Source: Candidatus Peregrinibacteria bacterium
Lineage (GTDB): Bacteria > Patescibacteriota > Gracilibacteria > UBA1369 > UM-FILTER-53-11
Reading direction: 5' to 3'
Length of the DNA: 64,000 nucleotides
Assembly: GCA_016186205.1 (NCBI GenBank)
Contig: JACPMA010000003.1
Span: forward strand, 1-64,000
This document shows, piece after piece, positions 1 to 64,000 of this stretch (its first letter is position 1; each line of letters begins with the position of its first letter). The notes beneath the pieces were generated by a model. It saw only the letters and a program-made list of their open reading frames with translations. It searched no databases and was not told the origin of the DNA. Position numbers and translations under genes: made by a program.

Positions 1-10
1 GGATTTTTGT

Positions 11-38
11 GTAATAAAAAGTTTAGAAAAATTTCATG
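11..38 (+). repeat. 28-bp promoter-region sequence, inverted copy at 6707-6734
   Basis: These 28 bases are repeated exactly, in inverted orientation, at 6707-6734. Similarity continues for roughly 14 further bases in the same sense (CATGAGAGTATGATA here, CATGTGAGTGTGATA there). Here the element lies just upstream of dprA; the other copy lies just upstream of a tRNA-like RNA on the minus strand. Both are therefore oriented towards a gene, which suggests a shared promoter module with a TATGAT-type -10 at 43-48. The -35 is not obvious. A role as promoter is inference. Confidence 0.6.
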
Positions 39-62
39 AGAGTATGATATGGAATTGCTATT

Positions 63-929
63 ATGGAGAAACAAGAAAAACATCTTGTAGTCTATCGAAC
101 CGATCCCCTTTTTCCTTCGCTCCTTAAAGAAACTGCGGATCCGCCGCAGAGACTTTTTTATGCAGGCCAAGAACTAAATCCGCACGATAAATATTTCGCC
201 ATTGTCGGAACTAGACACCCGACACCATACGGAATTCAAATGGCAGAAGCTTTTTCCGCTGTTCTTGCGCGTGCAGGCTTCGTGATTGTAAGCGGTCTTG
301 CGTATGGCATAGATGGAGCAGCCCATCAAGCCGCGCTTGATGTCGGCGGACGCACCATTGCAGTGCTCGGAAGCGGACTGAATAACATCACTCCGTATTG
401 CAACCGATCCCTCGCGAAAGAAATTCAAAAAACCGGCACGATTATTACAGAATATGCACCTAACGACCCTCCGCATAAAGGCACTTTCCCGCGGCGTAAT
501 CGGATTATTGCCGGCATGTCCAAAGCCACGCTCGTTATTGAAGCGCCGGAAAAATCAGGCGCTTTAATCACGGCCCGCTTAGCTCTTGAATACAACCACG
601 ATGTATTCGCTATTCCAGGAAATATCACGCAAGAAACGAGCCGCGGAACAAATCGGCTGATTCGCGATGGCAACGCGTTTCCAGTCACCTGTCCGGAAGA
701 TATATTTGAATATCTCGGAATAACCGCGGAAAAATCTCAATTCGTAAAAAATTGTCTTTCCGGCGATGAAAACACCATTTATGAACTCCTAAAAAAGTCA
801 TCTCTCTCGATAGATCAACTTATTGCCGAAACAAACCTTCCTACCACGCGCATTATAGAAATCCTCTCGCGCCTGGAAATAAAAAGTTTTATAACCATCA
901 TCGGCGCTCATGCATTCGTAACGCGATGA
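63..929 (+). CDS. dprA: DNA processing protein DprA (Smf)
   Basis: DprA loads RecA onto incoming single-stranded DNA during natural transformation. The 288-residue protein has the Rossmann-like core of the family: AIVGTRHPTPYG near residue 47, VSGLAYGIDGAAH near residue 78, VLGSGL near 102, FPRRNRIIAGMS near 141, and ALITARLALEYNHDVFAIPG near residue 165. A C-terminal winged-helix (DprA-type) region follows from about residue 225. The N-terminal SAM-like domain is missing, as in many short DprA proteins. The start is the first ATG, only about 10-15 nt from a putative -10 element. The 3' end overlaps the convergent pilB-like gene by 22 bp. Its neighbourhood with a type IV pilus ATPase and recA fits a competence role. 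Confidence 0.95.
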   Translation: MEKQEKHLVVYRTDPLFPSLLKETADPPQRLFYAGQELNPHDKYFAIVGTRHPTPYGIQMAEAFSAVLARAGFVIVSGLAYGIDGAAHQAALDVGGRTIAVLGSGLNNITPYCNRSLAKEIQKTGTIITEYAPNDPPHKGTFPRRNRIIAGMSKATLVIEAPEKSGALITARLALEYNHDVFAIPGNITQETSRGTNRLIRDGNAFPVTCPEDIFEYLGITAEKSQFVKNCLSGDENTIYELLKKSSLSIDQLIAETNLPTTRIIEILSRLEIKSFITIIGAHAFVTR

Positions 930-2545
930 ACTTCTTCCATGGTCGTCTCGCCTGCGATGACTTTGAGTAAACCGTCTTCGGCCATCGTCAACATTCCTTT
1001 TTTGCGCGCCAATGCAAAAATTTCCGGCGCTGATTTATTTTTCAAAATCGCGTCTTCAATTTCATCATCGACAAGCAAAACTTCTGAAATCACCATTTGG
1101 CCTCTAAAGCCTGTAAAATTGCACGCATCGCATCCTTTTACTTGCCTCAATTTTTGAGGAAGCTGCACTGTACATGCGGCATCAACGCTTTTGATTCCAT
1201 CAAGCGTTTTCTCAATAAAAGTTTTTTCTTCAGATGTAACAGCCCGCTCGGTACTGCACGCAGAACAAAGCCGCCGCACAAGCCGCTGTGCCACCACCAC
1301 GGATAATGCCGGTGCAATCATAAATGCCGGAACACCGATTGTAGTGAGACGCGGAATGGTTTCCACGGCGCTGTTGGTATGCAAAGTAGAAAGCACAACG
1401 TGGCCTGTGAGAGCAGCCTGCGCCGCAACTTCCGCAGTTTCCAAATCGCGCACTTCACCAATCATGACGATATCCGGATCTTGACGCAGAATAGAACGCA
1501 GCCCGTTCGCAAAATTATAACCCTGTTTTTCTTCCACTTGGCTCTGAGTAATGCCTTTTAAATGATATTCAATAGGATCCTCAAGAGTTATAATTTTTGC
1601 TTCCGGTTTATTAAATTGCGTAAGCAACACATATAAAGTCGTGGTTTTTCCAGAACTTGTCGGGCCGGTTACAAGCACCATGCCCTGCGCAAGCTGCTCG
1701 GCATTTTTAAGAATCTCAAGCGATTTCCCTGAAAATCCAAGCTCTGCAAAAGAAGCAAAATGTTTTCCGCTGTCCAAAATGCGGCATACGAATGCTTCTC
1801 CGTATTCCGTCGGCAGCGATGAAACGCGCACATCAATCTTTCTCTCATTAACAATGAATCGAAAACGGCCGTCCTGCGGCACCGTTGTCACATTCAATTT
1901 CATTTTTGCCTTATATTTCAGCTGACCAGCAAGATGATGATAAACTTCTTTTCCAACAGAAAACGCTTCGTGCAAAACGCCATCGATACGAAATCGAATG
2001 GTGCACTCCGACTCTTCTGGCTGATAGTGAATGTCGGATGCGCCTGCTTTAATGGCGGAAACATGAAGTGTATTTAGCGCTTCTTCGGCCGGCAAAGTCG
2101 CGATGGTATCCTTGAGCTTTGCCAAATTTTCCAATTCCTTTTCGTAATGAATTTCCTCTTCAGCGACCACGTTTTTTGTTTCAACTTTTAATTTAAATTG
2201 ATCCGATGCATAAAGTTTCAGAGCTTCATAAAAAGCCGCTTCGGAAGCAATATAAACTTCCAGCGTAAAACCTCGTCCTTCTAATTCTTTTATTGTTTCT
2301 TTTGTTTCAGTTTTATCCGGATCAACCACGGCAATTCGCAACTTTTTGCCTGATTTAAAAAACGGCATGAGTAAAGCGTGTTTTGCCGCTTCTTCCGGAA
2401 GAATATGCAAAATATCCGGATTTATTGGAAACCCGGCCACGTCGACATAGGGGAGATTTAAATCTTTGGCGCGCTGCTGGGTAGCCCTCTCTTGAAGGTC
2501 TCGATTGATGCGCGTCAAAGCCTGATCCGTTGTTTGATCTGCCAT
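908..2545 (-). CDS. pilB: Type IV pilus / type II secretion assembly ATPase (PilB/GspE family)
   Basis: A hexameric AAA-type ATPase that powers pilin polymerisation at the inner face of the membrane. The 545 residues contain an MshEN-type N-terminal domain (to about 120), a Walker A GPTSSGKTT at 294-302, the Asp box TLEDPIEY at about 320-327, and a Walker B region ending in IGEVRD. The zinc-binding CxxC pairs (CSAC, CDAC) near residues 440 and 480 mark extension ATPases of the PilB/GspE group rather than PilT. Length is usual for the family. It lies downstream of nusA on the same strand, with hairpin element 2603-2629 in between. PilB rather than GspE is inferred from the competence setting, as no pilin or PilC is visible in the window. 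Confidence 0.93.
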   Translation of the reverse strand: MADQTTDQALTRINRDLQERATQQRAKDLNLPYVDVAGFPINPDILHILPEEAAKHALLMPFFKSGKKLRIAVVDPDKTETKETIKELEGRGFTLEVYIASEAAFYEALKLYASDQFKLKVETKNVVAEEEIHYEKELENLAKLKDTIATLPAEEALNTLHVSAIKAGASDIHYQPEESECTIRFRIDGVLHEAFSVGKEVYHHLAGQLKYKAKMKLNVTTVPQDGRFRFIVNERKIDVRVSSLPTEYGEAFVCRILDSGKHFASFAELGFSGKSLEILKNAEQLAQGMVLVTGPTSSGKTTTLYVLLTQFNKPEAKIITLEDPIEYHLKGITQSQVEEKQGYNFANGLRSILRQDPDIVMIGEVRDLETAEVAAQAALTGHVVLSTLHTNSAVETIPRLTTIGVPAFMIAPALSVVVAQRLVRRLCSACSTERAVTSEEKTFIEKTLDGIKSVDAACTVQLPQKLRQVKGCDACNFTGFRGQMVISEVLLVDDEIEDAILKNKSAPEIFALARKKGMLTMAEDGLLKVIAGETTMEEVHRVTNA

Positions 2546-2602
2546 AAGCTTAATTTTCTTTTTATTTTATCACAAAAAGAGCTTTTAAGAAAGCCCGCTA
2601 GC

Positions 2603-2629
2603 GCAACGGGAACCCACGAGACCCGTTGC
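2603..2629 (-). repeat. Hairpin of repeat family B (short copy)
   Basis: GCAACGGG and CCCGTTGC form a perfect 8-bp stem around the loop AACCCACGAGA. The same 11-nt loop, read on the opposite strand, occurs at 41341-41360 and 54859-54879, where the stem is GCGGG/CCCGC instead. The loop is conserved while both stem sides have changed together, which points to selection on structure. It lies between the nusA stop and the pilB start. No T-run follows, so a simple intrinsic terminator is not clear. Confidence 0.7.
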
Positions 2630-2656
2630 TCGCATGGATAAATATCCAGTAGTATT

Positions 2657-3937
2657 TTATTTTACCTTCTTAACAGCCTCCACAATCTTCTGCGCGTCTT
2701 CTTCGCTCACGCCTTCGATAGATGCAATATCTTTGACAGAAAGACCTTTGAGCTGCTGCACATCGGTAAGATTCACGGCGGCAAGTTTTGCGACCGTATC
2801 CGGCGCCACGCCTTCAAGCTGTTCAATCTTGGCAACATATTCTTTTTCCTGCGGCGCCTGTGGAGCAGCTGCAGCAACTCCGGCTTCGGTCACCGTGCCT
2901 TCCGGAATATCTTTCACGTCAAGAATATCGATTTCGTGGCCGGTTAATTGCGAAGCAAGCCGTACATTTTGTCCTTGTTTTCCTATAGCCAAAGGGCGCT
3001 GGTCTTGATTCACATAGACCGATGCGCGCTTCGCCGCTTCATCAATTTTAATATAAAAAATCTTTGCCGGCGAAAGAGCTGCTGAAATAAATTTTCCTGA
3101 TTCCGAATACCACTGAATGACATCGATGCGTTCGCCGTTCAATTCTTCAGTCACATTTTGCACACGCACGCCTTTTTGCCCAACGCACGAACCAATAGGA
3201 TCCACCTTTGGATCATTTGAAGAAACGGCGATTTTACAGCGAACGCCCGGGCTGCGCGCAATAGCTTTTACTTCAACCATACCTGCTTTGATTTCAGGAA
3301 TCTCGAGCTCGAGCAATTTTTTCACAAGATTCGGATGAGTTCGGGAAATGAGAAGCTGCGGACCGCGCGTCGTCTTAATAACTTTATCCAAATAAATTTT
3401 TATGCGCTGTCCGCCAAAATACCGTTCGCCTGGAATTTGCTGATCCGGCGGAAGAAGCGTGGTAATTTTATCCAAATCCACAAAAACCTGGTTGCGCTCA
3501 ACGCGATGCACAAGCGCATTCAAAAGTTCATTCTCGCGATCTTTAAATGTCTGATACATGAGTTCACGCTCCGCTTCCTGCAAACGCTGTATGATGACCT
3601 GTTTTGCGGATTGCGCCGCAATGCGTCCGTACCCGACCGGCGTAACATCAATCTTCACAATATCGCCGACTTTCGCGCCTTCTTTATATTTTTTAGCCTC
3701 TGCCGGCGTCATCTGCTGTTCTTTATTTTCAACTTTCTTAATCACTTCTTTCAACAAATACACCGTGATATTTCCTGATTTTTCATCAAGATCCACATCG
3801 ATATTTTGATCGCGATTCCCGTAATCCTTTCGGTATGCTGCGCGCAGAGCCGCTTTCACGGTATCCATCACAACATCGCGAGGAAGATTTTTTTCATCGC
3901 AGAGCTGATTGATTGCGGCAAGAAAAAGTGATTGCAT
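2657..3937 (-). CDS. nusA: Transcription termination/antitermination factor NusA
   Basis: NusA binds RNA polymerase and the nascent RNA and controls pausing, termination and antitermination. The 426 residues show, in order, the N-terminal polymerase-binding domain (to about 125), an S1 domain opening with GDIVKIDVTPVGYGRIAAQSAKQ, two KH domains (DPIGSCVGQKGVRVQNV near 245 and RPLAIGKQGQNVRLASQL near 315), and a helix-hairpin-helix C-terminal tail of about 60 residues after an Ala/Pro/Gln linker. The start codon follows a clear promoter at 3968-3995. It precedes pilB on the same strand. The usual rimP-nusA-infB cluster is not present here. Confidence 0.97.
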   Translation of the reverse strand: MQSLFLAAINQLCDEKNLPRDVVMDTVKAALRAAYRKDYGNRDQNIDVDLDEKSGNITVYLLKEVIKKVENKEQQMTPAEAKKYKEGAKVGDIVKIDVTPVGYGRIAAQSAKQVIIQRLQEAERELMYQTFKDRENELLNALVHRVERNQVFVDLDKITTLLPPDQQIPGERYFGGQRIKIYLDKVIKTTRGPQLLISRTHPNLVKKLLELEIPEIKAGMVEVKAIARSPGVRCKIAVSSNDPKVDPIGSCVGQKGVRVQNVTEELNGERIDVIQWYSESGKFISAALSPAKIFYIKIDEAAKRASVYVNQDQRPLAIGKQGQNVRLASQLTGHEIDILDVKDIPEGTVTEAGVAAAAPQAPQEKEYVAKIEQLEGVAPDTVAKLAAVNLTDVQQLKGLSVKDIASIEGVSEEDAQKIVEAVKKVK

Positions 3938-3967
3938 AAAACAGGATGCTTTTCATCCAGTGGCCCT

Positions 3968-3995
3968 AGTATAACATGCCTGGTGCGTTATACAA
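3968..3995 (-). promoter_or_regulatory. Promoter of nusA
   Basis: On the minus strand, TTGTAT (3990-3995) and TATACT (3968-3973) are separated by 16 bp, about 30 bp upstream of the nusA start codon. This is a good match to a housekeeping sigma-70-type promoter. Confidence 0.7.
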
Positions 3996-3998
3996 ATA

Positions 3999-4775
3999 CT
4001 ATGTTCCTATAGCTACCTCCTCCTGTTTTGTATACCGAAGAAGACTAAGATAACTCTCGGGATCTCTCCATGTTTCCTCTATAGCAAACCCATTGGCACG
4101 CGCCAAATGTCTACATTCATCAAAGTCAGGCGCGCTAGCAGGGTCATCAATAAGTGTATGAGCTAAAATATTTGCTTTTTCAGGAAATGGTATATCTTCT
4201 CTTCCCATCCAATGCTGTGCTCCTACAGCGCGCAAGAAATGCCCGGCGCGCATTACACGTCTATTTCTTTCTGAGATTGGCTCATCGGCAACTGTATCGC
4301 CATTGAGAAATACTTCACCGGGCTTAAGATTTCTTTGAAGCCATGTAAAAAGCCAACGGCGAGTATCTGGAGAAAAATTGTGCGCCGTATATGATGACAC
4401 GACAAGCACACGATTGTCTGGCGATGCTCGATCAATAGTATGATCGCCGAATCCTTTATGGACGAGTTGCACTCCACGGACATTTCTACTATGAGCTATT
4501 TGAAGCATTTCTTTTGATGGATCAACAATTGTCACTGGCGTTTCTACACCCCTCGTTCGGAGGGTCTGTGCCAAAAGCGCAGTACCGCCGCCAACATCAA
4601 CAATATGCGTAGCATTTATCGCGGCGATTACCGTTGCCATACGCTCAAAAAGAGCTTGATGAGTAGGATTTTCAGTAACAATGCGGTCGTAAACAGCTGC
4701 TGCATCAAGATGTGTCCAGGTTGTTTCAAAGCCTCCGGATGAGTGTCTTGAGCTATCTGGCAGGCGATCTGACAT
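3999..4775 (-). CDS. SAM-dependent methyltransferase, class I
   Basis: A 258-residue protein with a class I methyltransferase fold. The glycine-rich SAM motif IVDVGGGTALLAQTLR lies near residue 55, followed by an acidic motif II (TIVDPSKEML) and a downstream VLVVSSYTAHNF segment at the motif IV position. The substrate cannot be told from the sequence. The start is taken at the ATG at 4773-4775; a second ATG five codons upstream is possible. A strong promoter (4810-4839) lies just upstream and overlaps the 3' end of recX, so the gene is probably transcribed independently of recA-recX. Confidence 0.8.
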   Translation of the reverse strand: MSDRLPDSSRHSSGGFETTWTHLDAAAVYDRIVTENPTHQALFERMATVIAAINATHIVDVGGGTALLAQTLRTRGVETPVTIVDPSKEMLQIAHSRNVRGVQLVHKGFGDHTIDRASPDNRVLVVSSYTAHNFSPDTRRWLFTWLQRNLKPGEVFLNGDTVADEPISERNRRVMRAGHFLRAVGAQHWMGREDIPFPEKANILAHTLIDDPASAPDFDECRHLARANGFAIEETWRDPESYLSLLRYTKQEEVAIGT

Positions 4776-4809
4776 ATAAATACAAAACAATAAGTAATTA
4801 AAGGTTACT

Positions 4810-4839
4810 ATTATAGAGATATAAACTAAATTTTGTCAA
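4810..4839 (-). promoter_or_regulatory. Promoter of the methyltransferase gene
   Basis: TTGACA (4834-4839) and TATAAT (4810-4815) on the minus strand, spaced 18 bp. Both boxes match consensus perfectly. The -35 box lies inside the 3' end of recX. Confidence 0.75.
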
Positions 4840-5326
4840 CCTCAACTGACAAGGAATCAATAAGTCCCCATATTGTATCTGGAGAAAAGCCGCGGCTTGT
4901 GAGGAGTTGAATTGCCTTTTTCTTGCGTAACACCGGCGGCATTTTTTCTTTTTTCCATTGCCGTTTCCGGCTTTCTAAAAGTTGAAGCGCAAGCGGCTCT
5001 TCATCAATATCGCGCTTTTCCCACGCTTGCTTTGCTTGCTCGAACGGAATGCCGCGCCTGTGCATCTCATGCAGAAAAAGAAATTTTCCGACCGGCCGGC
5101 TTTTTAAACGATATTCGAAATAGTCGCTCAAAATTCGGCTGTCATCGAGGTACTGCAGCTCTTGTAGCCGCTTTATAACTTTTTTAACAGCAATGTCTAG
5201 ACCGCTTAATTTTAATTTCTTACCGCGCTGGAAAAATTTCCTAGAAATTTCCGCTTCGCTGTAATTCTTTCGTCCAAGCAGATGAAACGAATAATTCAGG
5301 AGAAGTTTGTAAGAATCTTTTTCCAC
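4826..5326 (-). CDS. recX: Regulatory protein RecX
   Basis: RecX binds RecA filaments and limits their extension. The open frame reaches back into recA, but its first plausible start after the recA stop is the GTG at 5324-5326, giving 166 residues, within the family's range. The sequence is basic and helical with the three-helix repeats typical of RecX (LLGRKNYSEAEISRKFFQRG, LDDSRILSDYFEYRLKSRPVGKFLFLHEMHRRG, KKAIQLLTSRGFSPDTIWGLI). It lies 13 bp after recA, so the pair is probably cotranscribed. The exact start is uncertain because no clear Shine-Dalgarno is visible. Confidence 0.85.
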   Translation of the reverse strand: MEKDSYKLLLNYSFHLLGRKNYSEAEISRKFFQRGKKLKLSGLDIAVKKVIKRLQELQYLDDSRILSDYFEYRLKSRPVGKFLFLHEMHRRGIPFEQAKQAWEKRDIDEEPLALQLLESRKRQWKKEKMPPVLRKKKAIQLLTSRGFSPDTIWGLIDSLSVEVDKI

Positions 5327-5339
5327 GGAGATAATATTA

Positions 5340-6374
5340 TCATGCCTTTTCCACCACAGGCGGATTTGCGAGAAATTTTCGCAAATCGGCTTCAAGCGCT
5401 TTTGTAACCTTTGCATTCCCCAATAGAAAACCCTTTGCTCCTTCTCTGCCCTGGCCAAGTTTTACATCACCGTATGTATAGAAGGCACCGCTCTTGTGAA
5501 CCCGTTCATATTTTACGCCCAAATCGAGCAAATCTCCGACGTAGGAAATGCCTTTGTTATACATAATATCGAATTCCGCGGTTTTAAACGGCGGCGCGAC
5601 CTTATTCTTAACCACTTTCACTCGCGCGTGGATTCCAACAATATTTTTTTGATCGCCGGTTCCTTCGTCAATTTTTCCAATGGAACGGATGTCCATACGA
5701 ACGGAAGAATAAAATTTCAACGCATTGCCTCCTGGCGTAGTTTCAGGATTCCCAAACATAATCCCGATTTTCATGCGGATTTGATTTATAAAAATCACCG
5801 CAGTTTTTGATTTGCTGATGCAAGAAGTTAGTTTTCGAAGCGCCTGACTCATAAGCCGTGCCTGAAGCCCCATATGGCTATCGCCCATTTCGCCTTCGAT
5901 TTCCGCTCTCGGCGTAAGCGCTGCTACAGAATCAATAACAATGACATCAATGGCATTGGAACGCACAAGCGTTTCTGTAATTTCAAGAGCCTGCTCACCG
6001 GAATCCGGCTGGGATACGAGCAAATTCGTCATATCCACACCAATACGTTTTGCATATTCCGGATCGAGCGCATGCTCGGCATCGACGAAAGCACACTGCC
6101 CTCCTCTCTTCTGCGCTTCAGCAATAATATGGAGAGTAAGCGTGGTTTTTCCGGAAGATTCAGGACCGTAAATTTCGGCTACGCGGCCGCGTGGAATTCC
6201 TCCGCCGAGAGCAAGATCAAGAGAAATAGAACCGGTGGAAATTGTTTCAATAGGAACCTGCTTTGATTCACCCATTTTCATAATTGAACCCTTGCCGAAG
6301 TTTTTTTCGATTTGCGCGAGGGCGAGTTCGAGAGCTTTTTTCCTTTCTGTGTTTTGCGGATTTTGTGGAGCCAT
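5340..6374 (-). CDS. recA: Recombinase A
   Basis: RecA forms filaments on single-stranded DNA, drives strand exchange and acts as co-protease in the SOS response. The 344 residues carry the Walker [10 protein letters not shown] near residue 70, the VDAEHALDP motif, Walker B ([10 protein letters not shown]), loop L1 ([10 protein letters not shown]) and loop L2 ([14 protein letters not shown]). It is followed closely by recX. Its promoter (6433-6461) has an 18-bp palindrome filling exactly the space between the -35 and -10 boxes, which suggests repression by a LexA-like protein. No lexA gene is present in the window. Confidence 0.98.
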
Positions 6375-6432
6375 AAAATAGAGAATTATGAATTAAAAAA
6401 TATGAATGATGAATTATGGACGATTTGATTTT

Positions 6433-6461
6433 AGCATATATGAGTATGCACTCATAGTCAA
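6433..6461 (-). promoter_or_regulatory. recA promoter with palindromic operator
   Basis: On the minus strand, TTGACT (6456-6461) and TATGCT (6433-6438) are spaced 17 bp. The palindrome TATGAGTATGCACTCATA (6439-6456; 7-bp arms, 4-bp centre) fills this spacer. The same palindrome with two transitions and one substitution in the centre occurs at 50195-50212, in front of an HNH protein gene. Position and symmetry fit a repressor operator such as a LexA/SOS box of unfamiliar sequence. Binding is inference. Confidence 0.7.
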
Positions 6462-6471
6462 GCGGATTTTG

Positions 6472-6500
6472 TTGATGAATTTGAGAAATTCTGATATTAT
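6472..6500 (+). promoter_or_regulatory. Promoter of small RNA 6506-6591
   Basis: TTGATG (6472-6477) and TATTAT (6495-6500) with a 17-bp spacer, pointing right, away from recA. No open reading frame with a ribosome-binding site follows before the terminator at 6558-6591. Confidence 0.6.
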
Positions 6501-6505
6501 AGGCT

Positions 6506-6591
6506 TGGCAATGAAAATTGCCTGGTGGATCTCTACGGGACTCGTCCTGTGGACCCAAGAGCGCTCTCAAAATATTGAGAGGCTCTTTTTT
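6506..6591 (+). ncRNA. Small structured RNA, unknown class
   Basis: The segment is bounded by a promoter and an intrinsic terminator and has no plausible coding frame. It can fold as a multi-branched RNA: a CAAT-GAAA-ATTG tetraloop hairpin (within 6508-6521), a second hairpin ACGGGAC/GTCCTGT (6535-6550), and a closing CTTGG/CCAAG pairing (6504-6508 with 6555-6559) that competes with the terminator stem. It does not contain the signature motifs of SRP RNA, tmRNA or 6S RNA that I know. The part 6522-6556 resembles the tRNA-like locus just downstream (both open GGTGGATC and close GTGGACCC or ATGGACCC). Confidence 0.5.
6558..6591 (+). terminator. Intrinsic terminator of the small RNA
   Basis: AGAGC and CTCTCAA (6558-6570, one bulged G) pair with TTGAGAG and GCTCT (6575-6586) around an AATA loop, followed by five T residues (6587-6591). 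This is a strong rightward terminator. Confidence 0.85.
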
Positions 6592-6603
6592 ATGCCGTGG
6601 CGG

Positions 6604-6695
6604 TGGATCCATCGGGAATCGAACCCGACCATCAAGATGATAAGCCTGACATCAGAGCCATCTATGGACCCACGTATCCTACGGCGCGCGGACCC
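6604..6695 (-). ncRNA. tRNA-like RNA (non-canonical or degenerate tRNA)
   Basis: The minus strand holds a perfect T-arm (TCGGG-TTCGATT-CCCGA) followed by the 3' acceptor half TGGATCC, discriminator A, then CCG rather than CCA. Two upstream GGGTCC copies can pair with it: GGGTCCA (6665-6671), giving a 68-nt RNA too short for D and anticodon arms, and GGGTCCG (6689-6695), giving a 92-nt class II-like RNA. Both acceptors contain a G3-U70 wobble. In the longer fold a five-pair stem encloses CATAGAT, which lacks the universal U33, and a six-pair variable-arm-like hairpin follows. I cannot assign an anticodon. Upstream is the second copy of the 28-bp dprA promoter sequence, so it is probably transcribed. 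Confidence 0.5.
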
Positions 6696-6706
6696 TATCA
6701 CACTCA

Positions 6707-6734
6707 CATGAAATTTTTCTAAACTTTTTATTAC
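6707..6734 (-). repeat. Inverted copy of the 28-bp dprA promoter-region sequence
   Basis: This stretch is identical to the reverse complement of 11-38 and points leftward into the tRNA-like RNA. It lies about 12 bases upstream of the first GGGTCC. A shared promoter module is the simplest reading. Confidence 0.65.
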
Positions 6735-7105
6735 AACGCAAAATCCGCCATAGCGGATTTTGCGCTTCTAGTAAACAAAAATGCTTTATTGAAATTGTAG
6801 AAAAAATTTCATTTATGCTTATTGCAGCTTCGATAAAGCACAATAAATTTACCAAAATGGCAATATAATTTCATAAGTTACATTTGACTCCTGAAGAGTC
6901 TTTTATGTAAAAGTCTGAATTTGGTGTGTCTATTTTATGACAACACTCCTCTGACCTTTAAAAATTCATCTCCCATTTCCTATTTTAGGATGTGCTTCCA
7001 GAAGTCAATTCTGGATGGCGCATATAAGGGAGTACTACAAAAAAGGGATTTACCTTTGGGTCATGTCGAAGTGGAGATAAAAAATAATGTTGCGATTTTA
7101 TCTTT
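6735..7105. other. AT-rich intergenic stretch without a recognisable gene
   Basis: No convincing coding frame is present. The visible structure is a perfect 11-bp hairpin GCAAAATCCGC-CATA-GCGGATTTTGC at about 6737-6762, a short GACTC-CTGAA-GAGTC hairpin followed by TTTT near 6888-6906 that could act as a weak terminator, and a CCAGAA/TTCTGG hairpin near 7000. A 78-codon frame at 6921-7157 runs into the G+C-rich island and has no family resemblance or ribosome-binding site. Confidence 0.5.
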
Positions 7106-8100
7106 AGCTCGACGTGGCCCGGGGTTCCCCCGGCACGATCACCCCCAAAAGGGGTAAGGAGAAACAGCCATGAAGACCGATCTGATCACGATGGACGGCA
7201 GCAAGGTGCGCAAGGGCTTCGGCATCGCGGACGCGGCGCGGCGCTGGCTCGAGGACGACAACGGCGGCAAGCGGTACCGCCACATCGGGCTCGTTCAGCT
7301 CATCGCGGCCGTGGTCGGCAACCAGGACGAGGCCTACAAGCCGAACGACCAGAGCATCGCGACGCGCATCCGCACGGGCGTGCAGTACGTCGCGCGGGTC
7401 GCCGGCGAGCGCATCGTCGCGGACGCGATCTCGCTGGACGAGCAGGTGATGGCGGCGTTCAACAACTCCGTCACCGCCCTGTTCGCCCCGAGCCGCTTCA
7501 CCGACGCCACGCAGCGCCAGGTCTGGAACCCGCAGACGCCGCTCGCCACCGCGAACGATCTGCTGGAGGTGCTCAACGCCTTCGGCCAGATGCAGTTCGC
7601 GGCCGGCGACGTCGAGCAGTACGGCGCGGCGATCCTGGCGATCGCGGCCGGCGTGGGCACCGCGGAGGGCAAGACGCTCCGCAACGCCTACACGCTGACC
7701 GCGACGGGCTCGCTCACGGAAGTCAACCTCCGCGAGATCGCCGACCGCCTCCAGGCCGAGGGCTCGGCGATCGAGTCGCTCGGGGACGACACCTGCGCGG
7801 CCCTGCACCGGGCCGGCAACGTGGCGTTCGCCAACATGCCGACGGCCAAGACGGCCGCCGCGCAGCCGCGCGCCTAGCCCCGACGCAACACGTCGAGGCA
7901 ACAGCGCACAAGTAGTACCCCCAGGGAGATGACTCGGTGAGTCTTCTCGTCTAAATCCGCCGACTAACGTCGCCGGACAGACCGGGGAATCTCCCTGGGG
8001 CAGTTGTACCCGAACTCTCCCGCCGCGCAAGCTGCGGGAGAGTTCGACCTATATATAAGCTCGCGCCGTACGCTCGCAACAAAGTGTGCACGTGCGCAAC
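7106..8100. other. Sharply bounded G+C-rich island
   Basis: Base composition changes abruptly near 7106 from AT-rich to strongly G+C-rich and reverts near 8100. Inside are one gene (7170-7877) with G or C at nearly every third codon position, a GCCCGGGG/CCCCCGGC-type hairpin and an ACCCC/GGGGT hairpin just before its ribosome-binding site. After the gene lie two stable hairpins: CCCCAGGGAGAT with ATCTCCCTGGGG (7919-8000 region) and GAACTCTCCCGC with GCGGGAGAGTTC (about 8011-8047). No transposase, integrase or clear target-site duplication was found. It is either a recent transfer or an assembly chimera. Confidence 0.7.
7170..7877 (+). CDS. Unknown protein of the G+C-rich island
   Basis: I do not recognise the family. 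The 235-residue product is soluble-looking, rich in Ala and largely alpha-helical by composition, with no signal peptide or membrane segment. It contains no familiar catalytic motif. The start is supported by AAGGAG about ten bases upstream. The N-terminus (DGSKVRKGFGIADAARRWLED) and the run of short helices suggest a folded domain rather than random sequence. Codon use is utterly unlike its neighbours. The ORF on the opposite strand across the same region (7104-8030) has an Arg/Gly/Ala-rich composition typical of a high-G+C shadow. The gene appears intact, and foreign origin is inferred from composition alone. Confidence 0.65.
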   Translation: MKTDLITMDGSKVRKGFGIADAARRWLEDDNGGKRYRHIGLVQLIAAVVGNQDEAYKPNDQSIATRIRTGVQYVARVAGERIVADAISLDEQVMAAFNNSVTALFAPSRFTDATQRQVWNPQTPLATANDLLEVLNAFGQMQFAAGDVEQYGAAILAIAAGVGTAEGKTLRNAYTLTATGSLTEVNLREIADRLQAEGSAIESLGDDTCAALHRAGNVAFANMPTAKTAAAQPRA

Positions 8101-8140
8101 CTACATGCCAATTATAAAAAATTCCGCATTGTATATATGT

Positions 8141-8178
8141 AAATTTAACAGGTCACAATTCACTCTTAAGAGTGAATT
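8141..8178. repeat. Repeat family C: 23-bp sequence plus 22-bp palindrome
   Basis: AAATTTAACAGGTCACAATT leads into a perfect 22-bp palindrome (8157-8178) centred on CTCTTAAGAG. The leading sequence recurs with one change at 38346-38368, where the palindrome is instead ACCCCCGGGGGT. Related palindromes without the leader lie at 33735-33754 and (half only) near 39239-39255. No T-run follows on either strand, so a plain terminator is unlikely. The surrounding 7878-8235 stretch is otherwise non-coding. Confidence 0.65.
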
Positions 8179-8235
8179 ATACAAAACAATAAATTTCTGG
8201 CAAGAGTTCGCGCCTGGAAAATATTGAGATTTATT

Positions 8236-8427
8236 TTATCCAACATGATAAAAACTCTTTATACTTTTTTCCGTGCCAAACGCCACATTTTTTGTCTGGC
8301 ATAAAGGACATCGATACACGTACTTTCGCCCGACCTTCACCCCATCCACAATTTTCTCGCAATCTTTACAATAAAAAACAATCCGCACCGCCTCTATCTT
8401 TTGATCTTCTTTCAAAATTTCTACCAT
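8236..8427 (-). CDS. Small zinc-ribbon protein
   Basis: The 63-residue protein has two CxxC knuckles (CKDC near residue 20, CPLC near residue 40), spaced as in a rubredoxin-like zinc ribbon. No further domain is present. Similar short zinc ribbons are frequent in Patescibacteria; the function is unknown, with nucleic-acid or protein binding the usual guess. It is the last gene of a leftward group with two membrane-protein genes. Confidence 0.7.
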   Translation of the reverse strand: MVEILKEDQKIEAVRIVFYCKDCEKIVDGVKVGRKYVYRCPLCQTKNVAFGTEKSIKSFYHVG

Positions 8428-8436
8428 AAATTAATA

Positions 8437-8940
8437 TTATGTGTTTGAAGGAACATTTTGCTTTCGTCGTGCACGGAAGTGCTGCACAATTTTACGCAGC
8501 AATGCACCGCCGCCAACAACCCCGAATACAACCGGTAATCCCTGAAGCAGACCTATAGCAATTATGAATATCGGATGATCAAACGCATCGGTCGGCTGCC
8601 CTAGCTGCTTCACCGCAAAAATATTACTTACAATAAATCCCGCGGTAATACCAAGAGTGGTAAGCCAAAAACAACGCGGCGCGGCAAAACCCGCTAGTGC
8701 TAAAAGGAGAAAACCTCCAATAAAGATTATTCCTCCAATAATCTCCGATGACGAATCCGTTAGATTGCTGCTTTCTCCTAACAATAACAATGCCAAAAGG
8801 GTCGCCGCAATTGGAATACCGATATTCAATTTCCGCTGCCAGTCCTTGCCTTGTATAGGCCCAGCTATTTTTACCGCAATGAGTCCAACTATCAAAAGAA
8901 GAAAAAGGCCGGCTGGAATGAAATTAGATGAATTCATCAT
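8437..8940 (-). CDS. Multi-pass membrane protein, unknown
   Basis: The 167 residues contain about five hydrophobic segments (near residues 9-27, 38-55, 67-86, 92-110 and 124-148) and end in a basic cytoplasmic-type tail (RKIVQHFRARRKQ). I do not recognise the family. Two ATGs stand in tandem at the start. It is 10 bp from the zinc-ribbon gene and 13 bp from the next membrane-protein gene, so an operon is likely. Confidence 0.7.
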   Translation of the reverse strand: MMNSSNFIPAGLFLLLIVGLIAVKIAGPIQGKDWQRKLNIGIPIAATLLALLLLGESSNLTDSSSEIIGGIIFIGGFLLLALAGFAAPRCFWLTTLGITAGFIVSNIFAVKQLGQPTDAFDHPIFIIAIGLLQGLPVVFGVVGGGALLRKIVQHFRARRKQNVPSNT

Positions 8941-8952
8941 AATCGTTTATAT

Positions 8953-9729
8953 CTACAAATCCATTCTAATTTTATAACTCCCTCCACCAGCCTCCTCTGT
9001 TTTTTCTAAGGTTGCGCCCTCCGGGCGCACTAATGGCTTAGCCTCGCTGAGGCTCGGCCTGGGCTCCTCCTTTTTTAGAATTTGCTGCCCTCTTTCCCCA
9101 AAGAAAAACCCGCGTTCATGCGCATGTTGCGGCAAAATCTTGCGAGGTTGCGGCCGCGCTATTTGCTTAGTTAAACTTTCGCTCGGCCTGGCGGTTGGCG
9201 CATACGCCTGTGGTTGCGACGGCGCCGGTTCCATTTTAATTAGCGGTTCGAGTTTTCCAACATCATCCGTCTTCGCAATTTCCTCCTTGTTCTGCAAATA
9301 TCCGCCAATTAATAAAACAACCGCACCGATAAATGCAACCGTCATTCCGAAACGAGTTTCTTTTAAAGTGATATTCACGCCGAATTTCGGATGGAAATAA
9401 ATCGAATTTACGAGCACAAGAAGAAAAAGCGATTCGATTGATACCGCAAGATGTAGGATCGCTTCGCGCACCGGCAATCGTGGCACATGGCGTTCGAAAA
9501 GATGATAAGAAAAAATCCAAAGCGAAAGTCCTGAAAGCAATAAAATGGCTATGCCGACAAATGAAGCCGGCCCGGTAATACCGAGAAACTGATCGCCAAT
9601 TCGATATGAATCAAGATCCGCGTACCACGGAAGAATGGTTGAAATAAGCAGAACGAGACTGCCGATGCCGATCATTTTTATATGTTTTGGGAGACGAAGA
9701 AAAGTTGCCTGAATGCGTGCGAAGCTCAT
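8953..9729 (-). CDS. Membrane protein with long charged/Pro-rich tail
   Basis: The open frame extends to 9840, but that part would overlap the divergent glycosyltransferase gene. The ATG at 9727-9729 gives 258 residues. Four hydrophobic segments (about residues 20-37, 54-74, 90-110, 128-148) are followed by a long soluble tail rich in Pro, Gln, Glu and Lys. The DNA for the tail contains two palindromes in a row (GCGCCC/GGGCGC at 9014-9028 and AGCCTC/GAGGCT at 9040-9054), suggesting that part of the tail derives from inserted repeats. Function unknown. Confidence 0.65.
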   Translation of the reverse strand: MSFARIQATFLRLPKHIKMIGIGSLVLLISTILPWYADLDSYRIGDQFLGITGPASFVGIAILLLSGLSLWIFSYHLFERHVPRLPVREAILHLAVSIESLFLLVLVNSIYFHPKFGVNITLKETRFGMTVAFIGAVVLLIGGYLQNKEEIAKTDDVGKLEPLIKMEPAPSQPQAYAPTARPSESLTKQIARPQPRKILPQHAHERGFFFGERGQQILKKEEPRPSLSEAKPLVRPEGATLEKTEEAGGGSYKIRMDL

Positions 9730-9790
9730 AGAGAAGGGGTTAAATCTATCCCAAAAGTAGCAGAAAGGGTTTAAAATTGCCAATTGCCAC

Positions 9791-10873
9791 ATGAAAATCG
9801 GGATTGATATAAGGAGCGCTTGCACGCAAAAAACCGGCAAAGGCTGGTATACATTTCATCTGGTAAAAAACCTGCTCGCGCTTGATCGAAAAAACGAATA
9901 CATCCTTTATACCAATGCTATTACCGCCGATGCGGCGGCTTTTCAAAATGCACATATAAAGGTTATCGCAAAGCATCCGCTGCTTTGGCACTTTGCCGTT
10001 ATAAAGGATTTTAAGCATGAAGGCGGAGAATTATTTTTTTCGCCGACGAGTTATTTAATTCCTGCGTTTTTGCCAAAAAGTATCCGGTCGGCGATGGCCG
10101 TACATGACCTCATTGCTTTTCGATACCCGCTCCAGCATCACAGAAAATCAATGATTTTGGAACAGCTTTTTCTTGGCCGTGCGCTGAAAAAAGTTTCGCG
10201 GGTTCTTGTACCGTCGGAAAATACGAAGAAGGATTTGATGCGACTTTTTCATTATAAAGAAGAGAAAATTGCTGTGGCACCGCTGGGAGTTGATGAATCA
10301 ATATTTGGTATACAAAAACAGACATCCGGTATTTTGAAAAAATATAATCTGCCTGAAGAATTTATTTTGACGGTCGGCGGACTTGAACCGCGAAAAAATA
10401 TCGCGCGCCTTGCGGAGGCTTTTCTAGCAAGCAACCTAAACAATCTCAAACTTGTCATCGTCGGCGGCCGCGGTTGGCAGTCAAAAAAACTTCAACAAAA
10501 AATCGCGCAGCGTGGTGACCGCATTATTCACATAGAAAATTGCAGCCAGGAAGATTTACCGGCGTTTTACCGCGCTGCAAAAATATTTGTGTTTCCTTCG
10601 CTTTATGAAGGCTTCGGTTTGCCGCCGCTCGAAGCTATGGCGAGCGGATGTCCGGTAATTTGCTCAAATGCCGCATCGCTCCCGGAAGTTTGCGGCAACG
10701 CGGCGCTCTTCGTAAATCCTGAAAAAACAGAAGAAATCGCAGCTGCTCTCAAAAAACTGCTTAGCGATGAAAAGCTTCGCGCCGAACTCATACAAAAAGG
10801 CCTGGATCAAGCCAAAAAATTCTCCTGGCAAAACACCGCTGAAACTACCCTAAAAGTTTTTAATTCTTTATAA
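9791..10873 (+). CDS. Glycosyltransferase family 4 (GT-B fold)
   Basis: A 360-residue retaining glycosyltransferase, probably building a surface glycan from a nucleotide sugar. It begins [21 protein letters not shown] with the GT-B N-terminal loop. In the C-terminal half it has [12 protein letters not shown] near residue 193 and the family signature [18 protein letters not shown] near 275, with the EX7E glutamates, followed by the [14 protein letters not shown] strand-turn. Donor and acceptor cannot be told. The NAD kinase gene follows after 7 bp. Confidence 0.9.
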
Positions 10874-10880
10874 TATATTT

Positions 10881-11756
10881 GTGTCATTATCGCCAAAGAA
10901 AGTCGGCATCATCACCAAGCACACGATCCGCGAACACGGGGACTATTTAAAAAAACTCGTCAATGAACTTAAAAAATATGCCAGAGAAATTCTCTTTGAT
11001 GTACATGCCGGCCAGATTATAGGAGCCAAAACACACTATGAAAAATCGCAGATCCTTTCACGTTGCCACCTCGTAATTGTGCTCGGCGGCGACGGAACTC
11101 TCCTCAAGACCGCTCGCAGCATGGTGAAAAAACATCCGCTCATTGCCGGTGTGAATTTCGGGCATCTTGGTTTTCTCACGGCATTTACGCCGCAAATCCT
11201 GCTTTCGAGCCTTCCAAAAATTTTTGCTGGAAAATTTTGCCCGGATGAACGATTTCTGCTTCGCGTCACAATTTACCGCAACAACAAAAAGAAATATACG
11301 ACCCTTGCGCTCAATGACGCGGTCATAAATCAAGGCGGCTTTGCGCGCCTCATCAATCTGCGGGTAGAAGTTAATAAACGCCGGCTTGCGAATTTTCGCG
11401 CCGACGGACTCATTATTTCAAGTCCAACTGGATCAACCGGCCATTCCCTATCGGCCGGCGGTCCCATTATTCATCCAAAAATCGACGGCATTGTATTAAC
11501 ACCGCTGTGTCCGGTGAAACTCGGAGTGCGTCCCATCATCATTCCAAATAATCGCCAAATCATCATCCGGCTCGAAACCGAGTGGCGCGCTGAAAAAAAA
11601 CCCATTGTGCTGACGATCGACGGCCAAGAAACAGTAAACTTAAAACGCGGCGATGTTATTCGGGTGCGCAAATCAAGCCGGAATTTTAATATGATCCGCA
11701 TGGGCGGACATAATTATTATCGAATGCTGCGGCAAAAATTGAATTGGGGCGAGTAA
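10881..11756 (+). CDS. nadK: NAD kinase
   Basis: Phosphorylates NAD to NADP. The 291 residues carry the signature GGDGTLLKTAR near residue 70, followed by GVNFGHLGFLTAF and the NAD-binding motif DGLIISSPTGSTGHSLSAGGPIIHP near residue 175. The start is GTG at 10881-10883, 7 bp after the glycosyltransferase stop; an ATG in a sensible place is absent. Length is normal for the family. Confidence 0.95.
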   Translation: MSLSPKKVGIITKHTIREHGDYLKKLVNELKKYAREILFDVHAGQIIGAKTHYEKSQILSRCHLVIVLGGDGTLLKTARSMVKKHPLIAGVNFGHLGFLTAFTPQILLSSLPKIFAGKFCPDERFLLRVTIYRNNKKKYTTLALNDAVINQGGFARLINLRVEVNKRRLANFRADGLIISSPTGSTGHSLSAGGPIIHPKIDGIVLTPLCPVKLGVRPIIIPNNRQIIIRLETEWRAEKKPIVLTIDGQETVNLKRGDVIRVRKSSRNFNMIRMGGHNYYRMLRQKLNWGE

Positions 11757-11763
11757 ACTGCAG

Positions 11764-13551
11764 CTACAGCGCGAATTCCGCTTTTACTTCTTCCGGCATT
11801 AACGCTCGGTTGTATATTTTCACTTCGTCGATTTGGCCTTTGAATCTATAGGTTTCCGTTACTCCCCAACTTCCAATATAGGCATTCGTTGTAATGCTCC
11901 CATTTCCGATTATTCCTGATCTAATAGAAAGTGATTGTTCGATTCCGTTTAAATAAAGTTTATTCAGTGTCGAATCACCATTGGTAAATTCTGCAACAAC
12001 ATGTACCCACTTATTTATTAAGCTGTCTGCGGTACCGATTCCAAATGAGTCTCCTATGCCGGTGTTAAAACCAAAAGAAGGCGGAGTGGTTGCCTGTAAA
12101 TAAAGATCGTACTGCTGAAAACCGAATGGCATTTGTTCCAGTTGGCCGCTCCACTTCATCCAAAATGCGGCAGTTATCTTGGTTCCCGGAGAAGTATTGA
12201 TATTTGGTAGCGTAAGCGCAATAGCGCTCTTCCCGTCAAATTCCAAGGCGTTTCCGAAAATTCCGCCGACAGGCTTTGGTTCACTTATCCATTCTGCTTG
12301 ATTTCCGCTTCCGCCGCTGTCGATCAATAGATTTTTTGGGTTATCAAAATTCCAATAACCCACAAGATCTTTTTGGACTGATTGATGTTTTTCTTTTATC
12401 TCATTATGTTGTAATTCGCGATTATAAATTTTCACCTCGTCAATGAGACCTTTAAAGGGTGCAAAAGCCTCCCCACCGAAATTAGCAGCACCGGCGCCAA
12501 TCGTGATATTTTCTGTAGCAAGTTTGGGATCAATCTGACTTCCTACTTTTTTGAGTTCGCCGTTCACATAAAGCTTCCATTTATTATCGCCCCTCGTAAG
12601 AACCGCATGGATCCACTCATCGGTTTTGAGAACAAAATCTGCGCCGATTAAATCACAAGCCGCGTTATGGGCAATGGCGGCCAGCACCGAACCAACATTA
12701 CAAGCACTATTGCTTTGTTCAAGACCAAAACCATTGCTTGGCCATTGTCCAATATAAATCACCGGAGCTCTTCGATTTGATTCGCTCGTGTTTATCCACG
12801 CTTCAAGACTCACGTTTTTCCCGCTCGCAACTTCAGGGAGCGCAGGGAGTGTTATATAGTCATCAATCCCGTCGAATTCCAAAGCCTGGCCGACTTTCCC
12901 GGCAACGAGTTTTGGATTGCCTTTGGTTTCTGCTTCGTGTTGCACGCCGGACGAATCTTTTACAATGTTTGCCTCCATATTATCGAAACTCCAGTAACCG
13001 ATTAAACCGGGTTCTATTGGGGTTGGTGCCGGTGATGGTGGAGTGGGAGACGGTGCAGGTGCAGGTGCAGGTGATGGGGATGCCCCGGGAGATGCAGGAG
13101 GAGGTGCGGGCGGCGAAGGAACTGTCTGATAGATAATTGTCGAGGGAGAATTATTAGCATTATTTAGCACCGCGAGAATTTGATTTAGCAAATCGATCAT
13201 TTGTTTGCGCTGCGCTGATGCATCGTCAATGGCTTGTTTCTGGAATTGAATGAAATTTTCAAGCGTGGAAGTTTGCGGAGAAACTGTTGGCGCGGAAAGC
13301 AATTGATCAGTCAATGCGGGTATTTTTGGCGTTTCGACTTGTTGAGGTATGACCGGAAGTTTTGGAGCAGGCAGATTTTTTTGTTCTTCAGCTGATTTCT
13401 TTTTTGCGTTTATTGCTTTTTGTTGCGGCGCTGATTTTTTGAGAGATATTTTCTTTAACGCGCCTGAAAATAAATTCGCATCCGAAATCCAAAAGACAGC
13501 CATTACCAAACCCAACACTCCCAAAAAACCAACTATGACTTTTTTATTCAT
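11764..13551 (-). CDS. Surface protein with two LamG/concanavalin-like domains
   Basis: A 595-residue exported protein. An N-terminal uncleaved-looking signal/anchor (about residues 5-27) is followed by a Lys- and Pro-rich stalk with a Pro/Ala/Ser-rich run near residues 145-185. Then come two LamG-type jelly-roll domains, each opening with GYW(S/N)FDN (near 186 and 395) and closing with EVKIYNREL or EVKIYNRAL. Such domains usually bind carbohydrate or mediate adhesion. A very strong promoter with a 22-bp palindrome over its -10 box lies upstream (13571-13610), so expression is probably controlled. Confidence 0.88.
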   Translation of the reverse strand: MNKKVIVGFLGVLGLVMAVFWISDANLFSGALKKISLKKSAPQQKAINAKKKSAEEQKNLPAPKLPVIPQQVETPKIPALTDQLLSAPTVSPQTSTLENFIQFQKQAIDDASAQRKQMIDLLNQILAVLNNANNSPSTIIYQTVPSPPAPPPASPGASPSPAPAPAPSPTPPSPAPTPIEPGLIGYWSFDNMEANIVKDSSGVQHEAETKGNPKLVAGKVGQALEFDGIDDYITLPALPEVASGKNVSLEAWINTSESNRRAPVIYIGQWPSNGFGLEQSNSACNVGSVLAAIAHNAACDLIGADFVLKTDEWIHAVLTRGDNKWKLYVNGELKKVGSQIDPKLATENITIGAGAANFGGEAFAPFKGLIDEVKIYNRELQHNEIKEKHQSVQKDLVGYWNFDNPKNLLIDSGGSGNQAEWISEPKPVGGIFGNALEFDGKSAIALTLPNINTSPGTKITAAFWMKWSGQLEQMPFGFQQYDLYLQATTPPSFGFNTGIGDSFGIGTADSLINKWVHVVAEFTNGDSTLNKLYLNGIEQSLSIRSGIIGNGSITTNAYIGSWGVTETYRFKGQIDEVKIYNRALMPEEVKAEFAL

Positions 13552-13570
13552 AAGATTTTTATTTCTTTAT

Positions 13571-13610
13571 TCTTGTATAATATTATACAAGAAGTAGTCA
13601 ATTCAGTCAA
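13571..13610 (-). promoter_or_regulatory. Promoter and operator of the LamG protein gene
   Basis: On the minus strand, TTGACT (13605-13610) and TATAAT (13582-13587) are spaced exactly 17 bp. The -10 box lies in the middle of the perfect palindrome CTTGTATAATATTATACAAG (13572-13591), which extends by one more base pair on each side. A repressor bound here would occlude the promoter. The binding protein is unknown. Confidence 0.75.
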
Positions 13611-13616
13611 CTTTAA

Positions 13617-14693
13617 TCAGGCGAACAACGGGAATCCGCGCCTCATAAATTCATAATACAGCCGCGTCCTTTCTTCATCATTACAAAACGCACTTTGAAC
13701 AGCGTTACGCGTCAAAGTTCGTACGTCTTCAAGGCCAAATCCATACGCATCACAAGTCGCCTGCATAACATCTGCCATAGAAGTTCCGAACATAAGCGGA
13801 TCGTCGGTGCTCAAGGAAACTCGCACGCCCGCTCGCAGCAATTTATCTAACCCAAGTTCTCGAATATCCTTAATGGTTCCGGTTTTTAAATTCGAAAGAG
13901 GGCAGGATTCAATGCGGATTCCATCCCTGACTACGCGAGCGAGAATTTCATCTTCGCCAGCAAGAGGTATGGCATGTCCTAGGCCGTTGGCCCGGAGGTC
14001 GGTTAGTGCCGTGCGCATATTCTTCACGCGAATGTCTCGATCGCAGGGAAACTCACCGGCATGAACTGTTCTCTTTAATCTTGCCTCTGTTGCTATACGA
14101 TAAGCGCCTATATGAAGTTCCGGCGGAAATTCTTCTTCACTGCACGCAAGATCAAGTGCCACAACGCCGTTATGCTGAAATTCAGTTGCTGCTTTTGCCA
14201 CTGCAAGCGATGTTTCCTGATCGCACTCGCGTCCTATAGAAATAATAAGTTTTACAAGCGTTCCGGTTTCTAAATAGCCTGCATTGAGTCCCAAGAGTGC
14301 TTCTTGAATAACATCCTGTAGAGAAAATCCTTTTTTGACGCTATACTGTGGAGCAAAACGCGTTTCCGCATAAACGTGTTTTTGTCGTGCAAGATCACGC
14401 ACATGCGCTGTTGCAGCTTCGCGCATTCCGGCAGGAGTTTTTGTAAGAGCAATTGTAGGACCGAATTTTGCTAGGAATACTCCAACAAATCTTTCCACGG
14501 TGTCAAAACGCTCGTCTGGATCAACGCGATAGTATGCTTCAAGAGCCTCGCGAGTTTGTTCCGGCAATTTTGGTAAATTAATACCGTGTTTTTGCGAAAT
14601 TGCCCAAATATCTTCAACCGGCAAAGCTCCATCCATGTGTATATGAAGCTGCGCCTTTGGAACATCCTCAAAAAACCGTCTATCTAAAAACAT
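13617..14693 (-). CDS. add: Adenosine deaminase
   Basis: Hydrolyses adenosine to inosine in purine salvage. The 358 residues show the zinc-binding HIHMDGALP (usually HxHLDG) near residue 17, an HAGE motif with the catalytic Glu near 210, GHAIPL near 233, and STDDPLMFGTSM with the metal-binding Asp near 290. The start ATG at 14691-14693 is preferred over one seven codons upstream because AGGAG stands at the correct distance. It lies 46 bp downstream of alaS on the same strand. Related activities (e.g. adenine deaminase) cannot be excluded by sequence alone. Confidence 0.9.
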   Translation of the reverse strand: MFLDRRFFEDVPKAQLHIHMDGALPVEDIWAISQKHGINLPKLPEQTREALEAYYRVDPDERFDTVERFVGVFLAKFGPTIALTKTPAGMREAATAHVRDLARQKHVYAETRFAPQYSVKKGFSLQDVIQEALLGLNAGYLETGTLVKLIISIGRECDQETSLAVAKAATEFQHNGVVALDLACSEEEFPPELHIGAYRIATEARLKRTVHAGEFPCDRDIRVKNMRTALTDLRANGLGHAIPLAGEDEILARVVRDGIRIESCPLSNLKTGTIKDIRELGLDKLLRAGVRVSLSTDDPLMFGTSMADVMQATCDAYGFGLEDVRTLTRNAVQSAFCNDEERTRLYYEFMRRGFPLFA

Positions 14694-14739
14694 ATTTCTC
14701 CTGAAGTATAGCAACGAATTGCACTTTGTCTAGACCTCG

Positions 14740-16596
14740 TTACATTACATCTTTAATACCTTCAACAACAGCCTTAATTCTCCTGATTCCGGCAGAACAG
14801 GCTTCTTCTTTTAAAATCTTGAAATGCTTGAGCACGCCGGTGTGCTCCACATGCGGACCGCCGCAAACTTCTTTGCTGTAATCTCCCATAAAATAAACTT
14901 TCACTTTGTTGCCAAGCTGGGCGTATTTATCGTCAAATAAACCGATGGCGCCGCGCTTTTTTGCTTCCTCAAAATCCAAAATTTCAAAATGCACAGGCAT
15001 GTCGCGCTGAATTTGCGTGTTGACGATTTCCTCCACTTTTTTTATTTGCTCCGGCGTCATTTTTGTATGATGCGAAAAATCGAACCGAAGGCGCTCCCCC
15101 GTCACGTTTGATCCGCGCTGAAACACGTGCGGACCGAGCACATCTCGCAGGGCCTGATGCACGAGGTGTGTGGCGGTATGATGCATTTTTGTGGGCTCCG
15201 TATGGTCAGCGAGGCCGCCGGCGAATTTTTGGCTAGCGCCGGCGCGGGAAACTTCCTGGTGTTTTTTAAAAGCCTCGTCAAACGCTTTTTGAAATTGTTC
15301 TCGATTTACCGTAAATCCCTCTTTTGCCAATTCTTCCTCAATCATTTCCAGCGGAAAACCATAAGTTTCAAAAATATAAAATGCTTCTGCGCCGCTCAAA
15401 ACGGTGCCGCCTTGCTGGCCAATAATACGTTCAAGTTCTTTGAGTCCCCTTCCGAGCGTTTTAACAAACCGTTCTTCTTCGCGATTCAATTCATCCAAAA
15501 TACGGTCCTTATTTTTTGAGAGCTCCGGATAAACATTTTCGTAAAGCGGAATGAAAAGTTTTGCGATTTCCGCAGTGAAAAATTTGCTTATGCCGATTTG
15601 CTTTCCATGGCGAATTGCGCGCCGGATGAGGCGGCGCACAATATAACCTTGATCCACATTAGACGGAGAAACGCCCATTGGATCGCCTAAAATAAATGTG
15701 GCGGCGCGGAGATGATCTGCGATGATGCGGCATGAAGCGATATGCGATGTAAAACTGACTGCGTGGTTTTTTAAAAATTCCATGACCGGCGCAAAAAGTT
15801 CGGTGTCGAACGGCGAATCTTTTTCGTGAAGAATTGTAACAAGGCGCTCAAAACCAAGGCCCGTATCGACATTTTTTTGCTTAAGCGGTTCATATGTTCC
15901 ATCGGGCTTTTTGTTGTACTGCATAAAAACGTCATTCCAAATCTCGACATAACGTCCGCAATCGCATGCGGGATTGCATTGAGATTGCGAAACGCGCCCG
16001 CCTTTTTTATGGCTTCCTTTATCGGAATCATTCAAAACATCATAAAACATTTCCGTATCCGGACCGCACGGACCTGTTTTACCGGCAGGACCCCACCAAT
16101 TTTTCTTTTTCGGAAAGAAATAAATCCGCTCTTTTGGAATGCCGATTTTTTGCCAAATTTCTGCTGATTCGATATCGCGCGGCGCATCGCTATCGCCTTC
16201 AAAACATGAAACAAACAACCGATCCGCCGGCAAACCAAACCCGCCATTCTCCCAAGGCAATGTGAGGAGCTCAAAACTCATTTTAATCGCTTCTGCTTTA
16301 AAATAATCGCCGAGCGACCAATTGCCGAGCATTTCAAAAAACGTGAGGTGCGTGGCATCGCCGACTTCATCAATGTCGTCGGTGCGGAGCGATTTTTGCG
16401 CATCAACAAGGCGTTTTCCTTGAGGATGCGGCTCGCCCATCAAATACGGCACGAGTGGGTGCATTCCGGCTGTTGTGAAAAGCACGGTCGGATCATTTTC
16501 TGGAATGAGCGAGGCTGACGGAATCTCTTTATGTCCGTACTTATTCACAAAAAAGTCGATGTATTGGCGTCGTATTTGCGGTGCGGTAGGAACCAT
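14740..16596 (-). CDS. alaS: Alanyl-tRNA synthetase, short form
   Basis: Charges tRNA-Ala and edits mischarged species. From the ATG at 16594-16596 the protein has 618 residues: the class II catalytic core (RRQYIDFFVNKYGHKEIPSASLIPENDPTVLFTTAGM at the start) and an editing domain with HTATH and CGGPHVEH as zinc ligands. It stops soon after the editing domain, so the DHHA1 and C-Ala regions found in about 870-residue AlaRS are missing. An ATG 24 codons upstream is less likely. The short form seems intact rather than truncated by mutation. Confidence 0.95.
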   Translation of the reverse strand: MVPTAPQIRRQYIDFFVNKYGHKEIPSASLIPENDPTVLFTTAGMHPLVPYLMGEPHPQGKRLVDAQKSLRTDDIDEVGDATHLTFFEMLGNWSLGDYFKAEAIKMSFELLTLPWENGGFGLPADRLFVSCFEGDSDAPRDIESAEIWQKIGIPKERIYFFPKKKNWWGPAGKTGPCGPDTEMFYDVLNDSDKGSHKKGGRVSQSQCNPACDCGRYVEIWNDVFMQYNKKPDGTYEPLKQKNVDTGLGFERLVTILHEKDSPFDTELFAPVMEFLKNHAVSFTSHIASCRIIADHLRAATFILGDPMGVSPSNVDQGYIVRRLIRRAIRHGKQIGISKFFTAEIAKLFIPLYENVYPELSKNKDRILDELNREEERFVKTLGRGLKELERIIGQQGGTVLSGAEAFYIFETYGFPLEMIEEELAKEGFTVNREQFQKAFDEAFKKHQEVSRAGASQKFAGGLADHTEPTKMHHTATHLVHQALRDVLGPHVFQRGSNVTGERLRFDFSHHTKMTPEQIKKVEEIVNTQIQRDMPVHFEILDFEEAKKRGAIGLFDDKYAQLGNKVKVYFMGDYSKEVCGGPHVEHTGVLKHFKILKEEACSAGIRRIKAVVEGIKDVM

Positions 16597-16624
16597 AGCT
16601 TCATTATTATATACTAGACCCGCT

Positions 16625-18127
16625 ATGCTAAAAACTCTTGTCCTGAAACAAAAACAAGCGGGCATCATCCTGATTACTCTCGGCGGCTTTCTGTTCGCTT
16701 TTATCTTCCTTTTTCTCTATTTCAATGTCATTCGCGTGCCGGGATTTCCGGAATTTCTTCCTGTAAAAGAAACGATCGGTTTTGTGGAATTTCCGGCTGC
16801 GCTCGACGAAAATCTTGCACGGAAAATCAGCGAGACGCTTGGCGTTGACTGGAATCGCGATATTGCTCCGTGGGCTTCGGAAAAAGCGGCGCTTGCATTG
16901 CTGAAAAATTACGGCGCTGAACCGGAACAAATCTCGCCGTTTTTCTTTATTCAAACGCGCTCCGCGACTCAAGCATTTTCCTTTCTCAAAAACTTCAAAA
17001 ATCCTCAAAAAGAAATCAGAGAAGTGAAATTTTCCGGCGTGACAGCTTTCTTAACTCCGCAGCTTTCTTTTGCGTTTCTGTCGGACGTGCTTGTAATTGC
17101 ACCGACTGCAAAAAGTCTTGCCGAACTCCTTGCGTACCAATCTTCGTCAACGCAGCATTTGAGCAGCGACTCGGATTTCATTCAAATCCACGCGAATGTG
17201 TCCGGGCCGTTTTTTGCTTATTTCAAGCCAAAAGAAATGCCTGCACAAATCTTTTCCGCCATCTCTTCAAACATTCCATACATGCCGATTTCCACAAAAT
17301 CTTTTCCTGCCATTGGCATTGCGGCGGAAAAAATGGATGCCGTTTGGCGAGGCATGAGTTACGCGCTGCTTGAAAAAAATCTACCGCCTGAAACTCCGCA
17401 GGCATATCGGGCTAAATTCCTCACCGTCTTGCCTTCGAAAATCGATTTCATGCTTTCCGGACAAAATCTTTTTGGACAAATAAAAAAAATCGACGAGATT
17501 CTCGGCGCGCATGCTTCATTTCCAAAATTATCAATGATGATTCAGCGTCTCATCAACGAATATCTGCCTGATGTTGATGCTGAAAAAAATCTCACGCCGC
17601 TTTTTGAAAAAGAATTCGCTTTCGCCATGGATTCGGATCGATTTTTGCTGCTTGCCGAAGAGCCGGATCAAAATGCGCAGGAAAAAATCGAATCGCTGCG
17701 TAAAACCTTTCAAAAAACAAACGGCCGGCTGACGCCGAAAACGCGTGATGTTCTTTTGCCGGATGGAACCAAAGCTAAAGAATTTGTGGCGGATCCATCA
17801 AAAGTAAAAACCTTCGAAGAAATGTTTGGCGGCGTGACTGTTCGAGGATTTTTATTAGGCAAAAACGGCGCGGTGTATGACGCTTTTTCAAATGGAACTT
17901 GGTTCATATCAAATGATTTCGAAATGATCAAAAAAGCGCTTCAGTCAGCCAAAGAACCGAATAACAGCTTCCGGGAAAGCCCTCTATATAAAGAAACGCT
18001 CCAGCCGATTCTCAAAAATCCAGAACTCCTGGGACTCGCTGTATTGCCGCATGGCACTTTCGGTTTTTCCAAACGCACAATGCCGGATCACATGGAAACG
18101 AATTTTATGTGGATTCAAAAAAATTGA
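16625..18127 (+). CDS. Membrane-anchored DUF3352-like protein
   Basis: The 500-residue protein starts at the ATG at 16625, divergent from alaS by 28 bp. One membrane segment (about residues 13-36) is followed by a large extracytoplasmic region. Repeated alternating segments (IGFVEFPAALDENLARKI, AFSFLKNF, LVIAPTAKSLAELL, WFISNDFEMIKKAL) are like those of DUF3352 proteins, which are common in Patescibacteria and of unknown role. The assignment rests on overall pattern and is moderate. The 165-bp fold-back element 18134-18298 follows directly. Confidence 0.7.
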   Translation: MLKTLVLKQKQAGIILITLGGFLFAFIFLFLYFNVIRVPGFPEFLPVKETIGFVEFPAALDENLARKISETLGVDWNRDIAPWASEKAALALLKNYGAEPEQISPFFFIQTRSATQAFSFLKNFKNPQKEIREVKFSGVTAFLTPQLSFAFLSDVLVIAPTAKSLAELLAYQSSSTQHLSSDSDFIQIHANVSGPFFAYFKPKEMPAQIFSAISSNIPYMPISTKSFPAIGIAAEKMDAVWRGMSYALLEKNLPPETPQAYRAKFLTVLPSKIDFMLSGQNLFGQIKKIDEILGAHASFPKLSMMIQRLINEYLPDVDAEKNLTPLFEKEFAFAMDSDRFLLLAEEPDQNAQEKIESLRKTFQKTNGRLTPKTRDVLLPDGTKAKEFVADPSKVKTFEEMFGGVTVRGFLLGKNGAVYDAFSNGTWFISNDFEMIKKALQSAKEPNNSFRESPLYKETLQPILKNPELLGLAVLPHGTFGFSKRTMPDHMETNFMWIQKN

Positions 18128-18133
18128 ATATTG

Positions 18134-18298
18134 AGAAACCTCTGAAAAACTATCTTACTACTGCAAATTGCAAATTTCGGCTGCAAACTTTTCAAGCCTC
18201 CTCGCTGTATCGCTACTTGATACAGCTTCGTCGGCCTTCAAAGTTTTCGCTCGAAATTTGCAATTTTCGCTACGCAACATAGTTTTTCAGAGGTTTCT
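18134..18298. repeat. 165-bp fold-back element
   Basis: Perfect 20-bp terminal inverted repeats (18134-18153 and 18279-18298, beginning AGAAACCTCTGAAAAACTAT) enclose further nested arms: GCAAATTGCAAATTTCG against CGAAATTTGCAATTTTCGC, GCAAACTTTTCAAGCC against GGCCTTCAAAGTTTTCGC, and GTATC/GATAC at the tip. The whole forms one long imperfect hairpin without coding capacity, MITE-like in shape. It lies between two rightward genes, 7 bp after a stop codon. Confidence 0.8.
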
Positions 18299-18317
18299 TG
18301 CCGGGATTCCCGGCTAT

Positions 18318-18347
18318 TTGACATTTTATATGAATTCCCGGTATACT
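18318..18347 (+). promoter_or_regulatory. Promoter of the HATPase/STAS-like operon
   Basis: TTGACA (18318-18323) and TATACT (18342-18347) with an 18-bp spacer, 31 bp before the ATG at 18379. A CCGGGATTCCCGG palindrome stands just upstream at 18301-18313. Confidence 0.7.
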
Positions 18348-18378
18348 TATCAATAAGCAGCCATTCGAGCCGCCTAAT

Positions 18379-19338
18379 ATGAAAATACATATTCCAAACA
18401 GCGTATGGCTAGGAAATATTGATCCTTTTTTAAAAGGATTTTCTCCGACAGATCAAAATCAATTAAATATAACATTCAACAAAAAATGGATGTCAATACA
18501 TCCAATGGTTTTATCTATGATCGCTGCTCTTGGCATTAAAACAGATCCATCAAAAATCGAGTGTGAAAAACTTGAAGCAAAATCAAAGCATTATTTAGAA
18601 AGGATGGGGCTGTTTAATTTTTTGCATGTAGCGTCTGGCATTACGATGAAAAAGCATGAACCGGCGGGCAGATTTGTACCATTGACGCAAATAAAAGATG
18701 GAACAATGTTAACAAGATTTATTACGGAAGTAACACCATTGCTGCACCTAAAACCGGAACATGCTGAACCAATACGCTACATAATGAGTGAGTTGATAAG
18801 GAATGTGCTTGAACATTCCATGTCGAAATACGGCGCTATTGTATCTGCTCAATATTATAAAAAAAGCAACACCGTACGTATCGGTGTCGCTGATACTGGC
18901 ATTGGCATATGGAAATCGATAAATCAATCTTATAATCCTAAAAACGATCTGGAAGCAATTCACTTAGCGCTAACGCCTGGTATTACCGGAACAACAAAAC
19001 GCGAAGGTGGCACAGAGCAGAATGCGGGAGCGGGCCTATTTTTTATAAAATCCATAGCCTCTGTAAACAGTGATTTTTTTGTTATTTATAGCGGTAAAGC
19101 AATGTATAAGCTCTTAAAAAGAAAAGGCAAAAAAATAAAATTGCATGCTGATCCTTTTGAAGATAGACATTCTAAAAAAGATAATTTGCCGAGTTGGGAA
19201 GGAACTGTCGTCGGCATTGATCTTTCATTAGATACAACGCAAGAGTTTTCTCTACTTTTAAAGTTACTTAATGAAACTTTAAATAAAGCCATAAAAGAAA
19301 GAAAAAAAGCTCGTTATAAAAAACCTCAATTTATATGA
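18379..19338 (+). CDS. HATPase-domain (anti-sigma/histidine-kinase-like) protein
   Basis: The C-terminal half has a GHKL ATPase fold: N box ELIRNVLEHSMSKYG near residue 138, G1 box VADTGIGIW near 171, and G2-type box NAGAGLFFIKSIA near 215. There is no dimerisation His domain and no sensor or membrane segment, so it resembles stand-alone ATP-binding proteins of the SpoIIAB/RsbW type rather than a full histidine kinase. The N-terminal 120 residues are of unknown type. The stop codon overlaps the start of the next gene (ATGA), indicating translational coupling to a STAS-like partner. A kinase-substrate or switch pair is inferred. Confidence 0.8.
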   Translation: MKIHIPNSVWLGNIDPFLKGFSPTDQNQLNITFNKKWMSIHPMVLSMIAALGIKTDPSKIECEKLEAKSKHYLERMGLFNFLHVASGITMKKHEPAGRFVPLTQIKDGTMLTRFITEVTPLLHLKPEHAEPIRYIMSELIRNVLEHSMSKYGAIVSAQYYKKSNTVRIGVADTGIGIWKSINQSYNPKNDLEAIHLALTPGITGTTKREGGTEQNAGAGLFFIKSIASVNSDFFVIYSGKAMYKLLKRKGKKIKLHADPFEDRHSKKDNLPSWEGTVVGIDLSLDTTQEFSLLLKLLNETLNKAIKERKKARYKKPQFI

Positions 19339-19625
19339 TTCATATAAAATTATTCAAACTGGTTGGCGCGTTTGCTGAAAATAAAGATATTGCGGCAAAT
19401 ATCAGATTAAACAAACTTATTCCGGCCTTAGAGAAAAATCAAAATATTATATTGGATTTCGAAAAAATTGATGGGGCCACACAATCATTTATACACGCTC
19501 TTATCAGCGACCTGATTAGAAAATATGGAAATGAGGTATTAGACAAAATTCAATTCAAATCTTGTAATAATACCGTAAAAGGCATTATTTCTATCGTAGT
19601 AGATTACATGCAGGAAAGTGATTAA
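19335..19625 (+). CDS. STAS-like (DUF4325-type) protein
   Basis: The 96-residue protein starts inside the stop codon of the HATPase gene. Its pattern, with an early beta strand, then NIILDFEKIDGATQSFIHALISDLIRKYG and a closing helical segment, matches the STAS-like DUF4325 family, which is often encoded beside a GHKL ATPase. In SpoIIAA-type STAS proteins a Ser in the equivalent loop is phosphorylated; here the corresponding region reads DGATQSF with Thr and Ser available. The target process is unknown. Confidence 0.7.
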   Translation: MIHIKLFKLVGAFAENKDIAANIRLNKLIPALEKNQNIILDFEKIDGATQSFIHALISDLIRKYGNEVLDKIQFKSCNNTVKGIISIVVDYMQESD

Positions 19626-19687
19626 GCCGTGACACATAATCTTGCTGCGGCTTTACGCAATACTGGTTACAAGCTACTCTTTATATA

Positions 19688-21724
19688 GTGCTGATACGCG
19701 ATATTCTGCCGCCGCAAAGCCATAAGAAAACGGCAGACAAAACCGTATCCATTGTCATTCAAGAAAAAACGAATCCGAAACAACTCAAACGTTTTCGGGA
19801 AATTTCTTTCGTGCTCCTTTTTGCGTGCGCCATTCTCGGCATATTCACTTTTTTCCAGCTTAAAAACAAGGGGCTTCGCCTTTCGCGCGGCATCGCGGAG
19901 GCCGCATCCGCGGGTTTTGAAAAAATCGTGAACGGCGCGGTTGCGCTTAAAGACTCGCGTTTTGAAAACGCAAAAAATCTTTTTCAGCAAGCGTCCGGCG
20001 CGTTTCAAAACATTCAAAATCAAACCGCGTGGCTGTTTGCGCCGAAAACGCCGGCACTGACTCTGGAAGATCCGCTTTTGAATGCCGGCCGTTCGCTCAT
20101 CGCGGCCGGAAATTATCTCTCCGCGGCAGGCGCCATATTCAGCGATGCGGCAAGCCGGCTCCAATTTCTTCCGAAAAATATTTTCGAAGCCAATAATCGC
20201 TCCATTGCGTATTCGCAGCCTCTCCCCTCTCTCACGGAAAAATTAAAAAAGGAACTTCCGGCGCTTTTGCTCGCTAAAGAAAATCTCCAAAAAGCAAATT
20301 CAGAAATTCAGAAAATTCCGGACTCTTTCGTTCCGCTAAAATTGCGGGAAAAATTCCGTTTTGCAAAAGATTCCCTCGCGCTCATCACGGATATTATCGG
20401 CTCGCTTAAGGCCGATATTCCGGCGATTCTAAAGCTTCTTGGCGATGATGAGCCGCACACATATCTCGTTCTTCTGCAAAATAACGCCGAGCTCCGTCCG
20501 AGCGGAGGTTTTATCGGAAATTACATGATTGTTGAAACGAATGACGGTTATATAACCAAAACGCAGGTTTTTGACATTTACAGCGCCGACCACCAACTCG
20601 CAGAAGCAATTCCTTCGCCGCCGGAAATCCAGCCTGCAAATCCTAGATGGTTTATGCGCGATTCCAATTATTCCGGCCACTTTCCTCTTTCCGCCGCTAA
20701 AGCCGCGTGGTTTCTGGAAAAAGAAAAAGGGCCGGGCGTGGACAGCGTTATCGCCATTGACCAAACTTTTATTGAAGAACTTTTGAAAATCACCGGGCCG
20801 ATAAAAATTCCGGAACTTGCTTTGCCGCTTTCAAGCGAAAATTTTTCAACTGTGATTTCATATGTAGTTGAATCGAAACTTTCAGGCCGGGAAGATCCAA
20901 AAGCCATTTTGAAAAGTTTTATGCCGGCTTTTGAAAAAGCTTTATTTCAATATACTGATCCGGCTGCGCTAGTACCGCTCCTCAAAAATGCCGCGCAGTC
21001 AAAACATCTTTTTGCATACTCAAAAGATGCGGATTTGGAAGATTTTTGGAGGAGGCATGGCATAGCAGGAGAAATGAAACCGCTCGAGCCGAAAGAAGAT
21101 TTCCTAAATATCGTTCATACTTCGATCGGCGGAAATAAAAGCGATGCGTTTATTGCGGAAACCATTATCCATGACACGTATCTAAAATCGGACGGCGGCG
21201 TTGTAGATGAACTAACGCTGACCCGCACGCATATTTGGACGGACGAAACCACAAAACGTCTAAAAACGCTCATTGCCGGTTTTGGATTTACCGAACTTCC
21301 GCAGAAAATCCTGGCGATTTTGGGACGGGCGGAAAATATGCATGCGATGCGTATTTATGTGCCGGCGGGCGCCGTGCTCGAAGACAGTTCCGATCCTCTC
21401 CTCGAACAAAAGTTCGATGAAGAAACCGGAAAAACGTATTTTTCTGTGCGCATGAACGTGCCGCTCAATGGCTCAAAAACAATAACCGTACGCTATCGCC
21501 TACCGTTTAAGCTCAATTTGGATCCGGTTGATAAATACAGTCTAATAGTGCAAAAACAGGCCGGCCAAGAAAATATTGCTCTGCAAAAACGCATTTTTCC
21601 AGACAGCCGCGTGCTCAATTACAAATACTTTCCTGAAACCGGCAATTTTGATTTGGACGGAGTTTTGAGTTTTGAAATGCCGCTTCTAAAAGATCTTTCT
21701 TTTTCGAGCGTGTGGGGCAAGTGA
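19688..21724 (+). CDS. DUF4012 membrane-anchored protein
   Basis: The 678 residues begin with a short cytoplasmic part, one membrane segment (about residues 36-57), and a large external region. The diagnostic DUF4012 block is YLVLLQNNAELRPSGGFIGNY near residue 257, followed by DIYSADHQLAEAIPSPPEIQP and the ITGPI segment. Such proteins are widespread in Actinobacteria, Chloroflexi and Patescibacteria, often near polysaccharide genes; the activity is unknown. The start is GTG at 19688-19690. The gene ends in a repeat-A stem-loop with a T-run that probably terminates transcription. Confidence 0.85.
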   Translation: MLIRDILPPQSHKKTADKTVSIVIQEKTNPKQLKRFREISFVLLFACAILGIFTFFQLKNKGLRLSRGIAEAASAGFEKIVNGAVALKDSRFENAKNLFQQASGAFQNIQNQTAWLFAPKTPALTLEDPLLNAGRSLIAAGNYLSAAGAIFSDAASRLQFLPKNIFEANNRSIAYSQPLPSLTEKLKKELPALLLAKENLQKANSEIQKIPDSFVPLKLREKFRFAKDSLALITDIIGSLKADIPAILKLLGDDEPHTYLVLLQNNAELRPSGGFIGNYMIVETNDGYITKTQVFDIYSADHQLAEAIPSPPEIQPANPRWFMRDSNYSGHFPLSAAKAAWFLEKEKGPGVDSVIAIDQTFIEELLKITGPIKIPELALPLSSENFSTVISYVVESKLSGREDPKAILKSFMPAFEKALFQYTDPAALVPLLKNAAQSKHLFAYSKDADLEDFWRRHGIAGEMKPLEPKEDFLNIVHTSIGGNKSDAFIAETIIHDTYLKSDGGVVDELTLTRTHIWTDETTKRLKTLIAGFGFTELPQKILAILGRAENMHAMRIYVPAGAVLEDSSDPLLEQKFDEETGKTYFSVRMNVPLNGSKTITVRYRLPFKLNLDPVDKYSLIVQKQAGQENIALQKRIFPDSRVLNYKYFPETGNFDLDGVLSFEMPLLKDLSFSSVWGK

Positions 21725-22917
21725 ACCGCAATGGGCATTTGCCTCAGTTCGCTGGAGTCGGCCCGTTCCGTTCCTCCTTCTGGAACGCTTCCTTCGGCAA
21801 ACGGCCCCTTGCGATTCACTTTTTTGAGAAATGGAAGCTCAATTAAAAAGTAGGTTGCGGCGGAGAAGAAGATTGTCAAAGACAAACCGAGGAAAAATTT
21901 CGGAACCGCAGTTAGTTGAAGTGGCGCGATTTTTTCTAAAACCGTGTAATGCCAAAGATAAATAGAATAACTTATAATACCTATAAAGCCAAAAACACGG
22001 TTGGAAATTAACGCACGAATCCAACGAAACGTATGAAGAAAAGCCAAAAGTCCGATGCCGAAGGCAAAAGCCGTAAGAGTGCCGAATCCAGTTTGCATCC
22101 ACTCTATATCCCGCATACCGGCTCCTATTTCGGCGCTCATTCCCAAAAGAAAATAAAAAAACGCCGATGCGCCGGCGAAAATTACAAATGAAAGCAAACG
22201 CCCGACCCAGTGGAAATTTCTTATTTCAGCCATCTTAATAAAACAAAAACTTCCAATAATGCCGATGGCGAATTGATCCAGTTTACCAAACAGCTGTTCG
22301 GTAAAGAAAAACCGCTGCTGATCGCTCCAGCCGGAATAAAAATTATTAAAGAGATAATTTCGATACGCCCAGCTTGCGCCAATCATTCCTAAACCAACAA
22401 GAAAAATTCTCCACCATCTGCGGCTGCCGAGCCAAAAAAGGAGCGGCAAAATCGCATAAAAAAGCATTTCATGCGAGAGAGTCCAAGCAACCGGATTGAT
22501 GGACTGAAAACTGTCAGGCCAAAAAGCATGTAGAAACAAAAGATGTTTTCCGATATCAAAAAACCCCTCGCGGGTAGTAAAAAAAGCCGGTGAATTTAAA
22601 ATCAACAAAATAAACAGCGAAAAATAATAGATGGGAATGATGCGTTTAATGCGGCGAATGTAAAATTCCTTCAGCGTAGCCTTGCTGTACCAAAGGCTTG
22701 TAAAAAGCAAAAAACCGCTTAGCACGAAAAAAATATCAACGCCGCGATACCCGGCCTGAAAAAACGGCGAGAAATTTGCGCCGCCAACCAAAACTTCTCT
22801 GCCATTCAAAACAAAACCCCAAAAATGAAAGAGAAATACAAACATCGCAGCGAGGCCGCGGAATGCATCGATCCCGTCGATCTCGCGTCGCGTAGAAATT
22901 AATGCGCTTCGTTCCAT
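21619..22917 (-). CDS. Acyltransferase 3 family membrane protein
   Basis: The 432-residue integral membrane protein has about ten hydrophobic segments and the family's opening (GIDAFRGLAAMFVFLFHFWGF, with the catalytic-type His in the first segment) plus VDIFFVLSGFLLF. Members O-acylate surface glycans, peptidoglycan or lipids. The start lies inside the miaB 3' end (19-bp overlap). The last 65 or so residues are odd: they are encoded by the repeat-A element (21721-21826) and by the antisense of the DUF4012 3' end, so the natural tail has probably been replaced or extended by the repeat. Confidence 0.88.
   Translation of the reverse strand: MERSALISTRREIDGIDAFRGLAAMFVFLFHFWGFVLNGREVLVGGANFSPFFQAGYRGVDIFFVLSGFLLFTSLWYSKATLKEFYIRRIKRIIPIYYFSLFILLILNSPAFFTTREGFFDIGKHLLFLHAFWPDSFQSINPVAWTLSHEMLFYAILPLLFWLGSRRWWRIFLVGLGMIGASWAYRNYLFNNFYSGWSDQQRFFFTEQLFGKLDQFAIGIIGSFCFIKMAEIRNFHWVGRLLSFVIFAGASAFFYFLLGMSAEIGAGMRDIEWMQTGFGTLTAFAFGIGLLAFLHTFRWIRALISNRVFGFIGIISYSIYLWHYTVLEKIAPLQLTAVPKFFLGLSLTIFFSAATYFLIELPFLKKVNRKGPFAEGSVPEGGTERADSSELRQMPIAVHLPHTLEKERSFRSGISKLKTPSKSKLPVSGKYL
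21721..21826 (+). terminator. Repeat family A, copy 1 (terminator-like stem-loop)
   Basis: Outer arms GTGAACCGCAATGGGCATTT and its partner (GGCAAACGGCCCCTTGCGAT-TCAC, 21796-21819) pair around a core containing TCGCTGGAGTCGG and CTTCGGCAAACG. TTTTTT follows (21820-21825). It begins at the DUF4012 stop codon. The core recurs at 24831-24959 and 54220-54332. Confidence 0.75.
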
Positions 22918-24305
22918 TGTTTTTCTGACTGTTTACCTTTCATATACCACTCAAATGCTTCCGTCACTTTCACGGACACTATACGCCCGATCAATTCCGG
23001 CGTTCCTTTAAATTGCGTGCGTTTGAAATGCTCGCTGCGGCCTTCGCACATGCCATTTTCGCACCGCTCCACCAATACCTCAACTGTTTTTCCGACAAAT
23101 GTACGGTGTTTTTCAAGCGATACGCGCGTTAAAATATCGTTTAAGCGATGCCATCGCCGCTCTTTTTCAGATCTCGTAATATCATCTTTCATTGTACGAT
23201 ATGCAGCTGTAAATTTTCGCATAGAATACTGCGCCAAATAAGCCATGTCCCAGCGCACCTCTTCAAAAAGCGCACAGGTTTCTTCGAACTGCTCTTTTGT
23301 TTCACCGCAAAATCCAACAATAATATCTGTAGAAATTGCGCAGTCTGGAATGGCAGATCGAATTTTCTTAATGCGTTCGAGGTAGCGCGAAACGGTGTAC
23401 GGCCGATTCATACGCTTCAAAACTGCATTGCTCCCGGCCTGCACCGGCAAATGAATATATGGCATCTGCGTTTCCAAACGCGCCGCAGCTTCAATAAGAT
23501 CATCTGTCATGTCTTTTGGATGCGGTGAGATCCAGCGCACGCGTTTAAGCCCTTGCAATTTAAGCAAATTCAACTCTTCCAAAAGCCGCGTAAAATAAAT
23601 TTTCTCGCCCGCGCGTAGCGGAGCGAAGCGTTTTTCTTCCCGGTCTAAATAAGAAAGTCCGTATGAATCCACATTTTGTCCTAGAAGCGTAATTTCTTTG
23701 CATCCGTTTTGCACCAACCGTTCGCACTCGGCCAAAATTTCATCCATATCGCGGCTTTTTTCTCTGCCTCGAGTAAACGGCACGATGCAAAAAGCGCAGA
23801 ATTTATCGCATCCGCGCGCGATCGGCACGAACGCCTGAAATTTCGAAGCATATTTTGGATTGATCGAAAAATAATTTTTGAGCGTGCCGGCGTCGAATTC
23901 ATCCGGCGCTTTATTGAGGGATATTTCCGGATCGATTTCTTTCAATAAATTCGGCAAATTCGCAACGTCCTCAATGCGAAAAGTCATATCCAGTGTATCG
24001 AGATTTTTTATGAGCGGATCCGGCTCGGTCGTTTTTCGCGTAGACGATTTTCTAACCATGCAACCCGTGATCGCCACTTTTAGACTTTTATTTTTAAGCT
24101 TCAGCTCCGAAATCAGCGGCATCAATCCATACACGCGGTCCTCGGCTTTTTGGCGAATGGAACATGTATTAAAAATGATGAAATCAGCGTTTTCTTCCTG
24201 TTGGGTGGGCTCAAAACCGGCTGTTTCCAGTACTGCAGAAGTCCGTTCGGAATCAGAATAATTAAACTGGCAGCCGTAGGTTTTAATAAGATATTTCACG
24301 GACAA
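22899..24305 (-). CDS. miaB: tRNA-2-methylthio-N6-dimethylallyladenosine synthase MiaB
   Basis: A radical-SAM methylthiotransferase acting on i6A37 of tRNAs. The 468 residues hold the N-terminal UPF0004 domain with its three cluster cysteines (KTYGCQFNYSD, FNTCSIR, ITGCMV), the radical-SAM CDKFCAFC motif near residue 170, LLGQNVDSYG, and a C-terminal TRAM domain (from about VGKTVEVLVE). The family assignment rests on full-length agreement. Sister enzymes of the MtaB type usually differ in the N-terminal part. The acyltransferase gene overlaps its 3' end. Confidence 0.95.
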   Translation of the reverse strand: MSVKYLIKTYGCQFNYSDSERTSAVLETAGFEPTQQEENADFIIFNTCSIRQKAEDRVYGLMPLISELKLKNKSLKVAITGCMVRKSSTRKTTEPDPLIKNLDTLDMTFRIEDVANLPNLLKEIDPEISLNKAPDEFDAGTLKNYFSINPKYASKFQAFVPIARGCDKFCAFCIVPFTRGREKSRDMDEILAECERLVQNGCKEITLLGQNVDSYGLSYLDREEKRFAPLRAGEKIYFTRLLEELNLLKLQGLKRVRWISPHPKDMTDDLIEAAARLETQMPYIHLPVQAGSNAVLKRMNRPYTVSRYLERIKKIRSAIPDCAISTDIIVGFCGETKEQFEETCALFEEVRWDMAYLAQYSMRKFTAAYRTMKDDITRSEKERRWHRLNDILTRVSLEKHRTFVGKTVEVLVERCENGMCEGRSEHFKRTQFKGTPELIGRIVSVKVTEAFEWYMKGKQSEKQWNEAH

Positions 24306-24413
24306 ATTCTAAATCACAAATTCCAATGCTCCAAATACTTTAAACTCTTTACAAAAGACTTCCGATGTTCTATAATTATCCAAACACACACTACAAACTA
24401 CAAACTAATAATC

Positions 24414-24590
24414 ATGTTTCTCGATAGATTTTTAAGGGGTCCCGAATCGCACAGAAAACCGGAGGGTTCAGAGTCTGGAACTGAACATCTTACTCCGCGT
24501 CATTATTTTGATGGGCCGCGGATTGATGATTTAGGAAGAACTTTTGGGCGAGTAGTAGATGTAAAAGGCATAACGCCACTCTCCGAGTAA
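24414..24590 (+). CDS. Small hypothetical protein
   Basis: A 58-codon frame starting at the ATG at 24414-24416. The product is charged and soluble (FLDRFLRGPESHRKPEG at the start) and has no recognised domain. It ends 6 bp before the next small gene on the same strand, which makes a two-gene unit possible. There is no direct proof of expression. Confidence 0.4.
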   Translation: MFLDRFLRGPESHRKPEGSESGTEHLTPRHYFDGPRIDDLGRTFGRVVDVKGITPLSE

Positions 24591-24596
24591 TCCTTT

Positions 24597-24833
24597 ATGA
24601 AAACACTAAAACCAACATCAAAAATAAAAGTGGATTTTGAGCGGGAAGGAAAAAATTACTCGGCAATTTTTGCGGTTACGCGCGAGCCTTCCGGAATGAG
24701 CTATCATTTGCATGCTGAAGTGTTCGACGAAAAAGAAAAAAAGATTTTTGAAAAAGAGCGCAGCGGACTGGATTATTCGCAAGTGGAATACGCGCTGACA
24801 TTTGTTTTCCATCAAGCGTTTGTGGAAGACTGA
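24597..24833 (+). CDS. Small hypothetical protein
   Basis: The 78-residue acidic product looks like a small alpha/beta protein (strands at KVDFEREGKNYSAIFAVTR and SYHLHAEVFDEKEKK, then a helix). I do not recognise it. The stop codon is the first base pairs of the repeat-A stem-loop at 24831-24959, the same arrangement as for the DUF4012 and MscS genes, which supports this being a real, terminated gene. Confidence 0.55.
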   Translation: MKTLKPTSKIKVDFEREGKNYSAIFAVTREPSGMSYHLHAEVFDEKEKKIFEKERSGLDYSQVEYALTFVFHQAFVED

Positions 24834-24959
24834 ATTCGCAAAGACGAAAACGGCATTTGCCTTCGTTCGCTCGGAGTCGGGCCATCGGATGCATGATCCT
24901 CCGGCCCTCTTCCGGGGAGCGTAACTTCGGCAAACGACCATTTTCGCTTTACGAATTCA
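24831..24959 (+). repeat. Repeat family A, copy 2
   Basis: The outer stem TGAATTCG...CGAATTCA and the next stem GACGAAAACGG...CCATTTTCG enclose the conserved core (CATTTGCCTTCGTTCGCTC, GTCGGGCCATCGGATGCATG, CTCTTCCGGGGAGCGTAACT, TCGGCAAACGACC). The outer stem differs completely from the other copies yet is self-complementary. It starts at a stop codon and is followed by a separate intrinsic terminator (24965-24997). Confidence 0.75.
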
Positions 24960-24964
24960 CATTC

Positions 24965-24997
24965 AAAAAAGGCTCTCTGTTTTGGAGAGCCCTTTTT
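24965..24997 (+). terminator. Bidirectional intrinsic terminator
   Basis: AAAAAA, then GGCTCTC-TGTTTTG-GAGAGCC (24971-24991), then CTTTTT (24992-24997). The stem is perfect, with T-runs on both strands. Confidence 0.9.
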
Positions 24998-25255
24998 CTG
25001 CAATGTATTTAATTTTTTGCTTTTTGTATTCTTTTTGCAGAACCAATAGAAAACGGTGTGTGTTTTTTTATTTGGGAGGTAGAATACAGAGCAGAATGAA
25101 GACTTTACTTTTAATCTATAGAAAGCCTCGCTTCTATGCTGTATGTCTTTATTGATAGATTCGCTTCCTGCTATGCGCTCGCGTGAAATATCAAAAATTC
25201 ATATTATTTTATCTCTACAAAGAATTTAGGCAAATTATTTATATAGACATATAAT
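24998..25255 (+). promoter_or_regulatory. Non-coding stretch ending in a near-leaderless promoter
   Basis: About 260 bp without a credible gene. At its right end TTAGGC (25226-25231) and TATAAT (25250-25255) are spaced 18 bp, and the ATG of the next gene is only 8 bp beyond the -10 box, so its mRNA would be leaderless or nearly so. An internal GAAAGCCTCGCTTC stretch near 25119-25134 forms a weak hairpin. Confidence 0.6.
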
Positions 25256-25263
25256 AGTTTTGT

Positions 25264-26073
25264 ATGGAAATTTTGGGGCTTAAAACAGATGTATTGCGAA
25301 AAGGATTTAACCTCATTGAAGAAATTCTCAAAGCCTTGAGAAAAAATAAGGAAAAAATTTCTGAACGCGATGTTCTTATCATCAGTTCAAAAATCGTTGC
25401 TCTCTCGCAGGGACGCGTAATTGAATTAAAAACAATACGCCCGAGCCGGCGCGCTCTTAAGCTTCAAAAAATCCCCTATGCTACCGGCAGCGAAGATCCA
25501 CGCTTTATAGAATTAATTCTCCGCGAAGCAGATAAAGTTTTCCCTGGAAAAATGCTCACAACCCTGAAAAACGGCATGCTTATCCCGGCTGCAGGCATTG
25601 ATCGAAGCAATATACCGGACGGTTTTGCCATTTTGTGGCCGAAGAATCCGTGGAAAACAGCGCAAAATTTATGGAAAAAAATGCGCAGTGCGTTTCACAT
25701 AAAAAAACTCGGACTTGTGATTTGCGACTCGCATTGTCAACCTTTACGCTGGGGAACCACCGGACTTGCGCTCGCATGGGCTGGATTAAACGGCGTTGAA
25801 GATGCGCGCGGCCAAAAAGATATTTTCGGGAAAAAATTGCAGCTCACGCGCAAGGCCGTTGCGGATAATCTTGCTTCAAGCGCTTTGCTTGTCATGGGCG
25901 AAGCCGGCGAGAAAACTCCATTTGCCATTATTCGCAACGCACCGGTAAAATTCACCTATCGCCCGCAACGAAGTAACGAAATTTTTGTGAACCCGGATGA
26001 GTGCATTTTTAACGGAGTGTATAATAAAGCTCTATATGCGCATCGCAGTTCTCGCCTCCACTCGCGGCACTGA
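25264..26073 (+). CDS. CofE-like gamma-glutamyl ligase (putative folate metabolism)
   Basis: The 269 residues match the coenzyme F420-0:L-glutamate ligase (CofE) fold: DVLIISSKIVALSQGRVIEL near residue 37, ATGSEDPRFIELILREAD, NGMLIPAAGIDRSNIPDG near 110 and an LGLVICDSHCQPLRWGTTGLALAWAGLNG block near 150. F420 is not expected in this lineage and no other F420 gene is visible, so folate polyglutamylation is the usual proposal for such genes. The overlap of 38 bp with purN, whose enzyme uses 10-formyl-tetrahydrofolate, agrees with that. Confidence 0.8.
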   Translation: MEILGLKTDVLRKGFNLIEEILKALRKNKEKISERDVLIISSKIVALSQGRVIELKTIRPSRRALKLQKIPYATGSEDPRFIELILREADKVFPGKMLTTLKNGMLIPAAGIDRSNIPDGFAILWPKNPWKTAQNLWKKMRSAFHIKKLGLVICDSHCQPLRWGTTGLALAWAGLNGVEDARGQKDIFGKKLQLTRKAVADNLASSALLVMGEAGEKTPFAIIRNAPVKFTYRPQRSNEIFVNPDECIFNGVYNKALYAHRSSRLHSRH

Positions 26074-26620
26074 TCTTCAAGCGATTATTGACGCAATCAA
26101 AACCGGCCAATTGAAAGCCGAGCTTGTGTGCGTGGTAAGTAATATAAAAAATTGTTACGCGCTCGAGCGTGCTCACTCGCATGGCATCAAAACGCATTTC
26201 ATCGATCCAAAAGAAAAATCTCGCGTGGAATTCGATCGTGAAATGGTAAAAATTTTAGCGAGTGAAAAAATCGACCTCGTGGTGCTTGTTGGCTACATGC
26301 GCATCCTCACTCCATATTTCGTTGGAAAATTTCATAGGCGCATTATAAATGTGCATCCGGCGCTCATTCCAAAATATTGCGGGAAAGATTTTTTTGGAAA
26401 CAGCGTGCACGAAGCGGTTTTGAAATCCGGCGATAAAGAAACCGGCATGACCATTCATTTTGTAGAAGAAGGCGTTGATACCGGCCCGATTATTCTTCAG
26501 AAAACGTGTCCGGTGTTGCCTGAAGATACACCTGAAACTCTCAAGGAACGCGTACAAAATCTCGAAAAAGAGTGGTATCCAAAGGTAATTCAAATGTTTG
26601 TGGAAGGTAAGGCAACATAG
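26036..26620 (+). CDS. purN: Phosphoribosylglycinamide formyltransferase PurN
   Basis: Transfers a formyl group from 10-formyl-THF to GAR in purine synthesis. The ATG at 26036-26038, followed by MRIAVLASTRGTDLQAIID, gives 194 residues, normal for PurN. The catalytic Asn and His are in RRIINVHPALIP near residue 105, and the Asp is in FVEEGVDTGPII near 145. Upstream in-frame ATGs would lengthen the overlap with the CofE-like gene and are unlikely. Translational coupling with that gene is probable. Confidence 0.92.
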   Translation: MRIAVLASTRGTDLQAIIDAIKTGQLKAELVCVVSNIKNCYALERAHSHGIKTHFIDPKEKSRVEFDREMVKILASEKIDLVVLVGYMRILTPYFVGKFHRRIINVHPALIPKYCGKDFFGNSVHEAVLKSGDKETGMTIHFVEEGVDTGPIILQKTCPVLPEDTPETLKERVQNLEKEWYPKVIQMFVEGKAT

Positions 26621-26677
26621 GCAATTTACCTATGTATACTTATTGACATAAATCAATCTCTATGCTTTCATAAGATC

Positions 26678-27091
26678 ATGAAAGTACTTTTAGTTGAGGA
26701 TGATCGAATGGATCTAAGGCTATATGAAGTCGGACTGGCAAGTAAGAAAATTTCATATAGATATGGACTAACAGAAACAGAACGAGCTGTCGATGACCAA
26801 CAAATTAATGTTGTAATTGTAACTACGCTTCGTGAGGCACTGGAAGTTCTTGATCGTGGTACTTGGGATATGGTTATTTCAGATTTAAACTTTCCTGAAG
26901 AATCTGGAGGCGTTGTTGATCGTAATGGTATTACCATGGTGACGGAAGCTCTACGCCGAGGCGTAAAAAAAGTATATCTCAACACCACAAACGGATCTGA
27001 AGTTCATAAAATAGTTCCTGCAGGAGTTATCGTCTTGCCAGATAAGTTAGGATATAAAGATCTTGCAAACTTACTCCAGGGCCAAGAATAA
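26678..27091 (+). CDS. Stand-alone receiver-domain protein
   Basis: The 137-residue protein is a response-regulator receiver domain without an output domain: acidic pair EDD near residue 8, phospho-acceptor Asp in MVISDLNFP near 68, Thr in YLNTTNG near 107, and Lys in LPDKLGY near 124. It has an insertion near residues 35-50 and another after the Asp (EESGGVVDRNG) relative to CheY. No kinase is adjacent. A TTGACA stands about 30 bp upstream. Confidence 0.8.
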   Translation: MKVLLVEDDRMDLRLYEVGLASKKISYRYGLTETERAVDDQQINVVIVTTLREALEVLDRGTWDMVISDLNFPEESGGVVDRNGITMVTEALRRGVKKVYLNTTNGSEVHKIVPAGVIVLPDKLGYKDLANLLQGQE

Positions 27092-27141
27092 AATCAGCTG
27101 CGTGTCCCAATCCTAAGGTAAAATCAAATTAAAATAAAATA

Positions 27142-27170
27142 TTGCGCTTTAGTCAAAATTATGGTAATAT
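27142..27170 (+). promoter_or_regulatory. Promoter of the secreted protein gene at 27213
   Basis: TTGCGC (27142-27147) and TAATAT (27165-27170) with a 17-bp spacer, 42 bp before the ATG. Confidence 0.6.
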
Positions 27171-27212
27171 TTAATTAACCGATTTAAATTATTACCTAAC
27201 AAAAACAAAATT

Positions 27213-27725
27213 ATGGATTCCAAAAAATTACTCATTGCCGTTGCCATACTCGTAACTGTTGCAAACGTATCCTTCACGCTTGCGGCAAATGAACCGCTTC
27301 GCAATGTTTACTCCGGCTTTGGCATCGAGGATCCGGATGCTGATTTGGATGGCATTGATGGCAACGCAGACAAATGTCCGGGGACTCCTTTTGATATTCT
27401 TATATTCAATAAAAATACCAAAAAACAAAAAGTTGTGACTGATTATCCGAGCTCGAGCGATCCTTCAAAAAAAGTTTACATTCGCCTCAAGAAAGTAAAT
27501 GACAAAGAAAAGGACGGCGATAATAATGTCGTATTTCAAACTTCGCCGAGCGAAAAATTCTCAAAAAAAGGACTTGAAGAATACACGCTTGCGCCGAATA
27601 AAATCGCGGTCATAAAATCCATTGGAAAACAATTCCGCGTGCTTTACTCGCATTCCGGAAAAGGAATTGCAGTAGTATGGACTGCGGGGCTTGTGGATAA
27701 AAAAGGATGTTCGGCTGATGAATAA
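27213..27725 (+). CDS. Small secreted protein with a calcium-binding-type repeat
   Basis: The 170 residues open with a clear signal peptide (MDSKKLLIAVAILVTVANVS, cleavage near Ala-Ala-Asn). The mature start has one thrombospondin-type-3-like motif, DPDADLDGIDGNADKCPGTP, with the spaced Asp residues that bind calcium. The rest is beta-rich and Lys-rich with no recognised domain; a C-terminal Cys (KKGCSADE) may pair with the one in KCPG. It is 117 bp before the large fibre-like protein and may share its role at the cell surface. Confidence 0.7.
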   Translation: MDSKKLLIAVAILVTVANVSFTLAANEPLRNVYSGFGIEDPDADLDGIDGNADKCPGTPFDILIFNKNTKKQKVVTDYPSSSDPSKKVYIRLKKVNDKEKDGDNNVVFQTSPSEKFSKKGLEEYTLAPNKIAVIKSIGKQFRVLYSHSGKGIAVVWTAGLVDKKGCSADE

Positions 27726-27842
27726 CAAAAAAATCTCGCAATTTACAAAATAATTCAATGTTGTTTCAAGATGGTTGTTTTGCTAATTTTAGATTAAGAA
27801 TTATATTTAAAAAGTAATTTCCTTATTTAGCTAATTTATTTT

Positions 27843-30581
27843 ATGAAAACGCAACGCTTCGTGGCCATTTATACAATCGCGGCGCTTGTTGCGCTTCTTT
27901 TATTACTCATAGCCCCATCGGTATTGGAAGCAACTACGATTGGCACAAACATCTCCACTGGCGGAAATATAAGTACGGATGGCACGCTGACTGTAGGCGG
28001 AAGCATAACTCTTAATGGAGCTGCAGCTTCAACATATAGTATTGGCGGAAGCGTGACGAGCGGAACTATTACTCTTGGAGGCGCTGCTCAAACCGGAACA
28101 ATTACTGTAGGTCAATCTACAGCATCAAATACAATCAATATTGGAAATGGCGTCACGGCCGCAGGATCAACTCAAACTATTAATGTCGGTGGTGCTGGCG
28201 CTGCTAATTCCGCCACCACCATCGGTATTGGTAATGGTTCAGGAACTTCCACTATAACAATAGGCGCTACAAGCGCGACTTCTGAAGTAACGCTTCAGGG
28301 TGGTATGGCGCATCTGAATATTATACCTTCTACAAAAAATATCGCCGTCACCGGTTCCACCTCTGTCTCTGGTGTTGCGGTCTTTGCTGCCGGTTCTGTT
28401 TCAGCGCCTTCAATTACGCTTACAGGCGATACCGATACAGGTCTTGCGGCAGGCGCAGTTACTAATAATTTGCAATTTATTGCAGGCGGATATGCACCTA
28501 TTTCTATCGGCTCCTCCTCCGACACATTAAGCACTGTAGCTCTGGCAGGCACTACTACCATTTCCGGTAATCTTCGTGCCGGCAATGGCCTCGTTGGTAA
28601 TCCTGCTTTTAGCTTTGATGCTGATCCAGATACCGGAATTTTCAGAAGCGCAGCCAACACTCTCCAACTTGTTGCAGGTGGTAACGCACCGCTTGCTATC
28701 GGTTCCTCAACATCTACGCTCACGGGCGTAACAATCACAGGTTCAACATCGGTGTCAGGAACAATACTAATTGCTGATGGCACAGTTTCAGCGCCGTCTA
28801 TTGCTTTTTCGGATGATACAAATACTGGCATTCTCGGTGCAACCGCAGCTGATATTTTAAAACTTGTAGCGGGCGGCTATGCGCCATTTCAGATCGGCAC
28901 AAGTTCTGATATCCTCAATGCTGTACAGATTAATGGATCAAGCACAACTACCGGCAATGCCCAGTTCGGGGATGGCTTGGTAGGCGCGCCATCCATGACT
29001 TTCGCCGCTGATACCGATACGGGAATCTTTCGCAGTACTATTAACACAATGCAGCTCGTTGCAGGAGGATTAAATCAAATCACGGTCGGTACAGGATCCG
29101 CAGCTGTTGTGACGCTCGGCACAACCACTCTTTCTTCCTTGGGTTCCGTAACTACGCCTGCTCTAGCCTTCTCCGGTGATACCAACACCGGACTTTTCTC
29201 ATCAACTACCGACACTCTTGATCTTGTTGTCGGTGGAGGTTCTATTATCACGGCTGGTTCAACAACTACAGGTTCTGCTCCGCTCGTCACTATAGCAGGC
29301 TCAACCACTATATCAGGCGCTGAAAGCAAACTTACTATTCCACAGGGTTCCCTTACTATACCTTCTCTCAATTTCTCGAGCGATACTAACACCGGTATTT
29401 ACTCCGTTGCTGATACTTCCGTCAAGATAGGTATTAATGGTACGGAACGCTTTAGTGTAAACGGCGCCAATACCCTCACGATTACCACGACCGGCAGTAG
29501 CTCAACCACTGGTAATTTTAGCGCTGGAACTAGTGGCGCAAACGGCTCTACAACTTTGGATATTGCCGGTTCAACAACAAACAGTGGTGTATGTCATGGT
29601 GGAGCAAATACTGCAGTGGATGACGTAGCTATTGTCGACTGCGATGCCACTCCTGCAGCTGACTACGCTGAAAGATACCCTGTGGCTAAAGATGTGGAGT
29701 ATGGAGATGTCGTTGTACCTGGAACGCGCGTTGTTTATACCGATCCGGTGCAACTCCCGAATGCTGATGGTTCCGGTTTTAACACATTAGAATCGCATGC
29801 CATTGCTGAACTTGTAAAATCGAGCGCTGCTTATCAAGAACCGATTGCCGGCATCGTTTCCGACAACTGGGGTGATTTCAGTTCAGCGGGAAATAACATT
29901 AATAAAAAAGATAATCCAAAACCGGTTGCTCTAGTTGGACGCGTTCCGGTAAAGGTTACTGACGAAGGCGGTCAAATTTCTATAGGAGATTTCGTCACGA
30001 CTTCCTCAACGCCAGGACATGCCATGAAAGCTACCAAAGCTGGCCGCGTTATCGGTATGGCTTTAAGTAGTTTCTCTGGCAAAAAAGGGAAAGTGATGGT
30101 TCAGGTGCTCAATACTTGGTGGACTCCTATTGTAGGAGAAGATCAAACTTCGGCTGCAAGCTCTCAACTTCAAGCCGCTGCAAATGTTTCGCTTGAAAAA
30201 GTGGAAAAACTGGTTGTGCAGAAAAATGCAGTGATTCAAGGCCGCCTCATAGTAAAAGGCAATGCGCGGTTTGACGGACAAATTATTGTGGGCAAAGATA
30301 CTGCGGGCGCTGTAATTGTAAAAGCCGGCGCGAAGACGGCGCGCGTAGAATTCAGCACGGCATATAAAAAACCGCCTGTTATCACTGTCACGCCGCTTGG
30401 CAATCCTGGCGCATACTTCTGGGTGTCGGATGTCAACGAAAAAGGCTTTACGGTCAATGTTAGCAAAACGCCGTCGCAAGACCTCTCCTTCAACTGGATT
30501 GCCCTTGGCAGCAATGCAAATCTTGGAGAAGAAGAAGCAAAAGCAAAAGTTGAAACGGCTGCTCTAGGTACCGCGCAGTAA
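27843..30581 (+). CDS. Large secreted fibre-like repeat protein
   Basis: A 912-residue exported protein with an N-terminal signal sequence (about residues 8-30). A long Ser/Thr/Gly-rich region of short beta repeats follows (GGSITLNG, TITVG, STINIG patterns). Within it are six units of the phage-tail-fibre type, each built on D-(T/P)-(D/N)-T-G-(I/L) followed by L-V-A-G-G (GDTDTGLAAG, DPDTGIFRSA, DDTNTGILGA, ADTDTGIFRS, GDTNTGLFSS, SDTNTGIYSV). From about residue 590 a distinct region begins with YAERYPVAKDVEYGDVVVPG and continues to VTTSSTPGHAMKATKAGRVIGMAL; a final beta domain closes the protein. Probably an extended surface adhesin. No peptidase motif was seen. Confidence 0.8.
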   Translation: MKTQRFVAIYTIAALVALLLLLIAPSVLEATTIGTNISTGGNISTDGTLTVGGSITLNGAAASTYSIGGSVTSGTITLGGAAQTGTITVGQSTASNTINIGNGVTAAGSTQTINVGGAGAANSATTIGIGNGSGTSTITIGATSATSEVTLQGGMAHLNIIPSTKNIAVTGSTSVSGVAVFAAGSVSAPSITLTGDTDTGLAAGAVTNNLQFIAGGYAPISIGSSSDTLSTVALAGTTTISGNLRAGNGLVGNPAFSFDADPDTGIFRSAANTLQLVAGGNAPLAIGSSTSTLTGVTITGSTSVSGTILIADGTVSAPSIAFSDDTNTGILGATAADILKLVAGGYAPFQIGTSSDILNAVQINGSSTTTGNAQFGDGLVGAPSMTFAADTDTGIFRSTINTMQLVAGGLNQITVGTGSAAVVTLGTTTLSSLGSVTTPALAFSGDTNTGLFSSTTDTLDLVVGGGSIITAGSTTTGSAPLVTIAGSTTISGAESKLTIPQGSLTIPSLNFSSDTNTGIYSVADTSVKIGINGTERFSVNGANTLTITTTGSSSTTGNFSAGTSGANGSTTLDIAGSTTNSGVCHGGANTAVDDVAIVDCDATPAADYAERYPVAKDVEYGDVVVPGTRVVYTDPVQLPNADGSGFNTLESHAIAELVKSSAAYQEPIAGIVSDNWGDFSSAGNNINKKDNPKPVALVGRVPVKVTDEGGQISIGDFVTTSSTPGHAMKATKAGRVIGMALSSFSGKKGKVMVQVLNTWWTPIVGEDQTSAASSQLQAAANVSLEKVEKLVVQKNAVIQGRLIVKGNARFDGQIIVGKDTAGAVIVKAGAKTARVEFSTAYKKPPVITVTPLGNPGAYFWVSDVNEKGFTVNVSKTPSQDLSFNWIALGSNANLGEEEAKAKVETAALGTAQ

Positions 30582-30589
30582 TATACGAA

Positions 30590-30672
30590 CTCAAAAAAAG
30601 TTTTGAACCGACTGCGCTACCGCGTTCATAAATTTTCAAGTCGGAATTCTTGAAAAGATTTTTGAGTAAGCT
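30590..30672 (+). repeat. Imperfect inverted repeat downstream of the fibre gene
   Basis: ACTCAAAAA...GTTTT...ACCGACT pairs loosely with AGTCGG...AAAAG...TTTTTGAGT across about 80 bp. It lies 9 bp after the stop codon and could form a 3' RNA structure. Confidence 0.5.
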
Positions 30673-30707
30673 ATTCTCGAAAGCCCTACTTCTTAATTTT
30701 TAAACAT

Positions 30708-31100
30708 ATGGCTAATAAAAAAAGTGCTAATGGACATAAACCAGCCACAAAATTAGATTTAAATAAAGCCTTAAAACCAATTTTAGATAAACTGATAAAA
30801 CACGACAAACGGTTTGAACAGATCGACAGAAGGTTTGACGTTGTGGAAACTCGTCTCGAAATGAATGACAGACGTTTTATTGGTCTCAACGCAAGGGTCG
30901 AAGCCCTGGAAAAAGCCGTGCATAATCTTGATGAAAAATTTGATGATTACTTTACAAAAATGTACAGTCATATTGATACTTTTATGAAAAGAACCGAGAC
31001 GAATGCACTTGAAATCACTTTACTTGGTAAACAGCACGATGATCTCGCAAAATATTGCACGGAAAAAATCGGCTACCCGGTGTATGGCAGGAATTTGTGA
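30708..31100 (+). CDS. Coiled-coil protein, unknown
   Basis: The 130 residues are almost entirely helical, with heptad-like spacing from about residue 18 to 100 (KRFEQIDRRFDVVETRLEMN and ALEKAVHNLDEKFDDYF). There is no signal peptide, membrane segment or catalytic motif. Similar short coiled-coil proteins are common in this group of bacteria; function unknown. It ends 31 bp from the convergent glycosyltransferase gene. Confidence 0.7.
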   Translation: MANKKSANGHKPATKLDLNKALKPILDKLIKHDKRFEQIDRRFDVVETRLEMNDRRFIGLNARVEALEKAVHNLDEKFDDYFTKMYSHIDTFMKRTETNALEITLLGKQHDDLAKYCTEKIGYPVYGRNL

Positions 31101-31130
31101 GCACAGAAAGGTCTAGCGCCACGGCCTGCC

Positions 31131-31949
31131 TTATCTTTCGCTCCTGCTGGCGGGCGCCGCTTTCCCTCTCCACTTCCAAAAATATTTGAGCGCCGAGTGC
31201 ATGTGAATCCAAAACACGCGCTGTTTTAAAAGCCAGAAAATGCTGCCGCCGGAAAGCCGTTTATGATAATGCAATGCGCGCGCTAAAGGAAAATACACAA
31301 CGCGCATTCCAGCTTCCCACATCTTTCGGCATAAATCCGCATCTTCCATAAATAGAAAATAGCGGTCATCAAAACCACCGACTTTCTCAAAAGCCGCCCT
31401 TGAAGCCATAAAACAAGCGCCTGTAACCAAATCAACATCCTGCGTATTTTTGTGATCGTAATCCGTCATCACGTATTCATCCACGCGTTTTTTGAGGAAT
31501 TTGAAGCGCTGGAGCGGAGTTCTTTTAATAATAAGATCCGCCGGTCGCATAAAACGGCGGCAAGAATCCTGAATTTGGCCGTTGAAAAAATAGAGCTGCG
31601 GACCGAGCACGCCTGTGTCTGGATGCTCCTCCATATAATCCACCATTTTTTGAATGGTATCGGTTTCCACAGAAACGTCTGGATTTAAAATGAGCACATA
31701 CTTCCCTTTTGCGTATTTGACGCCCAAATTGTTGGCGCGGCCGTAACCCAAATTGCTGCCTGAATGCACGAGCGTGATCTCGCCTTTTTTATGCATCTGC
31801 TCAAGATACTCAAGACTTTCATCGTGCGAATCATTATCCACGACAATAATCTCAAACGGAAAATCGCACTGACTGCGCTTCAAAGCCTCGATGCAGAGAC
31901 GAGGAAGATATTTAAGATTCCAGTTAACAATGATACAAGAGATCTTCAT
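31131..31949 (-). CDS. Glycosyltransferase family 2
   Basis: An inverting GT-A glycosyltransferase of 272 residues, rhamnosyltransferase-like in pattern. It starts MKISCIIVNWN, has IIVVDNDSHDES near residue 38, the DxD-type metal site LILNPDVSV near 88, TGACFMASRAAF near 170 and the FFLFMEDADLCRKMWEAG (ED) block near 200. The C-terminus carries a basic amphipathic helix suited to the membrane surface. The ATG at 31947-31949 is preferred over one 12 codons upstream lying in the hairpin. It follows the nucleotidyltransferase gene, so both may serve surface glycan synthesis. Confidence 0.9.
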   Translation of the reverse strand: MKISCIIVNWNLKYLPRLCIEALKRSQCDFPFEIIVVDNDSHDESLEYLEQMHKKGEITLVHSGSNLGYGRANNLGVKYAKGKYVLILNPDVSVETDTIQKMVDYMEEHPDTGVLGPQLYFFNGQIQDSCRRFMRPADLIIKRTPLQRFKFLKKRVDEYVMTDYDHKNTQDVDLVTGACFMASRAAFEKVGGFDDRYFLFMEDADLCRKMWEAGMRVVYFPLARALHYHKRLSGGSIFWLLKQRVFWIHMHSALKYFWKWRGKAAPASRSER

Positions 31950-31951
31950 TA

Positions 31952-31980
31952 GGCGAGCCCGCCCTGCGGGCGAGCCTTTT
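31952..31980. terminator. G+C-rich hairpin between GT2 and nucleotidyltransferase genes
   Basis: GGCGAGCCCGC-CCT-GCGGGCGAGCC (with matching internal GA/GA) is a stable stem, followed on the plus strand by TTTT. It lies between two leftward genes, so it may attenuate read-through or be another palindromic insertion. Confidence 0.5.
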
Positions 31981-31985
31981 ATCAA

Positions 31986-33287
31986 TTAAGAGTTTTTGCC
32001 TTTAACTCGAGGGCTTATTTTCTCATTATTGAGACTTATTTTCAACTTCCAATCCCCTCTTGCAAAACTTCCTTTTGGCACATCTTCGCCAAGCGTAATT
32101 CCGGCGCCTACGAAGGAATTCGAACCAATTTTCACGCCGGGCATAAAACTTGTATTAATTCCGACGCGAATATGACTACCGGTAATAAGACCAAGTTTTG
32201 TTAGTCCGGTTTCAATTTTTTCTTCTGTAACTTTACCGTTCCATTTTTTAGAAATGGAAACTGCGATTTCCTTTTCATCAAGCCGAAAATTGCCGGTCAC
32301 GGTTCCGGCGCCGAAAGAAACATCGTCTCCAATTATGCTGTCTCCAATATAATTTGTATGCGTCCAAACGCCGTCTCCAACATAGCTTCGCGCAACTTCG
32401 CTGCCGAAACCAATAACGCAATTGGCGCCGATGTGCGACTGCCGCACAAGTGCATTCGTGGCGATGACGGTATTTTTCCCGATATACGCCGGGCCGATGA
32501 TAACGGCATTATCAAACACCTTCACACCATCGTCCAAAAATACATTGCCGGTAATTTTTGCGGATTTAGCGACTTCGGCTGCGTGAGGGAAATTTTTCGC
32601 AAGATTTCTCAAATAATAATTCATCAAATCCAATGCATGCCATGGATACTTCAATGGCTGCCAAAAACCGCTAAAAGGCAGAGCACGATATGCCACTCCG
32701 CTATCAAACAAAACTTGCAGCGCCTGTTCGTAACGATCATCTTTATCACTTGAAATTTTCTTGAGCGCTTCAAAAAGCGCTTTCGGCTGCGGATGATAAT
32801 GCATCACAATATTCACAAGTTTGCTCGGCTCGCGGCCCGGCTTCGGCTTTTCCACAATTTTTGTGATTAAGCCGCGCGGAGAAATTTTGAGGTAACCGCC
32901 TGGAAAATATTTTGAGACTTTTGCAGCCAGCATCAATCCTTCATTCTTTTTCGCATGTTTTCCGAGCAGCGCATATGCCGATTCATCCACCACATCATTG
33001 GCGCTCACGAGAAGGAAAGGATCGTTTTTTATCCAGCTCGCTGCTGTTAAAACCGCACCGGACATACCAAGATCCAAATTCTTCTGCTCGCGTACCGGAC
33101 ATCCAAGCTTTTTTAAATCCTTCAAATTATGTTTGCCGCCAACTACCAAAATTTCTCGAAAGCCGGCCTTTTTGAGCGCTCCAATTTGATGCTCGATCAA
33201 AGGCTTGCCGAGAAATTTTAGAAAGTTTTTATCCACAATCGGCGCCATCCGAAAACTCCTTCCTGCAGCCAAAAGAACGACTTTCAT
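31986..33287 (-). CDS. Sugar-phosphate nucleotidyltransferase with left-handed beta-helix (GlmU-like)
   Basis: The N-terminal half is a nucleotidyltransferase: LLAAGRSFRMAPIVDKNFLKFLGKPLIEH carries the G-x-G-x-R/K-type signature in altered form near residue 6, and LLVSANDVVDE supplies the metal-site Asp near 95. The C-terminal half (from about 245) is hexapeptide-repeat rich (IGKNTVIATNALVRQSHIGANCVIG, IGDDVSFGAGTVTGNF). This is the GlmU architecture, but the nucleotidyl signature deviates and acetyltransferase residues cannot be confirmed, so the sugar is uncertain. Length is 433, slightly below GlmU. Confidence 0.8.
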   Translation of the reverse strand: MKVVLLAAGRSFRMAPIVDKNFLKFLGKPLIEHQIGALKKAGFREILVVGGKHNLKDLKKLGCPVREQKNLDLGMSGAVLTAASWIKNDPFLLVSANDVVDESAYALLGKHAKKNEGLMLAAKVSKYFPGGYLKISPRGLITKIVEKPKPGREPSKLVNIVMHYHPQPKALFEALKKISSDKDDRYEQALQVLFDSGVAYRALPFSGFWQPLKYPWHALDLMNYYLRNLAKNFPHAAEVAKSAKITGNVFLDDGVKVFDNAVIIGPAYIGKNTVIATNALVRQSHIGANCVIGFGSEVARSYVGDGVWTHTNYIGDSIIGDDVSFGAGTVTGNFRLDEKEIAVSISKKWNGKVTEEKIETGLTKLGLITGSHIRVGINTSFMPGVKIGSNSFVGAGITLGEDVPKGSFARGDWKLKISLNNEKISPRVKGKNS

Positions 33288-33358
33288 GGTATCTATTATA
33301 TCAGACTTTTTTCATAAAATTCATCTTTCTAAGCAATTACTGTATAATTGATAAAAAT

Positions 33359-33694
33359 ATGTTATTTTTTTCATTCATAATTGCTGTCATCGAATTTCTT
33401 GGAGTACACCTCATCACAACATTTGTACTTGGCGGCGATATTATAGGGGAGTGCATGGAACCTATCAGAGGTAATGAGGGCAATTTTGGTTGTGCATTAT
33501 TAGCAATTGAAACAATAATAGCAATTCTCATTTATCCATTAATATGGGCAGCGACAATACGTGTACTATATTATTTTAATAAGTGGACGAAAGATAAGTG
33601 GGTAAAATTTTCAAATAGAATTCTCATATTTTATTTGCCAAGCGTTTTCGTCATTTACGGAATTTTCCTATTCATTCTTTGGCTCACGAAGTAG
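33359..33694 (+). CDS. Small membrane protein, unknown
   Basis: The 111 residues contain three hydrophobic segments (about residues 3-27, 43-66 and 85-107). No family is recognised. A TATAAT at 33343-33348 lies 10 bp before the ATG, so the transcript leader is very short. The downstream region carries a family C palindrome (33735-33754). Confidence 0.6.
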   Translation: MLFFSFIIAVIEFLGVHLITTFVLGGDIIGECMEPIRGNEGNFGCALLAIETIIAILIYPLIWAATIRVLYYFNKWTKDKWVKFSNRILIFYLPSVFVIYGIFLFILWLTK

Positions 33695-33734
33695 TATACT
33701 TCAGAATTGCATTACAATAGATATATATGTTCCT

Positions 33735-33754
33735 ATTCACTCTCAAGAGTGAAT
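33735..33754. repeat. Repeat family C palindrome
   Basis: ATTCACTCT-CA-AGAGTGAAT, nine-base arms. It matches the palindrome at 8157-8178 apart from one central base. It lies in the non-coding gap between two convergent genes. Confidence 0.6.
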
Positions 33755-33866
33755 CTATATCTGGAGTTTGACCAAAAAGTTATTTTCTTATAGATTCTTG
33801 TCAAGTTTTAACCTAAAAAATCGCCTTTTTCCAATTTATATGTTTTAATCTGTGCGCGCGCACGAA

Positions 33867-35021
33867 TTATGTCAATATCTCAGCCAACCTGCCTTGTTTC
33901 ACCCCTTCGGCAATCTCCATCGCGACGCGCTCTCCCACGCTCACATCCTGGCCGTAAAGATAACCGCTATACGGCGTGAAGCGCGTTCCTGGCGAACCTG
34001 GAATCCGCAGGCTGACATCAAAAATCACGATATCTTCTTTTCCTTCCTCTGCTACAACGGCGCCCTGCAATGCAAACGGCCCGATAATGCCCGGCGCATG
34101 CTCTTTTTGCGTCGCCTTCACAAATCGTTCGCCGAGTTCAAGAATTTTTCCGAGGAGCGATTCCTTCACGGTAACGGCGTAGTGCCCGGTTTCAATGATT
34201 TTTGGATCGAACTTTTCAGCAAGCTCCATTTGAGACCACGCCGGAAGGCGCAGCAATCCGTCCAGATTCGTCTGTCGCCGCGTGTCTGTGCCGAGCAATT
34301 CCACTTCGCCTGCAAACGGCGAATAAAAGAAATTAAAATTCACCGGAGCGCCGATAATAAACTCTTCGATAACGGCTTTTTCAAGCGATTCTTTGGTAAT
34401 GGATTTTTTGGCAAGCAATGCATCCGATTTCTCCCGGTATTCTTCAACGCTCGCAGCCGTGAAAAATGCCCGTTCATATCCGCGCGCAGCTTCATTTACT
34501 TTTACTAAAACAAGCCGATCAATTTCCTGCGGCTTCTTGAAAATCTTTGGGATGCGAATTCCTGCTTTTTCCAATAAATAATACTGATTTTTAGGCTGAT
34601 CGCGTTCTTCTAACTTCAGTAAACTGCGCGTCCCAAAAATCGGCACCTTAAATTCGGTTTCAATTTTATGAAAATCGCAGTAGACCCAAAAATAGCGATT
34701 GTGGATAAAAATAGTGTTGAGTTTACGCAACCTTTCCTGCACTTCCGGTTTCACAATATCGCCAAATTTATCAACGAGAATTACGTCATCAATACAGCCG
34801 ATCGTAATTCCGGCGCGGTCTGTGGCGTCCCGTGTTTTAAAATATTTTGAGTATGGCGCATCGCGTCCTTTTTGGCACACGGCAACCGTGCGCAAGCCAA
34901 GTTTTTTTGCGCCCGCGCATACATCCAAAGCGCTGTGGCCGCCAAGCACACCGACCGTAAGTTTTTCAGTATCATAATTTTTCAAAATGTGCTGAATGTC
35001 TTTTTGGCTTATCATAGACAA
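33867..35021 (-). CDS. PurP-family ATP-grasp protein, divergent paralogue
   Basis: The 384-residue protein is homologous along its length to PurP (LTVGVLGGHSALDVCAGAKKLGLRTVAVCQKGR at the start), as is the neighbour 35027-36049. Positions conserved in PurP are changed: the ATP-grasp loop reads VKVNEAARGYERAFF instead of VKFHGAKGGLGYF, and the metal-binding end reads FDVSLRIPGSPGT instead of FEISARIVAGTN. It has an extra segment near residues 190-215. It may act on another substrate, or with the canonical copy. Archaea also carry divergent PurP paralogues. It follows that copy by 5 bp and is presumably cotranscribed. Confidence 0.8.
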   Translation of the reverse strand: MSMISQKDIQHILKNYDTEKLTVGVLGGHSALDVCAGAKKLGLRTVAVCQKGRDAPYSKYFKTRDATDRAGITIGCIDDVILVDKFGDIVKPEVQERLRKLNTIFIHNRYFWVYCDFHKIETEFKVPIFGTRSLLKLEERDQPKNQYYLLEKAGIRIPKIFKKPQEIDRLVLVKVNEAARGYERAFFTAASVEEYREKSDALLAKKSITKESLEKAVIEEFIIGAPVNFNFFYSPFAGEVELLGTDTRRQTNLDGLLRLPAWSQMELAEKFDPKIIETGHYAVTVKESLLGKILELGERFVKATQKEHAPGIIGPFALQGAVVAEEGKEDIVIFDVSLRIPGSPGTRFTPYSGYLYGQDVSVGERVAMEIAEGVKQGRLAEILT

Positions 35022-35026
35022 ATTTG

Positions 35027-36049
35027 TTATCCCAAAACCTTCTCTATTTGTCCAGCTTCAACCGCCTGTTTTATGTCGCGTGCGATGCGGCGGCCGGTGG
35101 ACATCGGCTCTTTATAGCGCAGCGCCGTGTACGGCGACCCCTCAATATATAAATTCGTCCCGGCCACAATGCGCGCGGAAATTTCAAAAACGTAGAAATT
35201 CAAATCTTTATCAATAATCATTTCGAGGCAAAACGGCCCGAAAAGCCAGCCCTTCACAAACTTCCGCGAAGACTTCACAACATTCTCCCCCATTTCAAAC
35301 AATTTCGGCAGGAGCGATTCACGAATTACAAGTGTCATATTTCCGGTGATCGTGTAACTCGTCTTAATATCGACGACGAGCTGATCTTTTGCGGCAATGC
35401 GTCCGATGGAATCGGCATTGGATTCGTATCGTTTATCAAAACTCATAATTTCGAGTTCATCTGTGAGGCGCGAATAAAAGTAATGCACATAAATCGGCAC
35501 GCCGACGATGTATTCCTGCATCGCGTAATCTTTTTCATGCGGATATTCCTTTATGCGGTCGTAAAATTCTCCGGGCGTTTTGGCGATAAAATAGCCAAGT
35601 CCGCCTTTGGCGCCGTGAAATTTTACAATCACGGGGCGATCGATATCTTCGGGGTGCTTAAAAATCGCAGGCAAATTCAAGCCGGCATCAAGGAGCCACA
35701 ACCGCTCTTTTGTCCGATCGGATTCCCATTCCAAAATCGCCTTTGTGCCGTAGTGCATGCACTTAAGTTGCTGCACGCGCTCCCAGCCGAGGTAACTTAC
35801 AAACGATCCATGCGGAATCACGATCGCATTTTTCGCCATAAGTTCTTTTTCGATTTTGAAGAAATGCTGAAAATTATCGATCTCAATAATTTCGTCGGCA
35901 ACGCGGTAACTTGTGTACGGTTTTGTCTGGCCTTTTTGGCACACACAAATAGTCTGGAAACCTTCGTCTTTTGCGCCTTTTAAAATTTGGAGCGCGCTAT
36001 GGCTGCCAATCGTCGCAATCTTATATTTTTTAAAATCGCCTTTCTTCAT
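35027..36049 (-). CDS. purP: Formate-dependent FAICAR synthetase PurP
   Basis: PurP joins formate to AICAR with ATP, a folate-free route to FAICAR known mainly from archaea. The 340 residues include IATIGSHSALQILKGAKDEGF near the start, AILEWESDRTKERLWLLDAGL near 130, the ATP-grasp loop VKFHGAKGGLGYF near 165, and FEISARIVAGTN near 285. All agree with canonical PurP. The window also holds purH with its folate-dependent AICAR transformylase domain, so two chemistries for the same step may coexist. Transfer from archaea is inference. Confidence 0.88.
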   Translation of the reverse strand: MKKGDFKKYKIATIGSHSALQILKGAKDEGFQTICVCQKGQTKPYTSYRVADEIIEIDNFQHFFKIEKELMAKNAIVIPHGSFVSYLGWERVQQLKCMHYGTKAILEWESDRTKERLWLLDAGLNLPAIFKHPEDIDRPVIVKFHGAKGGLGYFIAKTPGEFYDRIKEYPHEKDYAMQEYIVGVPIYVHYFYSRLTDELEIMSFDKRYESNADSIGRIAAKDQLVVDIKTSYTITGNMTLVIRESLLPKLFEMGENVVKSSRKFVKGWLFGPFCLEMIIDKDLNFYVFEISARIVAGTNLYIEGSPYTALRYKEPMSTGRRIARDIKQAVEAGQIEKVLG

Positions 36050-36131
36050 ATTTTAAGCTGTTTATAGTTTAAGCTATTTTAAAGCGAAAAATGGCTATTG
36101 TCCAGCGCAAATTTGGGATGAAAAAACAGTC

Positions 36132-37643
36132 CTAACGCGCTCTGCCTCCAAGGACCTTATCGCCATAATTCAAACCGGCAGTATAATGCCTTAAAAATGG
36201 CTCCATTGCCCTGGGGCCCATTTCCTGAATGCCGAAACTTGTTGCGCCGCCCATACCGCCGAATGGCGCCTGCACGTCGCCGCCTAGAGTCGAATTATTC
36301 ACATGGCGCATACCGGCTTTCGCCCTTCGAAGGAATTCATGCGCGAGCAATAAATCTCTTGTGAAAATTCCCGCCACATGCCGATGATCGTTATCGTTCA
36401 CGGCCGCAAGGCCTTCTTCAAAACCGTGTATTTCTGCAAATCCTGCTACGGGACCAAAAATTTCTTCCCGGAGCGCGCGGTGGCCTGCATTTCTAGGATC
36501 GCCCTTGAGCAACGTCGGCGCCATAAAATTGCCACGTTCAAAACTTCCGTCGGTTAATCGCTGCCCGCCTATCAAAGGATGCATTCCATTCGCTACAGAT
36601 TCTTCAACGGCGTGCATCACGTCATCAAGCGCCGCGGGAGTAACAAGCGGACCAACATCATTTTTCGGATCCGCGCCCGGGCCGATTTGCAATCCTCTTA
36701 CCTCTTCCAGATATAATTCCAAAAATTCTTTCGCAACATCCTCGTCCACAAGAATGCGTTTTGTGGCTGTACAGCGTTGACCTTCGCCAATACACGAACT
36801 TGTTACTGCTGCGGAAGCCGCCATTTTCAAATCAGCATCTGCTAAAACAAGAATGGCATTGTCGCCGCCCATCTCACAGACGATATTTTGTGTATCAATT
36901 TTTGGCGTGCGCGTAATCGCCTGCAACACAATGTCGTTTCCTACTTTTGTAGAACCGGTAAAGGAAATAGCCTGCACTAATTTATTTCTTACTAACGCCG
37001 ATACCACTTCAGGCCCTCCATGCACCACGTTTATGACTCCCGGACCGATACCGGCTTTTTCGAAAAGTTCCGCAATCAACGCCGATGTCATGGGCGCGTG
37101 CGGCGACGGCTTTAAAACGACTGTGCAGCCGGCAGCAAGCGCCGCAGCGGCTTTCCACACGGCAACCGCAAGAGGAAAATTGAAAGGACCAACAAGACCG
37201 GCAACTCCAACAGGTTCGCTTCCGCTGTACATATGAACCTTTGGCTGATCCGCGTTATATACTTCGCCTCTCGAATGTTTCGGCAAACCGCCAATGTAGC
37301 GCAAAATATTGAAAGTTTTTGTAACTTCACCGTTGGCGCCGGCCGTGGTTTTACCGATTTCCCGAACCATTGCTGCAACGAATCGTGCGCGCCACTCCGG
37401 CGTTCTAAGAAGCTCTGCAGCTTCAAAAAGCACATCGCCGCGGACGGAAGGCGTGGTATCGGCCCATTTTTCGAATGCCCTGTTGGCTGAATCAACAGCT
37501 GCATCCATTATCGCAGGAGTACCGTCATGAAATTGTGCTACGACATCATCGTAATCAGCTGGATTGTGACGATCGAGTACATTTCCTTCTAACACATTCT
37601 GACCGTTAATATGATGACCGATAGGTTGTAGACTTTCTGACAT
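36132..37643 (-). CDS. NAD(P)-dependent aldehyde dehydrogenase
   Basis: Oxidises an aldehyde or semialdehyde. The 503 residues show the family's core: GLVGPFNFPLAVAVWKAAAALAAG near residue 148, FTGSTKVG (cofactor turn) near 228, the catalytic Glu in CEMGGDN near 253 and the catalytic Cys in GEGQRCTATKRI near 292, with EEIFGPVAGF near 400. The pattern is nearest to 2-oxoglutarate-semialdehyde or related dehydrogenases, but the substrate is not fixed. It has its own strong promoter (37677-37705) and no obvious pathway partner nearby. Confidence 0.92.
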   Translation of the reverse strand: MSESLQPIGHHINGQNVLEGNVLDRHNPADYDDVVAQFHDGTPAIMDAAVDSANRAFEKWADTTPSVRGDVLFEAAELLRTPEWRARFVAAMVREIGKTTAGANGEVTKTFNILRYIGGLPKHSRGEVYNADQPKVHMYSGSEPVGVAGLVGPFNFPLAVAVWKAAAALAAGCTVVLKPSPHAPMTSALIAELFEKAGIGPGVINVVHGGPEVVSALVRNKLVQAISFTGSTKVGNDIVLQAITRTPKIDTQNIVCEMGGDNAILVLADADLKMAASAAVTSSCIGEGQRCTATKRILVDEDVAKEFLELYLEEVRGLQIGPGADPKNDVGPLVTPAALDDVMHAVEESVANGMHPLIGGQRLTDGSFERGNFMAPTLLKGDPRNAGHRALREEIFGPVAGFAEIHGFEEGLAAVNDNDHRHVAGIFTRDLLLAHEFLRRAKAGMRHVNNSTLGGDVQAPFGGMGGATSFGIQEMGPRAMEPFLRHYTAGLNYGDKVLGGRAR

Positions 37644-37676
37644 ATATAAAAATGGTTAATGTAAATAAGGAAAATG

Positions 37677-37705
37677 ATTATAGCGCTTTCTTAATGCTAG
37701 AACAA
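37677..37705 (-). promoter_or_regulatory. Promoter of the aldehyde dehydrogenase gene
   Basis: Minus strand TTGTTC (37700-37705) and TATAAT (37677-37682), 17-bp spacer, 33 bp before the start codon. Confidence 0.7.
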
Positions 37706-37718
37706 CCTTTGTATACCT

Positions 37719-38291
37719 TTATTTGCTCAAAAATTCACACGCGTACACGCCGCTGTTTACAGCTTCGCGGATTTGCTCCGGAGTCGGATTTTGCAATTGC
37801 AGAAGGGTCAAAACCGCGTTCGGACCGTCAACTTGAATAACCTCTCCATCTGATAATCTACGCGGAATAACCGTATTCCTGCTCACTCTACTGGATGGAG
37901 TTGCGCCCATAATAAGCCCGTTGCTTAAAGCGGTAATCCGTTCGCTTTTACCTTCATCAACAGAAAAAGCAGCCAAACCAATTTTGCGATCTTCTCCTCC
38001 AACCAAATCGTTAGCGACAATGCCTATTGTTGGATGTCTCCATTCGCCTGGAAGCAACTTATTGGCCACCCTCACGGTGACACTTTGTAAACCAAGACCA
38101 TGAGTCTCATTCCATGGATTAAGAATGAGTTCAATTCTATCTGCATCATTTAAATTAAGTGCTTCAAATCGTCTTCGCAGCCAGTCAGCGACAGATCGTA
38201 TGGCATAGCTCAACAGAGCCCCCCCCGGTGCGGCAACTACTTTGTCTCTCATTTCTAAAACCACACATTCTGCTCTGTCTGGAAAATACAT
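37719..38291 (-). CDS. Hypothetical protein
   Basis: The 190-residue protein is soluble and mixed alpha/beta. I do not recognise a family. It has no signal peptide, no cysteine cluster and no known catalytic motif. It begins MYFPDRAECVVLEMRDKVVA and contains PRRLSDGEVIQVDGPNAVLTLLQLQNPT near residue 145. The start is fixed by a promoter whose -10 box ends 8 bp before the ATG. A family C repeat stands about 55 bp upstream. Confidence 0.6.
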   Translation of the reverse strand: MYFPDRAECVVLEMRDKVVAAPGGALLSYAIRSVADWLRRRFEALNLNDADRIELILNPWNETHGLGLQSVTVRVANKLLPGEWRHPTIGIVANDLVGGEDRKIGLAAFSVDEGKSERITALSNGLIMGATPSSRVSRNTVIPRRLSDGEVIQVDGPNAVLTLLQLQNPTPEQIREAVNSGVYACEFLSK

Positions 38292-38299
38292 AGGCCAAA

Positions 38300-38327
38300 A
38301 TTATAGCAAGTTTTACATTTCTTGCAA
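38300..38327 (-). promoter_or_regulatory. Near-leaderless promoter of the gene at 37719-38291
   Basis: Minus strand TTGCAA (38322-38327) and TATAAT (38300-38305), 16-bp spacer. The start codon lies only 8 bp downstream of the -10 box, leaving no room for a Shine-Dalgarno. Confidence 0.65.
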
Positions 38328-38345
38328 CTTCAATGTATGCATGCA

Positions 38346-38377
38346 AATTTAACAGGTTACAATTCACCCCCGGGGGT
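38346..38377. repeat. Repeat family C, second leader copy with G+C palindrome
   Basis: AAATTTAACAGGTTACAATT is the leader found at 8141-8160, with one change. The palindrome that follows is ACCCCCGGGGGT (38366-38377) in place of the CTCTTAAGAG type. Confidence 0.65.
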
Positions 38378-38456
38378 AAACAATAATTAATATATCTATT
38401 ATGTCTAATTTGAAGAGGCGCGAGACGATTTAACGCACAGTACCGCGAAGAAATTG

Positions 38457-39221
38457 TTATTCCTTTTTCACTTCAAAACCACCAATTGCATCTAATGGAA
38501 AAATACCAAAAATATTAGGGAAAGGGTCTTCATTGCTTAATGACAATGCGTTGCCCTGCGGTCTAGGTGAAGAATACCTATCAGCGGTCATGTATTTACA
38601 TTCTGAATAAGCTTCTAGATATTCAGCGCGTAAATCATTTGAATAAACTGGATTATATTTTATGAACATTTGCCAAGGAAAAAGGACCGCCGCTCTCATT
38701 GCAGCCAAGGTTATGTACGTCTGATCATCTATAGCATTATCGAGAAAATCGAAACATCCAAGCTCCAAAGAAATTAATGGCAATGCAAATGAATATTCTC
38801 CCGCAGCAATATTTAAGAGAGCTTTTTCTTGCTTGGACGTTAAGCTCCCAAAACCATCTAACTTTATTTTTTTCCAAATGAGATAGGCTTTGCCCATATC
38901 ATTTGAGTTACTGTCTAAATTTGGTTTAACAACAACAGTAAGCAAGTTGATCTTTTTTCCTTTTTTAAATTGCCAAAATTTTGCCGTTGCAACGGAGGTT
39001 TTTGGATTACTCGATACGTAAAAGTTAATAAGTGACGATGCTTCATCATATTTATAGCTGCCTCGTATTTCATTTTCGTCTAATTTTTTAAGACGCAAGC
39101 CGCCTAACGTCATAGGTAACACCTTCGTGGTTAATGAAGATTTTTCCGAATGCTCATATGATTGGACGATCGGAATAAAGAAAAAAAATAATAAGAGAAA
39201 GGTTAAAAAAAATCTATTCAT
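38457..39221 (-). CDS. Secreted protein, unknown
   Basis: From the ATG at 39219-39221 the product has 254 residues with a strong signal peptide (MNRFFLTFLLLFFFFIPIVQ). The upstream in-frame ATG at 39243-39245 is unlikely, as it would place a family C half-palindrome inside the coding region. The mature part has no recognised domain; two Cys residues (LGCFDF, SECKYM) could form a disulfide. It is on the same strand as purH but separated from it by 66 bp, and is probably unrelated in function. Confidence 0.65.
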   Translation of the reverse strand: MNRFFLTFLLLFFFFIPIVQSYEHSEKSSLTTKVLPMTLGGLRLKKLDENEIRGSYKYDEASSLINFYVSSNPKTSVATAKFWQFKKGKKINLLTVVVKPNLDSNSNDMGKAYLIWKKIKLDGFGSLTSKQEKALLNIAAGEYSFALPLISLELGCFDFLDNAIDDQTYITLAAMRAAVLFPWQMFIKYNPVYSNDLRAEYLEAYSECKYMTADRYSSPRPQGNALSLSNEDPFPNIFGIFPLDAIGGFEVKKE

Positions 39222-39287
39222 ATAACGATAATTTACACTATTCACTCTTAAGAATAAAATGAATAATTTTTGTAAAATCTTACAAAT

Positions 39288-40808
39288 CTAATGTCGAAAC
39301 AACCTTACACCCGTAAACACCATGGCGATTCCCAATCTGTCGGCTGCTGCAATAACTTCTGCATCGCGCACAGAGCCGCCCGGAGAAATAATCGCTGTTG
39401 CTCCGGCTTGAGCAGCTTCTTCCACAGCATCGGAAAATGGAAAAAATGCATCCGAAGCCATAACAGAACCTTTCACGCCATCTCCGCCTTTGCGCGCCGC
39501 AATCCAAACAGAATCCACGCGCGACATTTGGCCCGCACCGATTCCGGTAGTCATATCGCGGCCATTTTCCGATTTTGCAAACACCACCGAATTGCTCATC
39601 ACATGCTTGCAGACTTTATTTGCAAAAAGCATGGCGCGGATTTCGAGCGCGGTCGGCTTTTTTTTCGTCACCACTTTCAAATCTTTTTCGCTCACGGTAT
39701 AAGTATTCGCGGTCTGCACCAAAATTCCGCCGGCAACTTTTTTAATGTCGCGTTTTTCTTCATTAAGCGTTAGCGGTCCAGCTTCAAGAAGCCGTATATT
39801 TGGCTTCTCCATAAGGATTTTTAAGGCATCCGGATTGAATGAAGGCGCAATAATGAGCTCGACAAAAATTTTGTGATCGCGAATATACTGCGCAACCGCT
39901 TTGGTCGCCGGATGATTAAGCGCAATAACCGAACCGAACGCCGATTTCGTATCAACATTAAAACTTAAATCAAACGCCTCTTCTATGCTATCGGCGCTCG
40001 CAACGCCGCAAGGATTATTGTGTTTGATAAACGCAACGGTCGGCTGATCAAATTCCTTAACAAGCTCGAGCGCTGAATTCGCATCCACGATATTATTGAA
40101 AGAAAGTTCCTTGCCGTGGAGGACCTTGGCATTCGTCACATTTGCATCACGATTTTCCGGATTCTTGAAAAAAGCAGCTTTCTGATGCGGATTTTCGCCG
40201 TAGCGGAGCGAACGCACTTTTTCATAATGAAGCTCAAGGAGCTCCGGCTTGCCGAGTCTATCTCGAAACCAATTGGCAATCGCACGGTCATAAACCGCGG
40301 TTTTCTCAAATGCTTTCCATGCAAGATTTTTGCGCATCTCAAGAGTTGTATCGCCATTTTTTTCTATTTCATTTGCAACCGAATCATAGTCAGCAGAATC
40401 AGTGACAACCGTAACGAATTGATGATTTTTTGCAGCAGCACGAAGAAGCGACGGCCCGCCGATATCAATTTGTTCAAGCATCTGCTCTTTTTCAAATGGA
40501 TAGAGATTCACAACGATTAAATCGATCATCAAAATCCCCTGCTTTTTTGCCTGCGCCATGTCTTCTTTATTATCGCGCCGCGCAAGAACGCCGCCGTGGA
40601 TTCTCGGATGAAGCGTCTTAACTCGGCCATCCATAATTTCCGGAAAACCGGTGTACTTCGAAACGTCGGTGACAGGAATTTTTGCATCGCGTAAAGCTTT
40701 TGCCGTACCGCCAGTAGAAAGAATTTCGATTTTTTTGGCTGCCAAACGACGGGCAAATTCTATGATGCCGGTTTTATCGCTGACTGAAATGAGCGCGCGT
40801 TGAATCAT
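39288..40808 (-). CDS. purH: Bifunctional AICAR transformylase / IMP cyclohydrolase PurH
   Basis: Catalyses the last two steps to IMP. The N-terminal MGS-like cyclohydrolase domain is seen in ALISVSDKTGIIEFARRL near residue 5, STGGTAKALRD near 31 and GFPEIMDGRVKTLHPRIHGG near 54. The transformylase domain follows: LRYGENPHQKAAFF near 200, the catalytic Lys-His in IKHNNPCGVAS near 261, and a C-terminus GVRLFRH. Length (506) and both domains are complete. Together with purN and purP it points to de novo purine synthesis. Confidence 0.96.
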   Translation of the reverse strand: MIQRALISVSDKTGIIEFARRLAAKKIEILSTGGTAKALRDAKIPVTDVSKYTGFPEIMDGRVKTLHPRIHGGVLARRDNKEDMAQAKKQGILMIDLIVVNLYPFEKEQMLEQIDIGGPSLLRAAAKNHQFVTVVTDSADYDSVANEIEKNGDTTLEMRKNLAWKAFEKTAVYDRAIANWFRDRLGKPELLELHYEKVRSLRYGENPHQKAAFFKNPENRDANVTNAKVLHGKELSFNNIVDANSALELVKEFDQPTVAFIKHNNPCGVASADSIEEAFDLSFNVDTKSAFGSVIALNHPATKAVAQYIRDHKIFVELIIAPSFNPDALKILMEKPNIRLLEAGPLTLNEEKRDIKKVAGGILVQTANTYTVSEKDLKVVTKKKPTALEIRAMLFANKVCKHVMSNSVVFAKSENGRDMTTGIGAGQMSRVDSVWIAARKGGDGVKGSVMASDAFFPFSDAVEEAAQAGATAIISPGGSVRDAEVIAAADRLGIAMVFTGVRLFRH

Positions 40809-40822
40809 AATAAAGGCTTAAT

Positions 40823-41074
40823 TTAAGGATTATCAGTTCCGCCGCGACTGCACGGATTGCACCGCAAAATCCGCCAAAAACCTTTTGTTGAACCAAAAAA
40901 GACGCCGTGCTTTTCGATGGCAAGGCGCGTGTACTCCGAACAGCTCGGCGAATATTTGCAATATCCGTGCGGAAAAAGCGCTTTTAAAAAACCATGGTCT
41001 GGCGACAGCGTCTTTTGATATAGGCGAATCAACCATAGGAAAGGCGCGCGGAAAGCACGAAGTAAATACCTCAT
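40823..41074 (-). CDS. yidD: Membrane protein insertion efficiency factor YidD
   Basis: The 83-residue protein has an N-terminal amphipathic region (RAPFLWLIRLYQKTLSPD) and the family core HGYCKYSPSCSEYTRLAIEKHG, ending in CNPCSRGG. YidD aids insertion of membrane proteins with YidC. It is normally found beside rnpA and yidC; here it stands alone, 14 bp after purH on the chromosome and oriented towards it. An overlapping ORF in another frame (40833-41090) is a shadow. Confidence 0.9.
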   Translation of the reverse strand: MRYLLRAFRAPFLWLIRLYQKTLSPDHGFLKALFPHGYCKYSPSCSEYTRLAIEKHGVFFGSTKGFWRILRCNPCSRGGTDNP

Positions 41075-41140
41075 AAAACATCCAAAACAAACCTTCGCAA
41101 GTTTACTGAAAAAGCCATGGTTCTACAAGCTCCAACATTT

Positions 41141-41304
41141 AATCCCGCAGGCAGATTCCCTACGCGGGACCGTCTCGGCAGTGCCACCTTATAACCTATC
41201 ACCATGCTCACCTCGCCTTAGTCGCGACCGGCTGATCAGCAAAAAACTTGAACGCATGCAGCCGGTCGCTCATGTCCCGCTTCGGGAACCGTGCCTGCGG
41301 GATT
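41141..41304. ncRNA. 164-bp fold-back element or structured RNA
   Basis: Perfect 13-bp end arms AATCCCGCAGGCA (41141-41153) and TGCCTGCGGGATT (41292-41304) are continued by TCCC/GGGA and GCGGGAC/GTCCCGC pairings. An inner 11-bp stem GCGACCGGCTG/CAGCCGGTCGC (about 41224-41270) also forms. About 50 bases on one side remain loose and only four on the other, an asymmetric shape unlike 6S RNA. There is no coding frame, and no clear promoter was found. It could equally be a non-autonomous mobile element. Confidence 0.55.
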
Positions 41305-41340
41305 TTCTAAAATGAAAAAGTTTACCAAAAGAGCCGAGGG

Positions 41341-41452
41341 GCGGGTCTCGTGGGTTCCCGCTCCGAGGCGAGCTAAGGAAGGGGGCGCGAGTCCGAAGGC
41401 TGAGCTTGTCGAAGCCGAGGCGAGCGTAAGTGGGGGAAACGTAGTTGCCCCC
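41341..41452 (+). repeat. Repeat family B, long copy 1
   Basis: It opens with GCGGG-TCTCGTGGGTT-CCCGC, continues through GGGGGCGCGAGTCC and GAGCTTGTCGA, and ends GAGCGTAAGTGGGGGAAACG with TTGCCCCC. The same order of blocks is present at 54859-54982. GAGCTTGTCGA-type palindromes are common dispersed repeats in bacteria. It borders the stop codon of the M23 peptidase gene (41456). Confidence 0.7.
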
Positions 41453-41455
41453 AGA

Positions 41456-42721
41456 TTAAAAGTAATTCGCCGGATTTTTCTTTACCCCGTTATCGTAAAC
41501 CTCAAAATGCACATGGATGCCTGTCTTTCCGTATGTTCTTCCGCTTGAACCCATTTTTCCAACTGCCTGTCCGCGCTCAAGCTTCTGTCCATCCGAAACA
41601 TAAACCGTCTCCAAATGGGCATATAAAGTCTGCAAGCCTCCGCCGTGGTCAACGATAACGACATTGCCGTAACCTCCATTGCAGCCGCGATCAATCCGCA
41701 CTTCCCGCGGAACGCATCCGCCTTTGGCTGACGTAACTGTTCCTGGCGCTGCAGCCCATACGTCCGGTTTTGCGGAATTCGCAACATCGAGAGCATAATG
41801 GCCGGCTCTAAATCCTTGCGATAACTTTCCGGTTGTAGGAAAAATCAACTCCTTTCCTGCTTCCGGAGTAGCTCCGCTTGACATCACAAGTTTTGAATCA
41901 AAAGTATTCACTGAAGACGCGCCTCGCCCGCCTCCAGATCTTGCGCCTGACCGCGCAATAATAACTGCTTCTTTCTTTTTCCCTCCTGGAATAAAGAGTT
42001 TCTGACCTTTTGCAATCGTATCGCTCTCCAAATTGTTATGCTCCTTTATAAGTTTGACATCAACTCCATACTGTTTTGAAATTGAAGCAAGCGTCTCGTT
42101 TTTACCGGCTATAGTATGTGTAACGCCGTCAACAGGAGGAATAATCAGCGTTTGTCCGATTCTTAAAGTCGAATTTTCATAAAGATTATTTTCCCACAAA
42201 AGCGTTTTTACGCTGATTTTATATAGAGCAGCTATGCCGGAAAGCGTTTCTCCAGATTGAACCGTGTGCTGAACTGAATCTGTAAAACCGATTCTGCTGA
42301 CATCTTCAGTGGCCGGCGATGTCTTTAATACGAATCCTTCCTCATTCATCAAGAAGGGCGGAAGAGTCAATTCTTCTTCCTCCTGGACAAAATCACTGTC
42401 GTCTCCGAAATATTCAGCGGTGAAACCTGTTTCAAGGATACTGCGCGGAGCAATAGAAGTAACGACAATAAGCGCAACAGCCAAAACAACTGTTTGCCTC
42501 AAAATCTTCTTAAATGGATCCTTTACTATAACAGGCGCATCAATATGGATATTGTGAAGCGCCGGTTTTCTGAAGAAAGGAATATAAGGATGGCGGAGGA
42601 AACTTTTTAAATCCAATATGAGACGGAACAACCGTCTGGAGAAAAACAGCGGCTTTAGAAAAACCCGCTTATGCCTCATATTCTGGGCCTGCCAATTTGG
42701 TTCGAAGTTGTCTTGTGTCAT
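41456..42721 (-). CDS. LysM-M23 peptidoglycan peptidase
   Basis: A cell-wall enzyme of about 421 residues from the ATG at 42719-42721; the frame is open upstream, but that part looks non-coding. One membrane segment (about residue 85, VVLAVALIVVTSI) anchors the protein. Two LysM domains (HTVQSGETLSGIAALYKISV and HTIAGKNETLASISKQYGVD) bind peptidoglycan. The C-terminal M23 domain has HYALDVA, LYAHLETV and HVHFEVYD, giving the zinc ligands His, Asp and His. Likely activities are endopeptidase cleavage or activation of a partner hydrolase. Confidence 0.92.
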   Translation of the reverse strand: MTQDNFEPNWQAQNMRHKRVFLKPLFFSRRLFRLILDLKSFLRHPYIPFFRKPALHNIHIDAPVIVKDPFKKILRQTVVLAVALIVVTSIAPRSILETGFTAEYFGDDSDFVQEEEELTLPPFLMNEEGFVLKTSPATEDVSRIGFTDSVQHTVQSGETLSGIAALYKISVKTLLWENNLYENSTLRIGQTLIIPPVDGVTHTIAGKNETLASISKQYGVDVKLIKEHNNLESDTIAKGQKLFIPGGKKKEAVIIARSGARSGGGRGASSVNTFDSKLVMSSGATPEAGKELIFPTTGKLSQGFRAGHYALDVANSAKPDVWAAAPGTVTSAKGGCVPREVRIDRGCNGGYGNVVIVDHGGGLQTLYAHLETVYVSDGQKLERGQAVGKMGSSGRTYGKTGIHVHFEVYDNGVKKNPANYF

Positions 42722-42918
42722 ATTACGTGATCTCATAGCGAACACTCGGGTTCTGCGCCTGTGAGGTGTTTTTATGAAGATCAGGCAAAGTTTAGGCTCT
42801 CTGGCAAGGATTGCAAGTTGGTATATTTGACTTTTAGTAGAAAAGTTGTATTTTAGTATAAATTTGCGTAACAGATGGAAATTTACGACTGTTAAGATGA
42901 GTAGCAAGCTTCATATAG

Positions 42919-43374
42919 TCATATTTTGTCAAGTGCTAAGAGGTTGCGGCGACGGCTGTATATTGTATTAGTTAAGACTCTATTGTAATCATTTATCGCA
43001 ATTTGAATGGACTTTAAAAGCTCATTCATCTCTTTTTGGAGCGAAAGATAGAGCGAATCGGATTTAAGTCCTGCGCGAAAAATTTCCGCTATGTGCTGCG
43101 AAAGCTGTCTTTCAAATTGAATCTGTTCTTCAAGGCCGTAAGCCTCTGATAAAACTTTTTCTCTAATCTGAATTACTTCCGTTCTTTTTGCATAACTGCT
43201 GCCTGCGCGCTGTATAACTTCTAGCAGCAAAGGAATGCGGTTTCGTCTTGCCCAAAGCGCGTCTTTTAATATATCTGCGCGACGCTCAATCTGAAGCGCT
43301 TGAAAACGCAGAATAGAAAATAAGATAAGAAGGCCTAATGCGGCAAGAATGAGAATGGCCCAAGGAAGAAGCAT
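42919..43374 (-). CDS. LemA-like membrane protein
   Basis: The 151 residues open with a membrane segment (WAILILAALGLLILFSILRF) and continue as long amphipathic helices (LWARRNRIPLLLEVIQRAGSS). The layout resembles LemA proteins, in which NRIPLL-type residues follow the segment, but the C-terminus is shorter. Function unknown. The PH-domain membrane protein gene lies about 100 bp upstream on the same strand. Confidence 0.6.
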   Translation of the reverse strand: MLLPWAILILAALGLLILFSILRFQALQIERRADILKDALWARRNRIPLLLEVIQRAGSSYAKRTEVIQIREKVLSEAYGLEEQIQFERQLSQHIAEIFRAGLKSDSLYLSLQKEMNELLKSIQIAINDYNRVLTNTIYSRRRNLLALDKI

Positions 43375-43392
43375 AGATATAAATTACCAAAT

Positions 43393-43500
43393 TCTAATTA
43401 CCAATTACCAATCAAATTCCAATGTTTCAATGACCAAACAATTTTAGAATTATGGTTTGGCATTTGAATGGTCATTGGAATTTTGTCATTGGTAATTTTT
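43393..43500. repeat. AT-rich intergenic inverted repeat
   Basis: AATTACCAAT, AAATTCCAATG and CAATGACCAAAC are matched by GTTTGG-, GGTCATTGGAATTT and CATTGGTAATT on the other arm across about 108 bp. The right arm runs into the 3' end of the PH-domain gene and encodes its last residues. Fragments of the same sequence occur near 24305-24330 (AATTCTAAATCACAAATTCC). Confidence 0.6.
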
Positions 43501-44218
43501 CTTCTATCCCCTTCGCCATCCTTCGCGAAGTTATATATTCACGTTTTGTCTTATTGATTTTGCGGAAAAAATACTCTGGATTCGGCACGCATGTGAGGGA
43601 TTTGCTGGCGTGCGCCGATGAAAGTGTGATGGTCAGTTCTCCATAATTTAGAATCGTTTTGAAAATGCCGCTTTGCTGAATGACCATATCCTGAATTTCC
43701 GGAATATCGATTGAATCGCGGTTGCGGTTGAAAAAAAGCGTCTGATCAAGCTGGACAACGCGAAAATTGGTAATAATAAGGACTTGAAGATAATAGTTGA
43801 AAAAACGGAGAAAAAGACGATGAAAATAATAAGTCATGCCTATAAAAATGAGTCCGGCGATGATGCGGTATGTTAAAGGACTTACGAGGGACAGAATTGT
43901 ATCGCGCGGTACAAATAGGAGAAAAACTAGCGGCAAACCTATGAAGAAAATTGCTCCGATAAAATATGGAACAAGAACAATCCAGTGTTTTCGGCAAAAA
44001 CTGTGCACGACTTCATTTCTCTGCTGTCCTTTAAAATTCCGGTTTGTATTGTCGATTTCCGGCAGCACATGAAATTCCGGAGAACGCGGGGTTGGAGACA
44101 GCCCTCCATTTTGTGACTGCGCAGATTGGGGCGGCTGTGGCGCTTGCTGCGACGGCGCTGGCTCAATCTCATCAAGCGATCGCACCGGCGTTACGAAATT
44201 TTCATCAAGCGAGGACAT
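43472..44218 (-). CDS. Bacterial PH-domain (YdbS-like) membrane protein
   Basis: From the ATG at 44216-44218 the product has 248 residues. A Pro/Gln-rich N-terminal segment is followed by two membrane segments (about 84-104 and 116-138) and then a bPH2-type domain with ITNFRVVQLDQTLFFNRNRDSIDIPEIQDMVIQQSG. Such proteins are small membrane anchors of unclear role. The last residues (EEKLPMTKFQ) are encoded by the AT-rich intergenic repeat. Confidence 0.75.
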   Translation of the reverse strand: MSSLDENFVTPVRSLDEIEPAPSQQAPQPPQSAQSQNGGLSPTPRSPEFHVLPEIDNTNRNFKGQQRNEVVHSFCRKHWIVLVPYFIGAIFFIGLPLVFLLFVPRDTILSLVSPLTYRIIAGLIFIGMTYYFHRLFLRFFNYYLQVLIITNFRVVQLDQTLFFNRNRDSIDIPEIQDMVIQQSGIFKTILNYGELTITLSSAHASKSLTCVPNPEYFFRKINKTKREYITSRRMAKGIEEKLPMTKFQ

Positions 44219-44229
44219 AAAAAGACCCG

Positions 44230-44454
44230 CTATATGCGGGTAAAAATTAAGAGACTTACGGCGACCCATCCGAGAACAAGCATGACATAGGCGCCTGCAA
44301 TCCAATGGAGATGAATGAATCCAAAAAGGAGAGTATATTTGGATTCATCAAAACGGTAGCGCTTAATATAGTGATACAAGCGCATTAGAACGATGAGCGC
44401 GAACCCGATCGACGTCACGTGCAGGACGCCGAGGGCAATCCAGAGTGAAGTCAT
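44230..44454 (-). CDS. Small two-segment membrane protein
   Basis: The ATG at 44452-44454 gives 74 residues with two hydrophobic segments (about 3-24 and 43-70) joined by a charged loop (HYIKRYRFDESKYT). It lies 11 bp before the PH-domain gene and shares its strand, so an operon is likely. Not recognised. Confidence 0.6.
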   Translation of the reverse strand: MTSLWIALGVLHVTSIGFALIVLMRLYHYIKRYRFDESKYTLLFGFIHLHWIAGAYVMLVLGWVAVSLLIFTRI

Positions 44455-44515
44455 AAATACATCTAAAGTATGGCTTATAATAAAGAAATTCTTTAATATA
44501 AACAAGGAATTTTGC

Positions 44516-45862
44516 ATGCTTTCTGTTGTCAGAGCCTGCCGCCAAAGTATGACTCATCTCGTAGCTCATTTAGGAGGAACGCTTAGTAAAACAAGATGGT
44601 GGCTGCTTTTTATTCTGATTATAGCTGCGCCGTTTCACGCTTTTTTAATTACTTGGCTTAAGGATGCGGTTCCCGAAACCGGACTTATAACGGCTATTTC
44701 CGCTTGGCGGGAAATTTTTGTGGTACTTATAAGTATTATTGTCGCCTTGGAAATTCTTTTATATTACAAACTCCGCCTCGATTGGCTCGATTGGCTCATC
44801 ATAGCCTACGCGCTCCTTGGGATGGTTTTTTTCTTTTTTCAGGAAAATAAAATGCAGTGGCTTTGGGGCATGCGCTTTAATATTATGCCGTTTCTTTTTT
44901 ATGTCTTCGTGCGGCATGTTCATTGGGAAAAACGAGGACGCCTTATTATCGCCGCATTGATAAGCGGAGCTGTTGTGGTGATTTTAGGACTTTTGCATGC
45001 GCTTGTGCTTCCGCAAAACTTCTTAACTAATTTCGGCTATTCCACATATCAAGGCCAGTTTCAGCCGGATATTGCACTTTCCGCTTGTCAGTATTTGGAA
45101 CATACAGAGAGATTCTGCCGCGCTATTTCTACTTTCGGCGGTCCGACGCGGTATGGAACATATCTGCTTCTCCTCGCCGGTTTGCTTCTGCCGTTTTTGG
45201 TTCATAAAACGCGCGGACTGGTTGCTGCGACGGTTCTCTTTGCGCTGACGCTAGTTTCTATCGTACTCACCTACTCCAGATCGATTTGGATAGGCACGGG
45301 CGTTGCAGCATTAGTTGGATTTTTTGCTTTTATTCCCAGAAAAGTAAAATGGAAAATCTTCCTCGCGGGTATCGTTCTATTTCTTTTGGGAATTTTCGGA
45401 TGGAAACTGCTCGGCATTTGGGATGGCAAGCCTCACGAATTTCCGCCGCCTATTTTAAAAACTATTTTTGTGCGCGAAAGCTCAACAAACGAACACTGGC
45501 TCTTAATGAAAGACGCATGGGAAACGAGCCTTGAAAAACCGCTTGGAATAGGCCTCGGCGCGACCGGACCGGCTTCAGTGCGGTTCTCAAAATTCCTTAC
45601 GGAAAATTGGTATCTTCAAATTTCAGTTGAAATGGGAATAGTCGGCGGTTTACTGTTTGTGTTTTTTTTAATCGGTTTGCTGCGCAAACTTTTTCTCGCA
45701 CATCGCAACTGGTCGCGGCGCGGTTTATTTTTAAGCCTGCTGGCAATTTCCGTGGCAGGCTTATTTACGCATTCTTTTGAGGAAATCACAACTATTCTTT
45801 TGCTTATGGCTTTTGCCGGAATTTTCTTATCGCCTCCGCAATCCGGGAAGCGGCATGCATGA
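44516..45862 (+). CDS. O-antigen ligase/polymerase-like membrane protein
   Basis: The ATG at 44516-44518 gives 448 residues with about ten to twelve hydrophobic segments. The periplasmic loop and the motif TYSRSIWIGTGVAAL near residue 248 resemble the Wzy_C domain of O-antigen ligases and polymerases (WaaL, Wzy), as does the large outer loop with ENWYLQISVEMGIVGG near 365. It may polymerise or ligate a surface glycan. It starts divergently from the small membrane gene and converges on murG, overlapping that gene by 59 bp. Confidence 0.8.
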   Translation: MLSVVRACRQSMTHLVAHLGGTLSKTRWWLLFILIIAAPFHAFLITWLKDAVPETGLITAISAWREIFVVLISIIVALEILLYYKLRLDWLDWLIIAYALLGMVFFFFQENKMQWLWGMRFNIMPFLFYVFVRHVHWEKRGRLIIAALISGAVVVILGLLHALVLPQNFLTNFGYSTYQGQFQPDIALSACQYLEHTERFCRAISTFGGPTRYGTYLLLLAGLLLPFLVHKTRGLVAATVLFALTLVSIVLTYSRSIWIGTGVAALVGFFAFIPRKVKWKIFLAGIVLFLLGIFGWKLLGIWDGKPHEFPPPILKTIFVRESSTNEHWLLMKDAWETSLEKPLGIGLGATGPASVRFSKFLTENWYLQISVEMGIVGGLLFVFFLIGLLRKLFLAHRNWSRRGLFLSLLAISVAGLFTHSFEEITTILLLMAFAGIFLSPPQSGKRHA

Positions 45863-46949
45863 ATTTTGCTTTTTTCTGGCGCTCTGTCATAGCCGCTTGA
45901 AGATGCTCATTTTGCAAAAACGCTTGAATAGAATTTAAAAACTTCGAGGGCGTGAGCGTGTTCTGATCAAGCGCCATGGCCCATCCGTGTTTTTCAAAAA
46001 CGGCTGCATTTTCAATTTGATCTCCGCGGCTTGCAGTTTTTGGAAGCGGAATAAGAATCATAGGTTTATGCCACGCAAGGGCTTCGAAAATTCCGCCGGA
46101 ACCGGCGCGGCTTACGATGAGATCGGCGATAGAATAAATGTGCGCGAGTTCTTCATTGAGAAATTCGAAAGTTTTATAGTGAGTTGACGCAAAACGATAT
46201 TTGCTTAGCAAAGGTTGTGCCCTTCGGGGACGATAGGACGAAGCGCACTCGCTTAGCTCGTGCGTACCGGTTACATGGATAATTTGGGCTTTTTTTGTAA
46301 GTTGCGGCAAAATTGCTTCCACAAGTTTATTCAGCGACTTCGCGCCCGTGGATCCTCCCATAATCAAAATAATTGGGTGTTTTTGAGAAAAACCGGTGAG
46401 TTTATATCCATGCGCTTTATCGCCTTTTAAAATTTCACGGCGGATAGGATTACCAACCACTTCCGCATTTTGATTTTTGAAAAATTTCCGGCTCTCTTCA
46501 AATGAAAGCCAAATTTTCTGCGCAAAACGGCTGCAGATTTTATTCGCGAGACCCGGACTCACATCCGATTCATGAAGCCATACCGGAATACGCAAAAACC
46601 GCGCGGCCAAAACAACCGGCACGCTCACGTATCCTCCTTTTGCAAAAACCAAATCAGGATTGAGTTTCTTCAAAATCCGCAAAGATTCAAAAAATCCAAT
46701 CGGAACTTTCAATACATCTACAAAGTTCCTCCAATCAAAATACCGCCGAAGTTTTCCAGTATGAATTCCATAAAAAATAATACCGCGCGCCTCTGCGATT
46801 TTTTCTTCCGGCCCGCCCTTTTCTCCAATATAAAAAACCCCATTCGTCATTAGTAATTCATCATTAGTAATTTTCTTAAGCTCGTCTATAACGGCCATGT
46901 TGGGGAAAATGTGACCCCCTGTCCCGCCGCCTGTGAAAATTATGCGCAT
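45804..46949 (-). CDS. murG: UDP-GlcNAc:lipid I GlcNAc transferase MurG
   Basis: Makes lipid II at the inner face of the membrane. The 381 residues start MRIIFTGGGTGGHIFPNMAV with the family's glycine loop, followed by FAKGGYVSVPVVLAARF near residue 105, LIMGGSTGAKSLN near 195, and SRAGSGGIFEALAWHKPMILIPLP near 280. Two stretches look inserted: KKITNDELLMTNG near residue 26, encoded by an intergenic-type AATTACTAATGA repeat, and ECASSYRPRRAQPLL near 230, encoded by a palindrome (46217-46248). Both keep the frame. The upstream ftsW overlaps by 74 bp. Confidence 0.93.
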   Translation of the reverse strand: MRIIFTGGGTGGHIFPNMAVIDELKKITNDELLMTNGVFYIGEKGGPEEKIAEARGIIFYGIHTGKLRRYFDWRNFVDVLKVPIGFFESLRILKKLNPDLVFAKGGYVSVPVVLAARFLRIPVWLHESDVSPGLANKICSRFAQKIWLSFEESRKFFKNQNAEVVGNPIRREILKGDKAHGYKLTGFSQKHPIILIMGGSTGAKSLNKLVEAILPQLTKKAQIIHVTGTHELSECASSYRPRRAQPLLSKYRFASTHYKTFEFLNEELAHIYSIADLIVSRAGSGGIFEALAWHKPMILIPLPKTASRGDQIENAAVFEKHGWAMALDQNTLTPSKFLNSIQAFLQNEHLQAAMTERQKKAKFMHAASRIAEAIRKFRQKP

Positions 46950-48129
46950 AAAAAGGAGTGGTTGTGCGAGAAATTTGTAACAGCACGCCTACGCTGCCAA
47001 GCGTGGCAATCATAGAAGTTCCTCCATAACTTATAAATGGAAGTGTAATGCCGGTCACAGGCAAAAGTCCGATATTCACGCCGATATTCACGAATGCCTG
47101 AATGGTGAGCCACATTGTGATGCCCGTGGCGGTCAGCATGGCAAATTTGTCCGATGCGTAGTGCGCGATGATAAAACCGCGATACGCAATAATAATATAT
47201 GCGATGATTACCAGAAATATGCGGAAAAATCCAAGCTCTTCCGCGGAAGCCGCAAAAATAAAATCATCCGTGGCTTGAGGAAGCCAATATGATTTTTGAA
47301 TTCCCTGCGTAAGGCCTTTTCCAAACGCCCCGCCGGACCCCACGGCAATCTGCGCCTGCTCGGTCTGCCAGCAATAATTGCGCCGAATTTCCCCCTCTTT
47401 TGGTGCAGGCTGGCAATTTTCAATTGTTGGATTTAAAAACGCGGTAAAACGATGCCGCAGATAACCGATATTCGGTATAACAAGAAGCATAAAGAGAAAA
47501 ACGACAAGTATTCCGAGCGCCAAATGCCGGATGCGCGCGCCTGCTGCAAAATAAATTGCGGTTGCGATGGTCGTGAACACAAGCGTGGAGCCGAAATCCG
47601 GCTGGAGAATAACCGGAAAAATAATGAACGCTGTAACTGCGCAAAAAGACAAAAATCCGTTTTTAAAATCCGTGATGTCGCGGCCTCTGCGCTCCATCCA
47701 CGCGGCGAGATAAAAAATAAGAATGACTTTTGCGATCTCTGCTGGCTGAACGGAAGTGTTTGAAAAAATGAGCCACGCGCGGGCGGTCGTGTTAGCGGAA
47801 GAACCGATGATCAGCACTCCTACAAGGGTCAGAAAAATTAAAATGAAAAACGGTATGGCCATTTTTTTCCAAAAACGGAGCGGGATTTTGAGGCCGAGTG
47901 CAAGCGCCGCAAGTCCGAGTCCGATGCGAAAAATATGTCTCCGGAGCAAGAAAAAACAATCCACGCCGTCTTCGCCGCAGCTCGGAAAAAGTAGTCCTGC
48001 CGGTTTTGTAAGCGAAATGCTTTTTGGCACGCCGATGCTTGTAATCATAATAATAGAAAACACAAGCAGGACAAAAACAGTGAGGAGTAGTACCATATCG
48101 ATGCGGCCGGGACGCGTTTCAGAATGCAT
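46876..48129 (-). CDS. ftsW: Lipid II polymerase FtsW
   Basis: A SEDS-family glycosyltransferase for septal peptidoglycan. The 417 residues have about ten membrane segments and the SEDS signatures: QPDFGSTLVFTTIATAIYFAAG near 180 with the catalytic Asp, ATDDFIFAASAEELGF near 290 and LLPVTGITLPFISYGGTSMIATL near 360. The neighbouring murG favours FtsW over RodA. The C-terminal 25 residues (HNFHRRRDRGSHFPQHGRYRRA) are encoded by the antiphase start of murG. Its start codon overlaps the divergent lspA leader. Confidence 0.92.
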   Translation of the reverse strand: MHSETRPGRIDMVLLLTVFVLLVFSIIMITSIGVPKSISLTKPAGLLFPSCGEDGVDCFFLLRRHIFRIGLGLAALALGLKIPLRFWKKMAIPFFILIFLTLVGVLIIGSSANTTARAWLIFSNTSVQPAEIAKVILIFYLAAWMERRGRDITDFKNGFLSFCAVTAFIIFPVILQPDFGSTLVFTTIATAIYFAAGARIRHLALGILVVFLFMLLVIPNIGYLRHRFTAFLNPTIENCQPAPKEGEIRRNYCWQTEQAQIAVGSGGAFGKGLTQGIQKSYWLPQATDDFIFAASAEELGFFRIFLVIIAYIIIAYRGFIIAHYASDKFAMLTATGITMWLTIQAFVNIGVNIGLLPVTGITLPFISYGGTSMIATLGSVGVLLQISRTTTPFYAHNFHRRRDRGSHFPQHGRYRRA

Positions 48130-48132
48130 GTT

Positions 48133-48585
48133 ATGAATTACAAATACAGATCCATCGCCATTTTAGCATTATTCCTTACTATCCTTGATTTGACGGCAAA
48201 ATGGCTGGCGCAGAAATATTTGACCGCGCCTCTAGAACTTTGGCCTGGATTTTTGCAGTTGAAATTAAGTTACAATCCGGGCATTGCATTCAGTATTCCT
48301 GTCCCGAATTTAGCCATGATTATTGCAACGCCGTTTTTGCTTGTAGCGCTTTTGTATGGAATCCGGCATGCATGCAATATGCGCCATACGATAAGCAAAA
48401 TCTCGGTTGCGCTTATTGTGGCCGGCGGGATCGGAAATTTCATAAATCGAATTTGGACCGGCGCGGTAATCGATTTTCTGGATTTCTCTTTTTGGCCAAG
48501 TTTTAATTTGGCCGATGCATATCTCACGATCGGCGCCTTCCTATTAATCATATTTTATGGTAAAATAAAACTAAAGAATTCCTGA
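48133..48585 (+). CDS. lspA: Lipoprotein signal peptidase LspA
   Basis: Aspartyl protease that removes lipoprotein signal peptides. The 150 residues span four membrane segments and show the family motifs: ILDLTAKWLAQ near residue 18, YNPGIAFS near 49, IVAGGIGNFINRIWTGAVIDFLDF near 98 with the first catalytic Asp, and FNLADAYLTIGAF near 128 with the second. The ATG at 48133 is preferred over one at 48124 lying within ftsW's start. Confidence 0.93.
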   Translation: MNYKYRSIAILALFLTILDLTAKWLAQKYLTAPLELWPGFLQLKLSYNPGIAFSIPVPNLAMIIATPFLLVALLYGIRHACNMRHTISKISVALIVAGGIGNFINRIWTGAVIDFLDFSFWPSFNLADAYLTIGAFLLIIFYGKIKLKNS

Positions 48586-48591
48586 AAAACT

Positions 48592-49386
48592 ATGGCCGAA
48601 GAATCTCAAGCATCACAGCAAGCTGGCCCGCCATCGCCTTCATTCCTCACGCTTGTCTTAAAAACCTTTGCAGGACTTGGAGGCGGAATCGCAGGTATGC
48701 TCATTTTGCTTCTCATTTTTTTGGGAGCTTCGACAATTTTGCAGTCTGCGCTGAATCCGGATTTGGGTCTTGAGGAATCCGGAAAAAATCCCCTTTTTAT
48801 ATTTGTCTTTATGGCGATGATATTTTTGACGTCTTTGGGTGCAAACATTCTCGGTTCTCTGTTTTTCACTTTTGTAGAACATGAAAAATACTCACGCACT
48901 TCGACTGCAATGTATCAAATTTTCTTTGTGAACTTGGTGGCGTTTGTAATTATGGCGCCGATTTATCTTCTTTTGGATTCGCGGGGGCTTTTGGATATGA
49001 TCGGCTTTTTGGCGGGTTTTCATGTTTTACTTACCGCTGTTGCAAGTTTCATGATTTTGGAAATTATCGGCAATTTGCGGTATGCGGTCGTTGGCGTATA
49101 CGGCATGGTTTTTTCGCTGCTGATTTCAACCGGCGTTTCCATGGTGATTTATGAATTTTCGCAGCGGAATACGACTGTAGTGCTCTTTGCGGCGCTTCCG
49201 GTAATGTGGACCACGCTCGGCTTTATGACGGTGATTGTGGAGATGTTTTACCGCTGGCTCTACACGCTTTACGGAACGGATTTTTTGATGAGCAAAACAG
49301 AATATGGAAAGGACTACGGCGAGCCTGAACCCGAGGAAGCATTGCCGCCGCCGGATGTGAGCGGAAGTGAATTTTTGAAGAAGTAA
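48592..49386 (+). CDS. Polytopic membrane protein, unknown
   Basis: The 264 residues have about six hydrophobic segments, a Gln/Pro-rich N-terminal tail and a Glu/Pro-rich C-terminal tail (EPEPEEALPPPDVSG). No family is recognised. It follows lspA by 6 bp and probably shares its transcript. Confidence 0.65.
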   Translation: MAEESQASQQAGPPSPSFLTLVLKTFAGLGGGIAGMLILLLIFLGASTILQSALNPDLGLEESGKNPLFIFVFMAMIFLTSLGANILGSLFFTFVEHEKYSRTSTAMYQIFFVNLVAFVIMAPIYLLLDSRGLLDMIGFLAGFHVLLTAVASFMILEIIGNLRYAVVGVYGMVFSLLISTGVSMVIYEFSQRNTTVVLFAALPVMWTTLGFMTVIVEMFYRWLYTLYGTDFLMSKTEYGKDYGEPEPEEALPPPDVSGSEFLKK

Positions 49387-49387
49387 A

Positions 49388-50086
49388 ATGTATACTTTTC
49401 AAAATACACCACAGCCATTAATCAGAAAAAAACTAAATATCAAATATTCTTTCCTAATTATCCTCTTGGTGGTTTTTATTTTGGCTTATTTCATCCTATC
49501 CAAATCGGTGATCAGAAAAACTCAATTACTCGATGGATCTTCCGGTAATCCAATAGGGAATGCCATAGTTTATATAGAGGCTCCGAGAGATGCTCGATGT
49601 TTTAGTCTTAGTAGCAAAGTATCGTGTCCAATTGCAGGAAAATGGATTGGAGAATCCGATGATAAAGGCTACATGCGGCACTCTCCAGAAGTGAAAAAAT
49701 TTAATATGCCTACTATACGTGTAATACGTCAAAATGATACATGGGAAGGTGATGACTTGACATTTGAACACATCTTTGACAAAAAACTCGAATTAGATCC
49801 TATCTATATGTTAAATCAAGGAATGTATAGATTAAAATTAGTTGCAAACAATAGTCATAAAAATATCTCCGATAGCCAGGTTTGGTTTATCAATGAATCT
49901 CAATGTCGCCCGCCTCAATGTTCAAATTACAAATTTGATGGAAAAACAAATTCTTTAGGAAATCTATATTTTCCCGAATCTCTATTTGATAAAAATAGAG
50001 AATGGATATATGTCGAGGGTTTCAAGCCAAAAGCATTAGACGAAAAGTCACCTTTTGGTCATGAAGTTTGGTTAACAGAAGAGTAG
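49388..50086 (+). CDS. Membrane-anchored extracellular protein, unknown
   Basis: The 232 residues have one membrane segment (about 18-40) and an external part that resembles carboxypeptidase-regulatory or Ig-like beta domains: QLLDGSSGNPIGNAIVYIEA near residue 47, and a second unit GMYRLKLVANNSHKNISDSQVW near 145. Four Cys residues (ARCFSL, VSCPIAG, SQCRPPQC) may form disulfides. AT-rich codon use differs from that of the gene before it. It starts 1 bp after the previous stop. Confidence 0.6.
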   Translation: MYTFQNTPQPLIRKKLNIKYSFLIILLVVFILAYFILSKSVIRKTQLLDGSSGNPIGNAIVYIEAPRDARCFSLSSKVSCPIAGKWIGESDDKGYMRHSPEVKKFNMPTIRVIRQNDTWEGDDLTFEHIFDKKLELDPIYMLNQGMYRLKLVANNSHKNISDSQVWFINESQCRPPQCSNYKFDGKTNSLGNLYFPESLFDKNREWIYVEGFKPKALDEKSPFGHEVWLTEE

Positions 50087-50181
50087 CAGCGGGTACAAGT
50101 TTTTAAAAATATGGTGAGCAAGAGTGTTTCGTAGAATAATTCGCGAAACTGCGCCAGTAAAAATGCTGGATCTTTCTTATG

Positions 50182-50212
50182 TTTACTATCATTATATGAG
50201 CATATACTCATA
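50182..50212 (+). promoter_or_regulatory. Promoter/operator of the HNH protein gene
   Basis: TATGAGCATATACTCATA (50195-50212) repeats the recA operator (TATGAGTATGCACTCATA) with three differences, all in the six central bases. A weak promoter TTTACT (50182-50187) and TATACT (50203-50208), spacer 15 bp, overlaps it. The ATG at 50218 lies 9 bp after the -10, so the mRNA would be nearly leaderless. Confidence 0.65.
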
Positions 50213-50217
50213 CTTTT

Positions 50218-51045
50218 ATGCTGGATCAATTTCTCAAAATATCTGATGGCGAACTTTACTCCAGATGCAAACATTATGGAGAAATTTCCTTGAAATATCG
50301 CTGGAAATTTGCCGGACTTTTGCCGGAGGTATATAGGAGGCGGCTTTATAAAAAGAAAGGCTACGAATCGATTTTTGAGTTTGCGGCGAAGTTGGCCGGC
50401 ATGAGTGAGAGGCAAGTGTATGTTGTTCTGAATTTGGGGAAAAAATTTGAAACTAAGCCAATTTTAAAAAATATGCTGGAGCATGGAGAGGTGAGCATTA
50501 ACAAATTGGCGAGAATTGCATCAGTGGTGACAACAGATAATGAAGCATTTTGGGCAACGCAGGCAAAATTATTGCCTAAGACCGCCCTCGAAACGTTAGT
50601 AAGGGATGAAAAATTTCTGCCCGGGCATCACGCAAACAGTAAATTAACAATGCCGCAAGAGGTTAATATTTCCGCAGAAGTGAAGCAAAAACTCCTCGAG
50701 CTGCAACAAAAAGGCATTGATATCAATGCTATGCTTCTTGAATTTTTGGAAAAACGGGAGCTTGAAATCGCGCAGGAAAAAGAAAAACTTTCTGTGGAGG
50801 CAAAAACAACGGAATCACGCTATATTCCGGCTGCTACGCGCAAATTGTTACAAAAAGAGTATGGCGAAAAATGCTCTATAACTTCATGCAATAAACCTTC
50901 TGAAGAAATCCATCACAATCAACGATTTTCACTTGCGCAAACGCACGATCCGAAATTTCTCGCGCCGCTCTGCAGAGAGCACCATATTATTGCACATACT
51001 GTCGATTTACAATTTAGGGAATTTCGGGCGCGCGCCGGTCCATAG
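50218..51045 (+). CDS. HNH-endonuclease-domain protein
   Basis: The 275 residues have a helical N-terminal part (residues 1-190, with EREL-rich helices and a predicted coiled segment near 150-195) and a C-terminal HNH nuclease domain. The HNH signature is in KCSITSCNKPSEEIHHNQRF near residue 220 and LAPLCREHHIIAH near 245: two Cys of the zinc site, HH metal ligands, and a closing His. The promoter carries the palindrome found in front of recA, which suggests induction with DNA damage. Its end overlaps the convergent aroE by 39 bp. Confidence 0.8.
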   Translation: MLDQFLKISDGELYSRCKHYGEISLKYRWKFAGLLPEVYRRRLYKKKGYESIFEFAAKLAGMSERQVYVVLNLGKKFETKPILKNMLEHGEVSINKLARIASVVTTDNEAFWATQAKLLPKTALETLVRDEKFLPGHHANSKLTMPQEVNISAEVKQKLLELQQKGIDINAMLLEFLEKRELEIAQEKEKLSVEAKTTESRYIPAATRKLLQKEYGEKCSITSCNKPSEEIHHNQRFSLAQTHDPKFLAPLCREHHIIAHTVDLQFREFRARAGP

Positions 51046-51798
51046 TTCAAAAGACTTTGCGGCTTGCGCGAGAAACATGTGATCACCCGTTATGATTTTA
51101 CAGCCTGCGGCCTTGGCATCGCGGAGAAGTTGCGTTATGCGCGGACGGTAGATGATGTCCATGTTTGGCCACATGCCGACGGATGTCGTGTTGATAAGAA
51201 TATCGAGGCCTCGAGAGGTGCATTTTTGAAAATCTTTGAGCGCGGCGTATGCGCATCGAAAATCTGACGCGAGTTTTTTCGCGTGTGCGAGTGTACGATT
51301 TAAAATCGTCACACTGGCGCCGGCCTTTTTAAGGCCGTGAACAACGGCTCGCGCCGCACCGCCGGCTCCGAGCACCATCACTTTCTTATTCCGCAAAGCA
51401 ACACGCCCGATTTTTTGTAGAGAAAACATCGCACCAAATACATCAGTATTGTATCCAATCAACTTCCCTTCTCGATTCACAATCGTATTCACCGCACCGA
51501 TTTTTTTTGCCTCGGGACTTACGCGGTCTAAATATTTCATTATCGTCTGTTTATGCGGGATGGTTACATTTCCGCCTGCATAGCGCGCACGATAATCTCG
51601 CATAAATTTCGCCAAATCGCGCGGCTTTACTTCAACCGCCTCATACCGCGCTGGAATTTTTAATTTTCGAAACGCCGCATTGTGCAATTTCGGCGAAAGC
51701 GAGTGTTTTATCGGGTATCCGATCACGCAATAGACTTTTTTAATTAGCTTTTTTGCAGGCTTTGCATTAACGGCTGCCCTTTTCGCTTTTCTTGACAT
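51007..51798 (-). CDS. aroE: Shikimate dehydrogenase
   Basis: Reduces 3-dehydroshikimate with NADPH. The 263 residues show VIGYPIKHSLSPKLHNAAF near 28, NVTIPHKQTIMKYLD near 75 with the catalytic Lys, IGAVNTIVNREGKLIGYNTDVFGA near 98 with the catalytic Asp, and the NADP loop VMVLGAGGAARAVVHGL near 140. A Lys-rich N-terminal extension of about 20 residues is unusual. No other shikimate-pathway gene is in the window. Confidence 0.93.
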   Translation of the reverse strand: MSRKAKRAAVNAKPAKKLIKKVYCVIGYPIKHSLSPKLHNAAFRKLKIPARYEAVEVKPRDLAKFMRDYRARYAGGNVTIPHKQTIMKYLDRVSPEAKKIGAVNTIVNREGKLIGYNTDVFGAMFSLQKIGRVALRNKKVMVLGAGGAARAVVHGLKKAGASVTILNRTLAHAKKLASDFRCAYAALKDFQKCTSRGLDILINTTSVGMWPNMDIIYRPRITQLLRDAKAAGCKIITGDHMFLAQAAKSFELWTGARPKFPKL

Positions 51799-51830
51799 AA
51801 TAAAATTTATTCTATAGTTTATCTTCTGAT

Positions 51831-53063
51831 ATGTCTATAGAAAGCTTAGCAGAATCCGAGTGGACTGAAAAAGCGGCGCTGGCAGAAGAAAAAACAGTGC
51901 GGCGCAACGGCCAAGTGATGTCGGTTGTAGCATCGCGCCGAGAAAGCGATAATGACGACCTTGATACCGGCAATTTTGAAAATAACTGCATTTGGACGGC
52001 TTATTACACTGCCGCTGAATGCTACCGATATAAAGTTAACGGCGATTTGGCTGCGCGCGTAAATGCCCAGCGTTCCATGCGGACGCTTTTGCAACTGGAA
52101 GAAATTCCTCGAAAACCAGGTCTTATTGCGCGCGGATTCAAGCGCCAACTAAATGAAACATGGGATGAAGCGTATTTCTGGCGAGGGCGAAGCGGCCGCG
52201 GGCCTGACGGAAAACCAAAATCAGAATGGCACGCTGATTTTGCAAATGATATTCGATTCCTCACAGATCCGAGCAAGGGACAACTTGAAGGCTGGCTGTT
52301 TGGTTTATGCGAATATTATGACTTGCTGGCCGACGAAAACGAAAAAGGAGAAATTCGCGATGCGGTTTCACGCGTAATCGGCGAATATCTCAAAAATAAT
52401 TTTGAAATACATGATTTGGACGGACAGCCGACGCAGTACGGCACTCATTCGGAACTAGGCTTGCTTTTTGCAGGAAATAAATTGCGTGTGCTTGGAATTT
52501 TAAAACGGGCGCATCATATCACTGGCGAAGAACGTTTTAAAAAAACATATGATCATTTTGCAAAAGAAAAAGGATGGCTTGGAAAATGCGTCGGCATATT
52601 CCACGGTAATCGGCGGAAATTACAAGATGCGTTCACTCGCAGTTTTCATAATTCCGACCATCTCGAAATGCTGGCGCTCGAAGGCCTCGCTCAATATGAA
52701 CACGATCCTGAATTAGAAGGAATTCTTCGCGCTATCGAAAGCGAAGCTGATGCGATTATGCGCTACAAGAGAATGCTTCCATTTCGTACGCATCATGAGC
52801 CAAGAGAAACTCTCTATATATTGCAGCATATGACTGCCGATAGAGTAGTTAAAGCTATCGCGCCAAAACCGATGCCCGGACAAAAATTTGATTTTCAAGG
52901 ACGCACGCATTCGGATTATGCTTTTAATGACGAATTTGAATGGCGCCGCGATCCGCGATTTGGAATAAGCTACCTTCATCCTGAAGGCATGGCCGGCCAA
53001 ATGCGCTTTCCGGCGGTTGATTTCATCTACGCCTATTGGAAAATGCGGCGGAATCTGGTATAA
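51831..53063 (+). CDS. Hypothetical protein, possible alpha/alpha-barrel
   Basis: The 410 residues are helical and soluble, with regularly spaced paired helices and Trp/Tyr-rich turns (WTAYYTAAECYRYKVNGD near 55, LEGWLFGLCEYYDLLADEN near 150, THSELGLLFAGNKLRVLGILKRAHHITGEERF near 205). This spacing is typical of (alpha/alpha)6-barrel proteins such as some glycoside hydrolases. No catalytic pair can be assigned. It begins 32 bp from the divergent aroE start and ends 9 bp before the MscS gene, likely an operon. Confidence 0.65.
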   Translation: MSIESLAESEWTEKAALAEEKTVRRNGQVMSVVASRRESDNDDLDTGNFENNCIWTAYYTAAECYRYKVNGDLAARVNAQRSMRTLLQLEEIPRKPGLIARGFKRQLNETWDEAYFWRGRSGRGPDGKPKSEWHADFANDIRFLTDPSKGQLEGWLFGLCEYYDLLADENEKGEIRDAVSRVIGEYLKNNFEIHDLDGQPTQYGTHSELGLLFAGNKLRVLGILKRAHHITGEERFKKTYDHFAKEKGWLGKCVGIFHGNRRKLQDAFTRSFHNSDHLEMLALEGLAQYEHDPELEGILRAIESEADAIMRYKRMLPFRTHHEPRETLYILQHMTADRVVKAIAPKPMPGQKFDFQGRTHSDYAFNDEFEWRRDPRFGISYLHPEGMAGQMRFPAVDFIYAYWKMRRNLV

Positions 53064-53072
53064 TTACCAGAT

Positions 53073-54221
53073 ATGTTTACGCAAGTTGCGCTCGCGGCGA
53101 CAAGGCTAAATGCGGCCGGCGAAGAAATAAAAGAAAGTCTTGCTGATAAGATTGCGGGGTTTTTTGACTATTTAATCGGCCGGGTGCCGAGTTGGATTGC
53201 CGGATTCCTAGTTTTTGTCGCAACGATTTTCATTGCAAAGATGGCAAAGGCTGCTGTGGAATCGCGCATCTCCGATCAGGTTGACGAGGAACACCAAGAA
53301 GTCCTTGTGCTCGCGGGACGCGTGACGTATTTCGGAACGCTCATTCTTGGCATAACGATCGCGCTGAAAATTGCCGGCATTGATTTGACGACGATTTTGG
53401 CGGCCGTGGCTTTTGGAATAGGTTTTGCGCTCCAAGACCTCATTATGAATTTTATTTCAGGAGTTATGATTTTGGTGAGTCGGCAATTCACTATCGGCGA
53501 TTTTATTAAAGTTGGCGCAACCGTTGGAAAAGTGATGGAAATTCAGACTCGCGCGACTATTTTAAAGGCTGTGGACGGCACGAAAGTGATTGTGCCGAAT
53601 TCGGAAATTTTTACGAGCCAAGTCGTCAGTTTTACAACGAACCCCATGCGGCGCGTAACTATTCCGCTTTACATTTCTTATGACACCGACATCAGTTATG
53701 CGACTAAAATCGCGCTTTCCGTGCTCAAAAAACATCCGAAGATTATGAAAAAACCGCCGCCATCGATTATTGTTAGCAACTACGGCGATTCAACCATTGA
53801 TCTTTCTGCGCGGTTTTGGGTTGGTTCGCGCGACGGCTGGTTCAAAATCAAAAGCGAAATGATGCACAAAATGTGGAATGAATTTCAAACTGCCGGCATC
53901 GTGGTGCCATACAATATCACTCATTTGGAAAATGAGCAGGATACTGCCGAATATGTGAAACAAATGAATGAAATTACAAAAAAACGCATAGAAGAGATGA
54001 AAGAAGCCAAGCTTTCTAAAGCGATTCAGGAAGATGCGGCAAAAACGGCAGTCGGTATCTCAACGAATGGTGGAGATGTCGCTAATGGCAATGTGGCTAA
54101 GGCGGCTGCGGCTGGCGGCGCAAACGGCGGGGCGCAAATTCCTACTCTAGCTGCTGCGACTGTTCCAGTAGAACCACCGGGCGCATACGCAGATCAGGAG
54201 GAAATCGACGGGCAAGCTTAA
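53073..54221 (+). CDS. mscS: Small-conductance mechanosensitive channel (MscS family)
   Basis: Opens on membrane stretch to release solutes. The 382 residues have three or four membrane segments (the first at about 38-58). The pore helix and the following beta domain are in FGIGFALQDLIMNFISGVMILVSRQFTIGDFIKVG near 113-148 and VPNSEIFTSQVVSF near 178. The C-terminal extension after about residue 305 is Ala/Gly-rich and of low complexity (AAAGGANGGAQ), and may be disordered. The stop codon coincides with the first bases of repeat-A copy 3. Confidence 0.92.
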   Translation: MFTQVALAATRLNAAGEEIKESLADKIAGFFDYLIGRVPSWIAGFLVFVATIFIAKMAKAAVESRISDQVDEEHQEVLVLAGRVTYFGTLILGITIALKIAGIDLTTILAAVAFGIGFALQDLIMNFISGVMILVSRQFTIGDFIKVGATVGKVMEIQTRATILKAVDGTKVIVPNSEIFTSQVVSFTTNPMRRVTIPLYISYDTDISYATKIALSVLKKHPKIMKKPPPSIIVSNYGDSTIDLSARFWVGSRDGWFKIKSEMMHKMWNEFQTAGIVVPYNITHLENEQDTAEYVKQMNEITKKRIEEMKEAKLSKAIQEDAAKTAVGISTNGGDVANGNVAKAAAAGGANGGAQIPTLAAATVPVEPPGAYADQEEIDGQA

Positions 54222-54332
54222 AGCCACAATGGACATTTGCCTGCGCTCGCTTCCCCGTCGGGCCATCGGATACATGATCCTCCGGCCCTCTTCCGGGGAG
54301 CGTAGCTTCGGCAAACAGCCCATTGTGGCTTT
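54220..54332 (+). repeat. Repeat family A, copy 3
   Basis: AAAGCCACAATGG and CCATTGTGGCTTT form a perfect outer stem, with CATTTGCC/GGCAAACAG as the next pairing. The inner core is nearly the same as copy 2 (GTCGGGCCATCGGATACATG, CTCTTCCGGGGAGCGTAGCT). It begins at the mscS stop. Confidence 0.75.
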
Positions 54333-54357
54333 ATAAAATATAATAGAATTTAATTAA

Positions 54358-54490
54358 ATTTGGTATAAATGTCTATTTTTATGTAAAGTTATTTTCTTTT
54401 ATAAAAAACCTTGCAAAGTTAGTTTAGATTTGGTATTTAGAAGTAAATTGGTTTAGATATTTGAAAAATTTAGTACGATTTGATACAATT
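54358..54490 (+). promoter_or_regulatory. Three direct repeats upstream of the HTH gene
   Basis: ATTTGGTATAAAT (54358-54370), ATTTGGTATTTAG (54428-54440) and ATTTGATACAATT (54478-54490) share the core ATTTGRTA. The last ends 8 bp before the ATG of the HTH gene. They may be operator sites for the HTH protein itself or for another regulator. Confidence 0.45.
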
Positions 54491-54497
54491 TAATAAA

Positions 54498-54665
54498 ATG
54501 TATCAAATACTCACTGTAGAACAGGCCGCAAAACTCCTCCATTTGCACCCGTTTACGGTGTTGAAATTTATAAAAAGCGGAAAGCTTAAGGCGAGCAAAA
54601 TCGGACGCGTGTACCGAATTCGCGAAAATGCCATAGAAGATTTTTTAAACCGCCATTCTACTTAA
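54498..54665 (+). CDS. Excisionase-type helix-turn-helix DNA-binding protein
   Basis: The ATG at 54498-54500 gives 55 residues making a MerR/excisionase-type winged helix: TVEQAAKLLHLHPFTVLKFI followed by the wing SGKLKASKIGRVYRI and a closing helix. A TTG start 18 bp upstream is also possible. The next gene begins inside its stop codon (TAATG), so the two are translationally coupled. No integrase or prophage gene is seen nearby. Confidence 0.8.
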   Translation: MYQILTVEQAAKLLHLHPFTVLKFIKSGKLKASKIGRVYRIRENAIEDFLNRHST

Positions 54666-54847
54666 TGCTATTCAATTGCTTCAGCTGCGGCAGAACCATT
54701 TCCTCCAAAAAAGACCTTTGCGTTTATTGCAAAACCGACACCTCGAATTTTACACAAGAATTCAATAAACAACGGCAACAAACCGCCATAAAGGAAAAGT
54801 ATCCGGGAACGTTGCTCTCGTTTTTGCTGAAAACTAAAGTGCGGTAA
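54665..54847 (+). CDS. Small zinc-ribbon protein
   Basis: The 60 residues have two CxxC pairs (CFSC at about 5-8, CVYC at about 19-22), a minimal zinc ribbon, then a Gln/Lys-rich helix ending in YPGTLLSFLLKTKVR. The start overlaps the HTH gene's stop. The last 56 bp of this gene are duplicated at 54984-55039, on the far side of a repeat-B element, so the 3' end has been rearranged. Confidence 0.65.
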   Translation: MLFNCFSCGRTISSKKDLCVYCKTDTSNFTQEFNKQRQQTAIKEKYPGTLLSFLLKTKVR

Positions 54848-54858
54848 TAAGCGCAGCA

Positions 54859-54982
54859 GCGGGTCTCGTGGGTTCCCGCTACGGAGCGAACAAAGGAAAG
54901 GGGGCGCGAATCCCGACTGACCCCGAGCTTGTCGAGGGGAAGGAGTGGTGAGCGTAAGTGGGGGAAAACGCAGTTTGCCCCC
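54859..54982 (+). repeat. Repeat family B, long copy 2, within a duplicated gene end
   Basis: It opens AGCGGG-TCTCGTGGGTT-CCCGCT and has GGGGGCGCGAATCC, GAGCTTGTCGA, GAGCGTAAGTGGGGGAAAAC and TTTGCCCCC, in the same order as 41341-41452. The flanks 54790-54845 and 54984-55039 are a 56-bp direct repeat with about five differences. They are the end of the zinc-ribbon gene and a copy of it. Confidence 0.7.
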
Positions 54983-55044
54983 AAAAGGAAAAGTATCCCG
55001 GAACGTTGCTCTCATTTTTGTTGAAAACAAAAGTGCGATAGGAG

Positions 55045-56322
55045 TTAAAACATACTGCCGCAAACCGCGTTTTGCACAAAGTCTGCGCATTTGGCGATTT
55101 TTTCGAGCGGCTTAAGGCTGCCTAGTGGATCTTTTGGTCCTAAAATTTCCAACAACTTATCCATACGATTGGTGAGTTCTATCACGCCGTCACCGGCAAC
55201 TTGGCCGTACAAAAGTTCGTAACGCGCCGTCATGTCGGCTAATTCGGCTTGCGATTCTGAAACTTCTTTTACTTCTGCTAAAATTTGCTGAACTTCATCC
55301 GGCGTCGCTTTAATGCCGGAACCGGAAATAAGATCAGCGACTTTTTCAACAGTGACAACTCCGATTGTAACAGGGGTTGCGACAACGCCGCCGACAAGAG
55401 TCAAACTCAATTTTCCAAAAAGTTTTGCGCCTTCGATGCCTTCTTTAAGGGCATCTTTTGCAACCTCACCAATGGTCTTGCATTCATCCGGATGACCCGT
55501 GGCAGGACAAACTTGAAAACGTCTATATACATTAACGGCAATATCGCCGAGCGTATTTATAGGATGCGCGAGTGCGTTTAGACCTCTCTTTCCAGCCGCT
55601 AGCGCTTCTTTGCTTGCCGCTTTAACATCGCCTGCAAGCGCCGCGGATTCATTTCCAAAATCTTTAAAGGTTTGCATAAGACCATCGAATTTGGATGAAA
55701 TATCGTTATAAATCGGGTCATCGCCGTAGCCGGAATATTGATTCGCGCGCTCGCGGTATTTCCCTTCAAATTCGTTAAAATATCCGATAAAAAGCGCTTT
55801 GTCTTGATCCGGATTTTCGCTCGCTTTGCGCAACTTAAAATATTTAATCATCTCGTCGCGGAATAGATCACGATTGCCTCGGCTGTCGGTTTTAAAATTC
55901 AAAAATCCGCCGCTCACATCAATAAAATGCCGCAGGAAATAAAGTTCGGCTTCGAGCTTGTAATACGCTTGCGTAACAGACCCGAGACGATCCGTATCGC
56001 AGCGCAAGAATGCGGACATAACGGCATAGCGGGATTTATTGAGTTGCAATTCAGTATTATTTATATCGGCAAAATACATTGGCCATTTCCACGAAAGAAT
56101 AAAAATATCGCGCCAATAATCAACGAAACCTTCGTAGCCGATGAACGCAGAGAGAAACTGCCTCCAGCCTTTGAGGCATGCAAGTAGATTCCGACCTTCA
56201 TCTTGTTCGCTTGCGAGCGGTTCGGAACCGAAGAATTGGATGTTTTCCTGCGCACGCGCGGCTGCTGGCGCCAAAAGCGTCATTTGAAGGACTGCGAGAA
56301 TCAATACAAAAAGTTTTTTCAT
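55045..56322 (-). CDS. Secreted protein of the surface operon, unknown
   Basis: About 425 residues. A signal peptide (MKKLFVLILAVLQMTLLAPAAARA) is followed by a helical mature part with Cys residues in ACLKGW, LRCDTDR, QVCPATGHPDEC, AKCADFVQNAVC. A glycine-rich hydrophobic stretch near residues 300-325 (LFGKLSLTLVGGVVATPVTIGVVTV) may insert into a membrane. No family is recognised. The start ATG at 56320-56322 forms an ATGA overlap with the previous stop; an in-frame ATG two codons earlier is also possible. Last gene of the leftward operon. Confidence 0.7.
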   Translation of the reverse strand: MKKLFVLILAVLQMTLLAPAAARAQENIQFFGSEPLASEQDEGRNLLACLKGWRQFLSAFIGYEGFVDYWRDIFILSWKWPMYFADINNTELQLNKSRYAVMSAFLRCDTDRLGSVTQAYYKLEAELYFLRHFIDVSGGFLNFKTDSRGNRDLFRDEMIKYFKLRKASENPDQDKALFIGYFNEFEGKYRERANQYSGYGDDPIYNDISSKFDGLMQTFKDFGNESAALAGDVKAASKEALAAGKRGLNALAHPINTLGDIAVNVYRRFQVCPATGHPDECKTIGEVAKDALKEGIEGAKLFGKLSLTLVGGVVATPVTIGVVTVEKVADLISGSGIKATPDEVQQILAEVKEVSESQAELADMTARYELLYGQVAGDGVIELTNRMDKLLEILGPKDPLGSLKPLEKIAKCADFVQNAVCGSMF

Positions 56323-58091
56323 GAACATGCTTCTTTTTTATATAAATCGGCGCACGGCGAATCTTCATTGCGACTCGTGCCAATGAGCTGATCGTAGAGA
56401 TTTTTGAATGCCGTAAAATATGAATTCATCGTATCTATTTCCTGAAGCAGCACGTTAAATTGCGTGGCTTGATTGCCCGCGTCGCGCTGAAGCTTGTATT
56501 GTTTAAGCGTCGCCGCAGCTTCTTGTTTTTTCGCCTCAACTTGCGTTGCAATATTTGTGAGAATCTTCCCGGCTTCCGTGTCTTCTCCTGCCTGTTCAAC
56601 TTCCCGCTTTGCGGCCTCGGCGCTGACATTCGGTTTCGGATCACAGATTTGCCCGAGACTCAAAACTTCACCGATTTTTGTAGAAAGATCGCGGCTGGCA
56701 TCTTTTGTGGCATTTTTCAATTTCCGGCATTGATCCGGATTCGCATAGTATTTTTCCGTAAATTCAATCCAGTTTTTTATAAAATCTCCTTTTGTAATAA
56801 GGTCATCATTCGGTGGCGTTAAAATCGGCTGCGGAATAAGGATAAAATTCTGTTTTAAATTAAACATTGAACGTTTGCATTTCGGCGCTTCAATTAGATT
56901 TCCAGTGGCTTTTGATGGAACTAGATTATGAGAAACGGCTTTCTTAAAAGCATCATTCGTTTTTTCAAAATGGCACGCGATGCAATTGTCCGTGGCCTGG
57001 AACGAACTTTCTTTTTTATATACCGCTTCGATTTTAAGACAAAAAATACCGTCACAAGCGCGCGGCCTGGCCCAATTTGCCGGAGGTTCAGCGACTGGAC
57101 TGGATGATTTTTCGCCTTCTTCTGCTCCGCCGTCTGCGCCAGCTCCTCCTCCTGCGCCGCCTGCACCGCCTGCTCCACCGCCGCCGCTCGATCCGTCTCC
57201 GGCTCCGCTGCCAGCGCCTCCGCTTGCTCCGCTTTCTGCTGCGGCGATTTGTTCGCGTGCGCGCGCCGCCTCAACGCCGTTATTAAATGATTCTTCTACA
57301 GGACACTTAACTTGAGGTGCTGACTCCGACCCTTGTCTAGGGGGACTACCAACAGGTGAAGAACCGCCTGCTCCGGCCACGGCGCCACCTCCTCCTGCGC
57401 CTGCACCTGCGCCTGCGCCACCGCCACCTGCACTACCACCGACTGGTTCTTCTGCGCCTCCGCCGCCGCCTAATCCAACACCAACAACATTTGATCCTGC
57501 GGGCGCGCCTGGGCCTGCATTAGACATTGTCGCTTCAACTTTTCCAAAAAGAATGTATTCAATAATGTTCAAATCAACAATGAGATCAAATCCGGAATCG
57601 CTTTCATCGCCGTTTGAGAAAAATTCAGTGGGTTGCACCTCTATAGTCGTACGGAGCTCGAGATCGGCTAATTCTTTTTCTTCTGCCAAAAATCGCTGTA
57701 AATCGAGACGGCGCTTTTCAACTTCCGCCGGATTAAGCTTTTTGGTCGGCTCCGGCTGCGTAAGAAGTTTTCCGATATTGGCGCCGGGCACAACGGCAAA
57801 AAGTTCTTCTTTTGAAATTTTCCTGTCAGCAAGCACGCGCTCGGCGGCTTTGTCGCTCGCCTCGCTCTTCACGCGGTTATACGTCAATTCATATAAATCC
57901 TGTCCGAAATTCGAATCGAATGAAAAAAGTTTGCTCGGGCTTAATTCGTAAGTTGCGCCGGAAGAGACCGTTCCAATCACGCCTGCGGCGATATTCGAAT
58001 CTGAATTATATTCGCTCGCCGCAAACACGACAATCGGCAGCGCGAAAACAGCGGCATAAATCAACAAATTTAAATTTCGTTTCAGTTGCAT
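56319..58091 (-). CDS. Secreted Gly-rich protein with a CxxCH motif
   Basis: The 590 residues have a signal peptide (LLIYAAVFALPIVVFA) and a helical part to about 190. Two low-complexity Gly/Ala/Ser-rich linkers follow (about 195-250 and 285-320), then a cysteine-containing region with RACDGIFCLKIEA and TDNCIACHFEKTND near residues 345-375. CIACH is a CxxCH motif, which in exported proteins usually binds haem c; a zinc site or chance are alternatives, and no distal ligand can be named. The end has further Cys (DSPCADLYKKEAC). It overlaps both neighbours by about 10 bp, showing tight coupling. Confidence 0.7.
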   Translation of the reverse strand: MQLKRNLNLLIYAAVFALPIVVFAASEYNSDSNIAAGVIGTVSSGATYELSPSKLFSFDSNFGQDLYELTYNRVKSEASDKAAERVLADRKISKEELFAVVPGANIGKLLTQPEPTKKLNPAEVEKRRLDLQRFLAEEKELADLELRTTIEVQPTEFFSNGDESDSGFDLIVDLNIIEYILFGKVEATMSNAGPGAPAGSNVVGVGLGGGGGAEEPVGGSAGGGGAGAGAGAGGGGAVAGAGGSSPVGSPPRQGSESAPQVKCPVEESFNNGVEAARAREQIAAAESGASGGAGSGAGDGSSGGGGAGGAGGAGGGAGADGGAEEGEKSSSPVAEPPANWARPRACDGIFCLKIEAVYKKESSFQATDNCIACHFEKTNDAFKKAVSHNLVPSKATGNLIEAPKCKRSMFNLKQNFILIPQPILTPPNDDLITKGDFIKNWIEFTEKYYANPDQCRKLKNATKDASRDLSTKIGEVLSLGQICDPKPNVSAEAAKREVEQAGEDTEAGKILTNIATQVEAKKQEAAATLKQYKLQRDAGNQATQFNVLLQEIDTMNSYFTAFKNLYDQLIGTSRNEDSPCADLYKKEACS

Positions 58092-58942
58092 TGAGTCGTC
58101 GTTACGTCTAAAAAGGTCGTTGGGTAAAGTTCGACTTCTTTGCGGATCGAAGAAATCTTGCCACGATATTCCTCAAGCGATTTTATAACTTCTTTATATT
58201 TCCGGTGGAGCGGCAGAGACATTTGGAGTTCTTGATACGCCGCAAGGCCTTGATCGAGCGTTTCTTTGGAAATCTCGAGTTCGCGATTTATCTTCTCAAT
58301 CACGGCACCGTATTCCTGAATACCTAATTTCAAAGCGGCATCTTTTTGTTCTGCGGTGCTGCCTTTAGTCGGATAGCTCGGCGGGAGATGCTGTCCTGCT
58401 TCTTGCTGCGTTTTCTTTCGCGCCACCACAAGAGCGCTGCGGAAAGCGAAATATTCTTTCGTGGCAGCATTTGCTAGACAATAAGTAGAAAGATTCAGCC
58501 CTCCGTCTTGGCTAGCGCAATCTTTTCGGCCGGTCACCTCGCCGGTTTCAGGATTAGTATTGAATTCCGGCGGAGAAAGATTTTTGAGCATCGCCTCGGT
58601 TTGCTCTTTTGTCAGAGGTTTTTTCTTTTCCGCCTCCGGTTCAAGCATTTGCTCCACTAAAATCTTAATTCGCGTATTGAACAAACAATTCACGGTATCG
58701 TGATATTTATTTATTACTTTCTGCACTTCGTCGCGCGGATCAATGAGCGCCGGCTGCTCTGCTTTCTCGCAGTCCGTCTTAAAATCTGTCCCTTCGAGCA
58801 AAAGATCGACATAGTGATTTGACTGACCAGAAGCGGTTTTTGCACGGACACGCTCTTGAACCGTCTGGGTTGCAAACACGAGCCCTATGCTCAACGCAAG
58901 GATGAGAAGATTTCGCAGGATGGAAGTTGGGATTTTTGTCAT
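58082..58942 (-). CDS. Secreted helical protein of the surface operon
   Basis: The ATG at 58940-58942 gives 286 residues; the longer frame would overlap the upstream gene by 56 bp. A signal sequence or anchor (ILRNLLILALSIGLVFA) is followed by a mainly helical, Glu/Lys-rich mature part with six Cys residues, including FKTDCEKAEQ, DTVNCLFN, RKDCASQDGGLNLSTYC and a terminal TTQCN. Not recognised. The 3' end overlaps the next gene's start by 10 bp. Confidence 0.65.
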   Translation of the reverse strand: MTKIPTSILRNLLILALSIGLVFATQTVQERVRAKTASGQSNHYVDLLLEGTDFKTDCEKAEQPALIDPRDEVQKVINKYHDTVNCLFNTRIKILVEQMLEPEAEKKKPLTKEQTEAMLKNLSPPEFNTNPETGEVTGRKDCASQDGGLNLSTYCLANAATKEYFAFRSALVVARKKTQQEAGQHLPPSYPTKGSTAEQKDAALKLGIQEYGAVIEKINRELEISKETLDQGLAAYQELQMSLPLHRKYKEVIKSLEEYRGKISSIRKEVELYPTTFLDVTTTQCN

Positions 58943-58952
58943 AGAGGCAGCG

Positions 58953-59570
58953 CTAGTGACCTGTGCACTGTTTGGCGTAACATGGTAATTTTTGCGCAAG
59001 CGCGGCAAAATAACCGTAGGTTTGCGCGATGGTAAAGTTGAGTTTTTCCAATTTGCCGTTTATAACTTTATATTTATCGATGAGCCGCGTGGATTTTTTT
59101 GCGTATGCATTTTCTATGATGTGCTGCCGGATGAGATCGCTCATAAATCGAAAATCTTCCTTAACCGCTTTTTTACATCCTGCGCGCTCTGCATTCGCCG
59201 ACGTGGCGAGTTTTCCTCCCTTTGGTACAAAGTTTTCGATTTTATTAAGGACGTCGGCGCGGTATTCGCGGTATTTTTCAATGGCTGCGGGAATGAGTTC
59301 GGACGTTGGTTTTACGGATTGAAAATGCTCGTTCATGAATTGGCCGAATTCAATTTTGCGAATAATCATGTAATTTTCGATCTGCGCTGCGCATTCTCCG
59401 CCAGCATCTTTTTCAGGCGTTGGTGGGGCGTCTGCTTCTTCATCGGCTGCGGCGCCGTCTCCGGCAGGCGCGTCTTGCGCTTGAGTTAATAAAAGCCGCG
59501 TCTCAAGCGTGAGCACGCCGAGAACAGCGAGGATAAGAAATACATTAATAATCTTTATTGTTTTAGTCAT
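58953..59570 (-). CDS. Secreted helical protein of the surface operon
   Basis: The 205 residues have a signal peptide (IINVFLILAVLGVLTLETRL) followed by an Ala/Asp/Pro-rich linker and a helical mature part with Cys residues in GGECAAQ, AGCKKAV and KLPCYAKQC. Size and composition match the downstream gene, so the two could be distant paralogues. Not recognised. It lies 52 bp downstream of the SLH protein gene. Confidence 0.65.
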   Translation of the reverse strand: MTKTIKIINVFLILAVLGVLTLETRLLLTQAQDAPAGDGAAADEEADAPPTPEKDAGGECAAQIENYMIIRKIEFGQFMNEHFQSVKPTSELIPAAIEKYREYRADVLNKIENFVPKGGKLATSANAERAGCKKAVKEDFRFMSDLIRQHIIENAYAKKSTRLIDKYKVINGKLEKLNFTIAQTYGYFAALAQKLPCYAKQCTGH

Positions 59571-59622
59571 TGAAAATTTGCAGTTGGGATTTGATTAGAA
59601 ATTAGAAATTCGTCATTAGTTA

Positions 59623-61218
59623 TTAATACGTCTCCTCATTGGACTTCGCATAAATTGGCAATCCGCCGTGGCCGGTGATGGCGGCAAAAATAATATCGCC
59701 GGATATTAAATCCGAGCCCGGACCCATTGTAGCTCGGCAAGGGCATGCATCGCCGCATGAAGGCTGGATGACAAAAATTCCTTCTTCGTTGCGATTGAGA
59801 TCGCGCGGAACAAGCGGCCGGTCATCATACGGATTTTTCACCGGATCCGTGCCGCGTTCAAATTCAACACAATCCTGCACGCCTCCTTCATCCGTATCCG
59901 CATTAAAAGGATCGCTGCCGATTTCATATTCGCGCGCGTTCGTGCAGCGGTCTTTATCCGGATCATCGTCCGGCTGAATTTCTTCAAGCTGCTTATTTTG
60001 CGCGAGCTCCCACGTGTCCGGCAAACCGTCGGCATCTTTATCCGGATTATTACAGTCATACATAAGCAAAACCCGTTCGGCCATGATTGCAAAATCGCGC
60101 CGGGTGATTTTTTCATTCGGATTTAATGCTTCTTCCGGCGTGATAAGAAATGCGCGCTCTTCATCAGCCGGATTTTTAAGATACGGTTTTAAATTCTGCG
60201 CGATTTCAATATGCGGATCAAACCATTGCTTTCCGGGCTTCAAACTTAAATCAACCTTGCTTATATCTATGATGTCTTCTTCATAGAGCGCCGCGATAAC
60301 AACAGTTGCAGCTTCGGCGCGCGTGATATCTTGGGCGGGTTTGAACGGCGTTTGAATTGCGCCGGAAACAGGATCGGTTTTTGCGTCTCCGAGATATCCG
60401 CGGATGAATCCCCGGATATTCCCCTCTTTCAATATCGGATAAAACCAAAGTTTTGGATCGAGCACGTCATAGAAAGGCGTTGGCAATTTCTTGGCTTCCT
60501 CGCGCGGCAAAATGCAGAGCATTTTTTCCGTAATCAACGTAAATTCCGCGCGATTAATGAGATTTTCCGGCTTGAAGAGAAGCTCGCCTTTCACATCGCT
60601 CGGATAACCCGCAACAATCCCGCGCTGTGAAAGTTTATCGAGCGTGCTTATAAGCGGATCGCCGCGGCGAACGTCGGTGAATTCTTTTTTTCCTCGAACA
60701 ACAGCGGCAATCGGAATCGGCCGCGGCGGAGGAGTCGGCGCATTCACGGCTTGAACTTTTCCGGCTGTTCCTAAATGCGCGGCAATTAAAATTTCCGCAA
60801 TTACTTCATTTTGATACAGCATTTCGAAAACTACCGGTTCGCCAGCCGCCATCGCATCCACGGCTTTGACGCGGAAACTCAAACTCGCATCCGGAGACAA
60901 AATATCTCCGTTAACATCTAGCACAACCATGCGTTTCCCGTCCTTCATGGCAACCGCCGCGCCCGGAATCTGCGGATCAAAGCCCGGAAGAATTTCAAAA
61001 GTAAATCCGAGTTCGTATGCGCGCGCAAGAGGCTTCACGTGAACACCGCTCAATTTAGTAAACGACTGCGCCGTATATTCCGCTGCAACGTCGTCAATCA
61101 CCGCATCTATATTTACATCCGGCACAAAATAAACGAAGGTAACCGGATTTTCGAGCGACGGATCGGTTTTCAGGAAAACTCCAACGCGGGTCGGAAGCAA
61201 TGGAGGCTGCGATATCAT
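59623..61218 (-). CDS. SLH-domain surface protein, C-terminal part (frameshifted from 61094-64000)
   Basis: About 530 residues in this frame. After an Ig-like segment (VFEMLYQNEVIAEILIA), three SLH-type repeats attach it to wall polymers: FTDVRRGDPLISTLDKLSQRG near 200, FYDVLDPKLWFYPILKEGN near 260, and WFDPHIEIAQNLKPYL near 345. The end has thrombospondin-3-like Asp-rich motifs (DKDADGLPDTWE, DPDKDRCTNAREYEIGSDPF). Its sequence continues that of the upstream frame without a gap if one base is skipped near 61183, so this is probably the rest of one long protein and the ATG at 61216-61218 is nominal. Confidence 0.75.
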   Translation of the reverse strand: MISQPPLLPTRVGVFLKTDPSLENPVTFVYFVPDVNIDAVIDDVAAEYTAQSFTKLSGVHVKPLARAYELGFTFEILPGFDPQIPGAAVAMKDGKRMVVLDVNGDILSPDASLSFRVKAVDAMAAGEPVVFEMLYQNEVIAEILIAAHLGTAGKVQAVNAPTPPPRPIPIAAVVRGKKEFTDVRRGDPLISTLDKLSQRGIVAGYPSDVKGELLFKPENLINRAEFTLITEKMLCILPREEAKKLPTPFYDVLDPKLWFYPILKEGNIRGFIRGYLGDAKTDPVSGAIQTPFKPAQDITRAEAATVVIAALYEEDIIDISKVDLSLKPGKQWFDPHIEIAQNLKPYLKNPADEERAFLITPEEALNPNEKITRRDFAIMAERVLLMYDCNNPDKDADGLPDTWELAQNKQLEEIQPDDDPDKDRCTNAREYEIGSDPFNADTDEGGVQDCVEFERGTDPVKNPYDDRPLVPRDLNRNEEGIFVIQPSCGDACPCRATMGPGSDLISGDIIFAAITGHGGLPIYAKSNEETY

Positions 61219-64000
61219 CCAAAATTGTAATTCGGCCGGTTTGCGTATCAACTTCGGCAATATTTTTCCCGGTGCTGTCCTTAATGACAAGCCGATTGCG
61301 CAAATCCGCATCATTGATCTGAAATCTGCCGTCAGCGTTCGTGTAATACTGACCGCCGTCGTCCGCGGAAGGAGTTTTGAAAATTTCCCATCCTTGAGCA
61401 GACTCCGGCCGCAAACGCGCGATCGTGATCGGCACATTTTCCTCTGCGGGTTCAACGAAACCGGAAATGATATTGCTTTTCAGCGGAGGAGCATCAAGCA
61501 CTATGCGCGGCGTGATGACGTCAACGGTGATATCTTGATAACCTTCGTTAAGCCCTTCATCGCGCACCGTGAGGCGCATCTGCTTTTGGCCGACTTCCGG
61601 ATATGGACCGATGGTAAATTGCGGCGCGTCGCCATCATTTGAAGCATCGCCATCTTCATCCCGGTCCACATTCGCATCAACGTCAGTGAATAAATCGCGA
61701 TCATTGTTCGCAACGCCATCTCCGTCTATATCCACAGCCGCATCTATATCCAGAAAATAAGAAATGACGCGGCTTGCGCTATCGAACGAACGGGATGCGT
61801 CGAGCGGCAAAGTTTTTCCGACCGCCACCTGGAATTGCGCTTTTCCGAAATTGGCAATAGGCGGCGCATCATCACCGCATACTTGCGGAGCGAGCAGAAC
61901 TTGCTGCGAACCATTGCTGCGATTGCCTTGCGAATCAAACGCGTAAATCTTGCCGAAATAGAAAGCCGGATCAAGCGCCAATGTTGCCGCCGGATTTTCC
62001 AAATCGCTCAAAATATTAAGACTGTATTTTTCGTTCGCGCGAATGACCGTATTCCCTCCCCGCGCATAATGGACTTCAATTGACCCAGTGTTTACGTTTA
62101 TTTCATCGCCAAATTGAAGCGCCATGCCTGCGGCGACCGGCTGCGTTATTTTTTCACTTCGCACAATTTCCAGCACGCCTTCGTCAATTTCAATTTGCAT
62201 TCCGTTTGAAAATGCGTCTGGCACGGGAATCATAATATCTTTCGAAAGAGTAAGCGCCCGTTCGTTTCCTCCGCCGCTATCCCACTTTAAACGAACAACA
62301 TCGAGCGGATGGAGAATTTCTCCGGCCTTCACGCGCACTGCTCCGTCTTGCGATGAAACATAATCGCGCTTTAAACCTGTAAACATCGCACCTCCATAGA
62401 CGCCTTTCAAAACACTCTGAACCGGCTGCACAGACGGTAAAGTAAAAGAAGTTCCAGCTTCTATCCGCACATCGCTGCCGTCAAAAAGCCGGATGCGTAT
62501 TTCGCCGTCTTCCGCGGTGAAGTTTGTCTGCGGCGGAAAGAAAAGGCTGCCGGAAGCCGGAATTTCAATTTCAATTTCGCCTTTAGTGAGCTCAAACGGT
62601 CCGCCTGCTGGAATTTTAAACACGGCGCTTTCTCCAACACGTATGCGCGTACCGTCTATTCCTTCCAGGATCACAGAGCTGTTTTCTTTTGTCTGAATGG
62701 AGTCGTCCGCTACGGCAGTCAATGTTTGCGGCACAGCATCATTCACAAGCACTTCTCCGTCAGCGTCTTTGAGCGTAAACCTTTGTTCACCTGCCGCTTG
62801 AGCGGCAGGTTGTTGTTCAGGCAATAAATGCGCTCGAATGGTCGGCGTTGAATTCGGATTTTCAAAATAGAACGGCGAATTTTTCGCAATCACCTCGTAG
62901 CCGGCGATGTCTGACGCAGTTTCCGCTGTCGTTGATTTTTCAAACGTAAAGCTCGACTCGCGCGAAGTTTCGCTCGCCACTGTTGGGAAGTTCGGCGAAA
63001 ACCCGTGCGGCTTGAGCTCAAAAATCGTCCAAAATTCAATGTCTTCCGGACGGAAAGTCGGCCTGTCATCTTCTTCTTCATTACGGTCATTCCTCTTCAA
63101 ATAAACATTTTTACCGTATGAATAAAGTTTATCGAAATCATCATCGTCATCGATATCGATGTCAGCAAGCTGCGACGGATCATCGGCTTCAAGCGTGTAA
63201 TTCACGAGTCGCCTGCTTTCGCCGTTTGTATCGACAAAAAATATTCCGCGATTCTGCGCAGCAGGGGGCGGACCGGCAAAACCGCCTGCACTTGCAACGC
63301 CGGGAAGCTGCGGCGGCGCTAGCATAGAAAATGCGAGAAGGCGATCGTTGTCATTGCTGACATCATTATCGTCTTCGTCTAACCACTCCGCACCTTCCAA
63401 ATCAAGCTGTCCTATTTTCACCGGCTCTTTCGGCGGCGGCGATAAATCAGCTTCAAAATCGCTGGCTGCAACATATTTCTTTAAACTTTTGTCTATAAAC
63501 GGCGAACTTTGGCTCGCGATAAATCGGCTAAAGTCGCCGAGATCTTCGGTTAAATTTTCCCGCTCCATCATGCGCTGCGTATTATCTGTGTACGCAACAA
63601 GATTATTGCGATAGGCTTTAAGTCGCTTCAAAAAGGGCAGCGACAAATCTTCATCAGTAATGTCACTATTAGTTTGTCGAATGGTGCCGGGCGCATATGC
63701 AATATTTTCAGCCTTCAAAGTAATTTTATCCGGCGCGCTGGCAATAATATTCTCATACACCTTGCTAGTTTGCTGGAGCGATTGGAAAATCGCGTTAATC
63801 TGCATGCCGTAGCTCACCAGCTCGGTCGCATCCATGCCAAGCAATCTCGATAATTCATTTGTCAACTCTTTCGACCCTAAGCTCTTTTCTTTATAATTCA
63901 TCTTAACGCCCTGCGGTCCTATATTAATCGTCGGACTCGTAAATTTTTCGATCTGCTTGGAAAAAGCATCGGTATATTGATTGACGCCCTTTGTAAGACT
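61094..64000 (-). CDS. Large surface protein, N-terminal part (5' end off window)
   Basis: The frame is open from the window's right edge, through an internal ATG at 63899-63901, to a stop at 61094; at least 968 residues are visible. Regions include a helical start, several beta-rich segments of FecR-like pattern (LEGIDGTRIRVGESAVFKIPAG, FTAEDGEIRIRLFDGSDVRIEAG), a PKD-like unit with Asp-rich calcium-type residues (IDIDDDDD; AAVDIDGDGVANNDRDLFTD), and a TGRITILDD segment. From about 61183 onward the frame encodes an implausible tail (FPENRSVARKSGYLRLFCAG), while frame +1 continues sensibly. It appears to be the first part of a protein of more than 1450 residues. Confidence 0.75.
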   Translation of the reverse strand, partial: SLTKGVNQYTDAFSKQIEKFTSPTINIGPQGVKMNYKEKSLGSKELTNELSRLLGMDATELVSYGMQINAIFQSLQQTSKVYENIIASAPDKITLKAENIAYAPGTIRQTNSDITDEDLSLPFLKRLKAYRNNLVAYTDNTQRMMERENLTEDLGDFSRFIASQSSPFIDKSLKKYVAASDFEADLSPPPKEPVKIGQLDLEGAEWLDEDDNDVSNDNDRLLAFSMLAPPQLPGVASAGGFAGPPPAAQNRGIFFVDTNGESRRLVNYTLEADDPSQLADIDIDDDDDFDKLYSYGKNVYLKRNDRNEEEDDRPTFRPEDIEFWTIFELKPHGFSPNFPTVASETSRESSFTFEKSTTAETASDIAGYEVIAKNSPFYFENPNSTPTIRAHLLPEQQPAAQAAGEQRFTLKDADGEVLVNDAVPQTLTAVADDSIQTKENSSVILEGIDGTRIRVGESAVFKIPAGGPFELTKGEIEIEIPASGSLFFPPQTNFTAEDGEIRIRLFDGSDVRIEAGTSFTLPSVQPVQSVLKGVYGGAMFTGLKRDYVSSQDGAVRVKAGEILHPLDVVRLKWDSGGGNERALTLSKDIMIPVPDAFSNGMQIEIDEGVLEIVRSEKITQPVAAGMALQFGDEINVNTGSIEVHYARGGNTVIRANEKYSLNILSDLENPAATLALDPAFYFGKIYAFDSQGNRSNGSQQVLLAPQVCGDDAPPIANFGKAQFQVAVGKTLPLDASRSFDSASRVISYFLDIDAAVDIDGDGVANNDRDLFTDVDANVDRDEDGDASNDGDAPQFTIGPYPEVGQKQMRLTVRDEGLNEGYQDITVDVITPRIVLDAPPLKSNIISGFVEPAEENVPITIARLRPESAQGWEIFKTPSADDGGQYYTNADGRFQINDADLRNRLVIKDSTGKNIAEVDTQTGRITILDDIAASIASDPRWSFPENRSVARKSGYLRLFCAGCKYRCGD

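Follow-up and report, generated by a model that had tools for sequence, protein, structure and literature searches.

SOS boxes take the form CTGT-N8-ACAG in E. coli and are of the GAAC-N4-GTTC type in Bacillus and Mycobacterium, and in the complex of E. coli LexA with DNA the recognition helix of the repressor contacts the bases. By 2021, 17 distinct LexA motifs had been reported (PMC8565304). A study of the SOS network of Patescibacteria, the superphylum to which the genome analyzed here belongs, reported a LexA-binding motif in 2017 (Sanchez-Osuna, Barbe, Erill; as cited in PMC8565304 and PMC7739468) and, as far as these citations describe it, may already include the GGTGAG motif that we present below for the whole order. 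The LexA regulon of M. tuberculosis includes HNH genes, those of the 13E12 family (PMC4181829).

The window that we analyzed, a stretch of 64,000 nucleotides from a Candidatus Peregrinibacteria bacterium, carries a palindrome in the promoter of recA that we interpret as the operator of such a system. As in the described LexA/RecA SOS systems, the genome has a LexA orthologue with a winged-helix domain, an Ala-Gly site and a Ser/Lys dyad, lexA itself is preceded by a box, recA and Y-family polymerase genes are among the predicted targets, and the operator overlaps the promoter. The difference lies in the operators: the order has GGTGAG-N6-CTCACC, the window's family has TATGAG-N6-CTCATA, and neither resembles any of the LexA motifs quoted in the literature that we compared. 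The box, TGAGY-N4-RCTCA with TA or GG as outer bases, is indeed unlike the SOS boxes of E. coli and Bacillus, as the preliminary description of the locus had stated. Divergence of the LexA box is in itself a known theme; what looks new is the shift at the level of the family and the link between SOS and an expanded group of HNH genes that lack a Pfam match, and we found neither this link nor the family-level co-change of operator and repressor in the literature searched, the 2017 Patescibacteria work aside. Starting from one promoter, the comparison yields a predicted DNA-damage regulon, at the level of sequence, for uncultured CPR bacteria.

Geometry of the recA promoter

The recA gene (5340-6374, minus strand; 344 aa) matches the Pfam families RecA (E = 5e-138) and RecA_C. 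Downstream of it lies a recX-like gene (4826-5458, minus strand; Pfam RecX_HTH3, E = 1.3e-6), whose start is uncertain and whose ORF call overlaps recA; both genes are probably on one transcript. The core promoter of recA (6433-6461, minus strand) comprises the -35 hexamer TTGACT (6461-6456), a 17-bp spacer and the -10 hexamer TATGCT (6438-6433). Read directly from the sequence, the palindrome TATGAGTATGCACTCATA occupies positions 6439-6456 in front of the gene. It had been presented as an 18-bp palindrome exactly between the -35 and the -10. The palindrome is real, but its symmetry is strictly 7-4-7, with seven plus seven positions around an asymmetric ATGC centre (TATGAGT-ATGC-ACTCATA), and not that of a perfect 18-mer; it fills the spacer and abuts the -10, but has one base in common with the -35 hexamer. 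On the recA strand, the predicted operator reads TATGAGT-GCAT-ACTCATA within the promoter sequence CGCTTGACTATGAGTGCATACTCATATATGCTAAAATC, its arms TATGAGT and ACTCATA extending across the spacer and into the -35 by one base, at a distance of 65 bp from the recA ATG. The lexA promoter of the same genome has the same layout, TTGACT-ATGAGCGCGCACACATA-TATACT (box at C3:2339), and most relatives share this geometry.

The box in relatives and the LexA recognition helix

We compared 99 related genomes, of which six form the window's family (G000-G005, a single clade in which G000 is the window's genome), 83 belong to other families of the order and ten are class-level outgroups from other orders (G089-G098). 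Of the 99 genomes, 93 contained LexA relatives and 95 contained RecA. The upstream regions that we read, 52 of lexA and 32 of recA from the order, came from the best-scoring loci and from chosen families rather than from a random sample; all of them match the core TGAGY-N4-RCTCA in at least 8 of its 10 positions (52/52 for lexA, a box in its own promoter being the mark of autoregulation, and 32/32 for recA), and 47 of the lexA and 31 of the recA regions do so at 9 or more. TTGAC abuts the box at 65 of the 84 loci, and 64 of those 65 also have a -10 of the TAxxxT type. Tandem boxes are frequent in the lexA promoters of the order.

Exact GGTGAG-N6-CTCACC sites are absent from the six family genomes and present in 78 of the 83 order genomes of other families, against at most one per genome for the reversed control. 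Exact TATGAG-N6-CTCATA sites number 12 in five of the six family genomes and two among the other 83 order genomes. The outer dinucleotides follow the same division, with TA 15, TG 7, CA 1, GA 1 and GG 0 in the family (n = 24), and GG 117 and TA 0 in the other families (n = 144). By these counts, TATGAG-N6-CTCATA is a family-level variant of the order-wide GGTGAG-N6-CTCACC box, and the motif of the recA promoter alone therefore retrieves almost nothing outside the family; the order-wide form came to light when lexA promoters were read first. Conservation upstream of recA in relatives, which the preliminary description had named as a source of support, holds for the core at 32/32 loci. In the ten outgroups, the recA and lexA upstream regions that were read lacked such a box; these genomes had no exact GG sites and contained three stray exact TATGAG palindromes.

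The LexA protein of the window's genome (C3:1664-2389) scores above the TIGR00498 cut-off (E = 3e-41), matches LexA structures in the PDB and keeps the Ala-Gly site (PVVGHIPAGGP), the catalytic Ser in GDSM and the Lys in TVKRY; the genome is predicted from these motifs to encode a cleavable LexA with its Ser/Lys dyad intact. In the alignment, E. coli LexA has the recognition helix RSPNAAEEHL, most of the order has SSDNSILKHL and the window's genome has KSDGFVIHCL, with KSDGF[IV][IV]HC in all six proteins of the family and xSDN[SG]xxKx in all 46 of the others. Because the helix contacts the bases and both elements differ in the same family, operator and helix changed together, in a clean co-change that took the two outermost bases of each half-site from GG to TA (or TG). 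The family is one clade, and the co-change therefore counts as one evolutionary event and not many. GG is likely the ancestral outer dinucleotide, since it is present in nearly all other families, and the TG half-sites look transitional. The family thus offers a natural experiment on repressor and operator change, in which two outer bases shifted family-wide in step with four to five helix residues.

We take the palindrome in the recA promoter to be the LexA operator, that is, the SOS box of this Candidatus Peregrinibacteria/Peribacteria lineage, with a probability of about 0.95. The SOS reading put forward in the preliminary description is supported by the presence of the box before lexA, recA (32/32), the dinB genes of the family (4/4) and HNH genes. 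With the same probability, and well ahead of any rival, the locus is explained by a LexA that occupies the promoter spacer and is removed when RecA stimulates its cleavage; binding, repression, cleavage and induction are inferred. A LexA dimer on the box would cover the spacer between the -35 and the -10 and keep RNA polymerase off the recA promoter. RecA filaments on damaged DNA would stimulate LexA to cleave itself at the Ala-Gly bond, and cleavage would free recA and lexA from repression, along with the HNH paralogues, a small number of other genes and, in genomes that have it, dinB.

It is very improbable that the box is instead the operator of a different repressor of recA, lexA and the nuclease genes, be it a second LexA-like protein on contig C18 or an unrelated regulator. 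The genome does encode such a second protein with an S24 peptidase domain, but in 52/52 genomes the full-length LexA orthologue has the box in its promoter, the recognition helix of full-length LexA changes exactly where the operator changes, and the C18 protein is an outlier of 26% identity whose upstream region, as read, contains no such box. This protein (L017, G000:C18:466-1047) combines a winged helix with the peptidase domain and has a recognition helix and a promoter that look different from those of full-length LexA. Its neighbors, judged by eye, are a DNA methyltransferase gene and a RecB-like nuclease gene, and it is possibly the repressor of a mobile element.

Box copies and the HNH genes behind them

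The near-identical palindrome that had been noted before a distant HNH gene, TATGAGCATATACTCATA, was found at 50195-50212 (plus strand), just before the gene start at 50218, and is predicted to be a second LexA operator. A scan of the whole assembly (1.39 Mb) returned five exact sites, against none for the reversed-pattern control, and seven sites with one mismatch. Eleven of these 12 sites lie directly upstream of genes, namely recA, lexA, seven HNH paralogues and two LAGLIDADG genes; the remaining one (C9:57238) is inside a gene and is probably a chance match. An eighth HNH paralogue (C14:92562) has a site with two mismatches 3 bp ahead of it. Weak sites of this kind were not counted, because in the family-wide scan the two-mismatch counts barely exceeded the control except in G000. 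A single box separates uvrA, 229 bp away, from a divergent HNH copy, and another HNH copy adjoins lexA. Together with the family genomes, the promoter scan suggested earlier thus recovered lexA, recA, dinB and HNH nuclease genes.

The dinB genes of the family are all boxed (4/4), with the box 26-65 bp ahead of the match to the polymerase domain, and no dinB was found in G000, a 92%-complete assembly, or in G002. Among the loci read, Y-family polymerase genes behind an exact or near-exact site comprise L081 (UmuC/DinB, with a GG box), L119 and L120. Further genes behind such sites encode two Bro-N proteins (L098 and L107; by eye, L107 is DinD-like), a DUF2130 protein (L200), a protein that looks like RmuC and lacks a Pfam match (L116) and LAGLIDADG proteins (L005, L012 and L198). 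At L119 and L120 (in G001 and G003), dinB is divergent from what by eye is an RNase HII-like gene, with one predicted LexA box common to both. In the window's genome, three LAGLIDADG endonuclease genes are clustered (L156, G000:C18:196500-202187), two of them preceded by their own predicted LexA box, 2-11 bp from the start codon; L198, a relative in G002, is also boxed.

Eight of the nine full-length HNH genes and two LAGLIDADG genes sit between a few and about 75 bp downstream of a copy of the box, as would also be the case if it were a recognition or insertion site of these mobile genes and not a regulatory operator. We find that explanation hardly credible, for the box precedes recA, lexA and dinB where there is no HNH gene, persists in genomes in which no member of the HNH family was found (G006, G007 and G008, for example) and has, between -35 and -10, the geometry of a repressor site. 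The box as a target site of the HNH proteins was likewise rejected because HNH-free genomes keep it. Chance is negligible, as had been argued from the second copy: low-stringency counts in the window are only mildly above expectation (four matches at up to two mismatches against 1.34 expected, a weak excess), but exact-match controls are near zero and every genome examined from the order has the box before recA and lexA.

The HNH-nuclease-like gene in the window (50218-51045, plus strand; 275 aa) matches a PHROG HNH endonuclease profile (E = 2e-6), and its AlphaFold2 model has a pLDDT of 93. A profile search of the genome gave ten matches, nine of them full-length and one a fragment of 38 positions; eight of the full-length copies are boxed upstream, and no box was seen in the sequence read for the ninth (C18:143059). 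In these proteins the N-terminal half is all-helical and the HNH motif is C-terminal, with a zinc/HNH core CxxxxC...HH...C in which C219, C224, H232, H233 and C252 are invariant in 45 proteins. The family has no Pfam or NCBIfam match and was not found in viral contigs by the patterns used. A PDB search of the fold gave no match at E ≤ 0.001 and weak partial matches to ParB/Noc DNA-binding domains, McrA, IscB and Cas HNH proteins. Members occur in 71 of the 99 relatives, at 1 to 24 copies per genome, and in none of the ten outgroup genomes; named matches come from Candidatus Peregrinibacteria, Peribacteria and Gracilibacteria, and from two records labelled Nitrospirota, which may be misbinned or transferred. 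The family is almost confined to this order. In a tree that included seven of the genome's own copies, these fall in several places, with one cluster of four from this genome, a pattern that points to old paralogues plus lineage-specific amplification.

Every upstream region shown for HNH genes of the family (L123, L124, L129 and L136) has a TA-type box. Across all families, 19 of 69 named HNH loci are boxed at 12 or more of 14 positions, against 0 of 69 in the control, and outside the window's family GG-type boxes precede the HNH genes in part only. Predicted LexA control of the HNH genes thus looks general in the window's family and patchy in the order. Like the 13E12 genes of M. tuberculosis, these form a multi-copy HNH family under LexA control, predicted here from the boxes. 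DUF222 is the domain of the 13E12 family; none of seven HNH members examined had a Pfam match to it at E ≤ 5, a difference from the mycobacterial proteins, and the parallel may be convergent. A multi-copy HNH family that has no name is in this way tied, by prediction, to the SOS response and echoes the LexA-controlled 13E12 genes of mycobacteria. If LexA does occupy these boxes, one tentative extension, which we think somewhat less probable than its opposite, is that order-specific, amplified HNH nucleases with their own LexA boxes (up to ~24 genes in ~1.4 Mb) have largely taken over the SOS response of Peregrinibacteria. DNA damage would then set off a burst of nucleases, acting either as mobile elements spread by repair or as a damage-triggered defence or self-destruction.

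Other features beside recA

Three further features lie upstream of recA. Positions 6480-6592 (plus strand) may give a short transcript divergent from recA, with a promoter-like TTGAGA/TATTAT followed after about 90 nt by an inverted repeat and a T-run; Rfam returned no match at the gathering score. At 6601-6671 (minus strand), we observed a tRNA-like RNA whose acceptor and T arms are good but which lacks a proper anticodon (ARAGORN 'tRNA-???'); it scores 23 bits with the tmRNA model; the normal tmRNA of the genome is at C16:13977-14401, and ARAGORN found no such tRNA-like RNA beside recA in nine relatives. Positions 7100-8000 form a 0.9-kb island of ~70% GC within a region of ~42% GC. It contains a 235-aa ORF (7170-7877) that has no Pfam or PHROG match, and is either a foreign cassette or a chimeric assembly.
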